Positions 1 to 57,560 of a stretch of 57,560 nt of DNA are shown in pieces (within the stretch, counting starts at the first letter, position 1; every line of letters starts with the position of its first letter). Source of the DNA: a virus; IMG/VR virus record IMGVR_UViG_3300032313_001576, positions 1 through 57,560 of that record, one strand, 5' to 3'. Below the pieces are notes generated by a model. The model was not told the DNA's origin and did no database searches. It saw only the letters and a list, made by a program, of their open reading frames with translations. A program made the translations under genes and the position numbers.

Positions 1-1
1 G

Positions 2-1072
2 CTGAGGCCAGGACAGACATCAATCCTTCAGGGCCGTATCATGCTTGTTGATACGGCTCGCTGGACGTGCACTGTCTACTGTGACTCAGTGCATCGTGAG
101 CTTACGAACGTCATCATCCCCTCTCTTTACTCCACGCCCGAGGGAGAGGGTGTTCACTACATGCCAGAGGTGGGGGCAGTGTTCTACGTCTGCCTACCTT
201 CTGACGGCGCGTCTCCTTTTCTCCTACTGTCGGCACCTCAGCCTTCGGAAGCAACAGCCGATGGGCAGCCTGGTTCCTTTCACTTTGGTAGGCCGTATCT
301 CTCACCGGGAGATCTCGCGCTCACAACACGAGATGGCAATGGAATCATTGCCCGAAGGGGCGGGCTGACGGAGTTCCGAGGCTCTGCACTCTCCCGCATC
401 ATGACCAATCCCTTTACAGATCAGGTCCTAACAATCGCGAGGAATTGGCGTGTAGAGACTCTAGGCGGATCCCAGACCTGGACCACGGGAGAGCTCGATG
501 AGGCCGCTTCTTTCGGTCTGCTAAGTAGTACCTTCTCATTTGAGGCAAAGGAGTTCATCGAGTCCGTGGGGTGGTCTGTAGCTGTAGATTCTGGGTATAC
601 CGGCAGACGCCTGGAGCTTGATGGCTCTATTGCAGAGCCCGCTCTAATACCCACGCCAAGTACGCTTTATGTGGAAGGTCCGCAAGGCTCGCGGGTTCCC
701 TACGTCGTCAACATGCAGAAGCCCGCCTCCCTGGATCCAGCGGGAGTGGTCTACCGTTTTCGGATTAATACGGAGGAAGATACCGGAGAAGTAGTACCGT
801 CGTTATCGCTCGAGGTTGCGCGCAAAGGAGACGCGCGACTGGAGCTGGACGGCAAGGTACGGATCGCGGCGGTCTCTGATCAGAACACGGCACAGCCCGT
901 CATGCTCGGGACGGACTTCCTGACTAAGCTTCAGGCGTCGCTCACCGAGATCAAAGCCGCTTTCACCACACTTGGGCTCCCGACAGTTGCGACGGATGAC
1001 CTTATTGGTGATATTGTAGACTCGCTCGCCGGACAAGGCTCCTTTCTATCGTCAGTCCTCGAAGCGGATTGA
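2..1072 (+). CDS. Baseplate/tail-hub OB-fold protein, 5' end truncated by window edge
   Basis: The frame is open from base 2, with no stop and no clear ribosome site before the first ATG at 41, so the gene probably begins outside the window. Residues after that ATG show a beta-rich segment with alternating hydrophobics like the N-terminal OB domain of gp5/gpV-type baseplate spike proteins. It continues with a GDLALTTRDGNGIIARRGG stretch typical of the region after that domain. The C-terminal part (QPVMLGTDFLTKLQ) resembles the end of such proteins, where a short helix follows a V-x-LG turn. The role as baseplate hub or puncturing-device component is inferred from these patterns. The next gene overlaps its stop region closely, suggesting an operon. 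Confidence 0.5.
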   Translation: MRPGQTSILQGRIMLVDTARWTCTVYCDSVHRELTNVIIPSLYSTPEGEGVHYMPEVGAVFYVCLPSDGASPFLLLSAPQPSEATADGQPGSFHFGRPYLSPGDLALTTRDGNGIIARRGGLTEFRGSALSRIMTNPFTDQVLTIARNWRVETLGGSQTWTTGELDEAASFGLLSSTFSFEAKEFIESVGWSVAVDSGYTGRRLELDGSIAEPALIPTPSTLYVEGPQGSRVPYVVNMQKPASLDPAGVVYRFRINTEEDTGEVVPSLSLEVARKGDARLELDGKVRIAAVSDQNTAQPVMLGTDFLTKLQASLTEIKAAFTTLGLPTVATDDLIGDIVDSLAGQGSFLSSVLEAD

Positions 1073-1083
1073 CAGAGGTACGA

Positions 1084-1980
1084 ATGACATCTCTCTTCCT
1101 CAAGCCGGTGGATCCGCACAGCTTCTTCGAGAAGATGGCGTCGATCGCCAAGATGCCGGACGACGATACGAAGTGGCCTGCGCATGTGCTGAGCAACTTG
1201 CATCAGCAGCTTCCGTTCCTCTCGCAGTATGAGATCGATCTCAGCATGCAGAGAGTTGAGCCCGAGGCGGGGTTTGCCTTTGGCCATGCACTCCTGATGG
1301 CCCGTAACGATCCGGCCGCCGCTACAACATCCAAGAATCCTCAGAATATGGTTCGGATCCCGATCATTGTCGCGGATCGCTTACTTCAGCCGTTCCATAC
1401 CTTTGAGCTTGGTGGAAATGTCTACCCACTGACCGCAGAGCGGATCGAGTCCGCGCTGCTCAATCCTGCGATGTTCCAGGGACCGGCGGATCAGCCTCAG
1501 CGTCAGAAGTCTCTCATCGATCAGATGTACCCGCCGTACCAGCAGCGCCAGGGCTTTGGTCGTGTTGTTGGCGACGGCGCCTCGTCAGCGGGCATCAATA
1601 AGATCAGCTCCTCTGGCCTGAGCCATTTTGGTGACGCGGTTATCAAGCTCGCCGGCATCCGCCTAAGTTTAGACTCTTCGTCAAGGATCCCTGCTTCCGT
1701 GGTTCTAAAGGGGTCTAATATCAAGTTCGAGAGCGGTGTTCGGCCGGAGTCTCTGTCGTTTTACCAGATTACTGGTACTAAGTACGTTGTTGGCATTCCT
1801 GGACCTGTTGCTACAAAGGTAGAGAGGGAAAAAGACCAGGCTGCAATCCGTAAGATTTTGGCGCCTTTGATGCGCGCTGAAGCCGCGGCTGCTAAGTCTC
1901 GCAGACCCTCCCCTGGAATGTTCCTTCTCTTCTCACAGGGTCAGAACGGATACCAGCACGTTCCCCCTCCCTCGATGTGA
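1084..1980 (+). CDS. Unassigned virion-type protein with FFEKMAS motif
   Basis: ATG 1084 is preferred over the upstream in-frame TTG (1069) because AGAGG lies 5 nt before it. The 298-aa product has no family I can name. Near the N-terminus it carries FFEKMAS, one of the K-x-A-S segments that recur across the late proteins here. The middle is Gln/Pro-rich (around QMYPPYQQRQGFGR). The C-terminal third is a run of Ala/Lys helix followed by a hydrophobic MFLLF stretch. Position between a baseplate-type gene and other late genes points to a structural or internal virion protein. Its last codons overlap the leader of the next gene. Confidence 0.55.
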   Translation: MTSLFLKPVDPHSFFEKMASIAKMPDDDTKWPAHVLSNLHQQLPFLSQYEIDLSMQRVEPEAGFAFGHALLMARNDPAAATTSKNPQNMVRIPIIVADRLLQPFHTFELGGNVYPLTAERIESALLNPAMFQGPADQPQRQKSLIDQMYPPYQQRQGFGRVVGDGASSAGINKISSSGLSHFGDAVIKLAGIRLSLDSSSRIPASVVLKGSNIKFESGVRPESLSFYQITGTKYVVGIPGPVATKVEREKDQAAIRKILAPLMRAEAAAAKSRRPSPGMFLLFSQGQNGYQHVPPPSM

Positions 1981-1988
1981 GGTCTGCT

Positions 1989-2840
1989 ATGGCAATCCCC
2001 TTCTGGCCCAAGATCGCGGGCGTCGAAGACGCGCCCAACTATCGCCCTACTGCGGGAGACAGTCGTTGCGAGACCTGCTCGTATTTCCGCGCCCTGAACG
2101 ACGGTGTTGGGTACTGCGAGCGGTTCTCTTTTGAGGCTGAGCCCCAAAGTGTCTGCGACGAGTTCGTAGGTGCGGGTAGGACGAAGGTTTCGTCTGCCTC
2201 TATAGGATCTCGGCTGATCGAAGTCTACAGGAGCCCGATTACGAAGCGTGTGGGTATCTCGTCTGTTGCAGGTGCAGGGGCTGGTGCCCTTGCCGGAGGG
2301 GCCGGATCTGGGGAAGATAAGTACCGTGAAGGTCTGAAGGGTGCTCTTGTAGGAGGAGCCCTCGGAGGTGCGATTGGAGGCATTGGACCTCTCGCTAGAT
2401 CATACAAGCTGAGAAAAGCGTTTAACGAATCTCAGCAGGCAGCCGGAGAGTCTCTAAAGGCAGAGAAAAAGCTCCTCTCGGATAATCAAAATATTGAAAA
2501 GCAGAGAGAAAAACTGTTGGAAGATGTTCGGAATGCTACCGGCGGAACATACGCTGACTATATGGACAAAAGAAGAGCTTACATGGAATTCATCAATAAG
2601 CATCCAAAGTCGGGTACTAGTGCCGATATTAGGAAGAACAACGCGCAAATCTCGAAATTTGAAGAGAAACTTAAGGAAAAGTACACACCCGACGAAAAGG
2701 AGATTGCGCGCGCCGCTGGTATGGAAACGTTCGGCGCCCCTGCTCTTTCAGCCTTAATTGCCGGCGGAGCTGGATTTGGTCTGTCACACGGATCAAAAGA
2801 GCACTATCGGTTCCAGAAATCACGGAGAGATGGAGAGTAA
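1989..2840 (+). CDS. Cys-motif (HiPIP-like) protein with glycine-zipper segments
   Basis: ATG 1989 has GAGG 6 nt upstream and is preferred to GTG 1977. The 283-aa product starts with a small four-Cys module: C-x2-C-x-F, then a C about 13 residues on, then CDEF. This resembles the small high-potential iron-sulfur-like domains seen in many environmental phage proteins, but metal binding is not shown here. A Gly/Ala-rich stretch (about residues 90-130) with GxxxG spacing looks like a glycine-zipper membrane-active segment. A charged coiled-coil region (roughly 140-240) and a second Gly-rich segment near the C-terminus follow. Joining a possible redox or structural metal module to membrane-active segments is unusual; a virion or injection role is only inference. 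Confidence 0.5.
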   Translation: MAIPFWPKIAGVEDAPNYRPTAGDSRCETCSYFRALNDGVGYCERFSFEAEPQSVCDEFVGAGRTKVSSASIGSRLIEVYRSPITKRVGISSVAGAGAGALAGGAGSGEDKYREGLKGALVGGALGGAIGGIGPLARSYKLRKAFNESQQAAGESLKAEKKLLSDNQNIEKQREKLLEDVRNATGGTYADYMDKRRAYMEFINKHPKSGTSADIRKNNAQISKFEEKLKEKYTPDEKEIARAAGMETFGAPALSALIAGGAGFGLSHGSKEHYRFQKSRRDGE

Positions 2841-2843
2841 CCA

Positions 2844-4346
2844 ATGAAAACCACGACCCTGTGCTCAGCAATTTCTGGGACAATTAATCACTCTGACTTT
2901 GCTCGCTTTGAACAGGAGTTCGCCTCTCCCGATGTGCGCAGGATGATTGAGAAGAATGCGTCAGTGATGGAAGTGCTTCATCGCCTGACAGACTCTCCGA
3001 TCATTCCGCACACCGTCATGGCAAAGCGGGCCTCCTCGCGTTTTGTCCCAGGTACGGACGTCGTTCAGGTTCGGCCCTCTGGTTACGGATACGCCATCAA
3101 GGTCTCCGCCGCTCCCGATGGCATGGCACCACAAGAGATGCAGGTTTCGGCACAGCAGGCGCAGCAGGCGCTTCCTCCTGAGATGCTCCAGGCCGCAGAC
3201 CAACAGGGAGCTGCGACGGTGACTGGGGTACAGGCAGAGCCGGATCCCATGGCTGAGCAGATGGCTCCAGTAACGGCGTTCGGCATCTACAAGGTGACCA
3301 ACGCAGAGACTGGGAAGCAGATGATTGGGTACGTTATCCCCAATCTATTTGATCCCGTCCAAGGCGCTCCCACGGGTGTTGCGCTGTTCACCAATGGAAC
3401 TGCCTACGCCGTGCAGCCAGGAATCACTGGATCGCTTGTTGGCGTGAACCACAACTTGCCGATTCCTGAGAACCCTGATGTGCGCGGGCTTGGCGTATTC
3501 GTCAAGACCAACGGCAAGGCCATTATGTGCACGATGCCCTACAACATCGTCACAAAGGTCCAGGTAGAGGGTAACGGGTACTTCGCTGCGCAAGACATGC
3601 AGGGGAATGACCTCCGCATCATCCCTTCTCAAGGACTGACTCGCCCAGTTGCATCCTCGACCACGGACATCGCCATTCCCGCAGACTTCAAGTTCATGCC
3701 GCTGGAAAATCCAGTTCAGCTTGCTGCCGGAAACGAGTTGATGAAGGCAGCCCAGGCCAATGCGTACGAGACAATGGCCGAGATTCGCGCATGGGAAGGC
3801 GGTTGCCGACTCAGCGGTCCTGTCTTTGAGAAGGTTGGCTCGGGTGAGCACGACTGGGTGGACGGCGTGTTCTGGCTTGCTGCCGCAGGCATGCCACAGA
3901 ACCTGAGTGCCGCGTGTCTCGAGAAGGCCGCGTCTTCCGGTAAGCCGATTCGGATGTTTGGTCTTCAGCCCCTCTCTACACGCGAGGAGTTGTACCAGGA
4001 GGCCCTCAAGGAAGCCGCAGTCGATATGCTTGAGACGGAGATTCCCCAGCGCGTGAATCTTCTGAAGGAGATCTCGGCCATCACGTTCGACAAGAGGGCG
4101 TCGGCGTTGGTAGACACCGCGTCCGTGGATGCTGTCCTGGCGCTGAACTTCCTCAATCCGGAGAATGTCGAGACCTTCATCGAGTTTCTTCCGCAGCTAG
4201 AGGAAGCCTCGACCAAGTTGGCGAGCGTAGTGCTTGCAGCGCAGATCGGTCTGCAAAGCATTCCAAAGACCGCGGCCGTGCGTGCTATGTTTGCGCTCGA
4301 GGATGTCATTTCTGGGCTCAAGAGCCTAAAGACATACCAGGTCTGA
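2844..4346 (+). CDS. Large unassigned late protein rich in K-x-A-S segments
   Basis: This 500-aa protein starts 4 nt after the previous stop. It has an N-terminal helical part, a Gln/Ala/Pro linker (about residues 90-140), a beta-rich centre and a helical C-terminus. K-x-A-S-like segments occur repeatedly: MAKRASS, LEKAASS, FDKRASA, TKLASVV, PKTAAV. They flank the domains, which would suit processing by a maturation protease. I see no portal-protein signature despite the suitable length. The family is not recognised; a structural role is inferred from its neighbours. Confidence 0.5.
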   Translation: MKTTTLCSAISGTINHSDFARFEQEFASPDVRRMIEKNASVMEVLHRLTDSPIIPHTVMAKRASSRFVPGTDVVQVRPSGYGYAIKVSAAPDGMAPQEMQVSAQQAQQALPPEMLQAADQQGAATVTGVQAEPDPMAEQMAPVTAFGIYKVTNAETGKQMIGYVIPNLFDPVQGAPTGVALFTNGTAYAVQPGITGSLVGVNHNLPIPENPDVRGLGVFVKTNGKAIMCTMPYNIVTKVQVEGNGYFAAQDMQGNDLRIIPSQGLTRPVASSTTDIAIPADFKFMPLENPVQLAAGNELMKAAQANAYETMAEIRAWEGGCRLSGPVFEKVGSGEHDWVDGVFWLAAAGMPQNLSAACLEKAASSGKPIRMFGLQPLSTREELYQEALKEAAVDMLETEIPQRVNLLKEISAITFDKRASALVDTASVDAVLALNFLNPENVETFIEFLPQLEEASTKLASVVLAAQIGLQSIPKTAAVRAMFALEDVISGLKSLKTYQV

Positions 4347-4352
4347 AAACTC

Positions 4353-5216
4353 TTGGCACACCCCGCAGAATTCTTCATCAAGTACTTACTCGTGATTGGG
4401 GCGGCCCTGTCCCATGACGATGTAAACCTGAATCTGGAGATTCACGGGCTCTCAGAGGTCTCCGACGAAGACTTCAAGAAGTGCCAAGAGATTCTTTCCA
4501 AAGTTCCCAAGGACTTCCGTCCATGGGACTCGAAGCATCGCGCCACGACGTCTTGGCTCCGAAAGAACGGCCTCTACTCGCTGGTACACCCGGACAAGAA
4601 CACAGAAGAGATGAGAGACAAGATTCTCTCTGCTCCGATTGTGAGAGAAAAGCTCGAGACGCTGCTGATGAGCGGGGTGCCATACAGCGAGGCATCTCGC
4701 AATCTTGTCGAGCTCGGCCATCCGGTATCAGAGCTGGCGGTGGCCGCGTTCCGTCACTACTTCTGGAACCCCGATCTGATGGGAGTTGGCGGCTGGGCCA
4801 AGTACCTCAACGGAGACACGAGCGGGAGGGTCAGCCCACTACTCCAGTCCTATCATCTGGCTGTGCGTGCAGGTCCTGAAGCTGCGGCATACCGGGCCGG
4901 GATCCGCAAAGAGCTGGACGGCAAGAAAATCATGATGGAGGTTCGATCCGAGCTGTACCACACCTTTCTGGAGACGCGAACACTTCCGCTCTCAGACAAG
5001 AAGGTGGAGATGCTCGGTAACCTCGCACGCGGACTTGCGCGGATCGACGAGCGTGTGCAGGCCGGAGACACGGCCCTGCAAGAGACGCTCAAGAAGTTTG
5101 AGAAGTTCAAGGTCCTTCACGGCAACAAGAAGATCCCGAGCCTGTTAGACTTGTCGCCCACGGGTTCCATCTCGAATCGATCTCGCGACGAGATCCTTCA
5201 CTCGGAGAAACGGTAA
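4353..5216 (+). CDS. Unassigned helical late protein
   Basis: The start is TTG 4353; no good ATG gives the full frame. The 287-aa product is mostly alpha-helical, begins AHPAEFFIKYLLV, and contains a compact HYFWNPDLMGVGGWAKYL segment followed by many Arg/Lys/Glu-rich helices. The opening is reminiscent of the FF-x-DEL-type N-terminal tags found elsewhere in this window. Its stop overlaps the next start as TAATG, so it is co-translated with it. No known family was recognised. Confidence 0.5.
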   Translation: MAHPAEFFIKYLLVIGAALSHDDVNLNLEIHGLSEVSDEDFKKCQEILSKVPKDFRPWDSKHRATTSWLRKNGLYSLVHPDKNTEEMRDKILSAPIVREKLETLLMSGVPYSEASRNLVELGHPVSELAVAAFRHYFWNPDLMGVGGWAKYLNGDTSGRVSPLLQSYHLAVRAGPEAAAYRAGIRKELDGKKIMMEVRSELYHTFLETRTLPLSDKKVEMLGNLARGLARIDERVQAGDTALQETLKKFEKFKVLHGNKKIPSLLDLSPTGSISNRSRDEILHSEKR

Positions 5217-5776
5217 TGCCTGTCCTTCGTTCGAAATCGGTTCGCGATGAGAACCAGATGATTGAGTTTTTAGAGGCCCAAAACATTCCCGGCTGGGTGG
5301 GCGGCCCTGACTACTATGGCAACAGTAGCGGGTGGATTACCATCTTCTTCAATGATGCGACCCGGGATCGCGGAACCACTCCGATCTACAATGGGTCGGG
5401 GAACTCCGCAAACTATGCCGCTGCGCTGGCAGCCGGACATGTCTCGTCGGCCATCAATGTTGCAAATGCAAACAAGATCATCCTTGGCATTGAGGTGGTT
5501 GCAGCACCGACCCAGGATCTGCACCTCAACCTCCGGCTTTCGAATCTTGGCGCACCCAATCTGACCACGGCAAGTCACTGGTTCAGACAGCTGGTGTCGC
5601 CGAACTACACGTCTTCGAAGTACGAAGCTGACGTAGCGGAGTACGTAATCAAACACCAGCTCCTCACTCTCGGCGAGAAGTACACGATGGAGTTCCCAGT
5701 GGCTGCCAACTGGGCGAACTTGGTGCTGCACAATGCCACCGGCGGAACCTTCAAGCTCTACGCGGACATTGGTTAA
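5216..5776 (+). CDS. Beta-rich unassigned virion protein
   Basis: This 186-aa protein overlaps the previous stop as TAATG. The sequence is rich in Asn, Ser, Thr and Gly with alternating hydrophobics (for example LHLNLRLSNLGAPNLTT), as in beta-sandwich decoration or fibre-associated proteins. There are no catalytic motifs. Its stop again overlaps the next start (TAATG). A surface or tail accessory role is a guess from composition and context. Confidence 0.5.
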   Translation: MPVLRSKSVRDENQMIEFLEAQNIPGWVGGPDYYGNSSGWITIFFNDATRDRGTTPIYNGSGNSANYAAALAAGHVSSAINVANANKIILGIEVVAAPTQDLHLNLRLSNLGAPNLTTASHWFRQLVSPNYTSSKYEADVAEYVIKHQLLTLGEKYTMEFPVAANWANLVLHNATGGTFKLYADIG

Positions 5777-6132
5777 TGATCCCCACATTCATGGAAGACC
5801 CCGAGCGTTCAAAGCCGGGGCATGAAGTCAAGGTCTCCCTCCCTCCCCGTGCGGAATACCGAGGGAAGAAGTTCAAAGCAGTGATCGTCGTCAAGAACGA
5901 CGACTTGATCTACCAGTTCTTCAATGTTCGGCACAAGGACTTCCAGACACTCCTGGCCGAAATCATCGAAGCGCACTTTGGGAAGACGGATGACTTCAGC
6001 GCATCCTATGTTCCAGAGTTCGAGTCCTTAGCAGTGCGGGCTAAAAAAGTCTGCGAGTCGCCGTTCTTCAACTACAGTCACTACACCGAGAAATTTCTCG
6101 ATCTGGTGGATCGCTGCCTTCAGGAGGCGTAA
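5776..6132 (+). CDS. Small unassigned late protein
   Basis: A 118-aa protein, TAATG-coupled to the gene before and directly abutting the gene after. It is a mixed alpha/beta sequence with a charged N-terminus (GHEVKVSLPPRAEYRGKKF) and a helical C-terminus ending ...LVDRCLQEA. No recognisable family. Tight packing in the late operon supports that it is real. Confidence 0.5.
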   Translation: MIPTFMEDPERSKPGHEVKVSLPPRAEYRGKKFKAVIVVKNDDLIYQFFNVRHKDFQTLLAEIIEAHFGKTDDFSASYVPEFESLAVRAKKVCESPFFNYSHYTEKFLDLVDRCLQEA

Positions 6133-6486
6133 ATGAACAAGGTCGCCGCCTACATTACAGTGCTGACTCACTCCGATCTGTGGGACCCGCAGTCTCTCGA
6201 AAAGATTGCAGTTTCTCAGAAAGAGCTAGACGAAGCTAAATCAAAGGCCCAGCTCGCTGCCGGCCTTCACGGAGTTGCGCACATTGGAGTCCCCCTCACG
6301 TCCTTTGTTGCTGGGTACCAGCAGAGATCTGCCCTGAGAAAGGCCGGAATCGATTATGAAGAGGGAGGGGATGGGACCTTTGGCGCCAAACATCCAATTA
6401 TAAGTGGCTTTATACCGGTTGCGGGCACTGTTAGCGCACTAAATGCGGCTGAGAGGATCTCTGCTAAGAAGCCGACAAGAAAGTAA
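6133..6486 (+). CDS. Small protein with MNKVAAY...HSDLW N-terminal tag
   Basis: The 117-aa product begins MNKVAAYITVLTHSDLW and soon reaches LEKIAVS, the same tag arrangement found at the N-termini of proteins at 28596, 29382 and 56306. After the tag come a Gly/Ala/Val segment (possible membrane helix) and a basic tail. The rest is unlike the other tagged proteins, so the tag looks like a portable module. Comparison with T4 internal proteins, which carry an N-terminal capsid-targeting sequence, suggests delivery into the virion; this is inference. The gene converges on the minus-strand gene ending at 6498. Confidence 0.55.
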   Translation: MNKVAAYITVLTHSDLWDPQSLEKIAVSQKELDEAKSKAQLAAGLHGVAHIGVPLTSFVAGYQQRSALRKAGIDYEEGGDGTFGAKHPIISGFIPVAGTVSALNAAERISAKKPTRK

Positions 6487-6497
6487 AAGATGAATCG

Positions 6498-6788
6498 CTA
6501 AGGGCTGCGTAGCGTCACCTGAAACGGATCGTTCTCGAGAATCGGCCCTAAGCCCTTAATCAAGATCACCGCCTTGAAGTCCCACTTATCCCAGTGGGAC
6601 TTCTTGTATATGGCGTCGTTTGCTTCACACCACTCTTTGAGGAGGGACCTAAAAAAAGGAACCTCCTCTTTTGTAATGTGGCGACACAGCCGCAGGTGGA
6701 ACACCCACTTGAGGGGGTCCACCTGCGGCACCAGATCCCAGGCGTAGAGGTCTCCGAGCAGACTACGCTCGAAGCTCCTCACTGCCAT
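6498..6788 (-). CDS. Unassigned small protein (minus-strand island 1)
   Basis: The 97-aa product starts at ATG 6788 (MAVRSFERSLLGDLYAWDL), overlapping the end of the upstream minus gene by 26 nt in another frame. An upstream in-frame ATG (6842) would lengthen the overlap and give a low-complexity N-terminus. Trp/Lys-rich segments (HWDKWDFKAVILIKGLG) suggest a compact soluble protein. Function unknown. With its upstream partner it forms a two-gene minus-strand island inside the late block. Confidence 0.45.
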   Translation of the reverse strand: MAVRSFERSLLGDLYAWDLVPQVDPLKWVFHLRLCRHITKEEVPFFRSLLKEWCEANDAIYKKSHWDKWDFKAVILIKGLGPILENDPFQVTLRSP

Positions 6789-7335
6789 CGGCACCCACCG
6801 CAGACTGAGCGGCGGGGGTGCTGTCGAAGATGTACTTGCCATTTCCGTCCAGCGTAACCTGCCAGACGGACCGGAGGGGATGGGTGGTCCTGAGTTCCGT
6901 GAGTGTGCCCGCGACGTATTCGCGGAGCATCTCCTGGAGGGACTCTCCCTCCTCGGGCTTCATCTCATGAAACCCGAGTTCTGCCACGAGGACGGGGACG
7001 TTGATCTGCCCGCCCTCGCCCGCCATGTCGAGCCATGCCCAGGCCCGAAGTCCATACCATTCATCGACGGTGACGGAGTGACCCGCCACTTTTCCGACGC
7101 GCTCTTTTCCGCGAAGCGTCAGCTTCAGGGGCCGGGCGGACCTGACGTTGATCTCTTCCCCGAACCGCTTCTCACGGCTCTTGAGGAAGCGCAGGATCTC
7201 GGAGATATCCTCCGAGACCATCCGGATGGTGGTGGCGCTCGTCAGCGCCTTCAGATCGAGGAGGTGGAGGACCAGCGCGAAGCTGGCCTCACCACGAATC
7301 TGCCTGATTTCGTAACCCGAGACGATAGTAGCCAT
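6763..7335 (-). CDS. Unassigned protein (minus-strand island 1)
   Basis: The 190-aa product begins MATIVSGYEIRQIRGE. It contains beta strands around WYGLRAWAWLDMAGEGG and a helical region before a disordered Ala/Gly C-terminus. No family was recognised. The promoter-like GTCATAA motif (7375-7381) lies 40 nt upstream. The start faces away from the terminase gene, and the intervening DNA therefore carries both leaders. Confidence 0.55.
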   Translation of the reverse strand: MATIVSGYEIRQIRGEASFALVLHLLDLKALTSATTIRMVSEDISEILRFLKSREKRFGEEINVRSARPLKLTLRGKERVGKVAGHSVTVDEWYGLRAWAWLDMAGEGGQINVPVLVAELGFHEMKPEEGESLQEMLREYVAGTLTELRTTHPLRSVWQVTLDGNGKYIFDSTPAAQSAVGADGSEELRA

Positions 7336-7374
7336 TATGTCGAAACCCCCTTATGCTCATCGTGAGCAAAACTC

Positions 7375-7381
7375 TTATGAC
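7375..7381 (-). promoter_or_regulatory. GTCATAA promoter-like motif
   Basis: GTCATAA on the minus strand, 40 nt before the start at 7335, with an AAAAC tract about 13 nt further upstream. It is one of the recurring copies in front of minus-strand genes. A second weaker copy (AGCATAA) is at 7351-7357. Confidence 0.45.
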
Positions 7382-7390
7382 GGAGAAATC

Positions 7391-9115
7391 ATGAGTTTTC
7401 TGAACTCCCTGTCCGGTCCCTGGGACTACACGCCGCCGACTGTGGACCAGGTCCGCCTGAGCGAGCAGGACATCCGTGACGCGCAGATCCCTGTCCGGCC
7501 GTCTCAGTTCATTGAGACGACGATGATGATGCCCAACCCGCACACGCGGCAATTGGAGAACTTCTCTTTCGCCGAGCGTAGATACTTACGGGAAATCTAC
7601 GACATCCAGGCTCCACGCGTCCTTTTGATGTGCGGGCGTCAGGTGGAAAAGAGCACGACCCTCGGGAACAAGACGCTGTCTTATGCGTGTCTCATTCCGC
7701 ACTTTCGCATTCTCTACGTCTCCCCTTCGAGCCAGCAGACGAAGGAGTTTTCCAAGACGAGGCTCAAGGAGCCGCTGGAGACTTGTCCTGATCTGAAGAC
7801 CTGGTTCCCGATGCATCTCACTGACAACGTCTTTGAGAAGAAGGCGATCAATCGCAGCGAGATCAAGCTCAGGTATGCGTTTCTGAACGCAGACCGCTGT
7901 CGCGGTCTGTCCGCCGATCTCATTTGCATGGACGAGTTTCAGGACCTCCTGCTGGACAACATCCCGGTCATCGAGGAGGCAGCGTCCCACAGTCCATTCA
8001 AGTGGTTCATTTACAGCGGAACCCCCAAGAGCTTGGACAACTCGATCCAGGTCTACTGGGACGCGTACTCCACTCAGAACGAGTGGGCGGTTCCTTGTGA
8101 CCGACACGGCCTTCCAAACAATCCCGGCTCCTGGCACTGGAACATTCTTGGGGAACGGAACATTGGCATCAAAGGATTGTCGTGCGATCGATGCGGGGAG
8201 GTCATCCGTCCGGACCACCCACTTGCCCGGTGGGTCAAGACAGGAAATCCCAACCCGAAGTTCGACATCTTCGAGGGCTTCCGCATCCCACAGTTGATGG
8301 TCCCGTGGTTGGAGTGGAGCAACATTCTCACCAAGTACAACCAGTACCCGCGCGCCAAGTTCTACAACGAGGTGCTTGGGGCCAGCTTCGACTCAGGCCA
8401 ACGACCCTTGATGCAGGGAGATGTTCAGGCTTGTTGCGATGGAGAGTTCTCTTTTAAGCCGGACAAGCTAAAAGAATTCATGACCAAGCTGAGAGGAAAG
8501 CAGGTCTACGCCGGGATTGACTGGGGACAGGACTCGAACAACTCGTACACGATCATCATGATCGGGGCCTACATCGACGGCTTCTTTCGCATCGTCTTTG
8601 CTCACCGCTTCACTGGCGCGGAGGCGGAGCCGAAAGAGCAAATCTCTAAGATCAAGAAGCTGCTTGCCGCCTTCGAAGTGTCGCGAGTGGGGGTGGACTA
8701 CGGAGGAGGCTACTGGCCGAACGACGAGCTTCTTCGTCTCTACGGATCACAGCGCGTGGTGCGGTATCAGTACTCAACCCCCAAGACGATCGTGAACTAC
8801 GACTCTGCAAAGGGCCGCTTTCTCATCCATCGCTCTGAGGTAATGAGCGCGATCTTCAACGCCATCAAGCGACGGTCAGTATTCCGGTTCCCCAAGTGGT
8901 CCGAGTTCGGTAGTCCTTACGGAGCGGACATGTTGGCCATCTTCTCGGAATACAACGAGAGAACACGCATGACTGAGTATAAGAAGTCGCCAAATACTAC
9001 CGATGATAGTTTTCATGCGCTGTTGCTGTGCTTCATGGCTTCGATGATCGACAACCCTCGCCCAGATATTCTCGTTCCAAGTGCTAAAATTGATCGAGAA
9101 CTGGACAAGGACTGA
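7391..9115 (+). CDS. terL: Terminase large subunit (TerL)
   Basis: DNA-packaging motor with ATPase and nuclease domains. ATG 7391 has GGAG 5 nt upstream and is preferred to ATG 7337, giving 574 aa, the usual TerL length. The ATPase shows a variant Walker A (CGRQVEKSTT, about residues 80-88), Walker B LICMDEF (about 177-183) and a SGTPKS coupling motif. The RNase H-like nuclease shows acidic residues in GIDWGQD (about 375), VGVDYGGG (about 433) and TDDSFHALL (about 537). A Cys/His cluster (PCDRHG ... SCDRCG, about 235-262) may bind zinc between the domains. No small terminase was identified. A hairpin follows the stop. Confidence 0.95.
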   Translation: MSFLNSLSGPWDYTPPTVDQVRLSEQDIRDAQIPVRPSQFIETTMMMPNPHTRQLENFSFAERRYLREIYDIQAPRVLLMCGRQVEKSTTLGNKTLSYACLIPHFRILYVSPSSQQTKEFSKTRLKEPLETCPDLKTWFPMHLTDNVFEKKAINRSEIKLRYAFLNADRCRGLSADLICMDEFQDLLLDNIPVIEEAASHSPFKWFIYSGTPKSLDNSIQVYWDAYSTQNEWAVPCDRHGLPNNPGSWHWNILGERNIGIKGLSCDRCGEVIRPDHPLARWVKTGNPNPKFDIFEGFRIPQLMVPWLEWSNILTKYNQYPRAKFYNEVLGASFDSGQRPLMQGDVQACCDGEFSFKPDKLKEFMTKLRGKQVYAGIDWGQDSNNSYTIIMIGAYIDGFFRIVFAHRFTGAEAEPKEQISKIKKLLAAFEVSRVGVDYGGGYWPNDELLRLYGSQRVVRYQYSTPKTIVNYDSAKGRFLIHRSEVMSAIFNAIKRRSVFRFPKWSEFGSPYGADMLAIFSEYNERTRMTEYKKSPNTTDDSFHALLLCFMASMIDNPRPDILVPSAKIDRELDKD

Positions 9116-9140
9116 CGCCCCGGCAGATGCCGGGGCGTCA
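9113..9140. terminator. Intergenic hairpin between convergent genes
   Basis: A perfect 13-bp inverted repeat (TGACGCCCCGGCA and its complement) begins at the terL stop codon and separates it from the minus gene ending at 9150. There is no T-run on either strand, so it may act as an RNA-stability or rho-dependent end. Confidence 0.5.
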
Positions 9141-9149
9141 GTCAAGTGC

Positions 9150-9506
9150 TCACTGTGCCCTGGAGAGGATTTGCGCGTAGTCTTCGCCCAGTTGAGCGAG
9201 AACCTCACGGTCCTGCTCCTTGAGGGACGCGACGAGGAGCAGGTATTCCTGCTCGTCGTCGATGAACATGTTGTCCAGGGCGACCGTCCCCAGGAAACCG
9301 GCCGCCGCCCCGATTCCCAGCGCGGCGGGGAGGTTATTGTTGATGACTTCCACGCCTCCGTAGCGGCCGGCGGCCCAGGTTCCGCCGGCGACGATGCCTC
9401 CATGTGCAAGACGCTTGCCGTTGCGACCGAGACCGAGCGAGTTCTCCATGAATCCGGAGTACTTGGTGTAGGCGTTCATCTTGCCGTCGTTCTTCTTCTT
9501 TGCCAT
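9150..9506 (-). CDS. Small protein with Gly/Ala membrane segment
   Basis: ATG 9506 has a strong AAGGAG site 9 nt upstream and gives 118 aa. The frame stays open to ATG 9608, which has its own GGAG site and the GTCATAA motif 24 nt before it, so a 152-aa form is possible. The N-terminus is basic (MAKKKNDGK). The centre is Gly/Ala-rich (AALGIGAAAGFLGTVAL), a likely membrane helix, followed by an acidic helical tail. Function unknown. Confidence 0.5.
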   Translation of the reverse strand: MAKKKNDGKMNAYTKYSGFMENSLGLGRNGKRLAHGGIVAGGTWAAGRYGGVEVINNNLPAALGIGAAAGFLGTVALDNMFIDDEQEYLLLVASLKEQDREVLAQLGEDYAQILSRAQ

Positions 9507-9631
9507 GGTGGTACGCTCCTTAGAGGGGGATGCATCGTTTTGATCGAGAATATGTTCCGGCGAAACGTTCGCCGCCGGAGATCTCACCTTCATCGGGGGT
9601 TTCTTCATGCTATGTCTCCACAGCAAAATAG

Positions 9632-9638
9632 TTATGAC
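9632..9638 (-). promoter_or_regulatory. GTCATAA promoter-like motif
   Basis: GTCATAA on the minus strand overlapping the stop of the HTH gene and lying 24 nt before ATG 9608. A related copy (GACATAA) is at 9643-9649. It would allow separate transcription of the small membrane protein gene. Confidence 0.4.
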
Positions 9639-10303
9639 GGTTTTATGTCATTTTTTAGACGCTCGAACACATCCTCTTTTAGAGTTCGCTCCAGTGCTGT
9701 GGTCGCGTCACTCAAATTCTCCAAGTAGATGAAGATCGAGATCTTCAACCTCCTCCTCCCATCTGCCAGCAGACGATGAATCTGCTGAAGCTCAAGAGAC
9801 GTGGAGTAGTCTGGATGCGTGGTCACCTCAGAGAGCATCCGTCCGCACAGGCGAAGTAGAATCTTCCATGCAGCCCCCGCACCGCTGAATGTCAGAAGAT
9901 CGGCCTCATCCATCCGTGTAAAGATGTCGGCCCATGCCCGCATCTCGGTCGTGGAGTAACTCCCAGCAGGACGCCCATACTGCTCGATCATGGCAGCGTG
10001 AAGCTCCTTCGCGTACTGGCTCGTCATGCCAAGACTTTCGTTCCGCAGGTCCAGCATGTGCTGGATGACTGCAACCTCAGACTCGAGACGCCGCACTGTT
10101 GCGCGAAGGGTGCGGATCTCGGCTACAGTAATCCTCTCTCCTTTTGGGGCGGCAAGAAGCTCGTGGACTTCCTCTGGGTCCAGTAGTCGAGATCTTCCGC
10201 TACCAGTACTTGTAAGTTGTCCCGTCTTGATGTAGTTTCGGATAGTTCTCTCTGTCTTGCCGAGGACGCGTCCTGCGTCGGCTATACTCATCGAGTACTT
10301 CAT
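9632..10303 (-). CDS. Excisionase/MerR-like HTH DNA-binding protein
   Basis: ATG 10303 follows GGAG with 5-nt spacing; earlier in-frame starts would run through the leader of the divergent gene. Residues 1-50 (MSIADAGRVLGKTERTIRNY...) form a winged-helix-type HTH of the excisionase/MerR kind, where a short helix-turn-helix is followed by a basic wing (TGSGRSRLLD). A coiled-coil stretch (about 60-95) suggests dimerisation. The remaining 120 residues are helical and unassigned. It faces a late gene across only 18 bp, so it may regulate that junction. A role in gene control is inferred. Confidence 0.7.
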   Translation of the reverse strand: MKYSMSIADAGRVLGKTERTIRNYIKTGQLTSTGSGRSRLLDPEEVHELLAAPKGERITVAEIRTLRATVRRLESEVAVIQHMLDLRNESLGMTSQYAKELHAAMIEQYGRPAGSYSTTEMRAWADIFTRMDEADLLTFSGAGAAWKILLRLCGRMLSEVTTHPDYSTSLELQQIHRLLADGRRRLKISIFIYLENLSDATTALERTLKEDVFERLKNDIKPS

Positions 10304-10321
10304 TCCCACTCCAGGTTTCTG

Positions 10322-11407
10322 ATGTACGGCAGTCCGATCACCAAAGAGTATCTCCAAGGTCTCGCTCAGGCGGCGACCTCGGACTTCCTGTCCAGAGGTA
10401 CTCCGCTGACAGAGGCCGTAATCAAGCAGGCAAGTGCCTGTGGCGCAAACTTGACAGCTGAGCATGTTCGGCGTATCTGCGAGATGACGTACCACGACAC
10501 GTATGAGCGAATGCACAAGCAGGCTTCCAGCGCCGATCGGTACATCGTCTTCGATCCCCCGGATGCAGAAGTCGCAGCCGAGGTTCTTCGCGCAGAGAAG
10601 GTCGCATCAGCGCCTAAACGCGCAACTTCTTTGTCCGGTGGTGTTATGACAGAAAAAACTGCATCTACATCTGTGCCGAGACTCCCGAAGTTCAAAGCAG
10701 CGAATGCCTTTGACGAGCTCATGAAGTCTGCATCGGACACCGACTACAGTGCTCCGTTTACGAAGGCACAGGGCCTTCATGATCTCAAGAAGATCCATGA
10801 CTCTTTGAAGGAGGCATCCGCCGCGGTGACTGCGGAACTCCGATCGCTCGATACGGAGATCATGTCCGCGAGGCGCGAGCTGTCCAAAGAAGCATACGCC
10901 GCAGTGAAGGACGGCGTGTCCGTAGAGGACGTTCTTCATGCCTGCTTCGGAGGCATGGACTGGAATTCTACATCCCAAGAAACTGCGACCAAGGTCGCAT
11001 CAGATCTCTCCGAGTACCTGCTTGGAAAAGAGCGGACGACTGCCGGACTTCGGCTGACGAAGACCGCGTCCTTCGGAGAGATCAATCCGGCGCACCCACT
11101 TCCTGCCTCATTCTCAAAGGTTGCGGCGGTGGAGGAGCGGCACATTCACCTTGAGATCGCGCTGCGCGATATTCAGGCCGATCTTGAGTATACGAATAGG
11201 GCACTGACCGAGTCCTTATTCGGAGAGAAGATGGCCTCCGTGCCGAAAGCCCTTCGCTCAACATCAGGCATCAGAGCCGTAGGACACTTTGTAGAGGAAC
11301 ACCCGATCCTGGCCGTGGGAACAGCGGGTGCGGCGGCAATGGGTGCCTCCACACTTAAGAAGTCGGGTGTCCTCGACCCAAGAAAAGCCCCGGGAGGTTC
11401 CAGATAA
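10322..11407 (+). CDS. Unassigned virion protein dense in K-x-A-S segments
   Basis: ATG 10322 (MYGSPITKEYLQGLAQ) has a weak AGG upstream. The longer frame from 10217 would overlap the divergent HTH gene and is rejected. The 361-aa protein contains about nine K-x-A-S or K-x-A-A segments, including HKQASSA, EKVASAP, TEKTAST, ATKVASD, LTKTASF, FSKVAAV and GEKMASV. They separate short helical blocks. Its position between terminase and protease genes suits a head-associated or scaffold-like role. A portal would be expected near here, but this sequence lacks portal features I recognise. Confidence 0.55.
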   Translation: MYGSPITKEYLQGLAQAATSDFLSRGTPLTEAVIKQASACGANLTAEHVRRICEMTYHDTYERMHKQASSADRYIVFDPPDAEVAAEVLRAEKVASAPKRATSLSGGVMTEKTASTSVPRLPKFKAANAFDELMKSASDTDYSAPFTKAQGLHDLKKIHDSLKEASAAVTAELRSLDTEIMSARRELSKEAYAAVKDGVSVEDVLHACFGGMDWNSTSQETATKVASDLSEYLLGKERTTAGLRLTKTASFGEINPAHPLPASFSKVAAVEERHIHLEIALRDIQADLEYTNRALTESLFGEKMASVPKALRSTSGIRAVGHFVEEHPILAVGTAGAAAMGASTLKKSGVLDPRKAPGGSR

Positions 11408-11955
11408 TGGCTATCCAAGTACCAGCAACTGCATATTTGGCGTACGCTCGTGGGGAGATTACCTCGGAGGAGTTGTTGAGTCTCGAGAAGACGGCGGAGG
11501 CACTCAATAAGTCCGCCTCCATGAGCGGAGCCCAGATCGCGGCACTCGGCGGACTCGCGCTTGCCGCCCCAACACTGGCGTACGCCGGAGCGCAGGTTCC
11601 CCAGGCAATTGAGAGCACGTTTGGGGCCATGAACTTCAATCGCGATCTTCGTCGAGTTGTGGAGGTTAACCCCCAGCTAGGATCCCCGGATGATCCGAAT
11701 CTGCGTATGGCATTCAAAACGCTCCGCAGTACCAATCCTGAGTACTCCAAGGATCCTCTAATCGCAGGGACGATCCTCGACATGGTCATGACAAACCGGA
11801 TGAACCCGGATGACCCCACTAGCGCGCCCCGCTACGATCCTGCGCTACTCCAGAGCATCCAGCAGAAGAATAAGACCCCCAAGGACTACGCGGCGGAGGC
11901 TGCGTCTAAGGCTACCGCTGGCGCAGCTACCAAGGCTGGCTTGCTGGACGACTGA
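11407..11955 (+). CDS. Unassigned late protein upstream of protease
   Basis: A 182-aa product, TAATG-coupled to the previous gene and TGATG-coupled to the protease gene. The N-terminus (AIQVPATAYLAYARGEITSEELLSLEKTAEAL) reads as a helical tag reaching EKTA, then LNKSAS. An Ala/Gly/Leu segment (ALGGLALAAPTLAYAGA) may be membrane-active. The C-terminus is disordered and Ala-rich. Function not recognised; head-associated by context. Confidence 0.5.
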   Translation: MAIQVPATAYLAYARGEITSEELLSLEKTAEALNKSASMSGAQIAALGGLALAAPTLAYAGAQVPQAIESTFGAMNFNRDLRRVVEVNPQLGSPDDPNLRMAFKTLRSTNPEYSKDPLIAGTILDMVMTNRMNPDDPTSAPRYDPALLQSIQQKNKTPKDYAAEAASKATAGAATKAGLLDD

Positions 11956-13865
11956 TGGAGAAATATTCGCTATTCTCTGGTAAGTCTGAGTCCGGCTCTC
12001 CTCTGATCCACAGGGTAGAGCCCGGCTCGTCGTACGGTCTATCTGAGACAGATGGACTCTCCAAGACTGCTTCTGGAGAGCACCTTCCCGAGGTAATTGA
12101 GCTAATTGAGTCGATCCGAGCCCAGCCAGGTCGTCTCTATCTGGTCAACTCCGCATTAGGCGCAGGCGAGTACGTCGGGTTCAACCTACGCGGAGACTGG
12201 TTCACCGAAGTGGGGCTGCGTCGGACACCCCCGGGATTTGAGCAGATTCCTGTCTGGGACATTGATGCGCGAAGGCGCGCAGCAAACGAGACAGAGGCCC
12301 TTCCTCAGTGGGGCTCTCTAACTTGGGGCTATCCGACGTTTTACAATGCGCACCGCTTTCGGCATCATGTCAACAAGGATCCCAATAAAGCATACGGCTT
12401 CATCTTAGGTGCATTTTGGGATGACCGCATGAAGCGCGTCATCCTGGTATCCGAACTTATCCGGGAAATGTGCGCGCAGCAGGGCGCTATGGATCTCTAT
12501 TCCAGAATCGAAGCGGGAGAGTTCCCCGACTCGAGCATGGGAAGCAAAGTCCCATACGATCGATGCTCAATCTGTGGGTATATCGCACGCACCCCAATGG
12601 AGTACTGCAAACACGTCCAGAGAGGAGCCCCTCCTCCATACGGCATGAAGGCAATGCTGCCAGACGGTCGGGTGTGCGGCGTCTACAATGACTATCCGCG
12701 ATTCTTTGATGACTCGTTCGTGTTCGTCGGTGCAGAGCGATCTGCAAAGGTGATGTCGAACGTCACCCCAATGCTCTCGGGACAGAACGCGTACTCTCAG
12801 AAGATTTATCCCTTCCAGCCAGGTGGGATGAAGCTCGCGTCTGCGCCAGAGGAAGCCCCGGCAAAGACCAAGCCGGCACCTGTCCCCGACGCAGTGCTGG
12901 AGCAGGCGCTGACCCGCGCCCTCGAGACCATTCCTGCCTCTACACCACTGGAACGTGAAGCTCTGCGGTTTTTCATGCAAGAGCGTCTGGCAGAGGAGCG
13001 TCTGCTTGCTGGTACGATGTCTGCCCCCGAACTCCAGATGTGGAGAGAGATCTCGGTCCACACCTTCCAGCGTAGGTATGGCGTAGCTCCACAGCAGATT
13101 TCGCACCTGAAACAAGTCTTCAACGAGCGCGCGAACGCACAGCTCGGTATCAAGACTGCATCCTTCTCTAAGGTTGCAGAGATGCTGAAGCGCATTCCTG
13201 CCCCGTCTGCATCTCAGATGAGTCTGGTGCGCAAAGAGGAGATGTGCCTACCTGAGCTTCCGCGCGACGTGCTTGATGCAATTGCAGAGAATCCCGGGCC
13301 CAATCTTCGCGCAGCGGCAAGACTTGGGATTGTTCTTCGCCCGCGCGAGTTCATGCGGGTAATGATCGTCCGAAAAGACCCAGATCTAGCGGACGATCTC
13401 TATGAAAACAATCAGGTCTTCGCACAGCGTCCTATTCGTATGTCATCATCACCGTTCAATGCAGCCTCCTTCGTTCCGGAGGATGCGATGAGCGCGATGA
13501 TCAATCTTCTCAGCCCGTTTCTCCAAAGTAGGTCCTTTGCTCCGGCGGCCATGCGTTCACGCATGGTGATTCGAGTGTCGCCCTCTCCGGTAGAGGAGCC
13601 AGAAGAGGTAGACGGGTTGGAGGAGATTGCGGATCTTTACAATGCGTATAGGCTGGGCTTGATTGACAACAAGCCTGACCTGAGCGCAGTATCAGTCCCG
13701 GGCGCATTCTCGTCACGAATCGATGATGATGTAAAGATTGCCGATGATGCGATTGCGTTATCAAACATCATGCTGCATGTTGCCTACTGGCCAGGTCTTA
13801 GATTAGGATTGGTCCACGAGGCTGAGGGATCCACTCCCGAAGACGCCCCCTCTCTCCCACACTAG
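11955..13865 (+). CDS. Prohead maturation protease, S78-like, with extra C-terminal region
   Basis: A 636-aa protein whose N-terminal 270 residues match the phage prohead serine protease pattern. There is a His-containing strand (HRFRHHVNKDP, about 133-143) in which the catalytic His is expected, and a Ser in the turn PDSSMGSK (about 192-197). An embedded Cys cluster (RCSICG near 204-207 and EYCKH near 217) looks like a small zinc site seen in related large-phage proteases. A long Pro/Ala/Glu linker and a helical C-terminal domain follow, with LSKTASG, IKTASF and SKVAEM segments. The family normally trims scaffold and capsid proteins during head maturation. The extra 350 residues may act as a fused scaffold. 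Catalytic assignment is by pattern only. Confidence 0.75.
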   Translation: MEKYSLFSGKSESGSPLIHRVEPGSSYGLSETDGLSKTASGEHLPEVIELIESIRAQPGRLYLVNSALGAGEYVGFNLRGDWFTEVGLRRTPPGFEQIPVWDIDARRRAANETEALPQWGSLTWGYPTFYNAHRFRHHVNKDPNKAYGFILGAFWDDRMKRVILVSELIREMCAQQGAMDLYSRIEAGEFPDSSMGSKVPYDRCSICGYIARTPMEYCKHVQRGAPPPYGMKAMLPDGRVCGVYNDYPRFFDDSFVFVGAERSAKVMSNVTPMLSGQNAYSQKIYPFQPGGMKLASAPEEAPAKTKPAPVPDAVLEQALTRALETIPASTPLEREALRFFMQERLAEERLLAGTMSAPELQMWREISVHTFQRRYGVAPQQISHLKQVFNERANAQLGIKTASFSKVAEMLKRIPAPSASQMSLVRKEEMCLPELPRDVLDAIAENPGPNLRAAARLGIVLRPREFMRVMIVRKDPDLADDLYENNQVFAQRPIRMSSSPFNAASFVPEDAMSAMINLLSPFLQSRSFAPAAMRSRMVIRVSPSPVEEPEEVDGLEEIADLYNAYRLGLIDNKPDLSAVSVPGAFSSRIDDDVKIADDAIALSNIMLHVAYWPGLRLGLVHEAEGSTPEDAPSLPH

Positions 13866-13875
13866 CGAGATACCC

Positions 13876-15309
13876 ATGTCCCTACTCGCAGAACTACAGT
13901 CTCGGGGCGTCACGACCGAAGATCTTGAGAAGGCGGCCTCTGTGCGTCTTTTCGAGAAGGCCGCGGCCGCCGAAGGTGTCAATCTCGACGACCTACGTGA
14001 AGACCAGGTCATCTCCCTGTTTGAGCAGTTCGTTTCCGCTCCCACCTCATCCACCAAAGAGGCCTCCGCCATGAATGACGAAATCGTTGACCTTTTCGAG
14101 AAGACTGCCGCTGCCGAGGGCATCGACCTCGACGAAATGAGCGACGAGGATCTCGCAGAGCTGTATGAGCACTACGTCGAGAACGTGCTTCCGGCGCAGG
14201 TTGAGGGTGCCGACGAGGACCTCGAAAAAGAGGCTGCTGCTGACATCCTGGGTCTCTTCGAGAAGACCGCGGCGGACGAGGGTATCGACCTTGACGAACT
14301 TGATGAGGACGAGATCGTAGAGCTCTACGAGCACTACGTCGAGAATGTACTTCCGCTCCAGATCGGCGACGAAGACGCCGAGGAGAAGGTGGCGGACGCT
14401 CAGGAGAAGCTCGCGGAGGCCGAAATCCTTGGCCGACACATGGCTCGGGCCTACGCGGATGAGATGGACAAGGTCGCCAGCATGAAGGATCGCGTTGGCG
14501 AGGAGTACCGTAAATTCCGTGGCAAGTCTACCCTGAAGGACAGGGCTCGTAGGTTTGGCCGCTCGTACAAGAGCGCCCTGAAGGCGGAGCAGTTCCGTCA
14601 GGGGAACACCGACCGCAAGAGCCGGCTGACTGAGCTTGCCTCCAAGATGGGTATTAAGAGGCCCCGCAAGGACGCCCGCAAGAACATGCTCAGAGGCGGC
14701 CTCAAGACCCTGGGTGCCTACGGCGCCCCAGCGGCACTTCTCGGCGGCGGTGCCTACCTGGCCTCGAAGCACATGTCCAAAAAATCCTCCGCGTTCGACG
14801 AGATTGAGTTTGACGACGACGTGCTCGACGCGCTCTCGATCATTGAGGACGAGTTCGGAGAGGACGTTGCGGAGGACGTTGCAGGGGACGTAGCTGAGAA
14901 GGTCGCGTCGCTTTCCAAGAGATACCGTGCAAATCGTGACTTGGGAGCCCCCAAAGCAGAGTCGTTTGTCGACGCTGCTGGCGACACCATGAGATCCAAG
15001 GCGGTGCGCGGAACGACCCTTCTTACTGGCAGCCTGTTCAACCAGATGAGCGGCAAGAAGGGTCCTGGCGTTCTCAGAGCTGCCTACGGTAAGGGCCACA
15101 AGAAGGGCCTCATCTTCAATCGCAAGGGGAAGGTCGATAAGGAGCTTGTGAGAGAGGCCCGCAAGGTCCTCGCTGCTCGTGGCGCTGTCGGGCTCGCTGG
15201 CCTCGGGGCCGCTGGCTACGCGGGCAAGAAGCTCCTCGAGAAGAAGTCCTCCGACTCCGCCGCCGATCTAGCCGTCGAGATGCTTCTTGACGCTGGCTAC
15301 GACATCTGA
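13876..15309 (+). CDS. Acidic triple-repeat, scaffold-like protein
   Basis: A 477-aa protein. Residues about 20-165 hold three copies of a 45-residue acidic unit built on LFEKxAAxEGxxLDE followed by E-L-Y-E-H-Y-V-E-N-V-L-P in copies two and three. A basic central region (about 200-275) precedes a Gly/Ala hydrophobic segment (APAALLGGGAYLA). A second acidic block is followed by another Gly/Ala segment near the C-terminus. K-x-A-S-type segments (LEKAASV, MDKVASM, AEKVASL) lie between blocks. The position after the protease and the extreme charge segregation suit a scaffold or internal core protein; this is inferred. Recently duplicated DNA underlies repeats two and three. Confidence 0.6.
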   Translation: MSLLAELQSRGVTTEDLEKAASVRLFEKAAAAEGVNLDDLREDQVISLFEQFVSAPTSSTKEASAMNDEIVDLFEKTAAAEGIDLDEMSDEDLAELYEHYVENVLPAQVEGADEDLEKEAAADILGLFEKTAADEGIDLDELDEDEIVELYEHYVENVLPLQIGDEDAEEKVADAQEKLAEAEILGRHMARAYADEMDKVASMKDRVGEEYRKFRGKSTLKDRARRFGRSYKSALKAEQFRQGNTDRKSRLTELASKMGIKRPRKDARKNMLRGGLKTLGAYGAPAALLGGGAYLASKHMSKKSSAFDEIEFDDDVLDALSIIEDEFGEDVAEDVAGDVAEKVASLSKRYRANRDLGAPKAESFVDAAGDTMRSKAVRGTTLLTGSLFNQMSGKKGPGVLRAAYGKGHKKGLIFNRKGKVDKELVREARKVLAARGAVGLAGLGAAGYAGKKLLEKKSSDSAADLAVEMLLDAGYDI

Positions 15310-15317
15310 TGACTCCT

Positions 15318-15360
15318 CACGGCGCCATCTCTTGTGAACACCACGAGGGGTGGCGCCGTG
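15318..15360 (+). promoter_or_regulatory. Hairpin enclosing the start of the next gene
   Basis: A perfect 10-bp inverted repeat (CACGGCGCCA ... TGGCGCCGTG) spaced by 23 nt. The distal arm contains the GTG 15358 start and the loop holds the GAGGGG ribosome site. No T-run follows. It may restrain translation of the downstream gene or mark an RNA-processing point. Confidence 0.45.
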
Positions 15361-15636
15361 CTTGATCTCATGTGGCCTTTCTTTGTGGACGAACTAACAA
15401 AGCTATCGTCAAATAGCATTGATGATACACTTCGGGTTCCTGGCACCGCTAATGGAACTCCAAGAGGACTCGCGAATCCTGGCCGCGCCGCCGGACAAAA
15501 CCTCGCTAGATTTCAGGCCGGAGTGGGAAGACCCACGGTGACCGGCACAGCTCGAACAGCAAACAACCCCTCATCCCCGCTGTCCTCTGGAACCACTGGT
15601 TTCGTAGGGACCCCAGAACCCCCTCCCGTTGAGTAG
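15358..15636 (+). CDS. Small protein with WPFFVDELTKLS N-terminal tag
   Basis: GTG 15358 has GAGGGG 7 nt upstream; GTG 15334 and ATG 15370 are alternatives. The 92-aa product starts MLDLMWPFFVDELTKLSS, matching the FF-x-DEL-x-K tag of the proteins at 29592 and 37710. The rest is low-complexity (Gly, Pro, Thr, Arg) and probably disordered. The shared tag on an otherwise disordered peptide supports a targeting function; function itself is unknown. Confidence 0.5.
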   Translation: MLDLMWPFFVDELTKLSSNSIDDTLRVPGTANGTPRGLANPGRAAGQNLARFQAGVGRPTVTGTARTANNPSSPLSSGTTGFVGTPEPPPVE

Positions 15637-15645
15637 AGGTCGTCC

Positions 15646-17076
15646 ATGAGCAACTACAGAAGCATGATTGACCAGGCTCTTGAAACCGCTCGTGCGCGTG
15701 CTCACACCCCTGTTGAGACCGCCAAGGTCGCATCTGCCCACGGGTCCTTTCTCATCAAGGAAGCCGAAGAGATCGCGGGAGCTCTGGAGTTCCTCTCCTT
15801 AAGTGCGTCGGGTGGCGATAAGGTTGCGGCCTTCCGCCAGGAGATGATCCGCGACTTCTATAAGGCTGCAACAGCCAGCCCCGCCCAGGGTCCGACAGCG
15901 GCTTCGGGTACTCAGGGAATTGCCCCGTCCGAGGGAAGGACCCGCCTTGCCCCCAAGGGACTGGTCGCAGGCAATAGTCCTACTCAGGGGTCAGCCACTC
16001 CCGAAGCCAGGGACGGCGAAAAGACTCTGCGTGAGTCATTTAAGCAAGCGGGCAGCCAGTCTCTGTACGACGTGCTCATGAACAACAAGACCGCCGGAAT
16101 GGGCGGTCCCGCTGAACACGACTCAGAGACGATGGCGGGAGTCTCGACACAGAATGAGAACTCCACGTATCGTAAGACCCTGCATACGAATGAGGGCCCA
16201 GTCAACGCAAATCGCCGCGAGCTAAAGAAGAATACGCGTGCGCGTTTGGCCGAAGCTTTCGGACACACCAGCGATACACTCGGCGATGCTACCGCTTCTC
16301 AGATTTTCCCGCAGGCTGCAAGCCGAGGGCACTTGAAGGTCTCCTCGGTCCGGAGGCGTCTTCAACTACTGAAGAAAGGCTCTGCTCCGCCACCAAATAT
16401 TTTTCAGAGAGGCCTCGATTACGTACAGAATTTGACGCCCAGACAGCTCGACTACATGAAAAAGCAGATAGCAGGCGTCAACGATGTAGTAACTGAGGGA
16501 AGAAAGGCGGTTTCTAACATCGGAGACCAAGTTCGGGATGCGGGAGGGGCACTTGCTGGCGTCGTGGGTTCCATGCGGGGGGCCGCCCGGGGGGCAGCTC
16601 CTGCGCCGGCCGCGGAGGGTCTGACTACTGGTCAGAAGGCTCTCATCGGCGCAGGCGTAGGGGGCGCAGGGTTGCTCGGTGTGAAGATGCTGCACGACAG
16701 GTCCACTGCAAAGCAGGCTTCTGCCCTGGGCGGGCCGTCATCAATGAACAAAGAGGCCTACGACTATGGCGGAGGATCTTTTCAAGCGACGCGTCCTGTT
16801 TATGAGATGAGCGATGACGAGCTTGCTCGTCGCATCGCCTATGAAGAAGGCGAGACTGGGATGAGGACAGGCATGGGCGCGTTGGGAGGTGCACTGACGG
16901 GCGCGATGATTGGTTCAGCAAATCCGAGTAGTTCCCTCAAAGGGGCCGCATTAGGAGCCGCGGTTGGAGCGCCCATTGGTGCTGCCGGCGGCTACATGTC
17001 ACAGAGACTAAAGTCAGTGGAGGCCAACAGAGAGGCAGCTCGCCGTGCCCGGTCCTCCTCGGATAGCAGGAGCTGA
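15646..17076 (+). CDS. Unassigned late protein with glycine-zipper segments
   Basis: ATG 15646 has AGAGG upstream. The 476-aa protein has an N-terminal helical segment with TAKVASA and GDKVAAF, a disordered Pro/Thr region (about 80-130), and NNKTAGM. A central coiled-coil follows, then two Gly/Ala-rich hydrophobic stretches (ALIGAGVGGAGLLGVKML and GALGGALTGAMIGSA). Such glycine-rich segments occur in injected or membrane-associated virion proteins. AKQASAL and LKVSSV are further K-x-A-S-type segments. No family name can be given. Confidence 0.5.
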   Translation: MSNYRSMIDQALETARARAHTPVETAKVASAHGSFLIKEAEEIAGALEFLSLSASGGDKVAAFRQEMIRDFYKAATASPAQGPTAASGTQGIAPSEGRTRLAPKGLVAGNSPTQGSATPEARDGEKTLRESFKQAGSQSLYDVLMNNKTAGMGGPAEHDSETMAGVSTQNENSTYRKTLHTNEGPVNANRRELKKNTRARLAEAFGHTSDTLGDATASQIFPQAASRGHLKVSSVRRRLQLLKKGSAPPPNIFQRGLDYVQNLTPRQLDYMKKQIAGVNDVVTEGRKAVSNIGDQVRDAGGALAGVVGSMRGAARGAAPAPAAEGLTTGQKALIGAGVGGAGLLGVKMLHDRSTAKQASALGGPSSMNKEAYDYGGGSFQATRPVYEMSDDELARRIAYEEGETGMRTGMGALGGALTGAMIGSANPSSSLKGAALGAAVGAPIGAAGGYMSQRLKSVEANREAARRARSSSDSRS

Positions 17077-17077
17077 A

Positions 17078-17326
17078 ATGAGTATCTTGCGCCGCCGTCG
17101 CGAACCAACAGAGAAGAAAGCATCCATCGCCGAGTACTCAGTCCTTTTCGATAAGATCGACTCGGGTGAGTTTGGTCCGCACGTAAAGGAAGCCCTATTT
17201 GGGGTTTGCGAAGGACTTAGTTCTTCGCTACAATCGCATCACGCGAAGGTTGCATCTTCGCCGATGCAGATGACAGAATCCCAGGCGAGGCAGGCTCGAC
17301 TGGACCAACTACTCCGAAAGTTTTAG
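17078..17326 (+). CDS. Small unassigned protein, EKKASIAEY N-terminus
   Basis: ATG 17078 lies 1 nt after the previous stop, with AGGAG 6 nt upstream. The 82-aa product has a basic N-terminus, then EKKASIAEYSVLFDKIDSG, a helix, and HAKVASSP near its end. It resembles a short version of the K-x-A-S-bearing late proteins. Function unknown. Confidence 0.5.
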   Translation: MSILRRRREPTEKKASIAEYSVLFDKIDSGEFGPHVKEALFGVCEGLSSSLQSHHAKVASSPMQMTESQARQARLDQLLRKF

Positions 17327-17337
17327 CGAGGACTGCA

Positions 17338-17703
17338 ATGCTCAAGATTGGTAGTGCAGAACTGGCTGTGGTCTCTGCGAAGAGCGCGACAGTCATTCGC
17401 TCGCTGACCGAAAAGGTCGCGAGCCTGGAGCAGGAGAACATCCAGCTCCGCACAAAGCTTGCTTCTATTGCACGCGACTCTCAGGTTGCTGAGCTCGCGC
17501 GTGAGATGGAAGACAAGGGCCTCAACGCCCACATGACGTTCGATGAGAAGATTGCGCATCTCCGGGGTCATGCGCAGCTTGAGAACGTCAGGGAGGCTGT
17601 GAAGATGGCGAGCGCGGGCAATGTTCGCATCGCTGATCTATCGGACCGTCCTGGCAGGTCGGCTCTTGACCCCCTCACTTCCTTCTGCCTCACTGGCGAG
17701 TAA
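17338..17703 (+). CDS. Coiled-coil late protein
   Basis: A 121-aa protein with a clear heptad region (about residues 15-60: VIRSLTEKVASLEQENIQLR) and K-x-A-S segments TEKVASL, RTKLASI and VKMASAG. It ends with LTSFCLTGE. It sits just before the decoration and capsid genes, as a scaffold or core component might. No family recognised. Confidence 0.5.
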   Translation: MLKIGSAELAVVSAKSATVIRSLTEKVASLEQENIQLRTKLASIARDSQVAELAREMEDKGLNAHMTFDEKIAHLRGHAQLENVREAVKMASAGNVRIADLSDRPGRSALDPLTSFCLTGE

Positions 17704-17715
17704 TAGGAGCCAACC

Positions 17716-18306
17716 ATGGCTGGACAGTTCGTCACCATTCTGAATCCTGGGTACTCTACCCTCTACACGCGCGACCTCGGGTACACCGTTGTCGCAAACG
17801 TTGATGGGGGCGCTTCTGCGAATCCCTTCAACCCTGATTCCACGAACCCGCTGCAAGAGGGCGAGTGGCTGACTTTCGACGGTACCGGCAAACTGAAGCG
17901 CGCAGCTGCTAACGTCGCTTACGACGCTGCTTCCCCCGCAGCCCTCTCCGTCGCGACGTCTGACGCGGGTAGTGCCAACGACCTGGCGACGACTCCCTGC
18001 TTCCTGTACTTCCAGGAGCGCGGGCGCTACGACGCGCAGCTTACCCGGAAGGCACACTGCATCACTGGTCCAGTCGGTTTCGAATTCCGGACTAAGATGA
18101 TTGTCTGTGCTTCCGGCCACGCTGGCGAGCGATGCTTCGTCCAGCTCTGCAATGACTCCAGCGGCCGTCAGGTTGCTGCCCTCGTCTCTGAGAGTGCGGT
18201 GGGTGACGGCGTAACTCCCGCTTCAGGAGATTGGTACGCTGGCGTCATCATGCAGGTTCACGGCACCAACGACGCAACCGTGCTGTTCCAGCCCGGCTAC
18301 CTCTAA
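17716..18306 (+). CDS. Putative head decoration protein
   Basis: A 196-aa beta-rich protein immediately upstream of the major capsid gene, preceded by an AGGAG site. It lacks helices and K-x-A-S segments and has many small residues and alternating hydrophobics, as in capsid decoration proteins placed before the capsid gene in many phages. Assignment rests on position and composition; a fibre-like accessory is possible. Confidence 0.5.
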   Translation: MAGQFVTILNPGYSTLYTRDLGYTVVANVDGGASANPFNPDSTNPLQEGEWLTFDGTGKLKRAAANVAYDAASPAALSVATSDAGSANDLATTPCFLYFQERGRYDAQLTRKAHCITGPVGFEFRTKMIVCASGHAGERCFVQLCNDSSGRQVAALVSESAVGDGVTPASGDWYAGVIMQVHGTNDATVLFQPGYL

Positions 18307-18334
18307 TCGACCCAACGTCCCGTAGGAGAACACC

Positions 18335-19465
18335 ATGGACTACTCCGCAGATATGGTGAACTCGGGCTTCATTGAGCGCCTCGAGACCGAGGGTCCAACG
18401 AAGACCGCAGCCGCCTCTCTCAACTACATCAAGGACCGCCTCCGCGAGTCCAGCTTCGCCGACATGATCGTTCCGAACGAGCGTGTTGTGCGTGGCGACC
18501 TTCAGCGTTCCACCGAGCATGACACGCTCGTGAAGATCGTGGACATTGAGCCGGGCTCCCGGGCGATGGCCGTGAACTTCCGCGGTCAGCCGACGGCTGA
18601 GTACGTGAATGGCAAGCGGTACGCCATCTCCTTCTTCACCATCTCGTCCCTCAAGTTCGAGATCGTTGAGCAGGAGCTGATGGCCTACGAGATGCCCATC
18701 ACGCGCATCATCGAGGAGAACAGCCTCAAGGACATGGTCGAGGTGAAGGATCGCGAGTTCCTGAACCACGTCGAGTCCTGCGTCAACGCCATGCAGGCCG
18801 AGGGCAACTCTGGCTCTGCTGCCTTCTCTGTCGCCGGTGGCCAGCTCACCGTCTCGAAGATCAAGGGCGTTCTCGCGACCCAGTCGGGCGGCTCGGCCAC
18901 GGACTTCGACGTGTACGCGATTCAGCGCGCTGACATCGTGAACATCAAGAAGCTCCTGAAGCGCCAGATCGTCGTCGGCAGTGAGACCATCCGCGCTGGC
19001 CGCCTGCGGCCCGCTCTGATGCTCATGACCGAGAGCGATGCGGACGATTTCGACCAGTGGACCCACGAGGACTACGGCGATCGTCTTCAGAGCGAGACGG
19101 CGCTCGATGGCTACACCTACAACAAGGTGTTGGGCCTTCGGATCATCCGGACCATCAAGAACGACATCCTCCGCGAGGGGAACGTCTACGTCTTCACGGC
19201 CCCGGAGTTCTTCGGCCGGAACTACACGCTGAACGACGTGAAGTTCTACATCGACAAGGTCGCGAACCGCATCTTCTGGCAGGCCTGGATGGACGTCGGC
19301 ATGGGCTTTGGCAACATCGCCGCCGTCGTCAAGCTCGAGCTCTACCCGGGCGATGCGACAGACGCCAGCGCCACGTCGGTCATCCCTGTTGAGGAGAGCG
19401 CCATCGGCGCGCTCAACAACAAGGTCGCTGAGGGCCTGACCTTCCCGAACATCAACGTCTTCTGA
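18335..19465 (+). CDS. Major capsid protein, HK97-fold type
   Basis: A 376-aa protein with a strong AGGAG site, followed directly by a rho-independent terminator. Order and length fit an HK97-fold capsid protein: an N-terminal arm (FADMIVPNERVVRGDL), E-loop-like beta region (AMAVNFRGQPTAEYVNGKRY) and P-domain helix ending in a Cys-containing HVESCVNAM. An A-domain follows with FDVYAIQRADIVNIKKLLK. TKTAAAS near residue 26 is a candidate trimming point. The conclusion comes from features and location between protease/scaffold-type and connector-type genes, not from a database match. Confidence 0.75.
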   Translation: MDYSADMVNSGFIERLETEGPTKTAAASLNYIKDRLRESSFADMIVPNERVVRGDLQRSTEHDTLVKIVDIEPGSRAMAVNFRGQPTAEYVNGKRYAISFFTISSLKFEIVEQELMAYEMPITRIIEENSLKDMVEVKDREFLNHVESCVNAMQAEGNSGSAAFSVAGGQLTVSKIKGVLATQSGGSATDFDVYAIQRADIVNIKKLLKRQIVVGSETIRAGRLRPALMLMTESDADDFDQWTHEDYGDRLQSETALDGYTYNKVLGLRIIRTIKNDILREGNVYVFTAPEFFGRNYTLNDVKFYIDKVANRIFWQAWMDVGMGFGNIAAVVKLELYPGDATDASATSVIPVEESAIGALNNKVAEGLTFPNINVF

Positions 19466-19491
19466 CGTTGAGACCGGGGACGGTCTCATTG

Positions 19492-19523
19492 GCCCCGGTC
19501 CGCCTGTCGGGCCGGGGCTTTTT
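19492..19523 (+). terminator. Rho-independent terminator after capsid gene
   Basis: GCCCCGG / CCGGGGC stem with a 13-nt loop followed by TTTTT. A second small stem (GAGACC / GGTCTC, 19470-19487) precedes it. It would lower transcription of the connector genes relative to the capsid gene. Confidence 0.85.
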
Positions 19524-19539
19524 ACTTAGAGGACAACAC

Positions 19540-20112
19540 ATGAAGATCGTCATCCAGAACGTCGTACGTGATCCGAGCACGCATGAGATTCGACGTCGCA
19601 ATCCCGGCTCCGTGACGCCGTCTCCGGTGATTGCGGGTGCCCATCTTCCACCGCGCCGCAGTCGGAACGTGGACACTTCGGTGCTCCAGCCTGCTGATGT
19701 GCGCTACATCATTGAGCTGATCTCTTGCGGCGTAGTCCGCGTGTTTTCGGCATCCCCGTTTGCGGAGTTGTCCGAGTCTCATCTTCGCGGGCTGTTGTCT
19801 GCCGAAGTAGCGGCACCCGAGGTGGCTGCGCCGCCTCCTGTCGTAGAAACTCCTCCCGCACCGCCGGAACCGATTGCGGTATCTCCTACTGTGGAGGCAC
19901 CTCCCGTAGAGGAGCCTACCGTAGAGGATCCCGAGGCCGCCCCCGAGAGCCCTACGTGGGCGGAGGACGAGGGCACACCTGGCCTCCGAGAGTCTTTGCT
20001 CGAGCTGACCAATGCCAAGCTGCGCGCCAAGTTGGCCGAGGTCGGCGGTGGCAATGGTACAGGTCTCTCCAAGTCGCAGCTTGTCGACGCCATCCTTGAG
20101 AGGATCGCATGA
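19540..20112 (+). CDS. Pro-rich linker protein with C-terminal SAP-like motif
   Basis: ATG 19540 has AGAGGA upstream, just past the terminator. The 190-aa product has a globular N-terminal 90 residues, a long Pro/Glu/Val/Ala linker (about 95-150) and a C-terminal helix-extended-helix (LTNAKLRAKLAEVGGG...LSKSQLVDAILERI) that matches a SAP-type nucleic-acid-binding pattern. It may contact DNA at the head vertex or be a head-tail joining component; both are inference. Its end overlaps the next gene as ATGA. Confidence 0.5.
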   Translation: MKIVIQNVVRDPSTHEIRRRNPGSVTPSPVIAGAHLPPRRSRNVDTSVLQPADVRYIIELISCGVVRVFSASPFAELSESHLRGLLSAEVAAPEVAAPPPVVETPPAPPEPIAVSPTVEAPPVEEPTVEDPEAAPESPTWAEDEGTPGLRESLLELTNAKLRAKLAEVGGGNGTGLSKSQLVDAILERIA

Positions 20113-20576
20113 TCGTCCACAACATCAGTGACCGGCCGAACACCGCGTCCCTCCCGACCGCAATCTGCGTGGGCAACACTCTCATCCGCCCTGGCAAGTT
20201 TGCTGAGATCCCCGAAGGGGACATCAGCGAAAAGGTCCGTAAGCTGCACGGGTCGCACCTGTGGATCGGACGCACGCTTCCTCCGAAGTTCACTTCGACG
20301 AGCAAGAGTGCGCTTCGCAATCTACAGGTGACCACGACGCCGATGACGCAGGATGAGGCGCTGGCGTATCTGCGCACACTGGAGAAGGAGGATCTTCTCG
20401 GGCTGTGTCAGCAGATCTCCCCTCCTCTTGTGTTCAACAAGTCGCCTGGACCGCAGATGCTGGCCATCCTGCTGTCTCGCGCGATCTTCAAGGACGGCGT
20501 GCAGGTAAACCCGGAGTCCTTCTTCTGGCTTCGCCGGTGGGCCAAGCGCGGAACGGACTTTGAGGAGAGAGACTGA
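20109..20576 (+). CDS. Unassigned connector-region protein
   Basis: A 155-aa product, ATGA-coupled upstream and overlapping the next start by one base. It has a beta-strand N-terminus (ICVGNTLIRPGKFAEIP) and a helical C-terminus with several Trp/Leu. The beginning resembles the small beta domain at the start of the next-door protein at 19540. Position suggests a head-tail junction role. Confidence 0.5.
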   Translation: MIVHNISDRPNTASLPTAICVGNTLIRPGKFAEIPEGDISEKVRKLHGSHLWIGRTLPPKFTSTSKSALRNLQVTTTPMTQDEALAYLRTLEKEDLLGLCQQISPPLVFNKSPGPQMLAILLSRAIFKDGVQVNPESFFWLRRWAKRGTDFEERD

Positions 20577-21076
20577 TGTCCTTTGAGAGCACTACAGTCA
20601 TTCCCTCGGCGAGCAAGAGGATGAACGAGGTCGTGGCGATGATTCGCCTCTACCTGCGTGACTTCCCCGAACTCAATCGCCTGATCTCTGGCGAGGAGAC
20701 CAGCGACCGCATGATCGCGTGGGCAGTTGTGGACGCCATCGACGACTACAACTCGACTCCACCGTTCATTGGGAATGTAGGGCTCAAGAACTTCCCCTCC
20801 CTCAGCATGCTGAGGGAGGCGGCAGTCATTCGTATTCTGGAATCAGTCGGACTCCTTCAGCTACGGAATCAGATGAACTACTCGGACGGAGGAATCTCCG
20901 TCTCGGTGTCTGACAAGTCTCAGTTCTTGATGGGCTGGATTCAGATGCTCCGCAATTCCTACGAACAAAAGAAGATGCGGGTGAAGTCTTCGCTGAACGT
21001 AGAGTACGCCTTCGAAGGCGGTGGTGTAGAGTCTGAGTACTTCGTCATCAACGGCGTCTACTTCTCGAACTTCTGA
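20576..21076 (+). CDS. Putative head-tail connector/neck protein
   Basis: A 166-aa, mostly helical protein. An N-terminal helical bundle (MIRLYLRDFPELNRLI) is followed by a DAIDDYNSTPP loop, a long helix and a C-terminal beta hairpin. Helical proteins of this size just after the capsid gene are often connector (gp6/gp15-type) proteins. Family not proven. Confidence 0.5.
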   Translation: MSFESTTVIPSASKRMNEVVAMIRLYLRDFPELNRLISGEETSDRMIAWAVVDAIDDYNSTPPFIGNVGLKNFPSLSMLREAAVIRILESVGLLQLRNQMNYSDGGISVSVSDKSQFLMGWIQMLRNSYEQKKMRVKSSLNVEYAFEGGGVESEYFVINGVYFSNF

Positions 21077-21083
21077 GGCTCTT

Positions 21084-21590
21084 ATGGAAGATCTGTTCTC
21101 CAACTCGCATTCGGACATTCCGGACGCCCTATGGAAGTCGGCATCTCCTATGGAGCGCCAGCTTGCCGCTGTCGAGTACTGGGCAGAGCTTCGTGGTGTT
21201 GAGAAGACGGCCGGCTCCACGTCTATAAGAAGGCGCCTCATTGATTTACTGGCGAAAGACGAAGGCCCAGATCACATTAGCGCAGCAATTGTCGGAGGTC
21301 TTGCGGGAGCGGAGTCTATCTATGACAGCCTGAAGCACAAGACTTCTACCGACAAAGAGAGGCTGACGAACGAACAATTCCGACTAAAGCTGGAAAAGGC
21401 GTCTATAGACGAGGCTCGCAGGAGAGGAGCCCCCAGCAAATTTAAAGAGGATATCCACAGTCTCAAAAAGCGTATTGCGGACTTCCGCAGTGACCATCCA
21501 GCCTTAGCAGCTGCACTCCAGACTGCTGCCGGGGTTGGGGCAGGATACGGGGCATCGAGGATCATTAAGAAGCAACTGCGAGGGCAGTAA
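21084..21590 (+). CDS. Unassigned protein with internal VEKTAGS segment
   Basis: A 168-aa product with an N-terminal LWKSASP and VEYWAELRGVEKTAGST, which reads like the tag-plus-K-x-A element of other late proteins. A charged coiled-coil centre is followed by a C-terminal Gly/Ala hydrophobic segment and a basic tail (RIIKKQLRGQ). Such architecture suits a small internal or membrane-interacting virion protein. Function unknown. Confidence 0.5.
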   Translation: MEDLFSNSHSDIPDALWKSASPMERQLAAVEYWAELRGVEKTAGSTSIRRRLIDLLAKDEGPDHISAAIVGGLAGAESIYDSLKHKTSTDKERLTNEQFRLKLEKASIDEARRRGAPSKFKEDIHSLKKRIADFRSDHPALAAALQTAAGVGAGYGASRIIKKQLRGQ

Positions 21591-22468
21591 TGCTTCAGTT
21601 CCGCAACGAGCGCGTTGTCTCTTTTTCTCTGAACTACAATGACGTGTTCTGGGAGATCGAGTCGACCACGGAAGATGTACAGCAGTACGAGTTCTATGTG
21701 GAACGCTCCGAGGCGGAGGCGGGTCCGTGGGACACGATCGCCGGCCCTCTGGTTGATCAGTACATGATCCGCGACAATGCGGTTCATTCGATCACCACAA
21801 ACGCGCGCACTTTATTTTATCGAATTCGGTGTCGGCACGTTCCCACAGACCGTGTCGTCTACTCTGTGACCTTTGATCGAGAGGGGAGCCCCAACATCCT
21901 CGCAACGGAGATGATCCGACTCGAGCGTGTGCTCTTCGAGGAGTTCGTTGGGGTCCGCTGCTGGCTCTTTCCCAGACGATCGTTCGGACAGAGGTGCCCC
22001 AATTGCTATGATCAAGTTCTTGGAAAGACGGTAGATACTCGCTGCCCCACTTGTTGGGGCACTGGCTTTAGCGGGGGATACCACTACCCAACGGCCTTCT
22101 GGGCTCAGATCGACGCCATGCCAGAGACTGAGCAGGTCTCTGTTGAGGATCATCGTCGAGTACAGGTTGCCCAGCTTCGTTGCGGCCCAAGCCCAGCAAT
22201 CAAGCCGCTGGATCTGATCATCGACAACCAGAACCGTCGCTACAGAGTTACGGAATCTGGCGGAACTGCGATGTCGGGCGTTCGCGTGCGTGCAGAGATC
22301 AAGATGGTTCTTATTCAGAAGGGGTCGGTTGAGGATAAGATCCCGCTCAAAGTAGATACTTCCACGGTGGTCCTGAGCCCCCGAAGAAATTTTCAAAATG
22401 CCCACACACAAGAAGCTTCTAAAACCCGGGACCTAGATGTGTTCTCTCTTTACGGAGTACGGCCATGA
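21590..22468 (+). CDS. Zinc-ribbon neck/tail-completion candidate
   Basis: A 292-aa protein with an Ig/FN3-like beta N-terminus. At about residues 136-160 there is a CxxC pair (RCPNCYD) followed by a second (TRCPTCWGTGF), the CxxCxGxG-like pattern of DnaJ-type zinc ribbons. A beta-rich C-terminus follows. Zinc-ribbon proteins of this layout occur among head-to-tail joining proteins of large phages. The metal site is clear; the function is inferred. Confidence 0.55.
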   Translation: MLQFRNERVVSFSLNYNDVFWEIESTTEDVQQYEFYVERSEAEAGPWDTIAGPLVDQYMIRDNAVHSITTNARTLFYRIRCRHVPTDRVVYSVTFDREGSPNILATEMIRLERVLFEEFVGVRCWLFPRRSFGQRCPNCYDQVLGKTVDTRCPTCWGTGFSGGYHYPTAFWAQIDAMPETEQVSVEDHRRVQVAQLRCGPSPAIKPLDLIIDNQNRRYRVTESGGTAMSGVRVRAEIKMVLIQKGSVEDKIPLKVDTSTVVLSPRRNFQNAHTQEASKTRDLDVFSLYGVRP

Positions 22469-22776
22469 GCGACAGTAACGAGCGCAAAGAAAGTCTTGTG
22501 GAGATTGTAGGACTTCCTACCCTAGCTGCTGGAGCCGGTACCCTAATTGGGGGAGTCATAGGAGGTGGCGCAACTCGTAGGATTCTAGAAACACCGGGGA
22601 TCCAGGAAAAGCTTAGGAGGATGACTAGTGAGAAGCGCCGAAATCTGGTCCATACACTCCATTCTCTCGGGGCAGGGGCGGCAGGAACTGCATCTGCCGT
22701 AGGAAGCTATGGGCTTTCAGAGTACATTCGGGACCGCATGGATAAGCGCAGAGAGATGGAGAGGGGCAGGAAGTGA
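22465..22776 (+). CDS. Small Gly-rich membrane protein
   Basis: A 103-aa product, ATGA-coupled. A Gly/Ala/Ile segment (LAAGAGTLIGGVIGGG, about residues 19-35) and a second (LGAGAAGTASAVG) are likely membrane-active, flanked by strongly basic regions. Its last bases contain the GTG start of the next gene. Function unknown. Confidence 0.5.
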   Translation: MSDSNERKESLVEIVGLPTLAAGAGTLIGGVIGGGATRRILETPGIQEKLRRMTSEKRRNLVHTLHSLGAGAAGTASAVGSYGLSEYIRDRMDKRREMERGRK

Positions 22777-23612
22777 GCTTCGCGCATACACGACGCTCCG
22801 CACTTGAAGTAGGCAGGGGAGACGATCCCGCTGTCTACGCAATGCGTCTGTATGTGCAATATCTTCAAGGTCTCTTTAACTGGATGCCGGCTGGAACATT
22901 CCACTGGGAACCAGACGATGAAGTTTCAGAGATTCTCATTCGAGGACAGGCTCCCCTAAATACGGAAGTAGTGGGCAAGAGACCCGCTCTCACCGTTGTG
23001 ATGGGACCATATCAGTATGCAGGCATCGGCATCGACAACCTTCTGTCCTACAACATGAACAATGGAGCCCGAAAGAGGACAGATCTTCTTTCGGGATACC
23101 TTGTTGTCTATACGCTCGCCGATTCTGACATCGTCGCCATGCGGCTTGCGCACCTCGTCTCACACCACACTCGCGTCAATCAGCGGCTGTTGGAGAGTCC
23201 AGGTGGGTTTTACTCTATCGCACGGCCCTCTCCTACGGTAAACTCTCCCAGTCCTCCAGGTCAGCTTGTTGTCGGCGACCCCGGGCAGCTGATCATGTGC
23301 CAGGTTAACATCCCCTTCCAACTTCAATGGACCTGGGAAACCAGTCCAAAACAGTCTGCCCAGTTCAGGTCTCTCGACCTAATCACAGGATCGAGACGCG
23401 CATCAGAGTACGAATTCACACCGGACGAGACCATTGCTTCTATACGATTGGCGATGAACACCGATGATGTCCGCGTGCGGCGCCTTGGTGGTGGTAGAAT
23501 CGTCGACAGAAGTAACGGGATTCCGACCTACCATCAGCCGGTGACTGAGACCATCCACGAAGGGATCGAAGATTTCCAAATCTCCGGTCTTGAAGACTTC
23601 CAGGACGAATAG
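22773..23612 (+). CDS. Putative tail-completion/neck protein
   Basis: The GTG 22773 start overlaps the previous stop. The 279-aa mixed alpha/beta protein contains GTFHWEPDDEVSEILIRGQAP and a beta-rich C-terminus ending in acidic IEDFQISGLEDFQDE. Position directly before the sheath gene suggests a tail terminator or neck protein. No diagnostic motif. Confidence 0.5.
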   Translation: MSFAHTRRSALEVGRGDDPAVYAMRLYVQYLQGLFNWMPAGTFHWEPDDEVSEILIRGQAPLNTEVVGKRPALTVVMGPYQYAGIGIDNLLSYNMNNGARKRTDLLSGYLVVYTLADSDIVAMRLAHLVSHHTRVNQRLLESPGGFYSIARPSPTVNSPSPPGQLVVGDPGQLIMCQVNIPFQLQWTWETSPKQSAQFRSLDLITGSRRASEYEFTPDETIASIRLAMNTDDVRVRRLGGGRIVDRSNGIPTYHQPVTETIHEGIEDFQISGLEDFQDE

Positions 23613-23624
23613 GAGTGACCTCCA

Positions 23625-26600
23625 ATGGCAAGTGAAAACCGCCCCGGCGTCATCGTGGTTCAGGAGCTCCGTGAGACTCCTGCTGCGGTCGCAACTCCTA
23701 CCCTCAACCCGGTGGTTGTCGGCCCCTGCTACCAGATCGTGAACGCGATTGACAGCTCTGGTGCGGTCAACGGCGATGCCGAGTACACCACACAGCGGTA
23801 CACGCAGACCTCTCTTGCGATCACGCAGGCCGAGTTCCCCGATCCGCGCGACAACATCGATGAGATCAACATCGACGAGTCGCAGGTCGGCGCACGCCTA
23901 CTGTACGCAGGCGCACTGACCACGCTTCCGCGTGGTTCGCACGGGAGCACAGGCTCGGCCTTCCTGGCCTCTCTCAATGAGGCGCGGCGCGCAGTTGTCG
24001 TGTTCGACTCCGGGAGCACGGAGTTTGCCTTTGGGAGCACCACGCTTCTTCTAAACATCAAGGCCAACAGCCCGTCTGACGCGACGCCCACAGTCGTTCC
24101 GTTTGTGGGCACGATGTCCCCTGCGGCCGTTGCGGCAGCCCTCGCGGGCGTCCCGGGCGTCACCGTCACCGCGTACTCGGACTTGTCTGACTTCGATGCA
24201 AGCCTGAGCACGGATGCCGGCGTGGTCATCCAGAGCCGGGTGTTTGGCGCCGCGTCTTCGATCTTCGTCACCGGGAGCGCACTGCCGACTCTGACGGACG
24301 GAGAAAGCTCCGCTCTCGTGGCGGCCTCGACCTACCGGATCGAGGGATCTGGCTTCCGGGGACAAGATGACCTGGACGGAGACCTGACAACTCCGTGGAT
24401 CGAGTTCCACACGGGCCAGTACCTCGTCAACGCCGCCGTCACTTCGGTTGCCTCTCCCTTCTTCCTTCAGGCGAAGGATGGGACACTTGGCGGTGTTGCA
24501 CCTGCTCCGGTGTTCACCGGCTCCGGCGCGACCGTCCCGCTCAAGGCGGCGACTGCCACGACCCCGGGCGATGAGTTCTGGGCCGATGGCACTCAGGTCG
24601 GCGCAGCGGTTGTGACCGCTGTTGAGAGTGCGCGCTTCAAGCTCGGTACACTCGACTCGTCTCGATCCACGTTCGATGCGGACGGTAACCTGTCTTCTGC
24701 GGTCTACTCGACCATCGAGGTCAGCACGCCCTCGGCGATGGTTCCGTTCGCTCCGGTGTACGCGTACTTCATCGCGAATAATCTGGTGTGGGGGTCTGTG
24801 ACTCCCGCCCCGGAAGCGGCGGAACTGTTGGGTGATGACGGGGGCGCCCTTGCTGCCCTCCCCGCGCAGCTTCTTAGCTCGCCCTTCTCTGCCACGATCC
24901 CCGTCCTGACGGGCGGAACGCTCACCTTCCGGATTGTGGAAGACGGCGTCACCCTGGATGACGTGACCCACACGTTCGTAGCGTCTGTCGGGAGCAACCT
25001 GGCAGCCGCGGTTACCAGCCTGAACGCCAACACTGCCCTCTCTGCCCTTACCTTCTCCCTGGGCGAAGACAGCGGCGGCGACAAGATCCTGATGGTCTCG
25101 ACCGTCAAGACTGGCGCTGACCAGAGCGTAATGGTTCTTGGGACAGAGTCGACGACGGTCGTGACGACCTTCGGGTTCGCATCTGGCGACACGGCCGTTG
25201 GCGTGGATGTTGAGTACGCGGAGGTAGCGAGCGTAACCAGCACTGCGCTTGACTTTGCCGGAACGGCATCTGTGACTGTGACCGTCACGGCCGCGCTCGG
25301 AGACCTCACGCTCAGCTGGGATCTCCCGACGTTGTCCGGCTCGGGTATCGGGTCGGCCGACGAGTTTGCCGCCGCCCTTGCGGGCGAGACAGCCAGTGGC
25401 GGGACCTACCCTCTGTACTTTGAAAACGACACGGGCCTGCAACACGTTGCAAACGTGGTCGCGGTTGGATCCCAGGTCAGATTTACACTCGTCCGTGGCG
25501 GAGCAGAGAACGACATCACGGTCGCGGTGGCAAACACTGCGCGCATGGCGTTTGGTAGCTCCGCAACCTCGGGCACGGACGCAGGCGCCGATACACTCAA
25601 GAACACGCGCCTGAAGTTCACACTGGACAGCAATCCGCATGTCTACGAGGTGGACTTTACCAGCAACTCTCTCCGTGAGGCGGTAGACGCCATCAACGAG
25701 GCAGTCGGCGGCTCTACGGACATCGCCAGCGAAGATGGACTCGCCCTTCTTCTGACCAGCGCCTTCTCGGGCGCTGCCTCGAAGATTGAGGTTGTGGACG
25801 ATGCCGACGATCCGACCTCGACGGCGACGCCGGTCCTCTTCTCAACACTGACGGCTTCGGGCTCCGGAAGGCCGAACCCGAGCTTCTATGTTGATGGCGA
25901 GGGTACGGTACACATCAGCCCGCATGTCCTCCGCAACAGGAGCACGGGTGTTCCGCTGGACCTCACCTCGAGCGGTGCGCGGGTCTACATCGACTATGTC
26001 GGTCTCCGACTGGATGTGACGTCCGCAGCCACAAATCCCGCACTCCTCACCTTCACAGACGTGGAGACGATGGACGCGGCGATTGGGCCGATCTCGACAG
26101 AAAATCCTCTGGCGCTTGCCTGCTTCCTCATGCTCCAGAACGCCCCGACGCAGTCAGTATCTGCCCTTGGCGTCAGCGCAGTAAGCACGACTGCTCCGAT
26201 GGGGACGACCACGGCGCACCTGGCGGCCCTCACGTTCCTGGAGAGCAAGGACGTCTACGCCATCGCTCCGCTGACAGACGATCCGTTTGTGCAGCAGCTC
26301 TACTCGACTCACGTCGAGAGCATGAGCGCGCCGGAAGAGCGCGGCGAGCGCATCGCGATCATGTGGCAAGGTGTTCCGACTCGCGCGCAGGATACGTCGA
26401 TCCTCTCGGGCTCGGATGCTCGCGTCAACGGCGCCTCCAACAGCATCACACTCGGCTCCACGCCAATTGAGGGGCTGGCGGCACTCGGTCTGGATCCTGC
26501 CGACCTCGAGATCGACGACAACGTCTACCTCGAACTGGTCGTCTCCATGCTGGGTGAGACGAACGTCTACCGCTTCTCCGTCTCTGCGGTGAACGGAACC

Positions 26601-27395
26601 GCGCTCACTCTGCGCAGCGCCTTCTCCTCGAGCGAGAACACAGACGGGTTCTTTGACACGCCGAGCCTTGACTGGACGGATGACGAGAACCTGAGCGACA
26701 TGACCTTCGCTCTGCGTCAGCGCGGCAGCAAGCTGCTGGTCACCGGCACCTCGCTGACGGACTACGCAGCAGTCGCAGCGACCGCAGCCGCCCAGGGAGA
26801 GTCCTACAACAGCCGTCGCACCTTCCTGACCTTCAGCGGGAACGTGGACACGAGCATTGATGGCATCGTCACATCAGTGCCCGGGTACTACGCGTGCGCA
26901 GCCATCGCTGCGATGATTGGCGAGCTTCCCCCGCAGCAGCCGTTCACGCTGGTGTCGATGACGGGCTTCTCCAGGGTGTACGGCACCGACGACACCTTCA
27001 GCGAGAACCAGCTCGACACGGTTGCAGATGGCGGCCGTTACATCCTCATCAACCAGGGTGGGCGGATCGCGTCGAGACACCAGAGGTCGACAAAGAGCAC
27101 GTCCATCGAGGCGCGCGAGCTATCGATCACCAAGGCCATCGACTTCCTTGCCAAGGGACTTCGGGCCACGAACCGCGTGTACATCGGGCGCTTCGTCATC
27201 AACCCCGGCTTCATCGACCAGCTTGTCATGTCGAACGAGGGCTACCTCGCTCGCGCAGTCCAGGCCGGTGTGGTGAACTCGGCAGCACTCAACGGCGTGC
27301 TTCAGGACAGCTCCGCTCCTGATACAGTGCTGATTGAAGTGACGGTCGCTCCGGCGTACCCCTGCAACAAGATCCGCATCACCATCGTCTCGTAA
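23625..27395 (+). CDS. Tail sheath protein, unusually large
   Basis: A 1256-aa protein, roughly twice the usual sheath length. The N-terminus (RPGVIVVQELRE) and the C-terminal 250 residues (GRYILINQGGRIAS, then AIDFLAKGLRATNRV... and a final beta strand) carry the conserved sheath core that contracts the tail. Between about residues 90 and 760 lies a long beta-rich insertion. It has at least three repeats shaped like flagellin-hook IN motifs, such as AVDAINEAVGG followed by GLALLLTS. These probably decorate the tail surface. Myovirus identity rests largely on this gene. An AGGAG-like site precedes ATG 23625. Confidence 0.9.
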   Translation: MASENRPGVIVVQELRETPAAVATPTLNPVVVGPCYQIVNAIDSSGAVNGDAEYTTQRYTQTSLAITQAEFPDPRDNIDEINIDESQVGARLLYAGALTTLPRGSHGSTGSAFLASLNEARRAVVVFDSGSTEFAFGSTTLLLNIKANSPSDATPTVVPFVGTMSPAAVAAALAGVPGVTVTAYSDLSDFDASLSTDAGVVIQSRVFGAASSIFVTGSALPTLTDGESSALVAASTYRIEGSGFRGQDDLDGDLTTPWIEFHTGQYLVNAAVTSVASPFFLQAKDGTLGGVAPAPVFTGSGATVPLKAATATTPGDEFWADGTQVGAAVVTAVESARFKLGTLDSSRSTFDADGNLSSAVYSTIEVSTPSAMVPFAPVYAYFIANNLVWGSVTPAPEAAELLGDDGGALAALPAQLLSSPFSATIPVLTGGTLTFRIVEDGVTLDDVTHTFVASVGSNLAAAVTSLNANTALSALTFSLGEDSGGDKILMVSTVKTGADQSVMVLGTESTTVVTTFGFASGDTAVGVDVEYAEVASVTSTALDFAGTASVTVTVTAALGDLTLSWDLPTLSGSGIGSADEFAAALAGETASGGTYPLYFENDTGLQHVANVVAVGSQVRFTLVRGGAENDITVAVANTARMAFGSSATSGTDAGADTLKNTRLKFTLDSNPHVYEVDFTSNSLREAVDAINEAVGGSTDIASEDGLALLLTSAFSGAASKIEVVDDADDPTSTATPVLFSTLTASGSGRPNPSFYVDGEGTVHISPHVLRNRSTGVPLDLTSSGARVYIDYVGLRLDVTSAATNPALLTFTDVETMDAAIGPISTENPLALACFLMLQNAPTQSVSALGVSAVSTTAPMGTTTAHLAALTFLESKDVYAIAPLTDDPFVQQLYSTHVESMSAPEERGERIAIMWQGVPTRAQDTSILSGSDARVNGASNSITLGSTPIEGLAALGLDPADLEIDDNVYLELVVSMLGETNVYRFSVSAVNGTALTLRSAFSSSENTDGFFDTPSLDWTDDENLSDMTFALRQRGSKLLVTGTSLTDYAAVAATAAAQGESYNSRRTFLTFSGNVDTSIDGIVTSVPGYYACAAIAAMIGELPPQQPFTLVSMTGFSRVYGTDDTFSENQLDTVADGGRYILINQGGRIASRHQRSTKSTSIEARELSITKAIDFLAKGLRATNRVYIGRFVINPGFIDQLVMSNEGYLARAVQAGVVNSAALNGVLQDSSAPDTVLIEVTVAPAYPCNKIRITIVS

Positions 27396-27405
27396 GGAGT
27401 GATCC

Positions 27406-27855
27406 ATGCCCAGCGCACCGACTTCCAAGGCCGTTCTCGCAGCACCGTCCTCTCCCTCCCGTTGGCACCAGAAGCGGCTTCACCGTCGCCTCGACGACCG
27501 TGACTCCGTCCTGGAGGCCGCGATCCAACTCGTTGAGGAGTGGGATCCTGCGGTCTTCCCGTCTATCTCGAAGGTGGCCGGCTTCGTCTACAACAAGTCC
27601 GGGGGCGCCTCCGACGTCGTGATCTCGATTGTCGGCGCCGACTTCACGGCCGACTCCTTGATCACCGTCACGCTCGGCGGAACCTCGGTCACTCCTACGA
27701 AGGACGTCGGTGCCCAGACCATCACGCTCCCGGGCGCAGCGGTCAACGCAATCACCGACAGCGCGTCCAACCCGATTGGCACCCAGCTCATGCTGATGGT
27801 CCGGATCGACGGCGTCCTCTGTCCGCCGGTTGCGATGACTGTCATCCTGGCCTGA
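27406..27855 (+). CDS. IPT/TIG-like small tail protein
   Basis: A 149-aa product. After a basic helical N-terminus, residues about 55-149 form an Ig-like beta domain (VVISIVGADFTADSLITVTLGG) resembling the IPT/TIG fold of phage tail decorations. It sits between sheath and tube candidates. Function as tail accessory is inferred. Confidence 0.5.
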   Translation: MPSAPTSKAVLAAPSSPSRWHQKRLHRRLDDRDSVLEAAIQLVEEWDPAVFPSISKVAGFVYNKSGGASDVVISIVGADFTADSLITVTLGGTSVTPTKDVGAQTITLPGAAVNAITDSASNPIGTQLMLMVRIDGVLCPPVAMTVILA

Positions 27856-27887
27856 TTTCTTCAATACCTTCTTAGAGGACAGCACTC

Positions 27888-28586
27888 ATGGCATCTCTCT
27901 CACAATGGTCGCCCTACGAGGACTTCGTCCAGGGCGGTATGGTCGACGGCCGGTTCATGAGCGCGGCGTACACCGTGATCTGTGCCGGCCCGCCTCGGCT
28001 TGCCAACGTGGGTGGCCCCGAGTTCCTCGGTGCTGCCCTCACCGCAGGTAACGCGGCGGAAGACATGCTGGCCTACCCCATCGGGGTAGTCCAGAACTTC
28101 AACCTGTCGCACAACATGCAGGTCAACCGCATCTTCGAGTTGGGCTCCGTGCGCAGCTACCACATCCCCGGCCGTGTCATGGGACAGATCGGCCTGGGTC
28201 GTGTGCTGTACCACGGACCCTCGCTGCTGCGGGTCCTGTATGCCTACTACCAGGACATCATCCCTCCCACCTTCGTCCAGCCGGTGTTCTCGAACATCGG
28301 TGCGGCGACCGTGGCGAATCCGCACGATGTCATCATCCCGCCTGGCTATGAAAACATCTTCCTCAACCTGGCCTCCGACTTGTTCACACAGCCGGTCGGC
28401 CTGTTGACGTTGATGAAGGACAGCAACGAAGATACCCTCGGCGCAGGGTACTTCGAGTCCTGCTACATCCCGAACCACTCGCTGTCCACGGACGCGATGG
28501 GTACGCTCATCCAAGAGCAGTGCGCCATCCAGTTTGAGCGTATGGTTCCCGTCAACACCCAGGTCGTCGGCCTGATTACCGGCTGA
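27888..28586 (+). CDS. Putative tail tube protein
   Basis: A 232-aa beta-rich protein directly after the sheath block, the usual tube position. The centre shows NFNLSHNMQVNRIFELGS followed by YHIPGR and a conserved GQIGLGRVLYHGPSLL segment, as in tube proteins that bind sheath and stack. Tube proteins are typically 150-250 aa. No functional residues can be named. Confidence 0.65.
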   Translation: MASLSQWSPYEDFVQGGMVDGRFMSAAYTVICAGPPRLANVGGPEFLGAALTAGNAAEDMLAYPIGVVQNFNLSHNMQVNRIFELGSVRSYHIPGRVMGQIGLGRVLYHGPSLLRVLYAYYQDIIPPTFVQPVFSNIGAATVANPHDVIIPPGYENIFLNLASDLFTQPVGLLTLMKDSNEDTLGAGYFESCYIPNHSLSTDAMGTLIQEQCAIQFERMVPVNTQVVGLITG

Positions 28587-28595
28587 GGAATTAAA

Positions 28596-29300
28596 ATGGA
28601 CAAGATCGCAGCCTACGGAATGCTCCTAAACGGCCACCCGCTTTGGGAGACTGAATACGATTTGATCAAGTCCGCGTCTGCGAACGAGATTGAGATCTAC
28701 GACATCATGTGCAAGACCGCAGACAGTGGTTCCGAGGAAGAGATCCTTGAGCTACTGCTTCTTGCCGAGGAGTCGGGCCTTGACAAGGAAGCCGGACTCA
28801 TGGCACGCGGGATGGCGGCGCTGGGCGGAGCCCTTGGCAGGGCAGGGGGTAGACTTGGCTCTAGGACCCTGACGCAGCTGGGGGCCCGTGCAAGCTCCCG
28901 TGCGGCGGGCATGGCATCTCAGGCGGCCGGTAGGGCCGATGTAAATCTGCTGAGGGCTGGGGTGAGGGGCGGTGGTGGCCTACGGGCCATGCAGGCAGAA
29001 GATGCCGCAAATCTGGTCCGTAACCGGGCATTGAACCAAACCGCTGGGTTGGAAAGCCAGGCGCAGGGGATGCCAGGGCTTCGGAATACCCTAGCCCAGC
29101 GCATGGATTCTGGGGCGGCGGCCCTGGGCAATCGGATTGCTAGGGTGAGGCATGGCCTAGACAGGGGCGCGGCCCGGTTGGGCGACGAGATTGCCGCTAC
29201 TCGTAGTCGAATGGCCGCTACTCGTAGTCGAATGGAAGCAGCGGTTAACACCGGAAGGAGGAATCTTGCTGCGCGGATTGCTCCTCCCGAAATGGTATGA
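28596..29300 (+). CDS. Virion-type protein with MDKIAAY...HPLW tag
   Basis: A 234-aa protein beginning MDKIAAYGMLLNGHPLW, then LIKSASA, CKTADS and LDKEAGL. The remainder is Ala/Gly/Arg-rich, apparently helical or disordered, with a perfect 21-bp tandem duplication at 29193-29234. The tag is shared with genes at 6133, 29382 and 56306. Basic, low-complexity bodies behind such tags fit internal head proteins; this is inference. Confidence 0.55.
   Translation: MDKIAAYGMLLNGHPLWETEYDLIKSASANEIEIYDIMCKTADSGSEEEILELLLLAEESGLDKEAGLMARGMAALGGALGRAGGRLGSRTLTQLGARASSRAAGMASQAAGRADVNLLRAGVRGGGGLRAMQAEDAANLVRNRALNQTAGLESQAQGMPGLRNTLAQRMDSGAAALGNRIARVRHGLDRGAARLGDEIAATRSRMAATRSRMEAAVNTGRRNLAARIAPPEMV
29193..29234 (+). 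repeat. Two-copy 21-bp tandem repeat
   Basis: Two identical 21-bp units encode AATRSRM twice near the C-terminus of the protein at 28596. Recent slippage or duplication. Confidence 0.9.
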
Positions 29301-29381
29301 TTAGCACGCTGCGGCATGGTCTCTACAAAGACTGAGAAGTTGACCGTAGAAGACCGTTCAGCGTTCCGAGTAGAAGGTACG

Positions 29382-29588
29382 ATGGATAAGATCGCTGCCT
29401 ATAGAGTGCTTCTCGAAGATCACCCTCTCTGGGATGGGGAGGGTGATCTTGATAAAATTGGCTCTCTGAGACTTCCGGCGCTATCTGGTAGCAGGCGCAA
29501 AATTCGCCGCTTCGGAGGGTGGCCGCCCGCAGGCTCAGCCGGCGGAAGCACCATGCCGGGCCTACCTGGCAAATCTACCGGGAAGTAG
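29382..29588 (+). CDS. Very small protein with MDKIAAY...HPLW tag
   Basis: ATG 29382 follows AAGG 3 nt upstream; a longer start at 29316 is possible. The 68-aa product starts MDKIAAYRVLLEDHPLW, then DLDKIGSL, followed by a Gly/Arg/Pro/Ser tail. Most of the gene is the tag itself, which argues that the tag is functional. No other function visible. Confidence 0.5.
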   Translation: MDKIAAYRVLLEDHPLWDGEGDLDKIGSLRLPALSGSRRKIRRFGGWPPAGSAGGSTMPGLPGKSTGK

Positions 29589-29591
29589 TCC

Positions 29592-29846
29592 ATGAACGAC
29601 CTTCTTCTGCATTTCTTCTATGATGAGCTCGAGAAGTTGGCTGGGGGCGACTCGCGCTCCCAGCACGGCTACTACTTGCGTAATCGAAACAAGATCTTGC
29701 AGCAGCAGAAGCAGTACCGTGCAAAGAATGCCCCGACGATCTCCAAGAAGCAGAAGGCGTACCGTTCCAAGGTCAAGTCTGGGATGATTCGGCAGAGGCA
29801 GAGGATCTCTACCGGGTCGTCCTACACTTACGGCGGATACCGATGA
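29592..29846 (+). CDS. Small basic protein with FFYDELEKLA tag
   Basis: An 84-aa product with N-terminus NDLLLHFFYDELEKLAGG, the second tag class, then a strongly basic Gln/Lys/Arg/Tyr body (RNRNKILQQQKQYRAKN). It could bind DNA inside the capsid. The stop overlaps the next start as ATGA. Confidence 0.5.
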   Translation: MNDLLLHFFYDELEKLAGGDSRSQHGYYLRNRNKILQQQKQYRAKNAPTISKKQKAYRSKVKSGMIRQRQRISTGSSYTYGGYR

Positions 29847-30823
29847 CTTCGGATCCTAAAGTTAAGGCGAAGAGGCCGAAGGTACGTGGCCTGAAGATGC
29901 CTCGTTTAGCGACTCCCCGGCTAGGGCTGAGTACGAAGGGCATGCCGGCTAAACATCCGTATGGGGCAAATAAAATGACAGTCAAGACGGGATCCCTTGC
30001 CGCGTACCGTTACGAGACGCTTCTGGAGAAACAGGCGTCCGGCTCTCTTACACTGAGAGAGTTCGTGCAGCTGCGTGAGATAGAGAAGCAAGCCAACCTA
30101 GGTGCTGGCATATCAGCGGTGGGGAAGTCCGTTGTTGGGGCCGGTAGGCGCATTGCAACGGCGACGCGTGGGTATGTCGCGCGGATGCGTGGTCGGATGA
30201 CACCAAGGGGCCCAGCAGCAATCGATCCACCTACTACTTTTGTAAACAATATGCCTCCAGGATCCAGAGTAATCGATCCACCTACTACTTTTGTAAACAA
30301 TATGCCTCGAGGATCCAGAGTAATGGATCCACCTACCATGGATACGGACACCATTCCGGCATTCAACCCCGCTAGGAGGCTTCCTCCGGCTAGTAGGCTT
30401 CCTCCGGCTGGGAGGGCTCCTCCCACCGCCGATGATCTGCGCTCCGCAGGTCGAGCTACTTCGGTAGGGGCCTCAGCAGTTGATACTCCCACTACTTTTA
30501 CAAACAATATGCCCACGAGGGCTCCAGCACCTGCGCCTGCACGATCTGCGGCTGCTGCGGAGCGCCCTACGGTAGTCTCATCAGAACGTCCGACCATAGT
30601 GTCAGATCGACCCACGGTCGTGTCTCCTGTACCACAAGCGACCGCCACCACAACCCCCACAACCCCCAAGGCTGACGGTATTCTAGAAAAAACCTTAAAG
30701 ATGGCGCCAGTCGGCGTCGCAGGAGGCCTGACAGCTTACGGCGGCCTCCGTGGATGGGGATCTGGTCAGGCCGAAGTTGCAAGAGCGCAACAGCAGAGCT
30801 TCAATCCCCGAGGCGTATTCTAG
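29843..30823 (+). CDS. Basic, repeat-containing virion-type protein
   Basis: A 326-aa product. The N-terminus is basic and disordered. At about 52-75, LAAYRYETLLEKQASGSL mimics the tag with a K-x-A-S element, repeated as EIEKQANL. A 51-bp tandem repeat encodes DPPTTFVNNMPPGSRV twice, with a partial third and a distant fourth copy. Pro/Arg/Thr/Ala linkers precede a short Gly-rich C-terminal segment. Last gene of the late block; its end overlaps the opposite-strand RHH gene by 23 nt. Confidence 0.5.
   Translation: MTSDPKVKAKRPKVRGLKMPRLATPRLGLSTKGMPAKHPYGANKMTVKTGSLAAYRYETLLEKQASGSLTLREFVQLREIEKQANLGAGISAVGKSVVGAGRRIATATRGYVARMRGRMTPRGPAAIDPPTTFVNNMPPGSRVIDPPTTFVNNMPRGSRVMDPPTMDTDTIPAFNPARRLPPASRLPPAGRAPPTADDLRSAGRATSVGASAVDTPTTFTNNMPTRAPAPAPARSAAAAERPTVVSSERPTIVSDRPTVVSPVPQATATTTPTTPKADGILEKTLKMAPVGVAGGLTAYGGLRGWGSGQAEVARAQQQSFNPRGVF
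30221..30322 (+). repeat. 51-bp tandem repeat
   Basis: Two near-identical 51-bp units (one difference, CCTCCAGG versus CCTCGAGG) at 30221-30271 and 30272-30322, inside the coding region. They encode repeated Pro/Thr-rich segments. Confidence 0.9.
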
Positions 30824-31070
30824 ACAGAAGAGTAGTTAGATCCAGTGGCTGAGACCGCGCCGATCGCTCTGAGACGTAGATATCTCTCGTCTCTGGTTTG
30901 ATCGGCGCGGATGTTTTTGGTTCATACACCGCCTCATCGCGAATGCAGAGATCCAGCACCTCATGGAGGATCTCTGTCGGGCTTACTCTCCTCCCCAGCT
31001 TGTCCGACATCTGTCGGCTGACGCGGTCGAGATACGCCTTGTGCTCGTTGCGAATGGTCACTGTCGGCAT
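30801..31070 (-). CDS. Small RHH (Arc/CopG-type) DNA-binding protein candidate
   Basis: An 89-aa protein. The N-terminal 45 residues (MPTVTIRNEHKAYLDRVS followed by RRVSPTEILHEVLDLCI) fit a ribbon-helix-helix layout: a short strand, then two helices. The C-terminal half is unassigned. AGGTGG precedes the ATG, which starts just after the terminator of the operon upstream. The gene contains the plus-strand terminator hairpin of the late block within its own coding region. Repressor function is inferred. Confidence 0.55.
   Translation of the reverse strand: MPTVTIRNEHKAYLDRVSRQMSDKLGRRVSPTEILHEVLDLCIRDEAVYEPKTSAPIKPETRDIYVSERSARSQPLDLTTLLSRIRLGD
30855..30917 (+). terminator. Late-block terminator embedded in opposite-strand gene
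   Basis: CCGCGCCGATC / GATCGGCGCGG, a perfect 11-bp stem with an inner GAGACG / CGTCTC stem, followed by ATGTTTTT on the plus strand. It would end late transcription 32 nt past the last late stop codon. Confidence 0.6.
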
Positions 31071-31079
31071 GTGCCACCT

Positions 31080-31104
31080 AAAAAAAGGGGCTGGTTAGGC
31101 CCCC
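31080..31104 (-). terminator. Terminator of the MoxR-VWA operon
   Basis: On the minus strand, GGGGC / GCCCC with a 7-nt loop, then seven T. It lies between the VWA gene and the RHH gene. Confidence 0.75.
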
Positions 31105-31110
31105 AAATTC

Positions 31111-32952
31111 CTACTTCCTGAGATGAGCCTCAATGATGATTCTTACCGCGTTTGTTAGCGCGGTGGGAAGGTCTTGGATGGTCTTTACCAGTCCATAGTT
31201 TCCTTTCCCGAAGATTCCATCGAACATAGGTTCATGCGGACCAATCGCCAGAGTTGTAAGCACGACCCCGTCTTTGCGAAGTTCGCGCATGACCGTGGTG
31301 AGGTCCGTCACCGCGTTTCCAGACGACTTCCGTCCTCGAGTGTGGGTGGGCATGCCGTCCGTCATCAAGATGACTGCGCGGTCTCCCTTGCCCTGCTTCT
31401 CCCACTCAATCGCGACATCAAGTGCGCGAACCATGTTGGTGTACATCATGTACATGCCGGGGACTGACTTCACAGATCCAATCTTCGTGAAGAAGTAGAG
31501 ATCACTGGAGAACGTCCATAGGTTGATGTCTACCTTCAAGCCCGTGCAAGAGAACTGCACGTCCGAGATGGCACGGTCCAAAATGTCGAGGCCAGGCCCT
31601 GACATGGATCCGCTGACATCGGCGAGGATCAACAACTGTAGTCCCCCGACCTCAGACTTCTTTTGGAAGAGCGGGACACTGGACCGATCACCGGAGGCCG
31701 ATGCTTGGATCAGCTTGGGGATGTTGACCTTGCTTCCGCGCGAGCAGGAGATCTTCTCCTGTTCCATCTTGACCTGTTCGAGATAGCGGCGCACCTTCCC
31801 CGCATCCGGGGACGGAGGAGGGAGCTTGTGTGCCGGAGTCACTCGGAAAGATCGGATGGCGCAAGAGGAGGACGCTGTGGATAGAATCTCCTCTTGCTGC
31901 TGCTTGTTGGACTTGCGCTGCTTTCCCAGCTCTGCCTTTGCAGCCGCGATGCGGGCGTTCATCTTCTCTGCGCCTTCCTCGCAGAGTGACTGGAAGGATG
32001 TCTTCCCGTCAGGCCCCGGCTGATCGTCATCTGCCGTCATCAACTTTCGGATCTGCCGAAGCGTCTTCGCATTCGCGCGGCTGGAAGATGTCGCCGTCAG
32101 ATCCGGAGTCACATCCTTGTGCCCGAGTCCTTGTTGAGAGGAGTTGGGAGGAGAGGGAGGACCCTGTGCTGGTGTCTGCACCGCATTTGACAGGGCAGTC
32201 AGCTTCGACATCGCGGTCTGTTGCGCGTTGTTCGGAGTATTGCTGGGCGGCGGAGGATAGAACTTCAGCAACTCATCGGCGATGTCATCGATGAGCCGTG
32301 CAGTCACCGCTAAGCACGCAGCGTTATCTACGAGCTCGACCTGAGAACGTGCGCGTTCCATGTGAGGACGGCACGCCTTGAACTCTGGAGGGGCCTTGTC
32401 CGTCTCGAACCCGGAGGCTGCGCGCATCAGGTAGGTGACCAGGTCCTTCTCTGCATCCTCCTCCTTGCTGTACTTGGCGATGTCTTTCCATCGCTGCTGA
32501 AGCAAGGAGGCGCCTCCGAAGTAGATCTCTCCCCAAACGCTACAGCACCTCCAGTCTTCCAGCACGTTCCACAGCAAATGGACGAGTTGCTGGAGCTTGG
32601 GGCGGTACGGAGCGGCCGAGGCAGATGTGAGCGGCAGTCTCGCGCGAGTGAGAAGACGCTCCACCGCCTTGGTCGTGAACTCCTTGGTGAGGTCCAGGTC
32701 CGTCTCCGCAAACGCGTGCGACAGTTCGTGCTCACAGATCAGATATGCCTCGGGATCTGCGAAGGGGACCTTGACGACTGTTTTACAGTCTGTTGATCCC
32801 CCCGCAGGGTCATCCAGAAGCTCGAGCTTCGTGCTCAACATCTTGTTGAAGGTCGCGACCAGGTTCTCCATCCTGGCCACGTTCTCTTCCTGGTTCGGCG
32901 CAGCCATCGCTCCGAGATCGAGGGGTGGGCGCTTACTCGGAGTGTTGGTCAT
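31111..32952 (-). CDS. CobT-like VWA-domain protein with HExxH motif
   Basis: A 613-aa protein. The C-terminal 200 residues form a von Willebrand factor A domain with MIDAS residues in DVSGSMS (about 441-447), and a second acidic motif MTDGMPTHT about 90 residues on. The N-terminal part has HELSH (75-79), an HExxH signature found in putative metallopeptidase domains of some VWA proteins. A long Pro/Gln/Ser linker separates them. The gene shares an operon with a MoxR/CobS-type ATPase, like cobaltochelatase CobS-CobT or MoxR-VWA pairs that remodel a target. Zinc binding and substrate are not known; cobalamin synthesis by this phage is not implied. Confidence 0.75.
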   Translation of the reverse strand: MTNTPSKRPPLDLGAMAAPNQEENVARMENLVATFNKMLSTKLELLDDPAGGSTDCKTVVKVPFADPEAYLICEHELSHAFAETDLDLTKEFTTKAVERLLTRARLPLTSASAAPYRPKLQQLVHLLWNVLEDWRCCSVWGEIYFGGASLLQQRWKDIAKYSKEEDAEKDLVTYLMRAASGFETDKAPPEFKACRPHMERARSQVELVDNAACLAVTARLIDDIADELLKFYPPPPSNTPNNAQQTAMSKLTALSNAVQTPAQGPPSPPNSSQQGLGHKDVTPDLTATSSSRANAKTLRQIRKLMTADDDQPGPDGKTSFQSLCEEGAEKMNARIAAAKAELGKQRKSNKQQQEEILSTASSSCAIRSFRVTPAHKLPPPSPDAGKVRRYLEQVKMEQEKISCSRGSKVNIPKLIQASASGDRSSVPLFQKKSEVGGLQLLILADVSGSMSGPGLDILDRAISDVQFSCTGLKVDINLWTFSSDLYFFTKIGSVKSVPGMYMMYTNMVRALDVAIEWEKQGKGDRAVILMTDGMPTHTRGRKSSGNAVTDLTTVMRELRKDGVVLTTLAIGPHEPMFDGIFGKGNYGLVKTIQDLPTALTNAVRIIIEAHLRK

Positions 32953-33298
32953 AGATTGCCTTCGCGACCGCCCATGCCACCGGCTTTCTCCGGTAGGTCA
33001 TCATGGTCCAGTGGTTGAGGGGTTCGGGATCTCCATTCGCGAGCATTTCGTTGATCTCCTCAACGTAGTGCTCGCGCGCATCTGCGAGGCACTCCTCATA
33101 GAGCTGCACGTCTTTCCGCATGTCTTCCATCGGAGTGCTTCGTGGATCGACCGCGGTTCGCGTTGCAATCCGCACGAGGACCTGCGCCTCCTTCTCCACC
33201 TCGGCTTCCAGGTACTCACGCGTCATGGCCAGTCCGCTTTTGCGGCCCCGCTTGTTCATCCAGCCAAGCAGGTCTTCGTAGTTCTTAAACGGTTCCAT
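32933..33298 (-). CDS. Small helical protein between MoxR and VWA genes
   Basis: A 121-aa helical product overlapping both neighbours (20 and 14 nt) in the minus operon. It is highly charged with a Trp-containing C-terminus (HWTMMTYRRKPVAWAVAKAI). Its conserved-looking place between ATPase and VWA genes suggests a third subunit or adaptor. No family recognised. Confidence 0.5.
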   Translation of the reverse strand: MEPFKNYEDLLGWMNKRGRKSGLAMTREYLEAEVEKEAQVLVRIATRTAVDPRSTPMEDMRKDVQLYEECLADAREHYVEEINEMLANGDPEPLNHWTMMTYRRKPVAWAVAKAIYDQHSE

Positions 33299-34142
33299 AG
33301 AGCGTCACCTCCTGAAGGTTGACTCCGAACATGGACTGGACCCGGGCCTCGATCTTCTCCTTGTGCTCCGGGTCAAACTTCTGAACCAGCATCTTCAGCG
33401 CCTTGCCCAACCCGATGCGCTCAATCTTCCGAATCGACTGGACCAGGTCGCGAGTGGACAACGCGTACTCCCACTCGTAGGTCCGGCTCTCTTCCGCGAA
33501 GGTCAAGAGGCGGGCCACGATCCTCCGCTGCTCAACATCGGCGGGCGTCGAGAAGGATCTCTCCAGCAGCTCCTTCTCCTTCAACTGCGGCATGTACCCG
33601 ACCTCAATGAAGTCGAAGCGGCTCCGCAACGCCTCGTTGAGCTGGTAGGTGCCGGCGTAGCCGGGGTTCATCGTTCCGATGACCCACAGCAGGGCATCCT
33701 TGTTCAACTCGAACTTGCGCCCGAGGGAGGCGCACTCGACCGCCTTCCGGTAGTCCGCCACCGAGAAGACCATCGACTGCACCTGGGGGCGAAGTGTGTT
33801 GATCTCTTCGAGAACAAGCACGGCTTCTCCATGAGTGTTGGCCGTCTCGATCGCCAAGGGCAGCGCACCCAGCGTGAAGTGGACGTTGTTTCCTTCCATG
33901 CCAAACGATCCGATCAGCTGCGTCTCGTCCGTGCCGCTGTTGCAGTTTTCGCGAACCATCGGAATCCCGTGGATCCCGCACCACTGTTCAATCGCAAGAG
34001 TCTTGCCGGAACCCTTCGGCCCTTTCAGAATGAGCGCGTCACCCCACGCAATCTTCTCAATCAAGCCCAGAATCCCGGTATCCACGAAGTTGGCATCTTC
34101 CTTGGGGATGAGGGAGTTCGCCGGCATCTTTACAATGAGCAT
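33285..34142 (-). CDS. MoxR/CobS-like AAA+ ATPase
   Basis: ATG 34142 has AGGAG 5 nt upstream; the longer in-frame start at 34166 is less likely. The 285-aa product has Walker A GPKGSGKT (41-48), Walker B VLVLEEIN (108-114), sensor-1 Asn in GTMNP (about 159) and arginine-finger candidates in ALRSRFDF (173-175). This is the AAA+ layout of the MoxR/CobS branch, which partners with VWA proteins such as the one in this operon. CobS-like ATPases are known in large myoviruses, where their role is unclear. The GTCATAA motif lies 30 nt upstream. Confidence 0.85.
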   Translation of the reverse strand: MLIVKMPANSLIPKEDANFVDTGILGLIEKIAWGDALILKGPKGSGKTLAIEQWCGIHGIPMVRENCNSGTDETQLIGSFGMEGNNVHFTLGALPLAIETANTHGEAVLVLEEINTLRPQVQSMVFSVADYRKAVECASLGRKFELNKDALLWVIGTMNPGYAGTYQLNEALRSRFDFIEVGYMPQLKEKELLERSFSTPADVEQRRIVARLLTFAEESRTYEWEYALSTRDLVQSIRKIERIGLGKALKMLVQKFDPEHKEKIEARVQSMFGVNLQEVTLYGTV

Positions 34143-34171
34143 CGCTTCTCCTATGGCTTTCGCCAAAGAAG

Positions 34172-34178
34172 TTATGAC
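34172..34178 (-). promoter_or_regulatory. GTCATAA promoter-like motif
   Basis: GTCATAA 30 nt before the MoxR-type start, preceded by GTAAAAT with an 11-nt gap. Confidence 0.5.
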
Positions 34179-34243
34179 TTTTTTTAGGGATTTTACTTGC
34201 AGCCCCTTTGGGCCCGAAGTAAACAGCGCATATGGAGGCCAAG

Positions 34244-34492
34244 ATGCCTGGCGGAGAGATTGACCTGACTGGCATGAGCCAGGAACAGCTCTTTCAGGGA
34301 ATGGCCGACATGGTCATGTCCCTCCTACAAAGTCACCGTGCCGCGCTGCTCGTCAGTCGGCCTGATGGAGTCATCACCTTCCTGAACCCGATCATCCTCC
34401 AGTCCATCCCTCCGGACGAACTGGCCTCCACCCTGCTCGAAAGCTGGGACGCTGATCAGGTCTCCGAGTTCTTGGAGCATGTGTATGGGTGA
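34244..34492 (+). CDS. Small unassigned protein
   Basis: ATG 34244 has GGAGG 5 nt upstream and is preferred to ATG 34232. The 82-aa product includes a short beta pair (AALLVSRPDGVITFLNP) reminiscent of a minimal PAS-like strand pattern, but too short to assign. First gene of the plus-strand operon ending with the ParB-like gene; it overlaps the next gene by 8 nt. Confidence 0.5.
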   Translation: MPGGEIDLTGMSQEQLFQGMADMVMSLLQSHRAALLVSRPDGVITFLNPIILQSIPPDELASTLLESWDADQVSEFLEHVYG

Positions 34493-34778
34493 TCTGGTTA
34501 ATTTCCCCGCCAAGACCGAGCCAAAAATGAATGGCTCGGCCGTCGATCTTCGGCGCGTCGTCCAGCTTGTGCGACGACTGGTGGACATCTATGGAAGCGA
34601 CTCCCCCGCCGTCTGGGAGCACTTCGATAAAGAAATGGATCACCTTGTACATGGGTACGACGGCTACGATGCAGAGGATCATCCCGCAGGAAAGCTGGTA
34701 ACGGTCATGACCAATACGGTCGTCGGGCAGTGCCAGTTCACGGTCCTGATCTACAAGGAACTACTTTCTAAAAAGTAG
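34485..34778 (+). CDS. Small unassigned protein in ParB operon
   Basis: ATG 34485 has GGAG about 8 nt upstream. The 97-aa product has an acidic middle (YDGYDAEDHPAG) and ends with basic LSKK. No family recognised. Confidence 0.5.
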   Translation: MGDLVNFPAKTEPKMNGSAVDLRRVVQLVRRLVDIYGSDSPAVWEHFDKEMDHLVHGYDGYDAEDHPAGKLVTVMTNTVVGQCQFTVLIYKELLSKK

Positions 34779-34829
34779 ATATTACTGTCAAAATGTATAT
34801 GGCCCGTAGGGCTTAGGAGAAACGTACGT

Positions 34830-35651
34830 ATGAGCCTGTTCGATACGCAGACCGCCATGATCATGCCCGAGGACATTGTTGTCGGGCGCTCGATTAAGAA
34901 CATTCGCACTGTATTCCAGGATGAGGCGATTCAGCAGCTTGCCGAGAGCATTCGGCGCGATGGCCTGATGCAGCCCCTCGTTGTGATGGAAGGGGAAGAT
35001 GATGATGGCGAGTCCATCACCGAGTTGATTGCGGGGGAACGCCGCCTGCGCGCGATCCTTATGGTTCGGGCTCAGGACCCGGACTTCATGAAGTCCGGCG
35101 TTCCGTGCATTACGTACGAAGGCACGCTGCACGAGGCGAAGTACATCAACGCGGTCGAGAATGTCGAGCGCGAGAACATTGACGACGTCGACCTCTCCAC
35201 CTGGATTGCGGGTCGGATTGGCGAGGGTGTCAGCCAGACGGAACTGGGAGAGCGGCTTCACCGTTCTCCGTCCTGGGTCAACTTCCGCATGGTGTTTCAC
35301 GCGCAGGCTGCGGACGCGGTGAAGCAGGCTGTCCGCGATGGACTCATCTCCTTCTCGGCTGCCTACCACTTGGCCAAGAACCTCAACCAGGAGGAGCAGA
35401 TCAAGTGGATCAACAAGGCGCGCAAGCTCAACGAGAAGATCTCGGTCGAGGCCGCTGCCGCTGCGGGCGATCCCGATAAGGTCGTCCGTCCCAACAAGAA
35501 GGCGCGCGCCCGGATGCTGAAGCGCGCCGATGATCTTGCCGATAACGGCAACGACATTGGCCGAGGCATGTCCCTCGCACTCCGCTGGGTCGAGGGTTAC
35601 CTCGAGGATGAGGAGATGCAGGACATGGTCGGCTTCGAGGAGACCAAGTAG
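34830..35651 (+). CDS. ParB-like protein
   Basis: A 273-aa product with the ParB/Srx core: GERRLRA (69-75) and ENVEREN (110-117). An HTH follows (SQTELGERLHRSPSWVNFR, about 135-153). The C-terminus is acidic and helical, unlike the dimerisation domain of chromosomal ParB. Phage ParB-like proteins act in partition, transcription control or as CTP-dependent clamps or nucleases; which applies is unknown, and no ParA is present in the window. AGGAG lies upstream. Confidence 0.85.
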   Translation: MSLFDTQTAMIMPEDIVVGRSIKNIRTVFQDEAIQQLAESIRRDGLMQPLVVMEGEDDDGESITELIAGERRLRAILMVRAQDPDFMKSGVPCITYEGTLHEAKYINAVENVERENIDDVDLSTWIAGRIGEGVSQTELGERLHRSPSWVNFRMVFHAQAADAVKQAVRDGLISFSAAYHLAKNLNQEEQIKWINKARKLNEKISVEAAAAAGDPDKVVRPNKKARARMLKRADDLADNGNDIGRGMSLALRWVEGYLEDEEMQDMVGFEETK

Positions 35652-35770
35652 TGAGTTCTGAACCAGGGCTGCCCGTCATCACCTATAAGAAATACCGAGG
35701 CAGGATCGGGATCTTCGAGGTGGTCGAGGGAGACGGATACGCCAAGCTGGAATGGCTTGGCTATCTGTAG
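35651..35770 (+). CDS. Very small protein after ParB-like gene
   Basis: A GTG start overlaps the ParB stop by one base. The 39-aa product reads SSEPGLPVITYKKYRGRI... and ends VEGDGYAKLEWLGYL. A short SH3-like beta barrel fragment is possible. The terminator 6 nt downstream supports it as the last gene of the operon. Confidence 0.5.
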   Translation: MSSEPGLPVITYKKYRGRIGIFEVVEGDGYAKLEWLGYL

Positions 35771-35775
35771 TCCGA

Positions 35776-35803
35776 GGCCCCACCGAGAGGTGGGGCCTTT
35801 TTT
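35776..35803 (+). terminator. Rho-independent terminator of ParB operon
   Basis: GGCCCCACC / GGTGGGGCC with a 4-nt loop and six T on the plus strand. It also separates the convergent minus gene ending at 35807. Confidence 0.9.
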
Positions 35804-35806
35804 AGC

Positions 35807-36862
35807 TCACGACCCCCTAGACGCATTGATGACGATGAGCTTGGGGGAGAACTCGTAGTGATTGGCCAAGTTCTGCGTGTTGCTTGAGGTCTCGACAGAG
35901 AGCTGTACGCGATCATTGGTGATCGCTAAGTTCTCAAGCGTGAGACCTTGGCCGTATGCGGCAGGCCCGGGAGGGGGGCCTGTGGTGAACCTGCGCATGG
36001 AGGACATGTTCACGGTACCATTGCGATCTTGGACGCATGTCCCGCTGACGTGAACGTTACGGTGAACCGGACTTCCATTCGTCGCAGGTCCGAACAATAT
36101 TGTAATATTAACGCTTACTTCACTATTGTTGGCAGACCCAACTCCGGGAGCACTTCCGAGGTTTCCAGTGATGAACACCCCGGCAGCTACTCCGGCAGAG
36201 TCACAGATGTTGAGGCCCATCGAGAGCTGATCCGTCGGAGACCCGATTACTCCTACGACTCCTCCGAGCGTGATTCCTACTCGAGAACTCACACTGTTCG
36301 GAATAATCTCCATCGTCCCCAGTCTTACAGAAAACGTACCGGTCATATCCGCAACGGACAAGTCGCTCTCGCTCCGCGCCCCGACGAATACGCCGCCACC
36401 GTAGCCAGAACCGAGACCGAGAGACGAGGTCAGCTCGCCTTCCACGGCGACATCGCCCGTAAAGGTGACTTCTTCCTCCGCCTCGAGATCTGGTAGTGTG
36501 AAAGGTACCCACAGCCCAGTGCCCAGGTCGAAGGCAAGCAGGTCGCCGTCGTTTGCACCCGACACCTCCACATCTTCCAGATCGGAGAGGGACAGGGAGA
36601 CTTCAGGAATGGGAGTCGTTACTTTTAGCCAGCGACCCAGCGCAGGCTCGTGCGTCGGTGCGATGACCAGATCTCCGTCGTCCGCATCCGTGTTCCCATA
36701 GGAGAACGCGTAGATCTGCGTGATCTGGCGAACGAGGACCATCTGACCATCCGCAGCGTCTCTTGCGGACAGCGCACGAAGGGCGGCGATGTCGCCTACG
36801 GGATCCTGGACGAGATCGCCGGTAAGCATGCCCGAACGGCGGCGAAAGAAAGTGCGGCTCAT
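35807..36862 (-). CDS. Putative tail fibre/appendage protein
   Basis: A 351-aa beta-rich protein, Gly/Ser/Asn/Thr-rich, with LGRWLKVTTP at about 77 as in many phage fibre attachment regions. A long repeat-free beta body and a Ser/Asn tail follow. The start overlaps the upstream minus gene as ATGA. Tail fibre or head fibre is inferred from composition. Confidence 0.5.
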   Translation of the reverse strand: MSRTFFRRRSGMLTGDLVQDPVGDIAALRALSARDAADGQMVLVRQITQIYAFSYGNTDADDGDLVIAPTHEPALGRWLKVTTPIPEVSLSLSDLEDVEVSGANDGDLLAFDLGTGLWVPFTLPDLEAEEEVTFTGDVAVEGELTSSLGLGSGYGGGVFVGARSESDLSVADMTGTFSVRLGTMEIIPNSVSSRVGITLGGVVGVIGSPTDQLSMGLNICDSAGVAAGVFITGNLGSAPGVGSANNSEVSVNITILFGPATNGSPVHRNVHVSGTCVQDRNGTVNMSSMRRFTTGPPPGPAAYGQGLTLENLAITNDRVQLSVETSSNTQNLANHYEFSPKLIVINASRGS

Positions 36863-37227
36863 ACCGGCACCACCAGCCCGATCCAGGCGCTCAGGGTGGG
36901 AGAGGTTCCAGAGACCGAGGTCACTTGCAGGGCAACACGGCTCAGCCCCTGGACCTCAAAGGTGGCCATGTCGGAGCTGTTGACATTGAGGGCTTCGCCT
37001 TGATGCCATTCTCCACTGATCGGCGAGTACCACCAGACTTGCACAGTAAAGACTGGCGACGTCCCACCCGTCTTGAAGAACAGATGGATGTACTCATTCC
37101 GCTGAAGCAGTACTCCATCAGTCGCCGTAGAGGGCGCGCTGGTTGTCGCGGACACCGCGCTCAGCACCGCCCGTGAGGCGGCAGTTGAACCGGCAATTGC
37201 CGAGCGGACATTGACCTTGCTTCCCAT
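36859..37227 (-). CDS. Beta-rich appendage-associated protein
   Basis: ATG 37227 has GGAG about 5 nt upstream (a second ATG at 37230 is adjacent). The 122-aa product is beta-rich (VFTVQVWWYSPISGEWHQG) and lies directly upstream of the fibre-like gene, overlapping it as ATGA. Probably a partner or chaperone-like accessory of that protein. Confidence 0.5.
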   Translation of the reverse strand: MGSKVNVRSAIAGSTAASRAVLSAVSATTSAPSTATDGVLLQRNEYIHLFFKTGGTSPVFTVQVWWYSPISGEWHQGEALNVNSSDMATFEVQGLSRVALQVTSVSGTSPTLSAWIGLVVPV

Positions 37228-37308
37228 CATGGCTCCAGAGTTGCCCAATCATAGCGCAACAAACTTAGTCGCGCACTTCGATCGCGGCGGCGGAAGATGT
37301 GGAAAACT

Positions 37309-37325
37309 GGTTTCCGATGGAAACC
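37309..37325. repeat. Inverted repeat in 37228-37456 intergenic region
   Basis: GGTTTCC-GAT-GGAAACC, a 7-bp palindrome about 50 bp before the candidate promoter of the holin-like gene. Possible operator. Confidence 0.4.
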
Positions 37326-37372
37326 ATTTCTTCCGAGTAGTGCCGTGCGAAGCGGCCCAAAACACATGAGAG

Positions 37373-37401
37373 TTGACAAGGAAACCTTACTCCTTTAGAC
37401 T
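37373..37401 (+). promoter_or_regulatory. Sigma70-like promoter before holin-like gene
   Basis: TTGACA, a 17-nt spacer and TAGACT, ending 55 nt before ATG 37457. The -35 is perfect, the -10 four of six. Confidence 0.5.
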
Positions 37402-37423
37402 TGTCCTGTCCACCACGGGTAGC

Positions 37424-37445
37424 GATTTTCCTAAACGGGAAAATC
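37424..37445 (+). promoter_or_regulatory. Palindrome before holin-like gene ribosome site
   Basis: GATTTTCC-TAAACG-GGAAAATC, an 8-bp perfect inverted repeat ending just before AGGAG. It may be an operator or a leader hairpin limiting translation. Confidence 0.45.
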
Positions 37446-37456
37446 AGGAGCTAAAC

Positions 37457-37708
37457 ATGAAATCGTTGCAGAGTAAAAAGCTCCTGGCCTACCTCGTGGC
37501 TGAGGCGACTTGGAAGATCCTTCTGGGGATCACGCTTTGGCTTCACCCCGAAGAAGGCGCAGTTCCGCGCTGGGCACTCATCACGATGATCGTGACTGCC
37601 GGCTTTCTTGAGGTGGGCTACATCTTGGGGCAGGCATACGTAGATCGCTTCATCACGGCGACGCGCATTGGACGCCGCGATGAAGACGACAAGCCGACAC
37701 AGCCGTAG
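37457..37708 (+). CDS. Holin-like two-TM protein
   Basis: ATG 37457 has AGGAG upstream. The 83-aa product has two hydrophobic segments (about 9-30 and 43-65) with a short loop between and a charged tail (RRDEDDKPTQP), a layout typical of small holins. It is an isolated plus-strand gene with its own promoter-like sequence between two minus-strand regions, like a separately timed lysis gene. No endolysin is recognised in the window, so the role is inferred. Confidence 0.5.
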   Translation: MKSLQSKKLLAYLVAEATWKILLGITLWLHPEEGAVPRWALITMIVTAGFLEVGYILGQAYVDRFITATRIGRRDEDDKPTQP

Positions 37709-37709
37709 A

Positions 37710-38279
37710 TTAGAACATCGACGATACGTAGTCTGTCATCTTAGAAGCGATGGGTCCCTGCACATCGAGAGGATTCTGGGCCGAGAAGGGACTCATACCG
37801 CCCTCCAGGGTCATGGCGTTCGCCGTTCGTCTAGAAGCGCCTGCCCGCCGCAGTCCGGCATTTGCGAGAGATCCCTTCAAGCCCGCGATCGCGTACCCTG
37901 GACCCGCCGTCTGTAGACCCTGTGAAAAGTCGCTGACCAGCGGGGCTGCCTTAAGGGCAGCAGTCTGCGATGCGCTTCCAAAGCGTCCTAGACCTCTTAC
38001 GAAACGATTTGAGCTCTCCATCGCTTTCAGCGCAGAAGCAGGCGTGAAGATTGCTTGCTTCTCAAGCTCGTCTCTGAAGAAGTACAATGCCTCTGGGGAT
38101 AGAGCCGAGGCGGTTTTTGAGACCCGTTCTTTCGCTTTCGTGACCTTTCCGTTCTTTGTTCTTATCTTCTGCGACAGTGTGACGCCGTCAACCTTGACCT
38201 TCCGGTCGAGTGCTCCCCGGCTTTTGCCATTCACGGAGCTGGAGGAACTGACGGATGATAGGAAAACACTGGAGGGCAT
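37710..38279 (-). CDS. Protein with internal YFFRDELEKQA tag
   Basis: A 189-aa product; no convincing ribosome site precedes ATG 38279, so the start may be further in. It contains VSKTASALSPEALYFFRDELEKQAIF (about 53-78), the FF-x-DELEKxA tag joined to K-x-A-S segments, followed by an Ala/Gly/Leu body. If translation starts shortly before YFF, the tag would be N-terminal as in the other cases. Function unknown. Confidence 0.45.
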   Translation of the reverse strand: MPSSVFLSSVSSSSSVNGKSRGALDRKVKVDGVTLSQKIRTKNGKVTKAKERVSKTASALSPEALYFFRDELEKQAIFTPASALKAMESSNRFVRGLGRFGSASQTAALKAAPLVSDFSQGLQTAGPGYAIAGLKGSLANAGLRRAGASRRTANAMTLEGGMSPFSAQNPLDVQGPIASKMTDYVSSMF

Positions 38280-38291
38280 TGTGCACCAGCT

Positions 38292-38310
38292 AAAAAGGGC
38301 CGTGAGGCCC
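38292..38310 (-). terminator. Terminator after topoisomerase B gene
   Basis: On the minus strand GGGCC-TCAC-GGCCC followed by five T, 34 nt beyond the stop of the topoisomerase gene. Confidence 0.75.
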
Positions 38311-38343
38311 AGTATATCGTACAGCAGCCCTCGCGGGCGACTG

Positions 38344-40230
38344 TCAAATCGTGACTTCGAGCCCTCCTCCTTGTGAGAGAAGCTCCATCAGCATTTCATA
38401 GCGTACCTCCACATCCTTCCCGAGGAGGCCGTTGATGGTCTCCTCCGTGATGTCGGCGTCACGCTCGTTAATCGTGACCCGCTCCAACCGGCGGTTCTTC
38501 GGATTCATCGCGGTGTCCCACAACATCGCGGGAGGCATCTCTCCCAAGCCCTTGAACCTCGTGACCTGCGGATGACTGCGAGGGTGCGCGGTCAGTAGCT
38601 TGTTGAGCGCCTTCTCGTCACGAACCCAATGTGTTGCCTTGCCAATGTCGACTCGGTACAGAGGCGGCACCGCCAAGAACACCCTGCCATCCAGTATAAG
38701 ATCCGGAAGGAAGCGGAAGAAGAAGGTCATCGCCAAGACTGCGATGTGGTCTCCGTCGCTATCCGCATCCATTAGAAGAATGATCTTTCCGTACCTCAGC
38801 TTGCGAATGTCGAAGGTTGACCCGATTCCACACCCCAAGGCATCTACGATGTTCTTGAGCTCCTCGTTCTGCATGGCCTTTGCCAAGCTGAGGTTCTCGG
38901 AGTTCATGATCTTCCCGCGAAGCGCGAGGATGGCCTGCGTCTTGCGGTCTCTCGCCATCTTGGCAGATCCACCAGCGGAGTCCCCTTCGACCAAGAACAG
39001 TTCGGTACTGTCCCGATCGCTGGAGCTGCAATCTGAGAGTTTGCCCGGAAGGCGCAGCCGGTTGACCGGGCCCGACCGAGAGACTGCCTCGCTTGCCGTG
39101 CGGGCCGCTGCGCGCGCCTGTGCTGCCTTGACGATCCGGCGAACCAGCTCCGTTGACTGTCTCGGATTTGCATTCAGCCAAGAGGTCGCTGCCGCACGGA
39201 TCACGGGCTCTATCTTCTTCTCGACTTCGGGGTTGTTGAGCCGATCCTTCGTCTGCCCTTGGAACTGTGGATCCTCCACAAACACCGAGACGAGAAGCAC
39301 CATGCCCTCACGGATGTCGTTGGGCGTGATCTTCAGCTTCTTGGGAACTTCCTTGTGATCGGACATCAAATCGCGGATCGCAGCAACGACACCGCCATCC
39401 ACCGCCTTCTCGTGCGTGCCTCCGTCCCGAGTCGGGATGGCATTCGCGTAGGACTTCGAGACAGTCGCAGTGGAGCCTGTCCATGAAACCACGGCCTGAA
39501 CCCGAGGGTTGTCGGTGTCCACGACCAGGGGGAAGTCCGTGATGATGTCATCGCTTTGCGAGCGGAGGAGCTCGCCCATGAAGTCCACCAGTCCGCCGGT
39601 GAAGCAGAACTTCTCGGACTTGCCAGGGCTGCGGAGGTGGAACTCAACACCTGGCGTGAGGTACGCCCGGATCTTCATTCTCTCCTTCACAGTCTCGTAA
39701 TCGAACTCCTGTTCCCCAAAGATCTGCGGATCAGGGCGGAACGAGACTGTGGTCCCCCGATCACGGGACTTGCTGATCTCGAGATCGCCTTGGGGCACGC
39801 CCCGAGAGAACTCGCGCACAGCGTTTTGCCCGTTGCGCGAGGAGCTGACCACCATCTGCACAGACAGCGCGTTGACCACGCTGCTGCCAACGCCGTGCAA
39901 GCCACCGGAGGTCTTGTAGGCCCCATCTCCGAACTTACCGCCCGCGTGCAGGACGGTGAAGATGACATCGAGCGCGGAGGTTCCTGTCTTCGGATGGATG
40001 TCGAAGGGAATGCCGCGGCCATCATCTGTGACCTCGGCCGTGTCTCCCTCCAGCTCAACGTAGATCTTCCGGGCATGGCCCGCGATCGCCTCATCCACCG
40101 AGTTGTCGAGGATCTCCCAGAGGAGATGATGAAACCCGGCGGCATCCGTGCCACCAATGTACATGCCCGGACGTTTACGTACCGCCTCCAGTCCTTCGAG
40201 GACCGTAATACTACTTGCATCGTAGCTCAT
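38344..40230 (-). CDS. gyrB: Type IIA topoisomerase subunit B (GyrB/ParE-like)
   Basis: ATG 40230 has AGGAG 6 nt upstream; ATG 40236 is too close to it. The 628-aa product has the GHKL ATPase elements: EILDNSVDEA (39-48), DDGRGIP (69-75) and GGLHGVGSSVVNALS (109-123). A TOPRIM domain follows, with LVEGDSAGGSA (about 408-418) and DADSDGD (about 485-491). The family cleaves and passes DNA with an A subunit, which is not in this window. It lacks the extra insert of Gram-negative gyrase B. The GTCATAA motif lies 33 nt upstream. Confidence 0.93.
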   Translation of the reverse strand: MSYDASSITVLEGLEAVRKRPGMYIGGTDAAGFHHLLWEILDNSVDEAIAGHARKIYVELEGDTAEVTDDGRGIPFDIHPKTGTSALDVIFTVLHAGGKFGDGAYKTSGGLHGVGSSVVNALSVQMVVSSSRNGQNAVREFSRGVPQGDLEISKSRDRGTTVSFRPDPQIFGEQEFDYETVKERMKIRAYLTPGVEFHLRSPGKSEKFCFTGGLVDFMGELLRSQSDDIITDFPLVVDTDNPRVQAVVSWTGSTATVSKSYANAIPTRDGGTHEKAVDGGVVAAIRDLMSDHKEVPKKLKITPNDIREGMVLLVSVFVEDPQFQGQTKDRLNNPEVEKKIEPVIRAAATSWLNANPRQSTELVRRIVKAAQARAAARTASEAVSRSGPVNRLRLPGKLSDCSSSDRDSTELFLVEGDSAGGSAKMARDRKTQAILALRGKIMNSENLSLAKAMQNEELKNIVDALGCGIGSTFDIRKLRYGKIILLMDADSDGDHIAVLAMTFFFRFLPDLILDGRVFLAVPPLYRVDIGKATHWVRDEKALNKLLTAHPRSHPQVTRFKGLGEMPPAMLWDTAMNPKNRRLERVTINERDADITEETINGLLGKDVEVRYEMLMELLSQGGGLEVTI

Positions 40231-40262
40231 TCGCATCTCCTATGTGTGGGGCTACTCCTTGC

Positions 40263-40269
40263 TTATGAC
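40263..40269 (-). promoter_or_regulatory. GTCATAA promoter-like motif
   Basis: GTCATAA 33 nt before the topoisomerase B start on the minus strand. Confidence 0.45.
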
Positions 40270-40286
40270 GGCGTACACGGTACACT

Positions 40287-40363
40287 TTCCATGCCTCCGG
40301 GAATCGGCACCCGTAGAGGCAGGCCCCTCGGAAGACGCCTCCGCTTCCGAGGGGCCTTTTTTT
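40287..40363 (+). ncRNA. Candidate small RNA or isolated plus-strand terminator
   Basis: A nested hairpin at 40292-40321 (TGCCTC / GAGGCA enclosing CGGG / CCCG) is followed at once by a 13-bp perfect stem (40322-40334 with 40344-40356) and seven T on the plus strand. No plus-strand gene lies upstream within 2.5 kb, so the terminator would serve a short plus transcript. A weak promoter-like pair (TTGCTT, 16 nt, TACACT, 40259-40286) precedes it. Transcription is unproven. Confidence 0.4.
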
Positions 40364-40709
40364 ACCATCGACTCGTGTCAGGGTCGTTCCTGTAGCCATT
40401 CAACTCGCTCTGGAGCCTTCGCCTGTCATCTTCGAGCTTCTCGACAGTGGCTTCCAGAGACTCCAGCTCTTTCGCAAGGTTGTCGGCAATCCGGATGGCC
40501 TCGCGGACGGAGGAAGAATCCAGCACCTCCAGAAGCTCGGACACCTTCGGATAATCCTCCAGATGCTCCCGGAGTTCCATGAGGTACAGCCCGTGCACCC
40601 CTTCGCTTTCTGCCCATGTGGCAAGAGCAAAGAGGATTCGGGACAGTGCCTTGTCGCGCGAGAGGTTGATGTCTTTGATCTCTTGAAGCAGCGCATCTTT
40701 CTCAGTCAT
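40362..40709 (-). CDS. Helical coiled-coil protein
   Basis: A 115-aa product with a C-terminal coiled coil (LAKELESLEATVEKLEDDRR). It overlaps the upstream gene as ATGA. Function unknown; co-expressed with the clamp-like protein. Confidence 0.5.
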   Translation of the reverse strand: MTEKDALLQEIKDINLSRDKALSRILFALATWAESEGVHGLYLMELREHLEDYPKVSELLEVLDSSSVREAIRIADNLAKELESLEATVEKLEDDRRRLQSELNGYRNDPDTSRW

Positions 40710-41323
40710 GTGGTCTCCTCGGTATCAGTGGACTCTTCAATCGTTCGAAGCGGCATGAGGGTGATCACCACCTCCTCAATGTCTGCCCACCAATCGTCGT
40801 TAGATTCGACCGTCTCACAGCGGAGCGTGATCGGGTGCAGGTAAGAGACTTGCGCGATGTGGACGAACTGGACCGGAAGTTTCGGACCAGTTGGGTATAG
40901 CAGCTTGAGGGTTTCGGTAATCGCCGCAAGAAGCGCGAGGCTTACCCCGAGGTTGGGAACGAGGTTCACCCCGACCGGGGCCGGGTCTCTGTCAGTCGAG
41001 TCCAGCGCGGACTCGATGCTCTTCCAGGTGGAGGATCCCTCATCGAAATCAACTGGGGCGATGTCGGCGTCGCGTCCCAGCTTTGCAATCCTTTTGATGT
41101 CCTCGAATGAGATGAGGACATCCAGCATGTCATCCTCGAGTTCTGGATCGTAGTATGTGATCTGAATGGCCATGTATTGATTGGCAGCTTCGATGAAGAC
41201 GAGACTCTCTCCTTCGTCGGTGACCAAGTGGACATCGAGGTGCGGCGGCTTCTTGCCCTGAAGCGGGGAGACCCCACTTTCCACAAATAACTTGATGGCC
41301 CTGGCCATCCTTGCGTCGATCAT
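40706..41323 (-). CDS. Possible sliding-clamp-like protein
   Basis: A 205-aa product. Two weakly similar halves each show a helix followed by strands. The last segment, EEVVITLMPLR, resembles the conserved VVMPMRL ending of beta clamps, and SLALLAAITETLKLL resembles a clamp helix. A length of about 200 residues would suit a trimeric clamp. These are pattern resemblances only. The GATATAAG-type motif lies 25 nt upstream and AGGAGG precedes the ATG. Confidence 0.4.
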   Translation of the reverse strand: MIDARMARAIKLFVESGVSPLQGKKPPHLDVHLVTDEGESLVFIEAANQYMAIQITYYDPELEDDMLDVLISFEDIKRIAKLGRDADIAPVDFDEGSSTWKSIESALDSTDRDPAPVGVNLVPNLGVSLALLAAITETLKLLYPTGPKLPVQFVHIAQVSYLHPITLRCETVESNDDWWADIEEVVITLMPLRTIEESTDTEETT

Positions 41324-41347
41324 GTAAGCCTCCTGGGGCTGATAAAC

Positions 41348-41354
41348 TTATATC
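41348..41354 (-). promoter_or_regulatory. GATATAA promoter-like motif, second class
   Basis: AAAAGATGATATAA on the minus strand, 25 nt before the clamp-like start. The same 14-nt string occurs before the methyltransferase gene (54970-54983). Confidence 0.45.
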
Positions 41355-41381
41355 ATCTTTTGAAGTTATTTAGTGGGAGCT

Positions 41382-41413
41382 AAAAAGTCAGCGGCACTGG
41401 TGAGGTGCCGCTG
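41382..41413 (-). terminator. Terminator after the 41426-42550 gene
   Basis: On the minus strand CAGCGGCAC / GTGCCGCTG with a 7-nt loop, then ACTTTTT. Confidence 0.75.
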
Positions 41414-41425
41414 AACTTTTCAGAT

Positions 41426-42550
41426 CTACCCCTTCACCAGGTACATCTTCGGATCGGGGTTTCCGATCACCTGCGGCCGAAGCCACAGTCGGATCTTGCA
41501 CAGCTCCTCCTTCCCCTCTCGGGCCTGGGTCTCGAGGACCACTCGGTTGCCGACGTTCGCGCGCAGCACCCAGTAGTGGTTCCAGTGACCCCGGATGATC
41601 CGAGCCTTCTGGGACTTCTCCCCCGTCGTGGGCCTCTCTCCACCCGCGGACTTCTCCCCGGCGTATCGCTTGCCGAGGTGGATGACCGTGTAGGGCGAGA
41701 ACGACTCACCCCGTCGAGTTGCCCGTGCGATCTTCTTCGGCGACTTCGGCGACTTCGGGAGCACGCGCTCGTGCGTCACGTAGTCGGACTGAATCGCCAT
41801 GAGGAGGTTTGTCACCGTCCGCCTGGCCGCCGCAGAGCCGGGAGGGTCTTCGGCCATCCGCCGCTTGTGATCTTCGGTGAAGATCCAGAACGACAGGAGC
41901 GCATCGTCCCTGGAGACCACGTCGAACGAGTTGCCTTCGCCGATCACGATCTTGCCCTTGACGGGCTTCGACCGACTCTCGCCGACGACGAGGACCAGAA
42001 TGGCACGCTCGAAGATCGTGTCCTCCCGGTTTTCGCCCATCGCCGCGCGGAACTCCTCTGAGAGGAGTTCCCGCTCCTCGTGGTTCAGCTCAAAGAGCTG
42101 CTTCTCCTTGTCGGCAATACGACGGTAGATCGCCTTCCGGCTGGGCATCCAATCCTCAGCGAGGTAGAATCCCTCTACGCGGTGCATCCCGGTCTCGTTG
42201 TTCCACACTTCAAAAATCGGGGGGACCTCTACCCAGATCGCCTGGTGGGGAAGACGGAACCCCTCCAGCTGGGGATCTTCCGGAGGATCCGTCGCCACCA
42301 TCGCTTGCGCGAGGGCGGCGTCGAGTTTCCAGTAGACCGGCTGCTTCTGTACGAGTCCGAGGACGTACGGCAGCTCTCGGAGCGTGGCGCGCTCATCCGC
42401 CTGTCCCGGCATATCGACAGCCGCCGACGCCAGGAAGGTGGACACCGGCAGAGAGGGCCGCTCCTTTTTCAGCTCCTCCATCTTCAGGTGGAGAAACTCT
42501 ACTCCGATCCGCGCTCCATCGGCGCTGAGCATGAGTTCGGGGTGCCGCAT
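41426..42550 (-). CDS. Unassigned protein with RGHW-type C-terminus
   Basis: A 374-aa product. The C-terminal 60 residues (RIIRGHWNHYWVLRANVG ... IRLWLRPQVIG) match the 'RGHW ... R-x-W-I-x-P' ending often seen in plasmid and phage proteins of unknown function. The rest is mixed alpha/beta. The start overlaps the end of the upstream gene by 52 nt, with a GAGG site 11 nt upstream. Function not known. Confidence 0.5.
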   Translation of the reverse strand: MRHPELMLSADGARIGVEFLHLKMEELKKERPSLPVSTFLASAAVDMPGQADERATLRELPYVLGLVQKQPVYWKLDAALAQAMVATDPPEDPQLEGFRLPHQAIWVEVPPIFEVWNNETGMHRVEGFYLAEDWMPSRKAIYRRIADKEKQLFELNHEERELLSEEFRAAMGENREDTIFERAILVLVVGESRSKPVKGKIVIGEGNSFDVVSRDDALLSFWIFTEDHKRRMAEDPPGSAAARRTVTNLLMAIQSDYVTHERVLPKSPKSPKKIARATRRGESFSPYTVIHLGKRYAGEKSAGGERPTTGEKSQKARIIRGHWNHYWVLRANVGNRVVLETQAREGKEELCKIRLWLRPQVIGNPDPKMYLVKG

Positions 42551-42951
42551 GTTGGTATTACCTCGTGTATTTTAGGTTTTTCCCACGTTTCGTGGATGAT
42601 CTCCACGAAGCATGGTTCCTGAATTAAATCCGGAAGTACGTCATTTATGAATGTCTCCATCATGGAGACAGGGTGGTACCCGTAGTCCTTCGCGGAGCAA
42701 ACTACGTCCCACCAACGGTCCTTCACGATGGACCGCTGTCCTCCCCATTCCTCGGGGATCCACATGGCGCCGCGAGGAATGAAGTTCCTCCTACCGAATG
42801 CGAGGAAGTGCTCTGACACCTCCATCTTCTTCGTGACATGGTCCCAGAAGTCCTGGAACATGTCAGAGCGCCTCCCGTTTGCGAAGCGGAGAGCGACCTC
42901 CGCCTCCTGCGTGAGCTTCGCACGGAAGCTCATCGCGGTGTACTCGCCCAT
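42499..42951 (-). CDS. Unassigned small protein
   Basis: The start at ATG 42951 is preceded by GGAGG and overlaps the upstream stop as TGATG. The 150-aa product is alpha/beta with Trp-rich segments (MWIPEEWGGQ). Its C-terminus contains three Cys. No family recognised. Confidence 0.5.
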   Translation of the reverse strand: MGEYTAMSFRAKLTQEAEVALRFANGRRSDMFQDFWDHVTKKMEVSEHFLAFGRRNFIPRGAMWIPEEWGGQRSIVKDRWWDVVCSAKDYGYHPVSMMETFINDVLPDLIQEPCFVEIIHETWEKPKIHEVIPTCGTPNSCSAPMERGSE

Positions 42952-43436
42952 CACTCCTCCCTGCGCTCGCGAATGCGAGCACTGATCCATTTTTTCTTGG
43001 CCATGTCGGGATCATAGACCCAGACATACCAATTCTTGGTGTGGAACTTCCGCAGCGCATTGAAGGGCGTTGCGCGAATCTTGCCGGTATCTCCAAGAAT
43101 TCGCCACACGTTCTTCACGCGGGTCCACGCCTCGGCCCGGCTGATCCCTCCTTTCTTGCAGGCCACACCCGCGAGGGGAATAGGGGCATCGGGGTAATCT
43201 TCGTCAATCCCGAGCTTCTTGGCCAACTCTTTGGCCTTGAAGAACTCGGGATCTCCCCACCAGACCCAGTCTACGCGGGTGGGCCGCTCGGTCGCCTCCT
43301 CCTTGATGGGCGGTGTCGAACTCCGCTGAGCCTCCAGCGGAGACTCGAGAGACTCGTACGTCTTGGCCAAAAGCGTCAACAACGACGCCTGGAGCCGTCC
43401 CACCTGGTCGAGCATTCGCATGATCTCATCTTTCAT
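42951..43436 (-). CDS. Unassigned helical protein
   Basis: A 161-aa product with an N-terminal helix (MKDEIMRMLDQVGRLQ), a Pro/Thr linker and a basic C-terminal domain (VKNVWRILGDTGKIRATPFNALRKFHTKNW) that could bind nucleic acid. First gene of a minus operon, with the GTCATAA motif 22 nt upstream. Confidence 0.5.
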   Translation of the reverse strand: MKDEIMRMLDQVGRLQASLLTLLAKTYESLESPLEAQRSSTPPIKEEATERPTRVDWVWWGDPEFFKAKELAKKLGIDEDYPDAPIPLAGVACKKGGISRAEAWTRVKNVWRILGDTGKIRATPFNALRKFHTKNWYVWVYDPDMAKKKWISARIRERREE

Positions 43437-43457
43437 GCTACCTTCCCTCCATGCTGT

Positions 43458-43464
43458 TTATGAC
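43458..43464 (-). promoter_or_regulatory. GTCATAA promoter-like motif
   Basis: GTCATAA on the minus strand, 22 nt before the start at 43436. Confidence 0.45.
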
Positions 43465-43511
43465 TGAAAAGTGCCTTCGCTTTACCACCCTCTATCTTTC
43501 AGGAGAGTCCC

Positions 43512-43814
43512 ATGGACCCCAAGCCCGAAACCGTCGAAGCTCCTGTCGCTGAGGCCCCTGCCGCCGCAGCCCCCGCTGTCGAGCAGCCGGTGGCTGATGC
43601 GACTCCTGCTCCCGAGGCTGCCCCCGCTCCCGCTGCGCCTGCTGCGGTTGAGGCCCAGCTGACCCCCGAGCAGACCGAGGCTGCCTTCGAGCTTGCCGAC
43701 GGTAACCCCGTGATCGCGGGCGTTCTTCTGCTGGTCACCGCCCTTTCGGGCATCTTCGGCCGCAAGCTGTGGAAGCGTCGGAAGCAGGCGCGGCAGCCGA
43801 AGCGCGAAGACTGA
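43512..43814 (+). CDS. Small Pro/Ala-rich membrane-anchored protein
   Basis: The only plus-strand gene in a long minus region, with AGGAG 7 nt upstream. The 100-aa product has about 50 residues of Pro/Ala/Glu low complexity, then a TM segment (PVIAGVLLLVTALSGIFG) and a basic tail (RKLWKRRKQARQPKR). Such single-pass proteins include spanin-like and envelope-interacting phage proteins; no specific assignment. Confidence 0.5.
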   Translation: MDPKPETVEAPVAEAPAAAAPAVEQPVADATPAPEAAPAPAAPAAVEAQLTPEQTEAAFELADGNPVIAGVLLLVTALSGIFGRKLWKRRKQARQPKRED

Positions 43815-43825
43815 GAACATCACCT

Positions 43826-43862
43826 AAAAAAAATGGCAGCCCCGGAGTGATCCGGGGCTGCC
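43826..43862 (-). terminator. Strong terminator between convergent genes
   Basis: GGCAGCCCCGG / CCGGGGCTGCC, an 11-bp stem with a 6-nt loop. On the minus strand it is followed by AT8; on the plus side the T content is lower. Confidence 0.8.
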
Positions 43863-43883
43863 TTCATTTGTTCTGCGCCTCCG

Positions 43884-44300
43884 TCAGCTGAAGGACGACG
43901 TCCAGTGATTCCGAACTCCGATCCTCTTCCCCTGGCTCGTCCTCAGAAGCATCCTTCGACACGCGACCTCGCTGGGCCGTGCTCGATGTAGGTATGCGCC
44001 TGAGTACTGCCAGACGGTTCCGGCATCGAGAATGAATCCATCCTCCCCCTCGGTCGGAGTTCCTCCGATCGTAAGGAGCCGATGGATTTCGTCCGGCTCT
44101 TCCCGTCCGTCACCGTGCCAACGGCCATGCCCGAATCTCCCTCCTACCTCAAGGTGAAGGCAGGTGTAGGAGACCAATGGCCTTTCGAGACCTTCGCTCA
44201 TTCGATCCATCAGGCTGTGCAGTCGCTCTGGCAGCGCGCGCTTGGCCCAGTCAATCTGTGCATACTTGATGATCCCCTCCGGCAACCCTTCCAGGTCCAT
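43884..44300 (-). CDS. Possible 2OG-Fe(II)-like double-stranded beta-helix protein
   Basis: ATG 44300 is the first start after the upstream stop (44329), with AGG 6 nt before it. The 138-aa product shows WHGDG (H-x-D), a TIGGTPTE strand, then SGAYLHRARP (distal His) and RRMLLRTS (Arg). This order matches the iron and 2-oxoglutarate ligands of phage 2OG-Fe(II) oxygenase-like proteins. Length is short for the family. Substrate unknown. Confidence 0.45.
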   Translation of the reverse strand: MDLEGLPEGIIKYAQIDWAKRALPERLHSLMDRMSEGLERPLVSYTCLHLEVGGRFGHGRWHGDGREEPDEIHRLLTIGGTPTEGEDGFILDAGTVWQYSGAYLHRARPSEVACRRMLLRTSQGKRIGVRNHWTSSFS

Positions 44301-44328
44301 GTGGACCTGGAAGAGTGCGGACGGAGTC

Positions 44329-44781
44329 TCAGTCGCAGTAGTAATATTGGAGGTCAAAGAACAGTTCCCCGTCTTGGAGTTTGATCGCTCCCTCGCAGTT
44401 CGCCATGCCATTGAGAAATTCCCAGGTGTCGATGACCAGAGTCTCAATCGTGGACTCGGTCCCGTCCTTCGGGAAAGAGGCGTCGATTTCCGCCTTGTGC
44501 CTCTCTACTTCCTCGGCGTCATCCGCGTACACGGACAGTTGCAAGAATTGAGACGCCACAACCATGTCGCAGTCGTAGCCAGGACTCACGATGCAGGTCG
44601 CCCAAGTCAGCGTGCATGCGTCTCCATCGTTAAACGACGGAATGTAGTTGCGTACGAAGATGAAGCGGCCGGGATTCTCCTCAAGCCACTTTTTCAGGAT
44701 GGACTTTGCACGGATCTCCCACTGTCCGCGAGTCTCCTCCATCTCCTTCTGGAACTCGAGGGCGTCAGTTACTGCTGTCAC
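44329..44781 (-). CDS. Unassigned small protein
   Basis: A 150-aa product overlapping the upstream gene by 17 nt. An acidic alpha/beta sequence with a C-terminal strand-rich region ending FFDLQYYYCD. No family recognised. Confidence 0.5.
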   Translation of the reverse strand: MTAVTDALEFQKEMEETRGQWEIRAKSILKKWLEENPGRFIFVRNYIPSFNDGDACTLTWATCIVSPGYDCDMVVASQFLQLSVYADDAEEVERHKAEIDASFPKDGTESTIETLVIDTWEFLNGMANCEGAIKLQDGELFFDLQYYYCD

Positions 44782-45442
44782 GGATCACCTCATAGCGACG
44801 GAGCTTTGACATGTTCTCGTAGAAATCAATCACAACATCTCCGTTTCGCTTGAAACAGACCGACCCGTGGCCACCCGAGTCGTTGTACCAGTCGCCGACA
44901 CGGCGATCCAGCATGGTGTCCGCAATGGACACCAGAATATCCGACAGGGATGTCGGCTCCACTCTTCCCCGTGTCACCTCGAGTCGGTAGCCGCCCTCTG
45001 GAAGACGCTCGTGCGTCACCGAGAGTTCCCTCCAATCGACCCGTTGATTGAAGACCAAGTCACCCTTCATCCGCCATTCCTGGCACTCTTCCCAGGTCAT
45101 GGTCGAGCGATCGAAGTAGAATTCGGGGTAGCTCACGTTTCCGCTGTCTCCCCCGCCCGCGAACTGAACCGCGGCCTCGGCGCTCTGTGGAATGCCTGCG
45201 CTGTCCGCAAGTCTCCAGAGGACCTGCATGGCCTCGTCCACCACTTCTCGCAGCCAGTCTTCCTGTTCTTCGCACAGAACGATCTTCTCCGGCCCCTCCC
45301 ACTCGAGGAGGGGGCCTCCGAGCTTGTAGTTCTCCTTGACCCACTGGTCAACGTCGTCGACGTTGTCCGGGACGCCGAGGATCCGCGCGCCCTCGATGTC
45401 GCTCCAAGTCTCCCCGTCGGAGAGAATCACGATCTGCTTCAT
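44765..45442 (-). CDS. Unassigned acidic protein
   Basis: A 225-aa product beginning MKQIVILSDGETW, a plausible first beta strand of an alpha/beta fold. Trp/Asp/Glu-rich throughout, with a GGHGSVCFKRNGDV hairpin. It overlaps ThyX as ATGA. Function unknown. Confidence 0.5.
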   Translation of the reverse strand: MKQIVILSDGETWSDIEGARILGVPDNVDDVDQWVKENYKLGGPLLEWEGPEKIVLCEEQEDWLREVVDEAMQVLWRLADSAGIPQSAEAAVQFAGGGDSGNVSYPEFYFDRSTMTWEECQEWRMKGDLVFNQRVDWRELSVTHERLPEGGYRLEVTRGRVEPTSLSDILVSIADTMLDRRVGDWYNDSGGHGSVCFKRNGDVVIDFYENMSKLRRYEVIRDSSN

Positions 45443-46275
45443 GTCACCACCAACTTTTTCATGAATTCAACCTTCTCACCCGCAGCGAGGAGATGGTCTG
45501 TCAAAGGAACGTTCTGCTCTCTCATCATCCCGCGAATGATCTCCATCTCGGTCCGCGAGAAGGTCACCGCATGGAGATGGTACTCCTCGAATGCCTCCCA
45601 GGTCACGGGCACCCAGTCCGCCACGATCTTGGCGATCGCGTCGGCGTAGGCTCTCGCTTCGGCCTGTGCATGCGAGTCCATCCGCAATCGCAGCAGATGC
45701 AGCATGTTGTGGAGGTTCATCGTCGTCTGCCACTCCGTATAGGTCGAGAGCGGCAGGTTGATGCGGGCAAGTTCCTTTGCCATGCCCGCATCCAAATACT
45801 GACCGTAGGACTTGAAGAGTTCTTCGGCTTCATCTCTCATCTGTCTCGTGAGCGCCTCGCTCTCCGAGACCTCCATGTCGCCCCGGCCCTGGTGATTGAC
45901 CGTGCTCTGTAGGAATACCTGCTCCGGGACGAAGAATTCGTCGGGGAGCTTGGTGTACCTCCCCGAGATCTCATTGATGGCCTGCGTGCGATGTCTCACG
46001 AACTGCCTGGCCACGAAGATCGGCATCTTCATGTTGAGCGTGATGACGCACTGCTCGAATGGCGATGTGTGTCGATGCCGCATCAGGTAGCGAATCAGAC
46101 GCCGCATCTGACCTGGGGTGCGAGTCTCCTCAGTCTCTGACGTGGTGTAGCTCAGCCGTGCCGAGCTCTCCACGCGGCGATCATCGCCCATCACGTCCAC
46201 CAGGAATACGTGCCCGTGATCAAGCACCTTGATCGGGCTCTCGAACCCGTATTTTCGGAGAAGAACCTCTCTCAC
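45439..46275 (-). CDS. thyX: Flavin-dependent thymidylate synthase ThyX
   Basis: GTG 46275 overlaps the upstream stop as GTGA, with GGGAG 9 nt upstream. The 278-aa product contains the ThyX signature RHRTQAINEISGRY (about 91-104). It makes dTMP from dUMP using FAD and methylene-tetrahydrofolate, supplying DNA precursors with the dCMP deaminase two genes upstream. The spacing and length match the family. Confidence 0.93.
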   Translation of the reverse strand: MREVLLRKYGFESPIKVLDHGHVFLVDVMGDDRRVESSARLSYTTSETEETRTPGQMRRLIRYLMRHRHTSPFEQCVITLNMKMPIFVARQFVRHRTQAINEISGRYTKLPDEFFVPEQVFLQSTVNHQGRGDMEVSESEALTRQMRDEAEELFKSYGQYLDAGMAKELARINLPLSTYTEWQTTMNLHNMLHLLRLRMDSHAQAEARAYADAIAKIVADWVPVTWEAFEEYHLHAVTFSRTEMEIIRGMMREQNVPLTDHLLAAGEKVEFMKKLVVT

Positions 46276-46511
46276 AGGATCTGTCTCCCTTCCTCTGCCC
46301 ACTTGACTGCCTCGTCGAGGTACCAGCGAGCTTTCTTCAGATCCTCGACCGGATCTGTGCTCTTCTTGCCGGCGCGGGCAATGTACTTCACCACGTTGCC
46401 CAGCAGGAAGCCAAGGCGCCAAGCCTTGATGACCTTGATCGCCTCGTAGGGGTCGTCCTCGCCCCCGTAGTGGTCAGGATGGTTGATCGGCTCTCGGATC
46501 TTTCGGTCCAT
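46272..46511 (-). CDS. DUF3310 family protein
   Basis: A 79-aa product with the DUF3310 pattern: INHPDHYGG near the N-terminus, then a helical region ending KARWYLDEAVKWAEE. Members are common in phage nucleotide-metabolism regions and are sometimes labelled nucleotide kinase; function is unproven. Coupled with ThyX and deaminase genes. Confidence 0.85.
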   Translation of the reverse strand: MDRKIREPINHPDHYGGEDDPYEAIKVIKAWRLGFLLGNVVKYIARAGKKSTDPVEDLKKARWYLDEAVKWAEEGRQIL

Positions 46512-46959
46512 CTACGTACTCCACATCTACTTTGTGCTGTTTGAGGTAGCTCACTCCCGCGTCTCCGCCTGCGTACCCGTGCTGCACGCAGATGACGCGA
46601 GTGATGCCGCTGTGGTGAATGAACTTGGCACACATCAGGCACGGTTCGCCCGTGACAATGATCCACGCGCCTGCCGTAGAGCGGCCGTCCGCGACCGCGT
46701 TGGCAAGCGCGTTCATCTCTGCATGATGGCACCCATGCTCAAGACGAGTGCCAGATGGGATCTGCAAGAGATCCCGCTCACAGACCTCTCCTCCGCAGAG
46801 ACGAGAGCCTCCACGGGGAGCCCCGTTGTAACCGTCACTGATGACGGCGTTCCTCGTGGGGTTGAGCACGACGGCGCCGAACTGGCGCCTCGGGCAGTTC
46901 GACATCCGGGAGATTGTCAGGCAATGCTCGATGCGTCCACGCAAGTGCTTTTGATTCAT
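46474..46959 (-). CDS. dCMP deaminase
   Basis: ATG 46959 gives a 161-aa product with the cytidine/deoxycytidylate deaminase zinc site: HAEMNAL (His79, Glu81) and PCLMC (Cys107, Cys110). It turns dCMP into dUMP, the ThyX substrate. The N-terminus overlaps the HTH gene upstream by 125 nt in another frame, and its end overlaps DUF3310 by 38 nt. Confidence 0.92.
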   Translation of the reverse strand: MNQKHLRGRIEHCLTISRMSNCPRRQFGAVVLNPTRNAVISDGYNGAPRGGSRLCGGEVCERDLLQIPSGTRLEHGCHHAEMNALANAVADGRSTAGAWIIVTGEPCLMCAKFIHHSGITRVICVQHGYAGGDAGVSYLKQHKVDVEYVDGPKDPRADQPS

Positions 46960-47191
46960 CGCTGACCCCGATCTTCGCGACTGATGCCACATCCGGATGG
47001 ATGTAATACTGCGAGATCGTCATGCCGAAAGCATCTCGCCACTGACGAACTCGCTCCCGCGACACTCCGTACCGCTTCGCGATGGCTTCTCCGCTGGCTT
47101 CGGTGCGAAGCATGCCGAGAAGCACATTGAACTCATCTACGCCACGGCTCCGGATGAAGTTCCGGGCCATCTTCTCTCGAGTGGTAAGCAT
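46835..47191 (-). CDS. HTH DNA-binding protein
   Basis: ATG 47191 has GGAGG upstream. The 118-aa product has an HTH (about 31-55: TEASGEAIAKRYGVSRERVRQW), as in sigma-like or small phage regulators. The C-terminal 40 residues are Arg-rich and lie inside the deaminase overlap. The GACATAA motif is 19 nt upstream. Confidence 0.6.
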   Translation of the reverse strand: MLTTREKMARNFIRSRGVDEFNVLLGMLRTEASGEAIAKRYGVSRERVRQWRDAFGMTISQYYIHPDVASVAKIGVSDESKALAWTHRALPDNLPDVELPEAPVRRRRAQPHEERRHQ

Positions 47192-47209
47192 CTCTTGCCT
47201 CCACAAGCC

Positions 47210-47216
47210 TTATGTC
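47210..47216 (-). promoter_or_regulatory. GACATAA promoter-like motif
   Basis: GACATAA 19 nt before the HTH start, preceded by GTAAAAT with a 13-nt gap. Confidence 0.5.
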
Positions 47217-47332
47217 TGAAATTTTATCTATTTTACGTTGTCCATCCCGGGGTAATCCTGGAGGAGTGCAAGTAGAAAAACAAGGATGACATAGAGAAGC
47301 AAGCTAAAAAGTTGCGGATTGTCGATGCACAC

Positions 47333-47360
47333 GAGGGGACCCCCTTTCGGAGGTCCCCTC
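47333..47360 (-). terminator. Hairpin after the 47368-47769 gene
   Basis: GAGGGGACC / GGTCCCCTC stem with a 10-nt loop, 7 nt past the stop on the minus strand. A T-run occurs only about 24 nt later, so it may be a stability hairpin. Confidence 0.5.
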
Positions 47361-47367
47361 TATCCCG

Positions 47368-47769
47368 CTAATCCTCCTCAATCTCGATCACGACGTCTGA
47401 CCAGATCGCCGAGTCCGGCCACAGGAGCATGGGGATGAAGCTCCCCTCGACCCACAGTGCCCGGAGCTTCCCGTACGAAGCCTCGAGAGTCTCCTCTACC
47501 AGGATCTCCCGCAGAGCGGGAGGAACGGGGATGCCCTCCGCATCCTCCTCTTCGACCCACTCCCCAAGGATCCGCCGAACCCGCGCGAGCGGGTCGAGGG
47601 AGAGGTAAGTCTTCTCGACCCACTCCGCCTCGATGCGGACGCTTTGGGCCGCCTCCTCGCTACTCCAGTGGAAGAGGTTGGGATTTTCCGCGCTCAGGCG
47701 CGCGCGGAGCGCGATCTGAGCGCGGAGCCAGTCCTGGACGGCCTGGCTCTTGTCCTCGCGAACTTTCAT
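47368..47769 (-). CDS. Unassigned helical protein
   Basis: A 133-aa product, ATGA-coupled to the gene upstream. Charged helices with Trp residues and an acidic C-terminus (DVVIEIEED). No family recognised. Confidence 0.5.
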   Translation of the reverse strand: MKVREDKSQAVQDWLRAQIALRARLSAENPNLFHWSSEEAAQSVRIEAEWVEKTYLSLDPLARVRRILGEWVEEEDAEGIPVPPALREILVEETLEASYGKLRALWVEGSFIPMLLWPDSAIWSDVVIEIEED

Positions 47770-48218
47770 GCTTCCTCCATCATCTGTGCAGGTTGTTCGT
47801 CGGAGAAGACACCGCCCTGCACCATGCGGTCGCCTCCAACCTGTTCCAGGCTCTCTGCCCGGAACATCCGGGAAAAGGAGGTTCCGTACTTGGTGTCCAA
47901 CTGGACCACGTACACGTCCTCCTCCCGTCTCCCCTCGTCCATGAACCGCGCCGTCGCGCGGTGGACACTCACCACGCTCTGCGCGCCGTGTGCGCGCGCG
48001 AGAGCGTAGATCACGTCTTGCATCTCCGGGACGGAGATGCGGAGCTCCGGGTCCGGTCCGGGGACCGAATGAACCCGGTAGTTGCTCTTGTCCATGCTCT
48101 CCACGATGAAGAACACGGACCTCCAGGTCCTCTTTCGCTCCTCTTCCGGCAGATCGCCGAGGAAGGAGCGGAGCCCCTCGGCGGTCTTTTCGAACATCTC
48201 CAAGCCGTGTTCTAACAT
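47766..48218 (-). CDS. Unassigned protein
   Basis: ATG 48218 has GGAGG 5-6 nt upstream. The 150-aa product contains an alpha/beta middle (RISVPEMQDVIYALARAHGA) and an acidic C-terminus. The GTCATAA motif is 18 nt upstream. No family recognised. Confidence 0.5.
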   Translation of the reverse strand: MLEHGLEMFEKTAEGLRSFLGDLPEEERKRTWRSVFFIVESMDKSNYRVHSVPGPDPELRISVPEMQDVIYALARAHGAQSVVSVHRATARFMDEGRREEDVYVVQLDTKYGTSFSRMFRAESLEQVGGDRMVQGGVFSDEQPAQMMEEA

Positions 48219-48235
48219 CCGAACCTCCATCGGAC

Positions 48236-48242
48236 TTATGAC
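48236..48242 (-). promoter_or_regulatory. GTCATAA promoter-like motif
   Basis: GTCATAA 18 nt before the start at 48218 on the minus strand. Confidence 0.45.
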
Positions 48243-48267
48243 GCAGAACTCATTGTTTTGTAGCACA

Positions 48268-48300
48268 TAAAAAAAGAGCATCTCTGTGAAGAGATGCTCT
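48268..48300 (-). terminator. Rho-independent terminator
   Basis: AGAGCATCTC / GAGATGCTCT stem, 6-nt loop, then seven T on the minus strand. It ends the upstream small-gene transcript. Confidence 0.85.
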
Positions 48301-48309
48301 GGAGGATCA

Positions 48310-48386
48310 CCCGACTTACGGATCCCAGTGGGGACGATCGAGGCTCAAGGGGGGTTGAGTTTGAACACCAAGATCCGCAAGTCGGG
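48310..48386 (-). ncRNA. Candidate structured RNA in the 3' region
   Basis: On the minus strand, CCCGACTTGCGGATC pairs with GATCCGTAAGTCGGG (48372-48386 with 48310-48324; 15 bp, one G-U). It encloses an inner CTCAA / TTGAG hairpin. It lies between a 46-aa gene and a terminator in about 120 nt without another gene. It could be a structured 3'UTR or a processed small RNA. No known family was recognised. Confidence 0.4.
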
Positions 48387-48418
48387 GACATCATCAAGTA
48401 ACACGTCTTATCGAGCTG

Positions 48419-48559
48419 TCACTGAGCGCCGCTGAGAATGAACGGAACCGCGCAAGGTCCGAAGATGCAGCCACCCACGAGAACGATGAGTGCGAGGATT
48501 ACGAACTGTAGGCAGCCGTTGACCGTTCCTGCAAGCTTCTCTGTCTCTGTCTTGCTCAT
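48419..48559 (-). CDS. Very small single-TM protein
   Basis: A 46-aa product, ATGA-coupled to the upstream gene, with GGAG 5 nt before the ATG. Sequence MSKTETEKLAGTVNGC then a hydrophobic segment (FVILALIVLVGGCIFG). A membrane peptide of unknown role. Confidence 0.55.
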   Translation of the reverse strand: MSKTETEKLAGTVNGCLQFVILALIVLVGGCIFGPCAVPFILSGAQ

Positions 48560-48873
48560 AGTATCTCCGGTGGAAGTTCTACTTTATCGCGCTCCGCGAA
48601 GTATCTTCGCAGTATCGGCTGAAAGATCCGGACGGCGTACAGCATGGCCTTGGCTGCCAACTGCACCTCGGGAGGGAGTGCCTGCTCACGGCTTTGGAGG
48701 TAGATCGGCTTTCCCCGCTCCTCTTGCCTCGAGAAGAGACGAACTCCATCATCGCGAATCGTCTCGTATTCGACCTCGTGAAAGGGGACGATGAAGTCCC
48801 CCGCCAGGTTCTCTGTGAGGGGATTTGGATGATACTCAACCCGACCCAATCTACGACCAAGCTCGATCTTCAT
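48556..48873 (-). CDS. Unassigned small protein
   Basis: ATG 48873 overlaps the upstream stop as ATGA. The 105-aa alpha/beta product is followed by the membrane peptide gene. No family recognised. Confidence 0.5.
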   Translation of the reverse strand: MKIELGRRLGRVEYHPNPLTENLAGDFIVPFHEVEYETIRDDGVRLFSRQEERGKPIYLQSREQALPPEVQLAAKAMLYAVRIFQPILRRYFAERDKVELPPEIL

Positions 48874-49211
48874 TTCAGCCACCACTCCGCATCTTCGGGA
48901 GCTACCAGGTCTCCGAAGACATCGTCCACAACAAGGACATCTCTATCGTGGAACCGCTCCCAACGGGGCTTCTTGATCGTGTACCCGTGTGCGTTCCGGT
49001 GGACATCGACCGCTCGATCTTCTTCTGGAATCTCGGCATCAGCGGACATGGACACATAGCACTCCCACTCGGGAGGGTTCCACACGCGATCGATGTCCAT
49101 GCGGACATCTTCCGCGACGCGCCTGACCTCATCTCTCGTTGCAGTCTCAGGGGCGAAGACCGTCACGATGAATGTCTTCGAAAACTCCACTGAGTATTCT
49201 TTCACTTTCAT
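48870..49211 (-). CDS. Unassigned small protein
   Basis: A 113-aa product, ATGA-coupled both ways. Strand-rich N-terminus (EYSVEFSKTFIVTVFAP), acidic C-terminal half with VLVVDDVFGDLV. Function unknown. Confidence 0.5.
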   Translation of the reverse strand: MKVKEYSVEFSKTFIVTVFAPETATRDEVRRVAEDVRMDIDRVWNPPEWECYVSMSADAEIPEEDRAVDVHRNAHGYTIKKPRWERFHDRDVLVVDDVFGDLVAPEDAEWWLK

Positions 49212-49657
49212 GACTCACCTTTGTCCGTCTTCAGCTCGTTATAAGTGACGAAGGTCTCTACGATTGATCCGCTCTCTTTGTCGCACTCCGCAGAGATTGA
49301 GACCGAGATCCCATCGTCCTTCTCTGCGATGAGAATGCGCGCTCCTGAGAGGGAGACTGAGATCTGAGCTGCCGTGTTCTGATCGCACCAGGCGATCAGG
49401 TCCCGGTACGCTTTGAGTTCATCCTCGAGCTCCCGCCGGGACACGGGGACGATGGATCCGGGGCGGGTGGCCCCGATCATCCGCTGGAGGTCGTCTGGCA
49501 CCTGTGACCGGACGAGGTTGAGAAGGTTTTGCCGGGAGTCTGGGTCGAGCGTGGGCCACAGTTGCCGGAACGCGACGACGACGTGTTCGTATGGGTGCAG
49601 GCTGCGGCCGTGGGCGTACCGGATGGCGGACAGCAGGGTGTGGGCGATGTGGTTCAT
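49208..49657 (-). CDS. Unassigned small protein
   Basis: A 149-aa product with a helical N-terminus and a beta-rich C-terminus containing two Cys. Member of the small-gene chain 48419-52230. Function unknown. Confidence 0.5.
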   Translation of the reverse strand: MNHIAHTLLSAIRYAHGRSLHPYEHVVVAFRQLWPTLDPDSRQNLLNLVRSQVPDDLQRMIGATRPGSIVPVSRRELEDELKAYRDLIAWCDQNTAAQISVSLSGARILIAEKDDGISVSISAECDKESGSIVETFVTYNELKTDKGES

Positions 49658-49660
49658 GTT

Positions 49661-50149
49661 CTACTTCTCTCTTTCTTGGTCGGAAGGAGGGGCGGCCTCC
49701 AGGGCGGCGATGAGGTCCGCCCGTTGGGCGGCGCGCTCGGCGGCGTAGGCGGCGGCGGCGCGGTAGACGGCATTGGCGGCGGCCTCGGCGGCGGCGGTGG
49801 CGGCCTCGGCGGCGGCCCAGCCAGCGCCGGCGAAGGACACGGCGGCGCTGCCCACGCGGTCCAGCGCGGCGCGTGATTTGCGGCTGCCATAGCCATCCGC
49901 CCGCACCGCCGCGCACCGCGCGACCAGCACAGCCACGGCGGCGGCGCGCTCCGGGGGGTGCGCGGCCCGCAGTGACCAGATGGCGTCGGCCGTCGATGTC
50001 GAGGGCAGGCCCCACCAGACGCGCGCGTCTACGGGGTCGTCGTTGCCCACGTCGGGGAGGACGGCCCGGAGGTCGGTGATGCGCTCGTCAAGGCCGCAGG
50101 CGGAAGCAGCGCGGAGGTCCGCGATGGAGAGGGTGAGACGGGGGGTCAT
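49661..50149 (-). CDS. Ala-rich helical protein
   Basis: ATG 50149 has AAGGAG upstream. The 162-aa product is very Ala-rich, particularly in the second half (about 100-150), forming long helices. Composition differs from neighbours and may indicate recent expansion of GCC codons. Function unknown. Confidence 0.5.
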   Translation of the reverse strand: MTPRLTLSIADLRAASACGLDERITDLRAVLPDVGNDDPVDARVWWGLPSTSTADAIWSLRAAHPPERAAAVAVLVARCAAVRADGYGSRKSRAALDRVGSAAVSFAGAGWAAAEAATAAAEAAANAVYRAAAAYAAERAAQRADLIAALEAAPPSDQEREK

Positions 50150-50151
50150 TG

Positions 50152-50508
50152 TCACTCCTTGTTTTTGGGGAGTTTGTAGACCCGCTGGAGCATGTATTCC
50201 CATGTCCCAGTCACGGTCACCTCGAGGAGGTAAGGCTTCTCGATGGTGATCTTCCGCCGCCGGGCCCTGCACTTGAAACCGCGGCGACGAAGGTGAACCA
50301 TTAGCTCAAGTGCCATGTCTGTGGGCAACCAACAAGTATCATCGGCCCACTTGTACAGGGGGTTGCCATGGAAATCCAGGCGCACGCTGCAGTGCTTGCA
50401 GCAGAACTCCGTCTGCGACATGTAGTGTGTCTCCACACGCACATGCCCCTTGATGTCATTACTGGGTGTGTAGGCGCGGGCGAGGTCGATCATTTGTTCT
50501 TGGTTCAT
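50152..50508 (-). CDS. Small CxxC-containing protein
   Basis: ATG 50508 has GGAGG upstream. The 118-aa product includes FCCKHC (possible zinc site) and a basic C-terminal segment (RRRGFKCRARRRKITIEK). Possible nucleic-acid-binding protein. Confidence 0.5.
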   Translation of the reverse strand: MNQEQMIDLARAYTPSNDIKGHVRVETHYMSQTEFCCKHCSVRLDFHGNPLYKWADDTCWLPTDMALELMVHLRRRGFKCRARRRKITIEKPYLLEVTVTGTWEYMLQRVYKLPKNKE

Positions 50509-50789
50509 TCTCCCTCCTTGCGGCGGTGTTCTCCGTCGTTGTTGTCCGCGAGCGTGACCCGCACCCGCATGTTTTCCTCGGCGCAATAGACCCCGCTGTT
50601 CGGCTTCCACGAAGCCTCGGTCAGAGCATCTTGTGAAGGATTGCCCCCGTGTGCCTCGTACCACTCGGACTTGCAGCACAAGTGGGCGTCCACCTTTACG
50701 CGAGGGCCGAGTTTCGCGTGGTCGGGAACGTACCGAAAGACGGTGTGCAACGGGAGCGCGTCGAATGTGGTGTAGCGGTCACCCTTCAT
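50505..50789 (-). CDS. Unassigned small protein
   Basis: ATG 50789 has GGAG upstream. The 94-aa product has three Cys and a charged C-terminus; it overlaps the next gene by 4 nt. Function unknown. Confidence 0.5.
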   Translation of the reverse strand: MKGDRYTTFDALPLHTVFRYVPDHAKLGPRVKVDAHLCCKSEWYEAHGGNPSQDALTEASWKPNSGVYCAEENMRVRVTLADNNDGEHRRKEGE

Positions 50790-50793
50790 CTGA

Positions 50794-51144
50794 CTACTCC
50801 TTGCGGCGGTCACGGTGTGCGCCGTGTTCGATGGCTTCAATCGCTCTCATCATTGTGTAAGCAGTAGTCGCGCTCCAATCTCTCCGCGCAACATCGCGCA
50901 GGTATGCCACCACGGCGGCGCGCTCCTCCCGCACCGCCTCCGTGGCGTCCGCGCCGCAGTCCAGCCGGGCTTGCGCTTGCGCCCACGCCTCATGGTAGGC
51001 GTCCCGCTCGCGCTGCGTGGCCTCCAGCTTGGCCCGGAGTACGTCGTTCTCTCCCTGCTGCATCCAGTTCTGCTCGTCGTATAGGGCCTGCATGTGTTCC
51101 TCGTAGGCGGCTTGCTCGGCTTCCTCTTGTTCCTGTCGGGTCAT
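50794..51144 (-). CDS. Coiled-coil small protein
   Basis: ATG 51144 has AGGAG upstream. The 116-aa product is mostly charged helix (TRQEQEEAEQAAYEEHMQ), likely coiled coil. Function unknown. Confidence 0.5.
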   Translation of the reverse strand: MTRQEQEEAEQAAYEEHMQALYDEQNWMQQGENDVLRAKLEATQRERDAYHEAWAQAQARLDCGADATEAVREERAAVVAYLRDVARRDWSATTAYTMMRAIEAIEHGAHRDRRKE

Positions 51145-51362
51145 GTCTTCTCCTCGCGGAGATGCTCGCCACTCTTTGACTTTGTTTGGACGTCGATGCG
51201 CGTAAGGATCATCCCGTCCAGATAGACCTCGTACTTCCAGATCAGCTCCCCGCAGTCCTCGCACCATACGCGGACTGTCTTTACGCAGTAGTTACCTGCG
51301 CTTGGCGATCGTGGTTCGTGATGTTCCTCGTACCCGTTCCGATTTTTGTGTCCGCAAGTCAC
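51141..51362 (-). CDS. Zinc-ribbon-like small protein
   Basis: GTG 51362 has AGGAG 5 nt upstream and gives 73 aa. Four Cys/His in TCGHKN and VWCEDCG suggest a zinc ribbon. Function unknown. Confidence 0.5.
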   Translation of the reverse strand: MTCGHKNRNGYEEHHEPRSPSAGNYCVKTVRVWCEDCGELIWKYEVYLDGMILTRIDVQTKSKSGEHLREEKT

Positions 51363-51364
51363 GC

Positions 51365-51796
51365 TCACTCCTTCCGGCAGTGCTCGCCGCGCAACGCCGC
51401 ATCGCAGACACCCGCGCACTTGCCGGGGCATTGATTGTTGACCCATTCCAGAACATCGCGGAGTCTCCGGTTCTCGGCGCGCAGTTCATCGCGCTCGTTC
51501 TCGGCAGCAGCGGCACGCGCTCCAAGTTCCCGGTAGCCGTCGAGGTGTTGGTTCACAGCCCGCTCCACCATGAAGGCGTAGTTGGCCTCGGCCTTCTCTG
51601 CGCGGGCGCGAAGCCGGACGACCTCGGCCCGGAGTTCGACCAGTTCCACGGCGTCACGCTCTCGGGCCTCAATACCCGCAGCGTCCAAGTCAAAGCGTAG
51701 GGCCTTGTCCTCGGCCTTCTCGGCACGGGCGCGGAGTCGTTCGACCTCTTCCACGAGGTGGGCTTTGATGGGGTCGAGGTTTACGGGTTCGGTCAT
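51365..51796 (-). CDS. Coiled-coil protein with Cys-rich tail
   Basis: ATG 51796 has AAGGA upstream. The 143-aa product has about 110 residues of coiled coil (VERLRARAEKAEDKAL) and a tail with CPGKCAGVC. Function unknown. Confidence 0.5.
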   Translation of the reverse strand: MTEPVNLDPIKAHLVEEVERLRARAEKAEDKALRFDLDAAGIEARERDAVELVELRAEVVRLRARAEKAEANYAFMVERAVNQHLDGYRELGARAAAAENERDELRAENRRLRDVLEWVNNQCPGKCAGVCDAALRGEHCRKE

Positions 51797-51798
51797 GG

Positions 51799-52230
51799 TC
51801 AATCCTTATTTTCGTTGGGTGCAGGGAGGGCATTGAGCGTAGCGACGAGGGCTTCGGCCTCATCGGCGTAGCCCCAGCCTCGGAATGACCCGGCACGCCC
51901 ATCGGGACTGCGCGAGGCAGTGATCCATCCCAGCACTTCCCATGCGCGACGGCCATCACTCTTCCGGGTCGTATCGCTCAATCGGACGTACAGCCCAGGA
52001 TCGCCAATCACCTTGCGAACCAGGGCAAGCAGGCAGCCCATCGTGGCGGGATCATCGAAGTCGGGCACGGCCCCGCGATAAGGTGTCCAGCCCCGCATTT
52101 GATCGGGCACGCGCCCGGTGATGGGCTCGAGCGGGTCGGGACGCTTGACAATGTAGCGCATCCCCGGCATCCACTTCCAACGGGGGGAGTTGCTGGCGTT
52201 GAGGCCGGTGAGGTAAGTTTCGTCTTTCAT
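51799..52230 (-). CDS. Unassigned small protein
   Basis: ATG 52230 has AGGAG upstream. The 143-aa product starts MKDETYLTGLNASNSPRW and is alpha/beta. First gene of the small-gene chain; the GACATAA motif lies 43 nt upstream. Function unknown. Confidence 0.5.
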   Translation of the reverse strand: MKDETYLTGLNASNSPRWKWMPGMRYIVKRPDPLEPITGRVPDQMRGWTPYRGAVPDFDDPATMGCLLALVRKVIGDPGLYVRLSDTTRKSDGRRAWEVLGWITASRSPDGRAGSFRGWGYADEAEALVATLNALPAPNENKD

Positions 52231-52272
52231 CGTTTGCTCCTGTCGTGGGAGATAACCATCCCACTTCAGGTC

Positions 52273-52279
52273 TTATGTC
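52273..52279 (-). promoter_or_regulatory. GACATAA promoter-like motif
   Basis: GACATAA on the minus strand, 43 nt before the start at 52230, preceded by GTAAAAT with a 12-nt gap. Confidence 0.5.
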
Positions 52280-52313
52280 ATCGTTCGCATGATTTTACAT
52301 GTGCTAAAGAAAG

Positions 52314-52343
52314 CGCGGGCCACCCAACTCGGAGTGGCCCGCG
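52314..52343 (-). terminator. Terminator-like hairpin after the methyltransferase region
   Basis: CGCGGGCCAC / GTGGCCCGCG, a perfect 10-bp stem with a 10-nt loop, followed on the minus strand by CTTTCTTT. Confidence 0.55.
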
Positions 52344-52355
52344 TCATGTCACATC

Positions 52356-52838
52356 TTACTTCTTCAAGAATCCGAACTCGTACACGCCACCTTGTAGGCG
52401 TGACACGAGTTCCTTGTGCTTCGCCTTGATGGCTGTCCATTCCTCGGCGTAATGCTCTTTCCAAAGATTCTTCAGCTGGTAGATGCCTGCATCCCAGGCA
52501 AGCAGGTGAAGATCGGGATTGGTCAGTGCGAACGATTCGCGCGCATCCAGGCTCTTCACCCAGAGTGCGCGCACCATGTCCAAAAGCTCTCGCGCATCGG
52601 GCGAGAGTGGGAGTCCATCTTCAAGCAATCGCGCAAAGTAGGGATCGCTCTTCTGCACGAGATCAGATGCCATCCGCTTCGTCTTCGGGTGCCCACGCAA
52701 TCGCGCGCTGGCAGAGTCGTGTGTCATCCAGAACCAGTGGTTGTGGATCTGCCAAAGCTTCTCTTTGTACTGCACGTTGCGCATGGCGGTGCAGTTGTTC
52801 TTGGTGTCGAGCAGCGTAAAGATGTGGCAGTCATTCAC
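52356..52838 (-). CDS. Downstream part of split DNA methyltransferase
   Basis: The first internal ATG is 52838, but no ribosome site precedes it. The same frame extends back to 52949, directly after the TGA of the methyltransferase, with LYGARKLVTDNWIIHEDEYL and PAYDQWVNDCHIF. That sequence reads like the natural continuation of N6-adenine methyltransferases, whose conserved C-terminal part follows the catalytic domain. It is therefore the remainder of the upstream gene rather than an independent gene. It would be made only by read-through, or not at all. Confidence 0.6.
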   Translation of the reverse strand: MNDCHIFTLLDTKNNCTAMRNVQYKEKLWQIHNHWFWMTHDSASARLRGHPKTKRMASDLVQKSDPYFARLLEDGLPLSPDARELLDMVRALWVKSLDARESFALTNPDLHLLAWDAGIYQLKNLWKEHYAEEWTAIKAKHKELVSRLQGGVYEFGFLKK

Positions 52839-52949
52839 CCACTGGTCGTAGGCAGGCCTGGACTCGTCGGGGGCGAGGTACTCGTCCTCGTGGATGATCC
52901 AGTTGTCTGTGACGAGCTTGCGTGCCCCGTAGAGGGCGACGGCGCGTCG

Positions 52950-54815
52950 TCAGTTGGCGATAGTACTGGGAACTGGATTGTCTCTGGTACCTGGCAGGCT
53001 GGTCCAGAAGGTAAGTTGACCTGATCCCATGAGGCTGTTGGCATTATTCATCAAATAAGCAAACGACTCTGAGACTGCACGTCCTCTTCCTTCCGCCTTG
53101 ACCACAAGTCCGCTGCTCATCTGCGGCGCATCCACACCCTTCATCCCCTTGATCGGAGCCCGGACCCATTCCGACGCCTCACGATCGTCCGAAGAGTAGA
53201 TCTGCTTGATGTTCGTCGTCACGACCTCGAAGTTCTGCTCGTCCGTGACGCGAATGGGAAGCGTGTGGTCCCCATTCGTGTGCCCGTCAGAGTTCCAGAC
53301 GGTAAACGACACGCCCCAGGCACCAGAGACGTCCGCGAAGTGTGACGCTTGGAACATGAAGCCTCCCTTGTATTGATGGGTCGAGTACCACCACCGGCGG
53401 AAGGGACGGTAGGATCCAGACGACATGAACTTGATCATGCTGAACGTAGCAACCGTGTGCCGCTCGAACCCGTACATGTCTGCCATCTTTCGGCACTGGA
53501 ACATGAATTGCGCGTAGAGCTGCTGACTCGGGGCGCCGAGTGCAGCCTCCTTCATCTCCTTGTTCACGGCCGTGGTCGCGATGCCCGCCTTGCTCGTGCC
53601 CTTGGCCCCTGCATCACCTGCCGTTCCGTAGGGCGGGTTCATGAAGAACACGAGGCGTTTGCCGGCCTTCGCCGCCTCCCGCAGTGTCTTGTCCACATTC
53701 GGAGGAATCGCGTTGATCTCTCCTTCCTCAAAGAAGGGAGACGCAGCATTGGGATTCAAGAAGTCGTATTGGAATACGTGCTTCCCTCCCCAATGAAGGC
53801 GTCGCATCACGTCGACATCTGTCTTCTCGGCAGTGCTCGAGATGAGGCAGCCCCAGGCTCGATCGCGCGTGAGGTTGCCGGTCCCCGCTGCGGGATCCCA
53901 CACCACACACTCTTGCATCCAGTTCTCGCCCAAGTGGCGCGTGATCTCCTCAATCGCATGATCTCGCCAGATCTCGGGTGTATAGAACGCACCCTGGAAG
54001 CGTCGGGCTTCCTCCTCCATTAGCTGGTCACGTTTGGAGAGAATTGCAGCGGCTTCGTCGGTCCCGTATCCCGTGCGGAACATGGACTGAAACAACTCAA
54101 GCTGAACGACGCGCACGATCACCTCTCCAAACTTGCCCACGGAGAGTACATCTCCGGCACGGGGAATGAACTCAATCCCGCGCTCGACCACCTCGAAGAA
54201 CAACATGATGTTGCCCAGCGCCCCCGGCAGCTGAGTGACCACCACCTTGTTGTCCTTCCAGATGCGGTACACCCTCCCCACGTTCGTGGGCGTAATCCGA
54301 ATTTGGTATGCGTTCCCCTGGCTCATCTCATCGGCCAAGGTCAGCACCTCGGACAGCTCGAAGCCCTCGATGACGGGATGCACGAAGAACCGAAGTTCCT
54401 CATCTGCCATCAACGCCGCACTCAGCTTCTCATCTCCGCGCGATGCCGCGCGGTCCCAATCCAGCTTCATGTTCGTATGCTTCATCAACACCGACGTCGG
54501 CACGATGAAGCACTCATTCCGGTCGGCGATCATCACGACCGTCGGCACCGTGCCCACTTCCAAAAATCGGCGAATGTAAAACACGGCCTGAGCCAACACC
54601 CGACATGCATCCCTTCTGGATGTCAGGTTCTCTTCCAGCTTGGCTTCCAGTAACAGTCGGGTCGGTCCCCACTCCGTGTACCCGTCAACCTTCGCGCGAA
54701 TGTCGGGCGTGCTCCACACGCACGGCCGCAATCTCCCAATCTCGTCTCGGTATACTCCCTCAACGAACTTCTCTTCCTTCGCATCGCGCAGTCGCGCAAG
54801 GGCAGACTTCTGCAT
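52950..54815 (-). CDS. N6-adenine DNA methyltransferase, ending at an in-frame TGA
   Basis: ATG 54815 gives 621 aa; a longer frame from 54941 would start with Arg-rich repeats and is rejected. The AdoMet-binding motif is VWDPAAGTGNLTRD (about 302-313) and the catalytic NPPYGTAG is at about 390-397. A 300-residue N-terminal domain may be a nuclease or regulatory domain; catalytic residues were not identified there. TGA at 52950-52952 is followed by C, a weak stop context. The remaining 197 codons stay in frame. The full gene would encode about 818 aa. The GATATAA-type motif and a 155-nt leader with purine repeats lie upstream. Confidence 0.8.
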   Translation of the reverse strand: MQKSALARLRDAKEEKFVEGVYRDEIGRLRPCVWSTPDIRAKVDGYTEWGPTRLLLEAKLEENLTSRRDACRVLAQAVFYIRRFLEVGTVPTVVMIADRNECFIVPTSVLMKHTNMKLDWDRAASRGDEKLSAALMADEELRFFVHPVIEGFELSEVLTLADEMSQGNAYQIRITPTNVGRVYRIWKDNKVVVTQLPGALGNIMLFFEVVERGIEFIPRAGDVLSVGKFGEVIVRVVQLELFQSMFRTGYGTDEAAAILSKRDQLMEEEARRFQGAFYTPEIWRDHAIEEITRHLGENWMQECVVWDPAAGTGNLTRDRAWGCLISSTAEKTDVDVMRRLHWGGKHVFQYDFLNPNAASPFFEEGEINAIPPNVDKTLREAAKAGKRLVFFMNPPYGTAGDAGAKGTSKAGIATTAVNKEMKEAALGAPSQQLYAQFMFQCRKMADMYGFERHTVATFSMIKFMSSGSYRPFRRWWYSTHQYKGGFMFQASHFADVSGAWGVSFTVWNSDGHTNGDHTLPIRVTDEQNFEVVTTNIKQIYSSDDREASEWVRAPIKGMKGVDAPQMSSGLVVKAEGRGRAVSESFAYLMNNANSLMGSGQLTFWTSLPGTRDNPVPSTIAN

Positions 54816-54897
54816 CGTCGCTGACTCTCCGTCCGGTTCGCAAAACCAAATTTCGCAAATAGAGAAGGGCTCCCCATAGAGAGATGGGAGTGTGTTC

Positions 54898-54935
54898 TCT
54901 CGTCTCCTGTCTCGTCTCCTGTCTCTTGTCCTGTC
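54898..54935 (-). repeat. Purine-rich leader repeats
   Basis: On the minus strand GAGACAGGAGAC occurs twice in tandem with a third partial copy, between the promoter-like motif and the methyltransferase start. It may provide extra ribosome-site-like sequences. Confidence 0.6.
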
Positions 54936-54948
54936 CCTCATCCAGTAC

Positions 54949-55489
54949 GGCTAAGTGGCCGTCCCCTATTTATATCATCTTTTTGCACACCTTCCCTCGT
55001 CGTTCGTGAACTGAGAAATGGCCTGTTTCTTCGACTGATACAAATCGATATTCACGCTGAGGCCGTATACGCATGGCTGAGCAGCATTAACAGCCATTTT
55101 GGGGGCGTAATGCTCCTTCTCATCCCCTTCTCATCCACTGTGTACCACCTCCTTGATCTAACTTTTTTACTTTGCTTTATCATTGTTGGGGCTAAGAAAA
55201 GGCCGCTTAGCCGACAAGAGAGGCCACTTAGCGCGCAGGTGTCCCTTCGCCCTCTATTGCCGATACCCATTCCAGAGCCCCGCGCCCTTCCCGATGCCAT
55301 TCCGCACATCCCGATCTCTGTGCCCAGTGGGCTGTGCCCACCCAACATTCTCCTACCCGTAGAGAGAATGAGTGGCCCAGTCGGCGCACAGCAGGTTAGC
55401 TCAGGACTACCTGAGCTAACGCGCAGTACGACGCCTGATGCCACGGCAGTACCGCATGCGCGAATGGTAGCTAAGAAAAGGCAAGCTAC
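54949..55489. repeat. Non-coding region with GCTAAG/CTTAGC repeats and palindromes
   Basis: About 540 nt without a convincing gene. GGCTAAG or its complement recurs (54949, 55190, 55206, 55226), GCTAAGAAAAGGC occurs twice (55191, 55470), and a perfect palindrome GTTAGCTCAGG-ACTA-CCTGAGCTAAC lies at 55395-55420. A further inverted repeat GTAGCT / AGCTAC is at 55467-55489. A long open frame on the plus strand here has low-complexity content and no ribosome site. Possible origin or regulatory region. Confidence 0.45.
54970..54976 (-). promoter_or_regulatory. GATATAA promoter-like motif before methyltransferase gene
   Basis: AAAAAGATGATATAAATA on the minus strand, 155 nt before ATG 54815. Matches the motif at 41348 over 14 nt, and contains the T4-late-like string TATAAATA. 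Confidence 0.45.
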
Positions 55490-55506
55490 AAATCAACCGA
55501 GCGACC

Positions 55507-55532
55507 GGGGGTGGGCCCGAAGGCCCACCCCC
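55507..55532 (-). terminator. UUCG-capped 3' hairpin of small gene cassette A
   Basis: GGGGGTGGGCC / GGCCCACCCCC stem with a C(UUCG)G tetraloop on the minus strand, 8 nt past the stop of the 55541 gene. No T-run. Near-identical hairpins occur at 57244 and 57537. Confidence 0.6.
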
Positions 55533-55540
55533 ATCAAACA

Positions 55541-55759
55541 CTACTTCTTGATCATCTCGCTCATCAACTTGATGATCTCGCCGAAGTCCGCGGCCTTCTC
55601 GGCCTCGAGCTCCTTTTCGTAGCGAGCCGCCTTCTTGGCGTACTTCTCGGCCTTAGCCTCGTAGTTGCCGTCCTTGTACTTGGCCTTGGCCTCGTACTCC
55701 GCGGCCTTGGCCATGGCGGAAGCGTACTTCGAAGACTTGGACTTTTTGAACCAACCCAT
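55541..55759 (-). CDS. Small Lys/Ala/Glu helical protein (cassette A)
   Basis: ATG 55759 has GAGG upstream. The 72-aa product MGWFKKSKSSKYASAM... is a highly charged, helical, repeat-like sequence (KAAEYEAKAKYKDGNYEAKA). It lies in a cassette with a motif promoter, a leader hairpin and a UUCG 3' hairpin, matching the 57277 cassette in layout. Function unknown. Confidence 0.6.
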   Translation of the reverse strand: MGWFKKSKSSKYASAMAKAAEYEAKAKYKDGNYEAKAEKYAKKAARYEKELEAEKAADFGEIIKLMSEMIKK

Positions 55760-55771
55760 GGTAGTCACCTC

Positions 55772-55818
55772 GCAAGGGGGGAGAGTTTAGTTGTCCCCTT
55801 GCTTACTATTATTATGCC
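55772..55818 (-). promoter_or_regulatory. Conserved promoter and leader hairpin of cassette A
   Basis: Minus strand: GGCATAATAATA (55807-55818), then a hairpin GCAAGGGG / CCCCTTGC (55772-55802), then GAGG before the start. The hairpin stem differs from that of cassette B by compensatory changes. Confidence 0.6.
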
Positions 55819-55933
55819 AGCTTTCCTTGCATTTTTTAGCCCAGGCCCGGCCCGAGCCTGGCCAGGCCAGCGTATACCTTTAGGGAGAGTAAAAGGGGTT
55901 CCTGGACACTTAGGTGGGTCACAGGGTTCTATG

Positions 55934-56035
55934 CTATGGGTCTAAACTTTTAACTTAGTTGAAAAAAGAGAACATTATAAAATGTATGGTCTATCTACTA
56001 TGGGTCTAAACTTTTAACTTAGTTGAAAAAAGAGA
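55934..56035. repeat. Direct repeat of 38 bp in AT-rich non-coding DNA
   Basis: Two identical 38-bp copies, 55934-55971 and 55998-56035, period 64 bp. They lie in the 55760-56305 stretch, which holds no convincing gene beyond the cassette leader. The unit contains CTAAACTTTTAACTTAG. Possibly regulatory or origin-associated. Confidence 0.85.
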
Positions 56036-56177
56036 GCACTAAACAATCCCCCATACAATAGACCTGAACTCCGCCCGGCCCTCGAAACACGAAAAGCCGT
56101 GACCCTGTCCTGTCTGCCGCGCAGTCCGTTTTTACATTCTCGTCCCCGCCCTCGTCATGTGTCCCCATCAAATCGTG

Positions 56178-56192
56178 ATAGGATATTTTTTT
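56178..56192 (+). repeat. 15-bp direct repeat flanking the 56306 gene (left copy)
   Basis: ATAGGATATTTTTTT here and again at 57157-57171, where it includes the stop codon of the gene. The gene between could have been acquired as a unit. Confidence 0.7.
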
Positions 56193-56250
56193 TGGTAAGA
56201 GAATTAGTTAATATCAATTATTGTATAGCAATACAGCACACTGGCTCACG

Positions 56251-56295
56251 TTGACATTTGACCGTTGAACGGTGTATCAACGGGTAGCAAACCCG
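56251..56295 (+). promoter_or_regulatory. Promoter-like and operator-like sequence before the 56306 gene
   Basis: TTGACA (56251-56256), 18 nt, TATCAA. Overlapping the -10 is a perfect inverted repeat CCGTTGA / TCAACGG (56262-56283), followed by CGGGT-AGCAA-ACCCG (56281-56295). A repressor site over the promoter is plausible. Confidence 0.45.
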
Positions 56296-56305
56296 GAGAT
56301 CAGCC

Positions 56306-57160
56306 GTGGACAAGATCGCAGCGTATTCAGTAGTACTGGCCGCTCACCCTCTGTGGATGCAGAAGGAAGCAGTCACGGTTGAAGATCTCTATAGGAAAAC
56401 AACCTCAGCACCAAACGTACACATAACCTCCGATAAGTCAGACATTGCCCACGCACTTCCCACCCGGGGGCAGTATCTACATAAAGCCAGAACCTCTCCA
56501 AAGGCAAAAAGGCTTAAGAGCATGTCAGAGGCTTACCTCAACACGGTGGGCGCACTACCCGGAGGTGTCGGAGACGAGTTAAGGCGCCAGTACAATACGA
56601 CATTCGCCAAGCAACTTACATCCGACCCCCGACCCGCTGCCGAGGTTGGAAAGATTAGTATCAATCCTACTAATGTAAGCAATCTCTTTGGTAGAATGGG
56701 TACACAGATGGGTTCACAGATGCCTTCTCCCGACGGACAACGAGCCCTGACTGGACTTACGCTGTCACATGAGTTGGCCGAGAGGCGAACTGCGCCAAGA
56801 GATTTTGGTGAGTTTAGAAGTCACGCCTCTCCGGACGTATTGTTAAAGGAGAGAAATGCACTCGCCCGGATAGAAGGACCTGGGGCCGCTGAAGCGAAGG
56901 AATTGATATCGAAGGTCAGAGAGTCCTCCGGCGAAACAGATCACATCCGAAGGCTCCTGACGACCACGTACGGAGACCGTGCTGCACAGTTCCTTGAAGG
57001 TGATCAGAAGGTCTCTAAGGCCATGAGGAAAAACCTCTTAAGGAAGCTGAGGGAAAACCCAAAACTCATAGAAGAAACCGCCTCAGCTCCTGGATTTATG
57101 GGTAAAGTAAACCAGACGAAGAGGAAACTAATCCATGCGTCCCGCATGCTCCGGGTATAG
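56306..57160 (+). CDS. Tagged protein with HELAE segment
   Basis: GTG 56306 follows a GGAG. The 284-aa product starts MDKIAAYSVVLAAHPLW, then QKEAVTVEDL: the same tag as 6133, 28596 and 29382, though far from the late block in this window. A central LTLSHELAERR and RSHASPDVLLKERN pattern resembles the spacing of HE-containing peptidase-like domains, but it is not a standard HExxH. The C-terminus is basic. It lies between 15-bp direct repeats and has its own promoter-like sequence. Function unknown. Confidence 0.6.
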   Translation: MDKIAAYSVVLAAHPLWMQKEAVTVEDLYRKTTSAPNVHITSDKSDIAHALPTRGQYLHKARTSPKAKRLKSMSEAYLNTVGALPGGVGDELRRQYNTTFAKQLTSDPRPAAEVGKISINPTNVSNLFGRMGTQMGSQMPSPDGQRALTGLTLSHELAERRTAPRDFGEFRSHASPDVLLKERNALARIEGPGAAEAKELISKVRESSGETDHIRRLLTTTYGDRAAQFLEGDQKVSKAMRKNLLRKLRENPKLIEETASAPGFMGKVNQTKRKLIHASRMLRV

Positions 57161-57171
57161 GATATTTTTTT
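57157..57171 (+). repeat. 15-bp direct repeat flanking the 56306 gene (right copy)
   Basis: ATAGGATATTTTTTT, identical to 56178-56192, overlapping the stop codon of the tagged gene. Confidence 0.7.
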
Positions 57172-57243
57172 GGGGACTGAATTTACCTCAGTGAGAAAAT
57201 ACGCCCCAATGAGAATACCAGCTAAACAGTGATCCGCTGCCCA

Positions 57244-57269
57244 GGGGGCGGGCCCGAAGGCCCGCCCCC
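57244..57269 (-). terminator. UUCG-capped 3' hairpin of cassette B
   Basis: GGGGGCGGGCC / GGCCCGCCCCC with a C(UUCG)G tetraloop, 7 nt past the stop of the 57277 gene. Differs from the copy at 55507 by a paired change (T-A to C-G). Confidence 0.6.
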
Positions 57270-57276
57270 TCATCCG

Positions 57277-57450
57277 CTACTCGTCCTCCAGCGCCATCAA
57301 GCGCCTGAAGGTCTCCGCTATCCGATAATACGCCTCAAAGTCGTTCGCATGGAGGGCGGCCTCCATATCCGCCCAGGCGGCGGCGGCCAGCTCCATGTTG
57401 GCGGCCTCTACGGCGGCCGCCTCCGCGTAGGCCCTTTCCAACCTAGTCAT
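57277..57450 (-). CDS. Small Ala/Glu-rich helical protein (cassette B)
   Basis: ATG 57450 has GAGGAG upstream. The 57-aa product starts MTRLERAYAEAAAVEAAN and is a single long helix. It is not clearly similar to the cassette A protein, although leader and 3' hairpin match, so the regulatory frame is conserved while the coding part differs. Confidence 0.6.
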   Translation of the reverse strand: MTRLERAYAEAAAVEAANMELAAAAWADMEAALHANDFEAYYRIAETFRRLMALEDE

Positions 57451-57462
57451 CTCTAACTCCTC

Positions 57463-57508
57463 GCAGAGGGGGAAGATTTAGGGTCCCTCTGCTTAGTATT
57501 ATTATGAC
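57463..57508 (-). promoter_or_regulatory. Conserved promoter and leader hairpin of cassette B
   Basis: Minus strand: GTCATAATAATA (57497-57508), then hairpin GCAGAGGG / CCCTCTGC (57463-57492), then GAGGAG before the start. Aligns with cassette A over about 60 nt, with stem covariation. Confidence 0.6.
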
Positions 57509-57536
57509 CTAAAATAAACGGACTTTGAACACACAC

Positions 57537-57560
57537 GGGGGCGGGCCCGAAGGCCCGCCC
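57537..57560 (-). terminator. Third UUCG-capped hairpin, cut by window edge
   Basis: The same GC-rich stem and CGAA (plus strand) loop as at 57244, incomplete at 57560. It implies a further cassette beyond the window. Confidence 0.55.

Follow-up and report, generated by a model that had tools for sequence, protein, structure and literature searches.

Here, we present comparative sequence evidence that a lineage of uncultivated tailed phages repeats one transcription-unit layout, in which a common promoter is followed, in phase, by a hairpin that keeps its pairing while its stem sequence changes. Judged from the inferred start site, the RNA hairpin begins where the transcript begins, on small-gene cassettes as well as on other genes across the genomes. 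We consider it fairly probable that the cassettes are stable one-gene units with a promoter read by a sigma factor, a 5' hairpin that stabilises and insulates the message, a UUCG-capped terminator, and stems that drift.

The window, i.e., the whole stretch of DNA that was analysed, comprises 57,560 bases with 58% GC and is deposited as a virus record in IMG/VR. It covers part of a tailed-phage genome and encodes the following proteins.

7337-9115, plus strand: large terminase
23625-27395, plus strand: tail-sheath-like protein
38344-40236, minus strand: type II topoisomerase large subunit
45439-46422, minus strand: ThyX-like protein

The best match of the terminase in a phage collection was only about 28% identical, whereas proteins on 17 IMG/VR contigs with lengths up to 164 kb were 71-100% identical to it. 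These 17 contigs, traced via the window terminase and labelled G001-G017 (W, the window), form the relative set. The terminase of G016 (164,603 b) is 93% identical to that of the window, and G016 was also the one other viral contig matched by the exact pattern CATAATAATANTAAGCNNNGGG. Genes in the relatives were called by a simple codon-usage script, and intergenic counts are therefore approximate. In search of a host, the window terminase found no relative among GTDB genomes and the tmRNA tag pattern of G016 gave no match; a neighbouring 663-aa protein had no relatives among viral contigs. The phage tmRNA (predicted tag ANNTNAFAPVALAA) lies amid 14 tRNA genes at 140-145 kb of G016 (L028:309-4462). 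Proteins with differing downstream parts have the N-terminus M/V-DKIAAYxxLLxxHPLW in common (window 28596, 29382, and 56306, plus strand), which is present in most relatives in several copies per genome and is perhaps a shared packaging or processing signal.

Cassettes, terminators, and gene exchange

Cassettes A and B at the right end of the window are both on the minus strand and consist of a promoter, an 8-bp leader stem, GAGG, a small ORF, and a 26-nt UUCG-capped 3' hairpin. Their parts, and further occurrences of the promoter and leader hairpin in the window, are as follows.

55835..55838, minus strand: cassette A, -35-like element TAAA
55807..55818, minus strand: cassette A, -10 element GGCATAATAATA, with CATAATAATA at 55807-55816
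55772..55802, minus strand: cassette A, leader hairpin GCAAGGGG / CCCCTTGC (arms 55795-55802 and 55772-55779), CTAAA in the loop
55768..55771, minus strand: cassette A, GAGG Shine-Dalgarno sequence
55541..55759, minus strand: cassette A, ORF of 72 aa, rich in Lys, Ala, and Glu, no known family
55507..55532, minus strand: cassette A, UUCG-capped 3' hairpin, -28.8 kcal/mol
55470..55474, minus strand: TTAGC 3' of the cassette A 3' hairpin
57525..57528, minus strand: cassette B, -35-like element TCAA (consensus TAAA)
57497..57509, minus strand: cassette B, extended -10 element GGTCATAATAATA, with CATAATAATA at 57497-57506
57463..57492, minus strand: cassette B, leader hairpin GCAGAGGG / CCCTCTGC (arms 57485-57492 and 57463-57470), CTAAA in the loop
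57459..57462, minus strand: cassette B, GAGG Shine-Dalgarno sequence abutting the stem
57277..57450, minus strand: cassette B, ORF of 57 aa, no known family
57244..57269, minus strand: cassette B, UUCG-capped 3' hairpin, -29.8 kcal/mol
57221..57225, minus strand: TTAGC 3' of the cassette B 3' hairpin
57537..57560, minus strand: UUCG-capped 3' hairpin belonging to another cassette upstream, its 5' arm truncated where the contig stops
52245..52277, minus strand: promoter of this type (CATAAG, its C at 52277) with leader hairpin GTGGGA/TCCCAC, before gene 51799-52230
7354..7379, minus strand: promoter of this type (CATAAG, its C at 7379) with leader hairpin TGCTCA-CGA-TGAGCA, before gene 6763-7335; this leader was found again in several relatives

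The first-pass annotation had described a shared promoter, a covarying leader hairpin, GAGG, a UUCG-capped 3' hairpin, and differing proteins in A and B, and every one of these elements was found; the layout is as it described, with genes that run right to left, and its label of 'early' genes is unsupported. As it had also noted, two pairs differ on both sides between the leader stems, CTAAA is common to the loops, and the 3' hairpins show a paired change. The stem changes are A-U to G-C and G-C to A-U, and the change in the 3' hairpins is a single U-A/C-G pair. The leaders of A and B fold with -14.8 and -14.7 kcal/mol (z -2.5 and -1.9), respectively, and the 3' hairpins with z-scores of -4.6 and -5.4. 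The sequence GGCCCGAAGGCC occurs exactly three times with 6 near-matches, a count reached by none of 100 shuffles. The third 3' hairpin that had been seen at the window edge is indeed there, truncated by the contig end, which indicates a further cassette beyond; as it repeats 57244-57267 exactly, this hairpin is probably why the contig ended. Upstream of cassette A lies a 64-nt-spaced tandem repeat, CTATGGGTCTAAACTTTTAACTTAGTTGAAAAAAGAGA (55934-55983 and 55998-56047), and G016 159507-159673, likewise upstream of a cassette, is 74% similar to it. Rfam covariance models gave nothing above gathering score in the window, and none of the families accounts for the leaders of either the window or the G016 array.

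The array in G016 extends over 151-160 kb and consists of units in which promoter, leader, small ORF, and CTTCGG hairpin are followed by the next promoter. W 57464-57560 and G016 153049-153147 share a stretch of 99 nt that spans 3' hairpin, promoter, and leader with 86% identity, and the genes behind it are unrelated. This like joint before unlike genes suggests that genes have been swapped between cassettes, in line with the first-pass proposal of swappable small genes, although the hairpin is not limited to small cassettes. The proteins of A and B are unrelated to each other and had no relative in 13 related, fragmentary records (tblastn). Two G016 cassettes have a highly structured RNA in place of an evident ORF (153625-153900 and 157977-158490; L028:13625-13900 and 17977-18490), with z-scores of -5.9 and -6.1 for the parts that were folded and no Rfam match; the latter ends in a hairpin followed by TTTTAGC.

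Intergenic GC-rich hairpins are followed within 40 nt by TTAGC in 41 of 202 cases (approximate, as above), compared with 7 of 321 hairpins inside genes, in the window and relatives together. Hairpin plus TTAGC is thus a terminator signature of this phage group. In several G016 cassettes, TTAGC lies inside or just before the next promoter.

The cassettes resemble the morons of lambdoid and other phages, which are single genes with their own promoter and terminator that vary among relatives. Morons are, in addition, expressed from a prophage and not required for lytic growth. A promoter and a terminator are predicted around single genes in A, B, and the G016 array, and within the 13 fragmentary records the genes of A and B are absent or replaced. 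Unlike morons, the cassettes stand in tandem arrays with a common terminator-promoter-leader joint and a leader hairpin, and two G016 units hold structured RNA.

Promoter and sigma factor

Alignment of 22 sites gave the promoter consensus TAAA-N15-G(G/C)(T/G)CATAA (model form TAAA-N15-GGTCATAA). A promoter model trained on the -35 and -10 columns only, and iterated across all relatives, detected 121 sites at 13 bits or more versus 14 for the mirrored motif. The -10 element occurs in two forms, CATAATATA/CATAATAAT in the cassettes of W, G016, and G005, and CATAAG/CATAAA before other genes in most relatives; an exact search with a longer class-1 promoter pattern gave no match. Promoters of the FliA/sigma-28 class have the consensus TAAA-N15-GCCGATAA and thus share TAAA and the 15-nt spacer. 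The -10 element differs, however, and a search for TAAA-N15-GCCGATAA with up to 2 mismatches gave chance-level matches only, so that assignment to this class was rejected. The motif TCCTATCA recurs in intergenic DNA, often shortly upstream of promoters (G016 152538, 154147, 157931, and 158493; G005 23138 and 19839; window 56183, minus strand), and is a possible activator or operator site.

A candidate reader of the promoter is encoded by the phages themselves. G016 carries a gene for a sigma-70-family protein of 277 aa (113888-114718, minus strand; locus L084) with a Sigma70_r3 match (E=3e-10). Its best solved-structure match is SigA (E=7e-10), and SigA and RpoS chains match better than FliA. 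Orthologs (L085-L088) that are 58-71% identical are present in G010, G014, G005, and G008, so that the factor is encoded in each of the five relatives that exceed about 79 kb; its absence from the window and the shorter fragments carries no weight, as these are incomplete. The protein was reached via a weak region-4 match followed by a whole-protein search and is barely visible to Pfam region models, and the Pfam search for Sigma70 region 2 found nothing. A search for a single-subunit RNA polymerase gave no match, but is uninformative because its control was equally silent. The factor probably reads the TAAA-N15-GGTCATAA promoter.

Position and pairing of the leader hairpin

No leader positions entered the promoter model, so that leader structure could be tested without circularity. 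At 90 non-redundant promoters, 35-nt segments numbered from the C of CATAA were compared with dinucleotide shuffles. The segment +10..+45 had a mean z of -1.30, with p<=0.05 at 38% of the sites, versus a mean z of -0.47 and 11% of the sites after a shift of 4 nt (+14..+49). Controls were close to the latter values, with z -0.26 and 9% for random segments and z -0.27 and 12% for promoterless gene starts. The segment just upstream of the promoter was also structured (26%), consistent with terminators there. When leaders were folded only as far as the Shine-Dalgarno sequence (n=56), mean z was -1.49 and 45% were significant at p<0.05. Among leaders of sufficient length to fold, roughly half have no significant hairpin, and some others are too short for one. 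The tendency of leaders to leave few exterior bases unpaired was marginal against the control (11/200).

Variable stems and loops defeat sequence alignment of the leaders, and since MAFFT put several class-1 stems out of register, covariation was tested by swapping arms between leaders. The leaders' own arms pair with a mean of -9.59 kcal/mol compared with -7.44 kcal/mol for swapped arms, and none of 5000 permutations reached the own value; for a downstream control segment it was reached in 88 of 5000. The upstream control was discounted, as some segments extended beyond the contigs and their energies had no meaning. For G016 by itself, the result was weak (527/5000) because many arms share GAGAGG/CCUCUC. 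In one aligned ortholog set of 8 leaders, seven of them before a tiny conserved ORF, pairing amounts to 95% versus 10-59% with partners slid. One pair changed on both sides in this very uniform set, and the shuffle control was not significant (124/500). The tiny ORF after the orthologous hairpin encodes 16-27 aa, mostly ending in GDW, EW, or similar, in seven relatives (G016 65574, G002 19172, G010 31239, G004 4846, G009 18904, G015 7804, and G005 101872). Asymmetry between G-U and A-C did not separate RNA from DNA structure. The promoter-hairpin combination recurs across relatives with freely changing stems, which bears out the first-pass view of a selected RNA structure and goes against its alternative of just two copies lacking further covariation.

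What the hairpin does is a matter of inference, stability or translation being the functions that the first-pass annotation had suggested and that we also favour. Alternatively, the hairpin might serve to coordinate the transcripts, either by binding an RNA-binding protein of phage or host origin or as an antitermination RNA, with recognition through stem length and a CUAAA/UAAC-like loop. CTAAA or CTAAC is indeed found in the loops of the window cassettes and several G016 cassettes, and ATAACC/ATAGCC is frequent in class-2 leader loops. However, loop length ranges from 3 to more than 30 nt, several leaders have a CGA loop with no such motif, and a candidate binding protein was not identified. 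Sequence-specific binding is possible for the CTAAA-loop class of cassettes; as a general explanation we regard it as rather unlikely. It is less likely still that the hairpin chiefly tunes translation rather than stability, as a standby site or by masking and unmasking the Shine-Dalgarno sequence. A median of 3 nt separates the end of the hairpin from that sequence (26 significant leaders), and a few leaders have it inside the loop (G005 26048, possibly W 9636), but in A and B it lies outside the stem, 0 nt from the stem end. Two tRNA-operon promoters apparently lack a hairpin, but this sample is too small to tell stability from translation.

We find it improbable that the inverted repeat is a DNA operator for a dimeric repressor: placement at +1 to +30, just past the start site, would be typical, and other conserved DNA motifs such as TCCTATCA lie near the promoters, but a single repressor needs a conserved sequence, and the arms have none in common, varying among promoters of one genome (57 of 64 stems have distinct 5' arms) while pairing is kept. 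That A and B merely reflect a recent duplication of the promoter/terminator joint with an incidental stem, as their similar flanks and the W/G016 joint might suggest, is highly improbable and already contradicted by stem changes on both sides together and by a phased fold signal across 90 non-redundant promoters of diverged relatives.

Proposed function and known systems

We propose that, in these large tailed phages, every cassette is transcribed as a unit of its own with a single gene, in which the promoter, probably read by the phage sigma factor, would start RNA about 7 nt after the -10 element. The first nucleotides would form a stem-loop whose end lies a few nucleotides before the Shine-Dalgarno sequence; the hairpin may also lie a few nucleotides inside the RNA rather than at its 5' end. 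Most likely, it would shield the 5' end from host pyrophosphohydrolase and ribonucleases and keep leader bases off the ribosome site. Any gene placed behind such a leader could yield a stable and well-translated short mRNA, and the UUCG-capped hairpin would terminate the unit and protect its 3' end. If only pairing matters, stems would be free to drift by compensatory change. More speculatively, and with little confidence, the hairpin may mark self from non-self, so that phage mRNAs persist while untagged host mRNA is removed by a ribonuclease that is either induced by the phage or the host's own; tag, sigma promoter, and UUCG terminator would then form a slot for swapped-in small proteins and structured RNAs.

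A stabilising and insulating hairpin is the best reading because the same combination of stem-loop and Shine-Dalgarno sequence as in aprE heads many predicted transcripts here with drifting stem letters. RppH and RNase E/J prefer single-stranded 5' ends, and 5' structures thus stabilise mRNA (PMC3997798). In the aprE leader, the 5' stem-loop and the Shine-Dalgarno sequence jointly confer high stability (PMC11805744, PMC7509114), which falls from >25 to about 5 min without the stem-loop (PMC11805744). As in the leaders of Escherichia coli ompA and papA and Bacillus subtilis aprE, a stem-loop at or near the predicted 5' end (stem start 9-16 nt after the C of CATAA in 64 stems, where the fold signal is phased) is directly followed by a strong Shine-Dalgarno sequence. 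The stabilising leader of phage SP82 is comparable except that a polypurine ribosome-site element takes the role of the stem-loop before its Shine-Dalgarno sequence. These systems were described on single genes, whereas here many promoters of one phage lineage carry unrelated stems with a putative stabilising role.

Transcripts of T7 class III begin with a 5' GGGAGACC...GGUUUCCC hairpin and are thus also phage transcripts that start with a hairpin. Its 5' arm, however, lies within the promoter's conserved initial region, while here the sequence differs from promoter to promoter. The SAS/ESAS of Cluster K mycobacteriophages is a repeated element with inverted repeats before many phage genes (PMC3203893), as is the element described here. 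ESAS half-sites keep a consensus and accompany a 13-bp GGGATAGGAGCCC start element, whereas the stem sequence is free here and the element is tied to the promoter; the window lacks GGGATAGGAGCCC, with one 2-mismatch match versus 1.5 expected by chance. Searches of open-licence papers gave no description of a promoter plus 5' hairpin cassette arrangement in phages.

If our interpretation is right, transcription in an uncultivated phage lineage could be mapped in draft from sequence alone, with promoter, start, leader, and terminator called together. The variable cassettes would be a labelled collection of structured RNAs and proteins that are candidates for host takeover, and the dozens of differing stems with the same job would form a natural series on mRNA stabilisation by 5' hairpins.
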